A stretch of 11,600 nucleotides of DNA from Actinomycetota bacterium. GTDB lineage: Bacteria > Actinomycetota > Actinomycetes > Nanopelagicales > Nanopelagicaceae. Shown one piece after another: positions 1-11,600 of this stretch. Both the position numbers and the translations under genes were made by a program. Under the pieces are notes generated by a model, which saw only the letters and a list, made by a program, of their open reading frames with translations, did no database searches and had not been told where the DNA came from. The stretch lies in assembly GCA_027730465.1 (NCBI GenBank), contig JAQCGQ010000016.1, positions 1-11,600 on the forward strand, given 5' to 3'. Within the stretch, counting starts at the first letter, position 1, and each line of letters starts with the position of its first letter.

Positions 1-1317
1 TGAGATAGTTAAGCCAACTTTTCCATCAGATGCAATCTTGCCACCACCACCTGGCTTAGATTCAATTATCCTGCCTTTCGGGATATCCTCACTAAATACC
101 TCTTCAATTATTTCTAAACCTAAGCCGATTGATTCTAGTGATTTTTCCGCTTCAGCCTGATTCATTCCAACAAGAGATGGCACTGAAATTTTGCCAATAC
201 TTAATAGTTTATAACCCCCAAAAATTAAGATAACCAATAGAAAAAGCGAAATTATTCGATTTCGTTTAACTCTTTTAGAAACCTTACGTTTTTTCGTCCC
301 AATTGAATCTTCCAGTTTGCTGATTTTGTTTGGCTTTGTTGAAATTAATTGAGATGTTTTCTCTTTTAGCCCTTCAAGTGCTGATCCGACTGAAACTTTG
401 CCTCGCTTAGCAACCTTCTTAGTTATCGATGGTGGTAAATCAAGATCCAAACTCATTTGTCTTTTCTTCGGATCAATTTGTGCTTGGATTTCTCGGAATC
501 TGCTAAGAAATTCTTCAGCATCTTTTGGCCGGTGATCAGGATTAGGCGCTGTTGCTGCGTACACAAGTTCTGAGATAGGTACTGGAATAGCGCTATTAAT
601 ATCCTGAAGTGCTGGAATTCGATCATTAACATGGCGGTAAGCAATTTGAATTGGCGTCTCACCCTCATATGGTTTTGCGCCAGTTAGCATCTCAAATAAA
701 ACAATTCCAACTGCGTAAATATCACTTCTAGCATCAGCTACTCCACGCTGTACCTGCTCAGGTGATAGATAAGAAACACTTCCCAGCACCATACTTGATT
801 CAACTGTTATAGTTTGCGCGATGGCCGTATTTCTTGCTAACCCAAAGTCTGCAACTTTTACTCGCCCATCCTTTGAAATTAAAATATTTTCTGGCTTAAC
901 ATCACGATGTATGATTCCAATTTTATGTGCCGCAGTAAGTGCACTTAACACTGGATTCATTATTTGAAACATCTGCTCGATAGATACCGATCCTTGTTGA
1001 TTTAAAAAATCTCTTAAAGTACTTCCTTCTACCAATTCCATAACAAGAAAAACTGCCGGTGGCCCACCTTCATTCCAACCCTGATCTTGTATTGAAACAA
1101 TATTTGGATGTGATAGTGCAGCAGTTGCTTTAGCTTCTTTAATAAATCTTGAGACAAAGGCCTCATCATTTGCAAGATGAGCATGCATGATCTTTACTGC
1201 AACGGGTCGATCTAATCTTGTATCCATACCAGCATAGATTGTTGCCATTCCACCAGATGCGATTAGTCGCTGCAAAAGGTAGCGATTATCAATTAACTCA
1301 CCCGTGAGGTCAGACAC
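1..1317 (-). CDS. PASTA-domain Ser/Thr protein kinase (3' end beyond left edge)
   Basis: Membrane-anchored Hanks-type Ser/Thr kinase of the actinobacterial PknB/PknL kind. 439 codons are visible with no stop, so the C-terminus lies outside the window. Seen: glycine-rich loop around residues 19-30 (ASGGMATIY), VAVK lysine K42, HRDVKPEN catalytic loop with D139, DFG at 157-159, SPEQ after the activation segment, a basic juxtamembrane linker, one transmembrane helix near 352-371 (IISLFLLVILIFGG), and an extracellular PASTA repeat from about 376 (SVPSLVGMNQAEAEKSL). Family knowledge: PASTA domains sense muropeptides or lipid II, and these kinases tune envelope growth and division. The GTG start is chosen because the kinase fold begins immediately after it and the next in-frame Met lies inside the glycine loop. 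No Shine-Dalgarno is visible; a TAAACT box lies 6 nt upstream. It follows the small P-loop kinase by 35 bp, so it may also be read from the riboswitch operon. More PASTA repeats probably lie outside. Confidence 0.93.
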   Translation of the reverse strand, partial: MSDLTGELIDNRYLLQRLIASGGMATIYAGMDTRLDRPVAVKIMHAHLANDEAFVSRFIKEAKATAALSHPNIVSIQDQGWNEGGPPAVFLVMELVEGSTLRDFLNQQGSVSIEQMFQIMNPVLSALTAAHKIGIIHRDVKPENILISKDGRVKVADFGLARNTAIAQTITVESSMVLGSVSYLSPEQVQRGVADARSDIYAVGIVLFEMLTGAKPYEGETPIQIAYRHVNDRIPALQDINSAIPVPISELVYAATAPNPDHRPKDAEEFLSRFREIQAQIDPKKRQMSLDLDLPPSITKKVAKRGKVSVGSALEGLKEKTSQLISTKPNKISKLEDSIGTKKRKVSKRVKRNRIISLFLLVILIFGGYKLLSIGKISVPSLVGMNQAEAEKSLESIGLGLEIIEEVFSEDIPKGRIIESKPGGGGKIASDGKVGLTIS

Positions 1318-1329
1318 GGTGAAAGTTTA
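1315..1329 (-). promoter_or_regulatory. Putative leaderless promoter of the PASTA kinase
   Basis: TAAACT (1324-1329, minus strand) matches the TANNNT -10 pattern and ends 6 nt before the GTG start at 1317. A transcript would therefore begin at or next to the start codon. No ribosome binding site is visible and no convincing -35 is seen. The same layout recurs at crtE and crtYc in this window. This is an inference from spacing only. Confidence 0.4.
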
Positions 1330-1352
1330 GAGATCAGACTTGAAATTAGAGT

Positions 1353-1895
1353 TTAAGGCGCGCCCTCTAGGGTGTAATCCGCTCTAATCTTTGTTAATTC
1401 TGCTAAAAAATGATTATTTTGATCAACTAAAAATTTTAACATTTCATTCCTTACCTGCTCGCCATCACGGGCAATTACTCGATCAAACCCAACTTGAGGG
1501 TCTATTTGTATCCAAACTAACTTATCTACGTACTCACTAAATTTTCTTTGCCCAGATCCGACACCTTCTACAATTAAATACTTTGATTGGTTAACAGATT
1601 TCATTACATCAAACCTATTTAACTTCCAATTAAAACACTGGTATTTAACTGGAAGTTGCATCATAAAAGGTTGAAATAATTGAGAAATGACTCTAGCTGT
1701 TAATTTTGCTGATAGTGGATCATTCCAACCGTCATAGAGATCATCCATATGGATAACTTGAGCATCTGAAAGATCATTAACTAGTTTCTGGGCCAAGGTA
1801 GTTTTACCACTACCAGCTGGCCCATCAATTGCGACCACGATTGGGCTATCAGATTGAACTTTTCTTAATTCTGATTGCAGCTTCAAATACTCCAT
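1353..1895 (-). CDS. Small P-loop kinase, uridine-kinase-like fold, coupled to the transporter
   Basis: 180-residue nucleoside/vitamin-type kinase of unknown substrate. Seen: Walker A GPAGSGKTT (25-33), MDDLYDGW (50-57) in the position where uridine kinases hold the catalytic Asp, an aromatic YQCFNW segment (~85-90), a Walker-B-like strand IVEGVGSG (108-115), and an RVIARDG segment (~139-145) fitting the lid/Arg region. It is shorter than canonical Udk (~210 residues) and resembles a widespread actinobacterial family usually labelled uridine kinase or ATP-binding protein. The ATG at 1895 is preferred over the TTG one codon upstream because AAGGAG (1901-1906) sits 5 nt before it and it overlaps the transporter stop as TGATG. 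The coupling to a riboswitch-controlled PnuT-like transporter suggests it may phosphorylate, and so trap, the imported vitamin, as nicotinamide riboside kinases of this fold do. A generic nucleoside kinase remains possible. Confidence 0.75.
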   Translation of the reverse strand: MEYLKLQSELRKVQSDSPIVVAIDGPAGSGKTTLAQKLVNDLSDAQVIHMDDLYDGWNDPLSAKLTARVISQLFQPFMMQLPVKYQCFNWKLNRFDVMKSVNQSKYLIVEGVGSGQRKFSEYVDKLVWIQIDPQVGFDRVIARDGEQVRNEMLKFLVDQNNHFLAELTKIRADYTLEGAP

Positions 1896-2449
1896 CAAGT
1901 CTCCTTGTTATTTGCTGTTGATTCTCTACCCCAACGGATCCAACCCCAAATCGCAATTCCAGTAAATATCATGTACAGGACACCAGTTAGATATAACTCA
2001 CCCTTAAAATATTGGTATGTATAAGCAGCATCTACAACAAACCAAAGTGGCCAGGCTTCATACCTTTGCCAAACCATCAACAATTGAGCTATCACGCTAC
2101 CTACAAAACCGAATGACTCAATAGCAGAGGATGCTGCGCCAATATTTGTAAGAACAGGCCAGAGTATGAGTGAAGATCCTAGTAGTACAACTAGAAGTAA
2201 AAGCCTTTCTTTTATAGTAGATTTTTTTGGTTTTGCGCCATTAGGTCCCCAACCAAACCAACCCCAAATACCTCCAGCTATGAAAATAAATTGCAGTGCT
2301 GCACTTGCATAGTAGGTAGATTGAAAAAACAAAACTGCATATAGGCAACTGCCAGCTATCCACCAAGGCCATGTAACTCGTGGGCCGAGCACGCCAAGGA
2401 TTACACCAATTAGTGATGTTAAAAAAGCTAAAGATTCTAAAATAGACAT
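1895..2449 (-). CDS. pnuT: PnuC-family transporter, probably the thiamine type (PnuT)
   Basis: 184-residue integral membrane protein of the PnuC family, facilitators that carry vitamins or nucleosides across the inner membrane and depend on intracellular phosphorylation for trapping. Seen: about seven hydrophobic segments and the family's Trp/Tyr-rich signatures in both halves: TWPWWIAGSCLYA (26-38), ALQFIFIAGGIWGWFGW (51-67), EAWPLWFVVDAAY (131-143) and LYMIFTGIAIWGWIRW (158-173). The start at 2449 is chosen because AAAGGA lies 7 nt upstream; extending to GTG/ATG codons at about 2488 would run into the riboswitch. PnuC (nicotinamide riboside), PnuT (thiamine), PnuX (riboflavin) and PnuN (deoxynucleosides) cannot be separated by eye from the protein alone. 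The leader's thi-box pattern favours thiamine. The stop overlaps the next kinase start by one base (TGATG), so the two are translationally coupled. Family confidence is high, substrate moderate. Confidence 0.85.
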   Translation of the reverse strand: MSILESLAFLTSLIGVILGVLGPRVTWPWWIAGSCLYAVLFFQSTYYASAALQFIFIAGGIWGWFGWGPNGAKPKKSTIKERLLLLVVLLGSSLILWPVLTNIGAASSAIESFGFVGSVIAQLLMVWQRYEAWPLWFVVDAAYTYQYFKGELYLTGVLYMIFTGIAIWGWIRWGRESTANNKET

Positions 2450-2456
2450 AGTTACA

Positions 2457-2546
2457 TCCTTTCCAATTCGCATTACCGAACCGGTCAACCGGTCGACTTG
2501 AATTTCAAGTCCTCTCAGCTAAATTTCTTAGCTCCCGTATTGGAAA
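2457..2546 (-). promoter_or_regulatory. TPP riboswitch (thi-box), diverged in its 3' half
   Basis: The leader of the transporter gene carries the thi-box landmarks in order: ACGGGAGC, a short hairpin (CTAA/TTAG), CTGAGAGG, a variable hairpin (ACTTG/CAAGT), CGACCG, TTGACC, then GGTAATGC and TTGGAA. P2 can form between ACGG and CCG, and P5 as TTCG-GTAATG-CGAA. TTTCCAAT (2539-2546) is perfectly complementary to ATTGGAAA (2460-2467), a possible 8-bp P1 whose 3' arm runs into the AAAGGA ribosome binding site (2457-2462); ligand would then block translation. The J4/5-J5/4 region departs from the usual CTGAT...GCGTAGGG pattern, so affinity or ligand choice may differ. Confidence 0.8.
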
Positions 2547-2551
2547 TCATA
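2546..2551 (-). promoter_or_regulatory. Candidate -10 box for the riboswitch operon
   Basis: TATGAT on the minus strand is the best -10-like hexamer upstream of the thi-box. A TAGACA element lies 19 nt further upstream, slightly long spacing for a -35. If this -10 is used, transcription would begin around 2538-2540, at the very edge of the aptamer, and the 8-bp P1 could not form in full. A weaker promoter further upstream is the alternative. Confidence 0.35.
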
Positions 2552-2574
2552 GCCGAAAGTTGATAGAAATTGTC

Positions 2575-2589
2575 TATAGTTAGCGCGTG
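2575..2589 (+). promoter_or_regulatory. Putative leaderless promoter of crtYc
   Basis: TATAGT (2575-2580) is one mismatch from the TATAAT consensus and ends exactly 6 nt before the GTG at 2587, placing the transcription start on the start codon. No Shine-Dalgarno precedes this GTG, while protein similarity to CrtYc begins right there. It lies back to back with the riboswitch operon's promoter region. Confidence 0.5.
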
Positions 2590-2916
2590 CTTAAGTTTGG
2601 TTATATAGTAATGCTTCTCTTTACGATTTTTGGGTCTTTTTGGCTTGAAATTGTTTTAAAAATTGGTGTGCTAAGAAGAGTTAAGCGATTGGTCCTAAGT
2701 ATATTTCCAGTTTCAATTTTCTTTCTAATTTGGGATGCATATGCAATTTCACAAGGCCATTGGTATTTTGATCAAGAACAAATTCTGGGAATTTTTGGTC
2801 CCTTTGATATACCCCTTGAAGAGTTTTTATTTTTTACGATTATCCCAATTGCTGCAATTATGACAATTGAGGCTGTGCGCACTGTGAAGAAGCATTGGAA
2901 AGTAGGGGATGAGTGA
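2587..2916 (+). CDS. crtYc: Lycopene cyclase subunit CrtYc
   Basis: One half of the heterodimeric actinobacterial lycopene cyclase, a small membrane protein that acts with CrtYd to close beta-ionone rings on lycopene (lycopene -> gamma- -> beta-carotene). Seen: 109 residues, three hydrophobic helices, WLEIVLKIGVLRR (19-31), IWDAYAISQGHW (48-59) and the hallmark PLEEFLFF (76-83). Length fits the usual 100-120. The GTG start at 2587 lets the protein begin with the typical short tail before helix 1; a start at ATG 2611 would cut into the helix. Its stop overlaps the crtYd ATG (TGATG). The C50 cyclases CrtYe/CrtYf are homologous, but no CrtEb-type prenyltransferase is present in this window, so a C40 role is favoured. 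These cyclase genes run opposite to the other crt genes. Confidence 0.92.
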   Translation: MLKFGYIVMLLFTIFGSFWLEIVLKIGVLRRVKRLVLSIFPVSIFFLIWDAYAISQGHWYFDQEQILGIFGPFDIPLEEFLFFTIIPIAAIMTIEAVRTVKKHWKVGDE

Positions 2917-3221
2917 TGGTCTATACAGATATCGCAGTTTTGGCATTCTTATTTTCAATATTTTTTGATCTATTCCTGATTAAAACTAAATTACTTAGGC
3001 GAGCAGCATTTTGGACAAGTTATGCAATTATTTTACCTTTTCAGTTAATTACTAATTGGTGGTTAACCTCAAGAAATATTGTTATGTATAAGCCGGATGC
3101 AATTATAGGAATTAGAGTTGCATCTGCCCCGATCGAGGATCTTTTATTTGGGTTTGCGCTCATACTCTGCGTGATGGCGATGTGGGCATTCTGGGGTAAA
3201 AAAGATATTCAAAAAAGGTAA
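2916..3221 (+). CDS. crtYd: Lycopene cyclase subunit CrtYd
   Basis: Second subunit of the membrane lycopene cyclase; CrtYc and CrtYd are both needed for cyclisation in characterised actinobacterial systems. Seen: 101 residues, three hydrophobic segments, and the family signature APIEDLLFGF (71-80), the counterpart of PLEEFLFF in CrtYc, preceded by DAIIGIRV (61-68). The ATG at 2916 is chosen over the GTG one codon earlier because AGGGG (2904-2908) lies 7 nt upstream and the TGATG overlap with crtYc implies translational coupling. The TAA stop (3219-3221) directly abuts the stop of convergent crtB with no base between, leaving no room for a terminator. Whether one or both ends of lycopene are cyclised cannot be read from sequence. 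Confidence 0.92.
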   Translation: MVYTDIAVLAFLFSIFFDLFLIKTKLLRRAAFWTSYAIILPFQLITNWWLTSRNIVMYKPDAIIGIRVASAPIEDLLFGFALILCVMAMWAFWGKKDIQKR

Positions 3222-4133
3222 TTACCTAGAACTTACTGCCCTTAAATAAGCAGGAGTAGCTACCTTCATTCTTCGCCAATTTGAAGTTTTTGCTCGCTTA
3301 GTAAATATTTGATAATCATTTTTTTCAACTTCATCTACTATTCCACAATAAAGTTCACTTGCTGCCTGAATACAAGCCCGGCTTTGTATCGACAACATTT
3401 TGATTCCAATAGCAGACTCTCGCTGTAGCCTTCTGACCCTTTCAATCTGCTCCTTTAGTGCACTTTTAATTTGTGGTGTAAGGACTTTATCTTCAAGCAT
3501 TTCTCGTGTAACACCATGTGATTGTAATTCAGCAATTGGTAAATAAATTCGTCCTCGATCTAAATCCTCACCTACATCTCTAATGAAATTAGCTAATTGA
3601 AAGGCTATACCAAGTTTTTCCGCAGCAGAATTTACTTCATCAATTGAGCTTCCTTTTTCTGTGCCAAGTATTGAAACCATTTGTAGACCAATAACAGCTG
3701 CTGAACCATACACATACTCCTGAAGATCTTTATACTCTTGATACTCCGTAATAGTTAGATCCATTGTCATAGAATGAAGGAACGCTTGAAAGTATTGAAT
3801 TGGAATATCAAATCTTCTTACGGTATCAACTAGGGCTTTACCGATTACATCATCACTGTTTCCAGATTTAATATCAGAGATAATACCCTCACCCCACTGT
3901 TTTAGTGAGTTAGCTTTTTCTTCATCAGTTAAAGTTGAAGCAAGATCATCTACTATTTCATCTGCGTAGCGAGCAAAGCCATACAGGGCGTGAACAAATG
4001 GCCGTTTTACTGGCGGTAATAGGAGTGTGGCTAAGTAATAAGTTTTACCATGTAGTGAATTAAGACGCTTGCACTCTAGATATGAAGTTCTCAGAGCCGG
4101 ATCAGTTATTCCAGCTTTGGTTAACTCATCCAT
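3222..4133 (-). CDS. crtB: Phytoene synthase
   Basis: Condenses two GGPP molecules to 15-cis-phytoene, the first committed carotenoid step, at the inner face of the membrane. Seen: 303 residues, typical length; YADEIVDD (56-63) as the first Asp-rich Mg2+/diphosphate motif, YGSAAVIG (142-149), and RDVGEDLDRGR (185-195) as the second Asp-rich motif, followed by IYLP. All catalytic aspartates appear intact. It is the last gene of crtE-crtI-crtB, starting 4 bp after the crtI stop, so co-transcription is expected. No clear Shine-Dalgarno precedes the ATG, so translation may depend on coupling to crtI. A squalene/dehydrosqualene synthase is less likely given the Asp-motif context and the GGPP synthase and desaturase in the same operon. 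Confidence 0.95.
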   Translation of the reverse strand: MDELTKAGITDPALRTSYLECKRLNSLHGKTYYLATLLLPPVKRPFVHALYGFARYADEIVDDLASTLTDEEKANSLKQWGEGIISDIKSGNSDDVIGKALVDTVRRFDIPIQYFQAFLHSMTMDLTITEYQEYKDLQEYVYGSAAVIGLQMVSILGTEKGSSIDEVNSAAEKLGIAFQLANFIRDVGEDLDRGRIYLPIAELQSHGVTREMLEDKVLTPQIKSALKEQIERVRRLQRESAIGIKMLSIQSRACIQAASELYCGIVDEVEKNDYQIFTKRAKTSNWRRMKVATPAYLRAVSSR

Positions 4134-4137
4134 TTAA

Positions 4138-5622
4138 TTATTTAACTGGCCCAACAATACGCTCAGCAGCTAATCGTCCTGAGATTAATACCATTGGCAC
4201 ACCAACTCCTGGTTGAGTTCCTGATCCAGCGAAGACAATATTCTCGAAACCTTTTGCCAAATTCTTTGGCCTAAATGGTCCTGTTTGAAAGAAGGTATGG
4301 GCACTTGCAAATGGTGCCCCCTGTTCCATTCCTTGATTTTTCCAATCAAGAGGTGTTGTTAGCTGTTCTACCTCAATTGCATCGCCAAACCCGTCGTAAC
4401 CACGATCTTCCAGAGATTTAATCATTTCATCACGATATCTAGGTCCGATCTTTTCCCAATCAATATCAGCACTTAGATTCGGGGTGGGAAATAATACGTA
4501 ATACGATGATTTACCCGCAGGGGCTAAGGCAGGATCATCTTTTGATGGCACCGTAACTAAAATACTTGGGTCACTCATAAGTGTTTTCTTCTTTATTAGC
4601 TCATCAAAGACACCAGCCCATGATTTACCAAAGTGAATATTATGGTGTGCAAGATGATCATAAGTTTTACTAGATCCGATTAATAAAGTAGCACATGAAG
4701 GGGAGTACTTAAGGCGTTTAATTGACTGTGGCTGCTTACCAAGTAAATCACGCCAAGCAACTGGTAGATCTGGATTTAGCACCACTACATCACAAGGTAT
4801 CCGCTCACCCTTATCCGTTAATACTGCAGTTGCCCGTCCGTTTTTTCTCTCAATTGAGGTAACAGTTGAGCTGTATTTAAAAGTAACGCCATGTTTTTCA
4901 GCAGCACCAGCAAGTGCGCGCGGAACAGCATGCATTCCTCCCTTAGGAAAGAAGACACCATTGACAGAGTCCATATATGCAATCACAGCGTAAATAGCTA
5001 ATGCTTGTTGGGGACTCACACCAGCATACATTGCTTGAAATGAATAAACTTTTTGTGTTCTCGGATCCTTAAGAAATTGATTTACCTTTGGCGCTAATCT
5101 TCGAAATCCCCCAAGTGCAATTAATCTAGCTAAGTTTGGCGTGAGTAAATTCAATGGTGAATCAATATTTCGATCGATGAAATCTTTCATCTCATACTTA
5201 TAAAGTTTTGTCACAAATTTAACGTAGCGAGCATAGCCTTCAGCTTCTTTAGAACTAATAGTTTTAGCAATTTCGGCCTGCATTTGATTTGTATCTGCAT
5301 GCACGTCTAATTGCGAGCCATCATGGTAGAAAGCTCGGTATAAAGGTTTTAATGGAACAAGCTCCAACCAATCCTTAATATCTTCGCCAACGCACGCAAG
5401 TGCATCTGAAATTAAATCAGGCATAGTTAAAACAGATGGTCCCGTATCAAATGAATAACCAGATTTTTTTAGCAGACCATTGCGCCCACCTGGTACAGAC
5501 TCTCGCTCAACAACAGTTACTTTTCGGCCAGCACCAGCAAGCCGCAGTGCTGCACTTAATCCAGCAAGTCCAGCACCAACGACTACAACATGATCAGTTG
5601 GTCCCTTTACCTTTGCTGGCAT
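4138..5622 (-). CDS. crtI: Phytoene desaturase CrtI
   Basis: FAD-dependent desaturase expected to convert phytoene to lycopene in successive steps. Seen: 494 residues; N-terminal Rossmann motif VVVVGAGLAGLSAA (12-25) with an acidic residue ending the second strand (E39); SGYSFDTGPSVLTMP in the region typical of CrtI; and the C-terminal FAD-binding signature AGSGTQPGVGVPMVLISGR. Length matches bacterial CrtI. The ATG lies 3 bp after the crtE stop, and crtB follows by 4 bp, so the three genes form one operon. The position between crtE and crtB supports this copy, rather than the paralogue at 7478-8971, as the phytoene desaturase. The number of desaturation steps cannot be read from the sequence. 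Confidence 0.93.
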   Translation of the reverse strand: MPAKVKGPTDHVVVVGAGLAGLSAALRLAGAGRKVTVVERESVPGGRNGLLKKSGYSFDTGPSVLTMPDLISDALACVGEDIKDWLELVPLKPLYRAFYHDGSQLDVHADTNQMQAEIAKTISSKEAEGYARYVKFVTKLYKYEMKDFIDRNIDSPLNLLTPNLARLIALGGFRRLAPKVNQFLKDPRTQKVYSFQAMYAGVSPQQALAIYAVIAYMDSVNGVFFPKGGMHAVPRALAGAAEKHGVTFKYSSTVTSIERKNGRATAVLTDKGERIPCDVVVLNPDLPVAWRDLLGKQPQSIKRLKYSPSCATLLIGSSKTYDHLAHHNIHFGKSWAGVFDELIKKKTLMSDPSILVTVPSKDDPALAPAGKSSYYVLFPTPNLSADIDWEKIGPRYRDEMIKSLEDRGYDGFGDAIEVEQLTTPLDWKNQGMEQGAPFASAHTFFQTGPFRPKNLAKGFENIVFAGSGTQPGVGVPMVLISGRLAAERIVGPVK

Positions 5623-5625
5623 GAG

Positions 5626-6699
5626 TTAAATCTTTCTATTAGTAGCAAGTATTGCTAATTCTGTTAATAAATTAATTCCTACAGGAGTAATTCCACCATG
5701 TTTTAACGCTGCTAGGGAAGCATCTGTTAGTTCTTTGATCATATTTTCTATGTGAGAAGCAGCACCTGTACTGGTAATTATCTCTTGAAGAAGATTAACC
5801 TGTTCACTTGTGAGGTTTGGGTCACCAAAGTTTGATTTTAAATCCTTTAATTGTCTATCCGTAGCTCGATCCATAGCTACCGCAATTAGTGCAGTTCGCT
5901 TGCCTTCTCTTAAATCATCACCGGCTGGTTTACCTGTTACTGCTGGATCACCAAAAACTCCAAGTAGATCATCGCGCAATTGAAAGGCTTCACCTAGGGG
6001 GATTCCATAATTTGTGTAGGCATCAATTAAATCATTAGATGCTCCAGATAGTGAGGCACCAAAGTGCAATGGTCTTTGGATCGTATATTTACCTGATTTA
6101 TATCTTGCCACCTTAAGTGATCGCTCAATATTTTGTGTTCCAAGAGATTGTTCATAAATATCTAAATACTGTCCAGCCATTAATTCAACTCTCATTTCAT
6201 CATAAACAGGAAGAGTTCTAATCAACTGATCATTTTTAATACCAGATGTATGTAGCATTTGCGCAGACCAAATTAATGCTAAATCACCAATTAATATTGC
6301 AGACGATATTCCAAACTGAGGAGCAGAGCCCACTAGTTGGTTTTTTAAATGCATTTTTTCAAATAGCTTATGAATACTAGGTGATCCTCTTCTAGTATCT
6401 GATCCATCCATAACATCGTCATGAATAAGTGCACAGACATGAATTAGTTCAAGTGATGAGATTGCTTTAATTATCTCTGGCGAAGCATCTGCGCCAGCAC
6501 CTAATAGACCCACATATGCAAATAATGGGCGTAATCTTTTACCGCTATCTAAAAGAAAGGATTCAATTGCCGTGGCAACGGGATCTAATTCGGGGCCAAT
6601 TTTAGCTAGATATTTATTCTCACTTTTAACAAACTCACTTAGCGCCTGATTTATGGCAGAACGCATGGATTTAATATCGGAGGTCGAAGAAAAACTCAC
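5626..6699 (-). CDS. crtE: Geranylgeranyl diphosphate synthase (polyprenyl synthetase)
   Basis: Trans-isoprenyl diphosphate synthase making GGPP from IPP and allylic diphosphates. Residues are numbered from the GTG at 6699 (357 aa). Seen: GKRLRP (53-58), first Asp-rich motif HDDVMDGSDTRRG (93-105), QLRDDLLGVFGD (second Asp-rich motif from ~243), then TGKPAGDDLREGKRT, the layout of actinobacterial GGPP synthases. Start: GTG 6699 is favoured because TACCGT ends 6 nt upstream, as at two other genes here. ATG 6666 (346 aa) is the main alternative, but no Shine-Dalgarno precedes either. The open frame continues upstream to about 6771, but that extension does not look like this family. First gene of crtE-crtI-crtB. 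Product chain length (C20 versus longer) is inferred from the carotenoid context, not from residues. Confidence 0.92.
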   Translation of the reverse strand: MSFSSTSDIKSMRSAINQALSEFVKSENKYLAKIGPELDPVATAIESFLLDSGKRLRPLFAYVGLLGAGADASPEIIKAISSLELIHVCALIHDDVMDGSDTRRGSPSIHKLFEKMHLKNQLVGSAPQFGISSAILIGDLALIWSAQMLHTSGIKNDQLIRTLPVYDEMRVELMAGQYLDIYEQSLGTQNIERSLKVARYKSGKYTIQRPLHFGASLSGASNDLIDAYTNYGIPLGEAFQLRDDLLGVFGDPAVTGKPAGDDLREGKRTALIAVAMDRATDRQLKDLKSNFGDPNLTSEQVNLLQEIITSTGAASHIENMIKELTDASLAALKHGGITPVGINLLTELAILATNRKI

Positions 6700-6711
6700 G
6701 GTGCAACGGTA
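6697..6711 (-). promoter_or_regulatory. Putative leaderless promoter of crtE
   Basis: TACCGT (6706-6711, minus strand) fits TANNNT and ends 6 nt before GTG 6699, the geometry also seen upstream of the PASTA kinase and crtYc. No -35 consensus stands out. If real, it fixes the crtE start at 6699 and drives the crtE-crtI-crtB operon. Confidence 0.4.
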
Positions 6712-6863
6712 CCCTGCTTGCTGTGAGCGATTATCTGAGAACCACCACCTTCTCGCTGAAGTTTTCCCCACCCAAAGATGCAGGCGGTGAGGCTCGGCTG
6801 CGGCCTGCGCTAGTGAGGCGGCATACCCTATTAGTTGTGCAAGAATGTGAGACTAATTAACTT
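6700..6863 (+). other. Divergent intergenic region with GTGAG repeats and an inverted repeat
   Basis: This 164-bp gap separates divergent crtE and the phosphatidyltransferase gene. Its middle part (about 6780-6825) is clearly GC-richer than the flanking DNA. GTGAG occurs at 6723, 6787, 6813 and 6847 on the plus strand, with GTGAGGC exact at 6787-6793 and 6813-6819 and GTGAGAC at 6847-6853. ATTAGT (6830-6835) and ACTAAT (6852-6857) form a perfect 6-bp inverted repeat with a 16-nt spacer. GCAGGC (6780-6785) and GCCTGC (6803-6808) form another. These are candidate regulator sites only; no known operator is recognised. Confidence 0.3.
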
Positions 6864-7481
6864 ATGAAGCAGCAGGATTTTTTCATAATTTGGAGCAAAC
6901 TCCACGGTGATGCAAAAATTGCCGGAATAGTTAAGGCTTGGCTCATAATTTCTTTTGCACTTGTTAAACCGCTTTCAAAACTTAAAGTTACTCCAAATAT
7001 ATTAACGCTTCTTGGCTTATTCTTTGGAATATTACTTTATATAAATGCTCAATCACCTTGGGCTGCACTTATATTAGTTTTATCACTTACCTGTGATGGC
7101 ATTGATGGAAGCCTCGCGATACTAACTTCAAAATTTTCCAAATGGGGCGCACTCCTTGATTCAACTGTTGATCGAATTACCGAAGTTTTTTGGTTGCTAA
7201 CTCTTTATAAAATTGGCGCTGATATAAAGATCCTTCTGGTCATAGCTGTTTTTGCATCAGTTCAGGAGTATTTAAGAGCTCGCGCAGGAGGTTTAGGAAT
7301 GTCACAAGTGGGAGTCGTTACATTTGCAGAAAGGCCAGTTAGAGCTTCATTTATTTTTATTGCACTGATCGCATCAGCAATTGATATTGCAATTATTCCC
7401 CAAATAGTGATTTTTTGGCTATTACTGCAAGTAATTAGTTTTTTTATGATTACTAGATTTATATTTGTAAACTTACGTTAG
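6864..7481 (+). CDS. CDP-alcohol phosphatidyltransferase family protein
   Basis: Integral membrane enzyme family that moves a phosphatidyl (or similar) group from a CDP-linked donor to an alcohol in phospholipid synthesis. Seen: 205 residues, about six hydrophobic helices, and the family motif as D81-G82-x2-A85-I86-x8-G95-x3-D99-x3-D103. All three motif aspartates and the glycines are present, but the usual Arg after the Ala is Ile86. TPNILTLLGLFFG (43-55) precedes the motif as in relatives. The acceptor alcohol is unknown; PgsA- or PIP-synthase-like roles cannot be separated here, and the Arg change argues against a textbook member. No Shine-Dalgarno is visible at ATG 6864; ACTAAT ends 6 nt upstream. 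Its TAG overlaps the stop of the convergent crtI paralogue by 4 nt. Its place among carotenoid genes may be accidental or reflect a membrane-related role. Confidence 0.82.
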   Translation: MKQQDFFIIWSKLHGDAKIAGIVKAWLIISFALVKPLSKLKVTPNILTLLGLFFGILLYINAQSPWAALILVLSLTCDGIDGSLAILTSKFSKWGALLDSTVDRITEVFWLLTLYKIGADIKILLVIAVFASVQEYLRARAGGLGMSQVGVVTFAERPVRASFIFIALIASAIDIAIIPQIVIFWLLLQVISFFMITRFIFVNLR

Positions 7482-8971
7482 GCCTTACCGATCGCATTCG
7501 CGACTATTTCAGCACTTATTCCAACTAGTGGTAAGCCACCACCCGGGTGAGATGAACCACCAACACAAAATAAACCTTTTATTTTTGATCGGTTCTTTGT
7601 GCGCAAAAAAGCAGAGACTGCTGAGTTGCTTGAACTACCATAAATAGAACCACCTGGGGCCATCGCATAGTTTTCAAGATCAGCAGGAGTTCTGTATTTC
7701 ATAAAATCTAATCTAGGGGTGACATTTAAACCAAGATCATCTAACTTTTTAATAATTTTCTGCCCATACTCAGCACCGCCTTGCTGCCAATCCCAGCCAC
7801 CATCTACTTGGTGGCGAGGTGCGTTAACTAGTACAAACCATGCCTCTTTATTTTCTCCCTTGGTCATTTGGGAGTCTTTTGGTGCACATATATAAATTGT
7901 TGGATCCGTAACTGGGATTCGCTTTGTAAAAATATCATCAAATTCATCATCATAATTATTTGGAAAGTAAACATTATGGTGATCAATTGAAACAGCCTCA
8001 CCTTTTGAATTATCTAAGCCAAGTAGGAGTGAAAATCCAGACAAAGATTTAGTAGCTAATTTCAGTTTTCGTCTTTCAGTTCGTGCTCCACTAACATTTT
8101 TAGGCAACAATTTATTATAGATATATTCAGCATCAGAGTTCGCAACTACTAAATCAGATTTAATATCGATTCCATCACTAGTTCTAACCCCAATAGTTTG
8201 ATTATTTTTTACTAATATCTGCGTTACTAAGGTATTAAATTTGAATTTAACTCCTAAGTCAGTACAGCGTTGCTCAAGTGCTGCAGATAGTTGCCCGACT
8301 CCACCTTCAATATGCCAAGCCCCAAATGTGCTTTCAACAAATGCAATAGTCAGTAGTACGGCCGGTGCACTTCGTGGATCACTGCCTGTGTAGGTGGCAT
8401 AGCGGTCCACAATCATTCGTAGATGTGGGTCTAGTTTTAATTTCTCACTTAATTTGCGAAGTGAAGTAAAAGGTGCGATGTCTTTAATTTCACGAAGTAA
8501 GTTTTTACGTTTAAGTAGCGAGAAAATTGATTTTAACTCCGATTCGATAAAAGGTTCACGGGATACTTCCCACATTCGTTCTGCTCGCTTTATTAATTCT
8601 TTCCATTGATTACCTGCCACTAGACCGTATGATTTTTCAATTTCAATATAAGTATAAGGATTAGACAGATTTGGAAATAAAACTGAACTACCATCTGAAA
8701 AATGATAATTGAATGCAGGGTCAACCGGCTTAATATTTAAAATATGCTCTATACGTTTACCAGTTTTAAGAAATAAATCACGATAAACAGCCGGGAGTGT
8801 TAACAGTGATGGGCCTGTATCAAATGCATAGTCACCAAACCATTCAGTTCTACACTTACCACCTGAGCGTTCACTATTTTCATAAATAGTTACATCATGT
8901 CCTGCTTTAGCAAGTCGCGCCCCAGCGCTCATTCCACCTATACCTGCACCGATTACTGCAATATTTGCCAC
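7478..8971 (-). CDS. CrtI-family carotenoid oxidoreductase, probably CrtD-like C-3',4' desaturase
   Basis: Second member of the phytoene desaturase flavoprotein family in the window, 497 residues from GTG 8971. Seen: NIAVIGAGIGGMSAGARLA (3-21) Rossmann motif, SGGKCR, FDTGPSLLTLPAVYRDLF, FNYHFSDGS, and the C-terminal FAD signature HPGGGLPLVGISAE. It is clearly diverged from CrtI at 4138-5622. It lies directly downstream of cruF and the glycosyltransferase; by family knowledge CrtD acts on CruF/CrtC-hydrated psi-ends to introduce the 3,4 double bond, so CrtD is the best fit. A ketolase/oxygenase of the CrtO/CrtP type is the alternative. Start: GTG 8971 overlaps the glycosyltransferase stop by one base (TAGTG), like other junctions here; TTG 8995 would add eight residues before the FAD fold. 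No Shine-Dalgarno is visible for either. Confidence 0.8.
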   Translation of the reverse strand: MANIAVIGAGIGGMSAGARLAKAGHDVTIYENSERSGGKCRTEWFGDYAFDTGPSLLTLPAVYRDLFLKTGKRIEHILNIKPVDPAFNYHFSDGSSVLFPNLSNPYTYIEIEKSYGLVAGNQWKELIKRAERMWEVSREPFIESELKSIFSLLKRKNLLREIKDIAPFTSLRKLSEKLKLDPHLRMIVDRYATYTGSDPRSAPAVLLTIAFVESTFGAWHIEGGVGQLSAALEQRCTDLGVKFKFNTLVTQILVKNNQTIGVRTSDGIDIKSDLVVANSDAEYIYNKLLPKNVSGARTERRKLKLATKSLSGFSLLLGLDNSKGEAVSIDHHNVYFPNNYDDEFDDIFTKRIPVTDPTIYICAPKDSQMTKGENKEAWFVLVNAPRHQVDGGWDWQQGGAEYGQKIIKKLDDLGLNVTPRLDFMKYRTPADLENYAMAPGGSIYGSSSNSAVSAFLRTKNRSKIKGLFCVGGSSHPGGGLPLVGISAEIVANAIGKA

Positions 8972-10035
8972 TATTTTACCGGCCGATCTCGCCAAGTTAA
9001 ACTTTTAGTTATTTTACCAAACCATGAATATGCAATTAAGCCAATCAAAAATAATATTGCTATTGGATGTAGTAGGGCTGTGTTCGGCTGAGAATTAGTT
9101 CTAATTGAAGAAAAAATTCTACTAAGGAATATTAGGCCAAATGATATTAACCCAATCTCCGAGCCAAATAAAGCGGTAATAAAAGGTAGAACTCCAGTTA
9201 CGAATAGAAAAGTAATGGCAGCAATACTTCCGAGGGGTGAACCAAAAGCTCGCCAAAGTGATTTTTGATAACCCTTAATTAGTTGCATAGGCGTGTCATA
9301 CATTTGGCAAGTTGCAACATTACTTGCTTCAGCAACCCCACCCTTGAAACCAGTCTTGAGTAGTTGTCTTGCAATCATCAAATCATCTAAAATTTCAGAC
9401 TTTATAACCTTAAAGCCACCTGATTTCAAATAGGCATCTCTTTTTATAATAAGGAACTGACCATTTGCCACTGCCATCGATTTAATTGAAAATTTATGAC
9501 TGATAATTAATGGTACAGACGCAAGCCAAGACCATTGAAGTAATGGCTGAAATAGCCTTTGTATAAATCCACTAGCTATCTGCTTAGGATAAGCAGAAAT
9601 AAAATCCCAATCTTGCATTTGCTTAATTGCCGAAGCAACTGCATTTGGAGTGAGTCTTACATCAGCATCTATAAAGACCAGATATTTCCCGCTGCTTGCA
9701 GTCACTAATTGCTCTAAAGCCCACAACTTACCTAGCCATCCATCGGGTAGTGATTTTCCACTTAAAAGTTTAATATCGGAAAATTCAGATAATTCCCTCA
9801 CAGTTTGATCTGTTGAGCCATCATCTACTACCAATACTTCAAAATTCTCTAGGCCAATTTGTGAAGTTAGAGTGGCCACACAATTAGCTGCATTCTTCTC
9901 TTCATTGCGCATTGGGATTAGAATTGAAACAGATTCACTTACCTTTGCGGACTGATTTCGTACAACTCTAATTGTTAAGCTATTAAGAGTTACAAGTGCT
10001 AAGACAAGGCATGATAATGCCAGAGATATTTCCAT
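8971..10035 (-). CDS. Family 2 glycosyltransferase, CruG/CruC/CrtQ-like
   Basis: Predicted membrane GT-A glycosyltransferase that attaches a sugar to a hydroxylated carotenoid. Seen: 354 residues; N-terminal hydrophobic anchor (3-24); VSILIPMRNEEKNA (36-49); VVDDGSTD (69-76); DAD (123-125) as the metal/nucleotide-sugar binding motif; GQFL (192-195); DDLMIARQL (217-225) where the catalytic acidic residue is expected; YQKSLWRAFG (256-265), resembling a QxxRW site; and three C-terminal transmembrane helices (about 270-342). It overlaps cruF by one base (TAATG) and the crtD-like gene by one base (TAGTG). Adjacent cruF and a GT2 gene recall cruF-cruG of cyanobacterial myxol glycoside synthesis; CruC of green sulfur bacteria is a similar enzyme acting on a 1'-OH. 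Which hydroxyl and which sugar cannot be read from sequence. Confidence 0.83.
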   Translation of the reverse strand: MEISLALSCLVLALVTLNSLTIRVVRNQSAKVSESVSILIPMRNEEKNAANCVATLTSQIGLENFEVLVVDDGSTDQTVRELSEFSDIKLLSGKSLPDGWLGKLWALEQLVTASSGKYLVFIDADVRLTPNAVASAIKQMQDWDFISAYPKQIASGFIQRLFQPLLQWSWLASVPLIISHKFSIKSMAVANGQFLIIKRDAYLKSGGFKVIKSEILDDLMIARQLLKTGFKGGVAEASNVATCQMYDTPMQLIKGYQKSLWRAFGSPLGSIAAITFLFVTGVLPFITALFGSEIGLISFGLIFLSRIFSSIRTNSQPNTALLHPIAILFLIGLIAYSWFGKITKSLTWRDRPVK

Positions 10036-10847
10036 TAATCGTTAGCTGGTGGGCCAAAACGTAAAACAAAGATATAGGGCAGTAAAATTAATCCAAATAC
10101 CACTCCACCTATTAGGGCTACTCCTGGTTTATCAAAAAAGAAAATATTTCCAACTACTCCCGCAAATAAAGTCCAAAAAAGAAAAAAATCTGGCACAACA
10201 GTAGAAGTTTTAGTCTTTCGTCGATCTACTTGTAAAAACTTATTTAAAATTGCCATTAGACCCATACCGGTTAATAGCCATCCGAACGCATTTGAGAGTG
10301 GAATTTCTGGTTGAAAGGGTACGTGCGAACCAGAAAAATCCCATCGCCATCTTTCGGCCGCAACCATTTGTGGATCTAGAAATAAGTCCCAAGCCATCAT
10401 TCCCAAACCACCATAAAGGAATACCCAATTTTTTGTTATTTTCCGCGCAGCAATTAGTAATGGATGAGCGATCATTACCCATGCGAATGGAACTACTAGC
10501 GGTACGCCATATATTTGATAACCCAAAGATCCAGAGTACTCATAATCTCCAAATGGCCAGCCGGTTTTGCTACCAATCTGCTCAATAATTAGGGCATATG
10601 TAAATGTTGTCGTTAAGAAAATTAGAGCATAATTAATTCCATACGCAAGTAAGGCATGTATACACATGGCAGCAGCAGCCCAATAAACAGTTGCAATCGT
10701 GACAACTCTTAGAGCTTCACCATCAATTAATGGATAAGAAATTTGAAGTACGATTGCAATCGCAGTTGCTATATAAAGTATTGCTATTTTCCATGATGAA
10801 ACTTGGTGGCGACTATTTCGTTTTGGATAAAACTGGCGTAATGACAT
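10035..10847 (-). CDS. cruF: CruF carotenoid 1,2-hydratase (DUF422 family)
   Basis: Membrane enzyme adding water to the terminal double bond of an acyclic carotenoid end, giving a tertiary 1'-hydroxyl. It is unrelated to CrtC and is known from Deinococcus, cyanobacterial and haloarchaeal (bacterioruberin) pathways. Seen: 270 residues, about seven hydrophobic helices; IGSKTGWPFGDYEYSG (91-106); LGYQIYGVPLVVPFAW (108-123); WDLFLDPQMVAAERWRW (153-169); LSNAFGWLLTG (184-194). These conserved His/Asp/Trp-rich loops are the family hallmarks, and length fits. It starts 17 bp after the CrtA-like gene, with no visible Shine-Dalgarno; CACAAT ends 6 nt before the ATG and might be an internal promoter. 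Its stop overlaps the glycosyltransferase start (TAATG). With CrtYcd in the same cluster, gamma-carotene or lycopene is the likely substrate. Confidence 0.9.
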   Translation of the reverse strand: MSLRQFYPKRNSRHQVSSWKIAILYIATAIAIVLQISYPLIDGEALRVVTIATVYWAAAAMCIHALLAYGINYALIFLTTTFTYALIIEQIGSKTGWPFGDYEYSGSLGYQIYGVPLVVPFAWVMIAHPLLIAARKITKNWVFLYGGLGMMAWDLFLDPQMVAAERWRWDFSGSHVPFQPEIPLSNAFGWLLTGMGLMAILNKFLQVDRRKTKTSTVVPDFFLFWTLFAGVVGNIFFFDKPGVALIGGVVFGLILLPYIFVLRFGPPAND

Positions 10848-10864
10848 GGGGTAATTGTGCCGTA

Positions 10865-11527
10865 TTACTTAAGATTGCCCCGCTCTTGTATAACTGCAAA
10901 CCGGGAAAATAGCTCTTCTGAGTACCACTTATTCTCTTCAGTCGCCTTTATAGCCTGAGTGTGCGCCTGGCCCTTGTAGGCGAACTCTCTAAGGTGAGCA
11001 GAACTTTCCCATAAAGAAAACGTCCCCTGTAATCCAATAGGTGCCTCACCAATTCCTATGGCATTTATCAAACCCGGAGATTGATGAAGACTAATCGTTA
11101 CTGGTGGAACTGCTCTCCAAAAAACTACATTTTTTCTCCAAACGATTCTTGCTCGAGTGATGGCGGCAATTTTTCCATTCCAATCTAATTTTTTAACTTC
11201 AAATGGTTGCTTACCTGACCATAAGCCATGCACGGAAACGGGTTTTAAAACTGCTCTGTACTCTTGCTTTGCAATTTTATTCCATCCTCTAATAGCCTTA
11301 GAATTATCCAGATTATCTAAGTGATTTTCCTTGATTGTAACTAAAGCACCCCATCTATATGGATTGGCATCTTTTGGAGTAAAACTCTCACCTTCTCCAG
11401 TTCCAAGTAGTTTCACAAATGACACACCTGGCAATCTCATTAGCGCAAACTTATGAAATGCCATAAAAAGTATGGCAATTGGTAGGAATACTTTTTTAAT
11501 CTGCCAGAAATACACAACAGTAATCAT
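10865..11527 (-). CDS. CrtA (spheroidene monooxygenase)-like carotenoid oxygenase
   Basis: 220-residue protein of the CrtA-like monooxygenase family. Purple-bacterial CrtA is a heme enzyme that oxidises C-2 of psi-end carotenoids to a ketone. Seen: HKFALMRLPGVSFVKLLGTG (25-44), GESFTPK (46-52), HGLWSGKQPF (100-109), ITRARIVW (123-130), FWRAVPPV (136-143), GIGEAPIGLQGTFSLWES (158-175), QAHTQAIKAT (187-196) and WYSEELFSRF (201-210), the conserved blocks of the family in order. The start ATG 11527 has GGAG (11535-11538) 7 nt upstream and overlaps the alpha/beta-hydrolase stop by 4 bases (ATGA). Followed after 17 bp by cruF. Placement with cruF and a crtD-like gene supports action at C-2' next to the CruF-made 1'-hydroxyl. 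Some relatives in other phyla are uncharacterised, so the exact reaction is inference. Confidence 0.8.
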   Translation of the reverse strand: MITVVYFWQIKKVFLPIAILFMAFHKFALMRLPGVSFVKLLGTGEGESFTPKDANPYRWGALVTIKENHLDNLDNSKAIRGWNKIAKQEYRAVLKPVSVHGLWSGKQPFEVKKLDWNGKIAAITRARIVWRKNVVFWRAVPPVTISLHQSPGLINAIGIGEAPIGLQGTFSLWESSAHLREFAYKGQAHTQAIKATEENKWYSEELFSRFAVIQERGNLK

Positions 11528-11600
11528 TTAGCAACTCCGGTAGTTGACATAATTTCAGATGTAACCTCAGTTGGGCTATCCCACATAGGTACATGACCAG
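11524..11600 (-). CDS. Alpha/beta-hydrolase, C-terminal end only
   Basis: Only the last 24 codons and the TGA stop are in the window; the gene starts beyond the right edge. The visible tail begins GHVPMWDSPTEVTSEI, the pattern at the end of alpha/beta-hydrolase-fold proteins, where the His is the catalytic triad histidine followed by P-x-x-D-x-P. Its TGA overlaps the ATG of the CrtA-like gene (ATGA), so the two are translationally coupled and the hydrolase belongs to the carotenoid tailoring operon. Substrate unknown; an esterase or acyl-transfer role on a carotenoid is possible but nothing visible demonstrates it. Confidence 0.65.
   Translation of the reverse strand, partial: GHVPMWDSPTEVTSEIMSTTGVAK

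Follow-up and report, generated by a model that had tools for sequence, protein, structure and literature searches.

The window analysed here, an 11,600-bp stretch that is one entire contig (C10) of a 68%-complete host genome, carries a cluster of carotenoid genes. On the forward strand lie the lycopene cyclase subunit genes crtYc (2587-2916; TIGR03462 64 bits, cut-off 39.4; PF18916 31 bits) and crtYd (2913-3221; TIGR03462 62 bits, cut-off 39.4; PF18916 48 bits), followed on the reverse strand by crtB, for phytoene synthase (3222-4133; PF00494, SQS_PSY, 221 bits; motifs DEIVDD and DVGED), crtI, for phytoene desaturase (4138-5622; TIGR02734 524 bits, cut-off 238), and a crtE-like polyprenyl diphosphate synthase gene (5626-6771; PF00348, polyprenyl_synt, 178 bits; motif DDVMD). 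A forward-strand CDP-alcohol phosphatidyltransferase gene (6864-7481; PF01066 44 bits) separates crtE from crtD in 20 of 20 chosen loci and, although syntenic, is probably not carotenogenic; an extra gene that relatives carry between it and crtE was set aside as not carotenogenic, being metF-like from translations compared by eye in ten loci. Next on the reverse strand come a crtD-like 3',4'-desaturase gene (7478-8995), whose product scores higher with the CrtD model (NF045637, 331 bits, cut-off 580) than with the CrtI family (296 bits, cut-off 238), a CruG-like GT2 glycosyltransferase gene (8971-10035; PF00535 79.5 bits; CruG 108 bits, cut-off 600; motif DAD), a cruF-type 1',2'-hydratase gene (10035-10847; PF04240 123 bits; TIGR03460 109 bits, cut-off 154.7), and a crtA-like gene for a putative C-2' oxygenase (10865-11527; NF045923 155 bits, cut-off 300; without a Pfam family). 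The 3' end of an alpha/beta-hydrolase gene (11524-11600, reverse strand) overlaps the crtA start codon, and the operon extends into it beyond position 11600; a full copy of the hydrolase gene lies on contig C9, and a homologue stands upstream of crtA in 16 of the 20 chosen loci.

The open reading frames and families recovered by our ORF and profile searches agree with those listed in an earlier note made from the sequence alone, and the gene set it described proved to be real, evolving under purifying selection and kept in order among relatives. Relative to the nearest complete relative (G019), dN/dS across ten genes ranged from 0.03 (crtI) to 0.17, and the order CrtA-CruF-GT2-CrtD-(CDP-alcohol phosphatidyltransferase)-CrtE-CrtI was intact in all 20 loci hand-picked from the 148 CrtA-positive genomes of an order-level sample (n = 161, of which 132 are opsin-positive); together these indicate that the cluster is not a chance assembly. 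Farther afield, matches to CrtA, CruF and GT2 were co-located in 10 of 28 short, best-scoring loci from a class-level sample (n = 394), in six other families. Because the scores of the CrtA, GT2, CrtD and CruF proteins fall under equivalog cut-offs, we infer their exact reactions, and we use the label "CrtA-like" because no NF045923 score exceeded the curated 300 bits in the window, the order (0/161) or the class (0/394). A search of the CrtA profile against PDB sequences returned two matches only, neither credible (E 0.49 and 0.7).

Functionally, these families suggest a route in which CrtE would form GGPP, CrtB phytoene and CrtI lycopene, with CrtYcd closing a single beta-ring to give gamma-carotene. 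At the opposite end, CruF would hydrate C-1', the CrtD-like enzyme would desaturate C-3',4', and the CrtA-like enzyme would oxygenate C-2', more probably to a hydroxyl than to a ketone. The aglycone is then expected to be deoxymyxol (plectaniaxanthin type) with the beta-ring left unsubstituted, onto which the GT2 enzyme would transfer a sugar at O-1' or O-2'. The same enzyme types have been expressed stepwise in E. coli, where CruF, CrtD and a CrtA-type hydroxylase (CrtA-OH) gave 1'-hydroxytorulene and deoxymyxol and, with CrtZ, myxol (PMC11855829), which supports the gene logic that the earlier note had proposed for the psi-end. The cluster resembles that pathway in its CruF, CrtD and CrtA-type steps and its monocyclic product, with homologues of the whole deoxymyxol/myxol gene set present (lycopene cyclase, CruF, CrtD, CrtA-type), and differs in having CrtYcd in place of CrtY, an added GT2 gene, and a CrtZ family that is unmatched in the genus.

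The earlier note had also predicted a keto/hydroxy-carotenoid, but a ring keto group finds no support in the comparison with congeners (genus Candidatus Nanopelagicus, acI; n = 25, four near-complete). Neither PF04116 nor PF00487, which we take to cover the CrtZ-, CrtR- and CrtW-type ring enzymes, was matched in any of the 25 congeners, four of them near-complete, the same models finding matches in two and five, respectively, of 14 known genomes used as controls. CrtO (NF045689, cut-off 1000) was above its cut-off in none of the 25; in G019 the model matches only CrtD and CrtI, and some congeners have CrtO-like proteins of 115-219 bits. Among these, a third desaturase beside a photolyase-like gene in some congeners was considered as a ketolase and rejected as weak (115-119 bits) and unmatched in both the window's genome and G019. 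A ring oxygenase of a family outside those searched, or cytochromes P450, could possibly act instead.

We therefore posit, with a probability of roughly two in three, that these genes specify a pathway to a monocyclic C40 carotenoid glycoside, the product being a deoxymyxol glycoside like phleixanthophyll; most likely, judging from the genes, the pigment is orange, with one ring and a sugar on the opposite end. Phleixanthophyll, or deoxymyxol 1'-glucoside, is a pigment of Mycolicibacterium phlei, Gordonia and other actinobacteria. The product predicted here would be that compound or a close structural neighbour of it, and its producers belong to the same bacterial class; they may make it with this gene block or with another. 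Mycoloyl esters are reported for phleixanthophyll-type producers and would need other enzymes. Salinixanthin differs in its 4-keto ring and fatty acyl ester, the genus having no match to a ketolase family and the window no CruD-type acyltransferase gene. It shares with the predicted product a monocyclic skeleton with a psi-end glycoside, oxygens at C-1' and C-2' and a double bond at C-3',4' (Salinibacter and Rhodothermus; PMC5822342). R. marinus additionally produces a variant whose ring carries no keto group, and the authors of that work found no CrtA homologue there. Of the salinixanthin/myxol-type product first suggested, the gene set for a monocyclic psi-end glycoside thus stands, with a deoxymyxol glycoside favoured over salinixanthin. 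A C50 route was set aside, no CrtEb lying within the window. For the expected aglycone and its hexoside the calculated masses are 568.43 Da and 730.48 Da, and a spectrum resembling that of torulene is predicted. The carotenoid of IMCC13023 (m/z 591.4946) has the nominal mass of sodiated deoxymyxol, yet deviates by 131 ppm, and crtEb is reported in Luna-1 genomes (PMC12422013); for these reasons we did not use it as support.

Two steps admit other readings. The CrtA-like enzyme might act as a ketolase, in which case the carotenoid would be 2'-keto-1'-hydroxy (or 1'-glycosyloxy): its sole NCBIfam match, spheroidene monooxygenase, is a 2-ketolase, and the Rubrivivax CrtA is described as hydroxylating twice, amounting to ketolase action (Klassen, PMC2889829). 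However, that match reaches only around half of its cut-off score and the flavobacterial CrtA-OH halts at the alcohol (PMC11855829), and we regard a ketone as rather unlikely. Likewise, the GT2 enzyme might glycosylate an acceptor other than the carotenoid, hopanoid-like or lipid, leaving the carotenoid free: HpnB is its second-best model (94 bits) after CruG, the top NCBIfam model, and its gene and crtA are the least conserved of the crt cluster relative to G019. Against this, all 20 chosen loci have the gene between cruF and crtD, and it accompanies CrtA and CruF in those six other families; a non-carotenoid acceptor is quite improbable in our estimation.

What the ring is for is informed by the placement of crtYcd. 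Within Nanopelagicus it adjoins crtB in all 10 loci long enough to show it (the window and L073-L081), and of these only the locus of G093 belongs to a genome in which blh is matched; that these loci lie mostly in blh-negative genomes suggests that the ring is wanted for something besides retinal, and its retention in the operon of such a genus lends weight to a monocyclic product. Outside the genus, crtYcd adjoins blh in the 28 distinct blh loci examined (29 rows, picked from hit tables). Twelve genomes (12) carry a second copy, which could be placed beside crtB or pnuC in 11 of them, all but L257. It is absent beside crtB in 4 of 19 crtB-bearing loci and had no match anywhere in three genomes of genus g3. 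Evolutionarily, context labels on a crtYcd tree (72 rows, 70 different) need 8 changes versus a mean of 28 when shuffled, and the window's crtYc clusters with operon-type copies; we do not claim one crtYcd duplication, the blh copies not forming one clade (3 changes) and bootstrap support being unsettled. The earlier note had envisaged one cluster supplying both a retinal precursor and an antenna, and had proposed looking for blh: it was found in 2 of 25 congeners (75 of 161 genomes of the order, 0 of 14 controls), and an RPE65-type dioxygenase in none of the 25, the window's genome and the complete congeners G008, G011 and G019 having a match to neither. With crtYcd placed in the operon, the dual supply thus finds no support and a retinal role looks weak. 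Both blh-positive congeners have blh without crtYcd close by, and there the operon crtYcd may also serve retinal.

Could the product instead be a dedicated actinorhodopsin antenna, its beta-ring entering the fenestration beside retinal as salinixanthin does in xanthorhodopsin (XR)? As the earlier note had anticipated, relatives' opsins have the fenestration glycine (XR G156), and this and the XR-Tyr207 equivalent occur in 41 of 41 opsin ORFs (40 distinct, 11 of them from the genus; 40 of the 132 opsin-positive genomes), a likeness in opsin sequence to the xanthorhodopsin and Gloeobacter rhodopsin (GR) antenna systems, from which the predicted pigment would differ in its unsubstituted ring. In the genus the two pocket-bottom positions are Ile and Leu (once Ile), hydrophobic like those of XR and GR, so that the pocket could accommodate such a pigment. 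For a Luna-clade actinorhodopsin, ITC showed an interaction with the native carotenoid, and initial pumping was faster (PMC8113403). Yet that study saw no rise in the total pH change with the carotenoid, no binding of canthaxanthin and a slower pumping rate with salinixanthin. Salinixanthin no longer binds to XR and GR once its 4-keto group has been reduced, and Kin4B8 fails to bind beta-carotene (PMC12308411); the genus lacks a match to any ring ketolase or hydroxylase family searched. By distribution, CrtA occurs in 126 of 132 opsin-positive genomes of the order and, at >=90% completeness, in 83 of 84 opsin-positive versus 15 of 21 opsin-negative genomes; however, those 15 retain CrtA without an opsin, and the six that lack it all belong to g3, so that few events underlie the association. 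Beyond the order, CrtA is matched by 14 of the 29 genomes with an opsin and by 98 of the 324 without (Fisher p = 0.06), 98 of 112 CrtA-positive genomes thus being without opsin. In the order sample all 11 of the other members of the genus carry an opsin, and the 68%-complete genome from which the window comes yielded none; in three complete congeners the opsin and the cluster are unlinked, with some 214-256 kb between them. On balance, the antenna idea has partial support, and a dedicated antenna seems unlikely. We give long odds to the broader proposal that, in cells importing retinal, a widespread freshwater actinorhodopsin has as its antenna or structural partner a monocyclic carotenoid glycoside whose beta-ring is unsubstituted; if true, it would break the rule that an antenna requires a 4-keto or 3-hydroxy ring.

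For the deoxymyxol glycoside that we favour, the likely main role, that of a common actinobacterial pigment, is protection of the membrane and against photo-oxidation, and the pigment may also bind actinorhodopsin. Among the literature matches listed, with most subscription papers outside scope, we recognised no description of a CrtA-CruF-GT2 operon in acI, and freshwater actinobacterial carotenoid pathways are described as biochemically uncharacterised save two retinal-forming dioxygenases (PMC11577799). Few lake bacteria are more abundant than these hosts, for which the cluster offers a concrete, testable pigment structure. With crtYcd in a pigment operon without blh here, and beside blh in many blh-bearing genomes, what purpose a carotenoid may serve without retinal synthesis becomes a testable question.

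The window is contig C10 in its full length of 11,600 bases, from a Candidatus Nanopelagicus genome of 911 kb and 68% completeness; the carotenoid genes listed in the earlier note were recovered where it had placed them, by open reading frames and family matches. We picked twenty further loci among the 148 genomes of the Nanopelagicales sample that have a CrtA match. All of them run CrtA-CruF-GT2-CrtD-CrtE-CrtI, with a CDP-alcohol phosphatidyltransferase gene on the opposite strand between CrtD and CrtE, and L087 has one additional gene downstream of CrtD. CrtB comes next after CrtI in 19 of the 20 (two genes intervene in L088), the contig of the remaining locus, L092, stopping 1.6 kb past CrtI, and 15 of these 19 have crtYcd adjoining CrtB, encoded on the opposite strand. 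Ten genes compared with those of G019, the nearest complete relative, gave dN/dS values of 0.03 to 0.17 (crtA 0.08, GT2 0.11). The operon is real, conserved and of a known kind, and its predicted product is specific and checkable. A gene-sized gap separates the CDP-alcohol phosphatidyltransferase gene from crtE in 16 of the chosen loci (L073, L074 and L085 among them), and the gap gene was metF-like by eye where its translation was inspected; it is absent from the window (6772-6863), L075, L078, L087, L089 and L236. Several records titled Bifidobacterium breve (L158 and others) hold a CrtA closely resembling the one found in this order of freshwater bacteria, and these titles look mislabelled.

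The operon starts outside the window, where an alpha/beta-hydrolase gene (window 11524-11600; L093:10637-11476) overlaps the crtA start. Homologues lie upstream of crtA in 16/20 chosen and 2/4 further loci; the short loci around 28 class-level crtA genes showed none. The hydrolase gene still adjoins cruF where crtA is lost (L232, L237), and may be an as yet unassigned pathway member. Contig C9, at the end of L093, terminates within a crtA start whose protein is 96% identical to its C10 counterpart; the assembly may therefore have been broken here by variation between strains.

A study on Nonlabens (PMC11855829) obtained deoxymyxol by introducing CruF, CrtD and a CrtA-type hydroxylase stepwise into carotenoid-making E. 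coli. Since the window encodes homologues of all three together with a GT2 gene, analogy predicts a deoxymyxol glycoside; because none of the four tailoring proteins (CrtA, GT2, CrtD, CruF) passes its NCBIfam equivalog cut-off, we infer substrate and position. Phleixanthophyll is deoxymyxol 1'-glucoside. The structure proposed in the earlier note, a glycosylated monocyclic keto/hydroxy-carotenoid of the salinixanthin/myxol type, holds in outline, minus its ring keto group: among 25 congeners, only four of them near-complete, neither FA_desaturase (for CrtW- and CrtR-type enzymes) nor FA_hydroxylase (for CrtZ-type enzymes) had a match, while positive controls did, and no CrtO exceeded the cut-off of 1000 bits (best ~219 in G092 and ~205 in G165), so a ring ketone is unsupported. 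A 2'-ketone is possible. Loci L110 and L111 (G092, G165) carry a divergently transcribed pair of genes for CrtO-like flavoproteins, adjoining thioesterase-like and MmgE/PrpD-like genes (both named by eye). Some Nanopelagicus genomes (G162, G008; loci L112, L116) have a third CrtI-family flavoprotein, nearest to the CrtO model at 115-119 of 1000 bits, which adjoins a photolyase-like gene (named by eye).

Whether the ring belongs to this product or to retinal supply bears on the monocyclic assignment. In the 28 distinct blh loci fetched outside the genus, picked from hit tables, crtYcd adjoins blh (with an opsin as well in G028 and G062), and in 11 of 12 two-copy genomes the second crtYcd adjoins crtB or pnuC. 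Within Nanopelagicus, crtYcd sits in the operon at 10/10 informative loci, though blh matches occur in only 2/25 genomes, in both of which no crtYcd stands near blh; this distribution supports the reading that the ring serves the operon product, probably a monocyclic carotenoid. Exceptions are G021 and G017, with crtYcd distant from both blh and operon, and L257, L277 and L279, listed here with context unassigned; a crtYcd match is absent from 8/161 order genomes, including three near-complete members of one genus, g3 (G044, G114, G124). The proposal that this cluster supplies a retinal precursor found no support: besides the scarcity of blh in the genus (across the order sample it matches 75/161 genomes), RPE65 matched none of the 25 congeners, and the genome that holds the window, which is incomplete, yielded no known gene for making retinal. 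One blh match (G141:C2:125453-126244) carries six in-frame stops and looks like a decaying copy. Published work already describes opsin-bearing acI tribes A7 and C1 without blh (PMC5301498) and retinal-independent scramblase activity of one Nanopelagicus actinorhodopsin (PMC12805836).

In keeping with the suggested rhodopsin antenna, alignment to 3ddl, 6nwd and 7ytb placed the fenestration glycine and the equivalent of xanthorhodopsin Tyr207 in all 41 opsin ORFs examined from relatives; 40 of these are distinct, and they represent 40 of the 132 genomes with an opsin, the genus being covered by 11/11. The Kin4B8 Ser208 position is Ile, Met or Val throughout; at that of Tyr209, 28 ORFs have Leu, Ile or Val, nine have Gly and four have Asn. 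These residues are nearer those of xanthorhodopsin and Gloeobacter rhodopsin, both binders of 4-keto pigments, than those of Kin4B8 (PMC12308411). CrtA matched 126/132 opsin-positive versus 22/29 opsin-negative order genomes (Fisher p 0.002), and 83/84 versus 15/21 at ≥90% completeness (p 0.0002); all six near-complete genomes lacking both belong to g3, so few independent events underlie the association. Two of them (G007, G081) keep CruF, GT2, CrtD and crtYcd. Outside the order, CrtA matched 112/353 genomes (E 0.001, some weakly), 98 of them with no opsin that passes the Pfam cut-off; G256 and G511, whose opsin matches fall short of it, were scored negative. The pigment is therefore more widespread than the opsin, and an antenna role would be a possible extra function of it.
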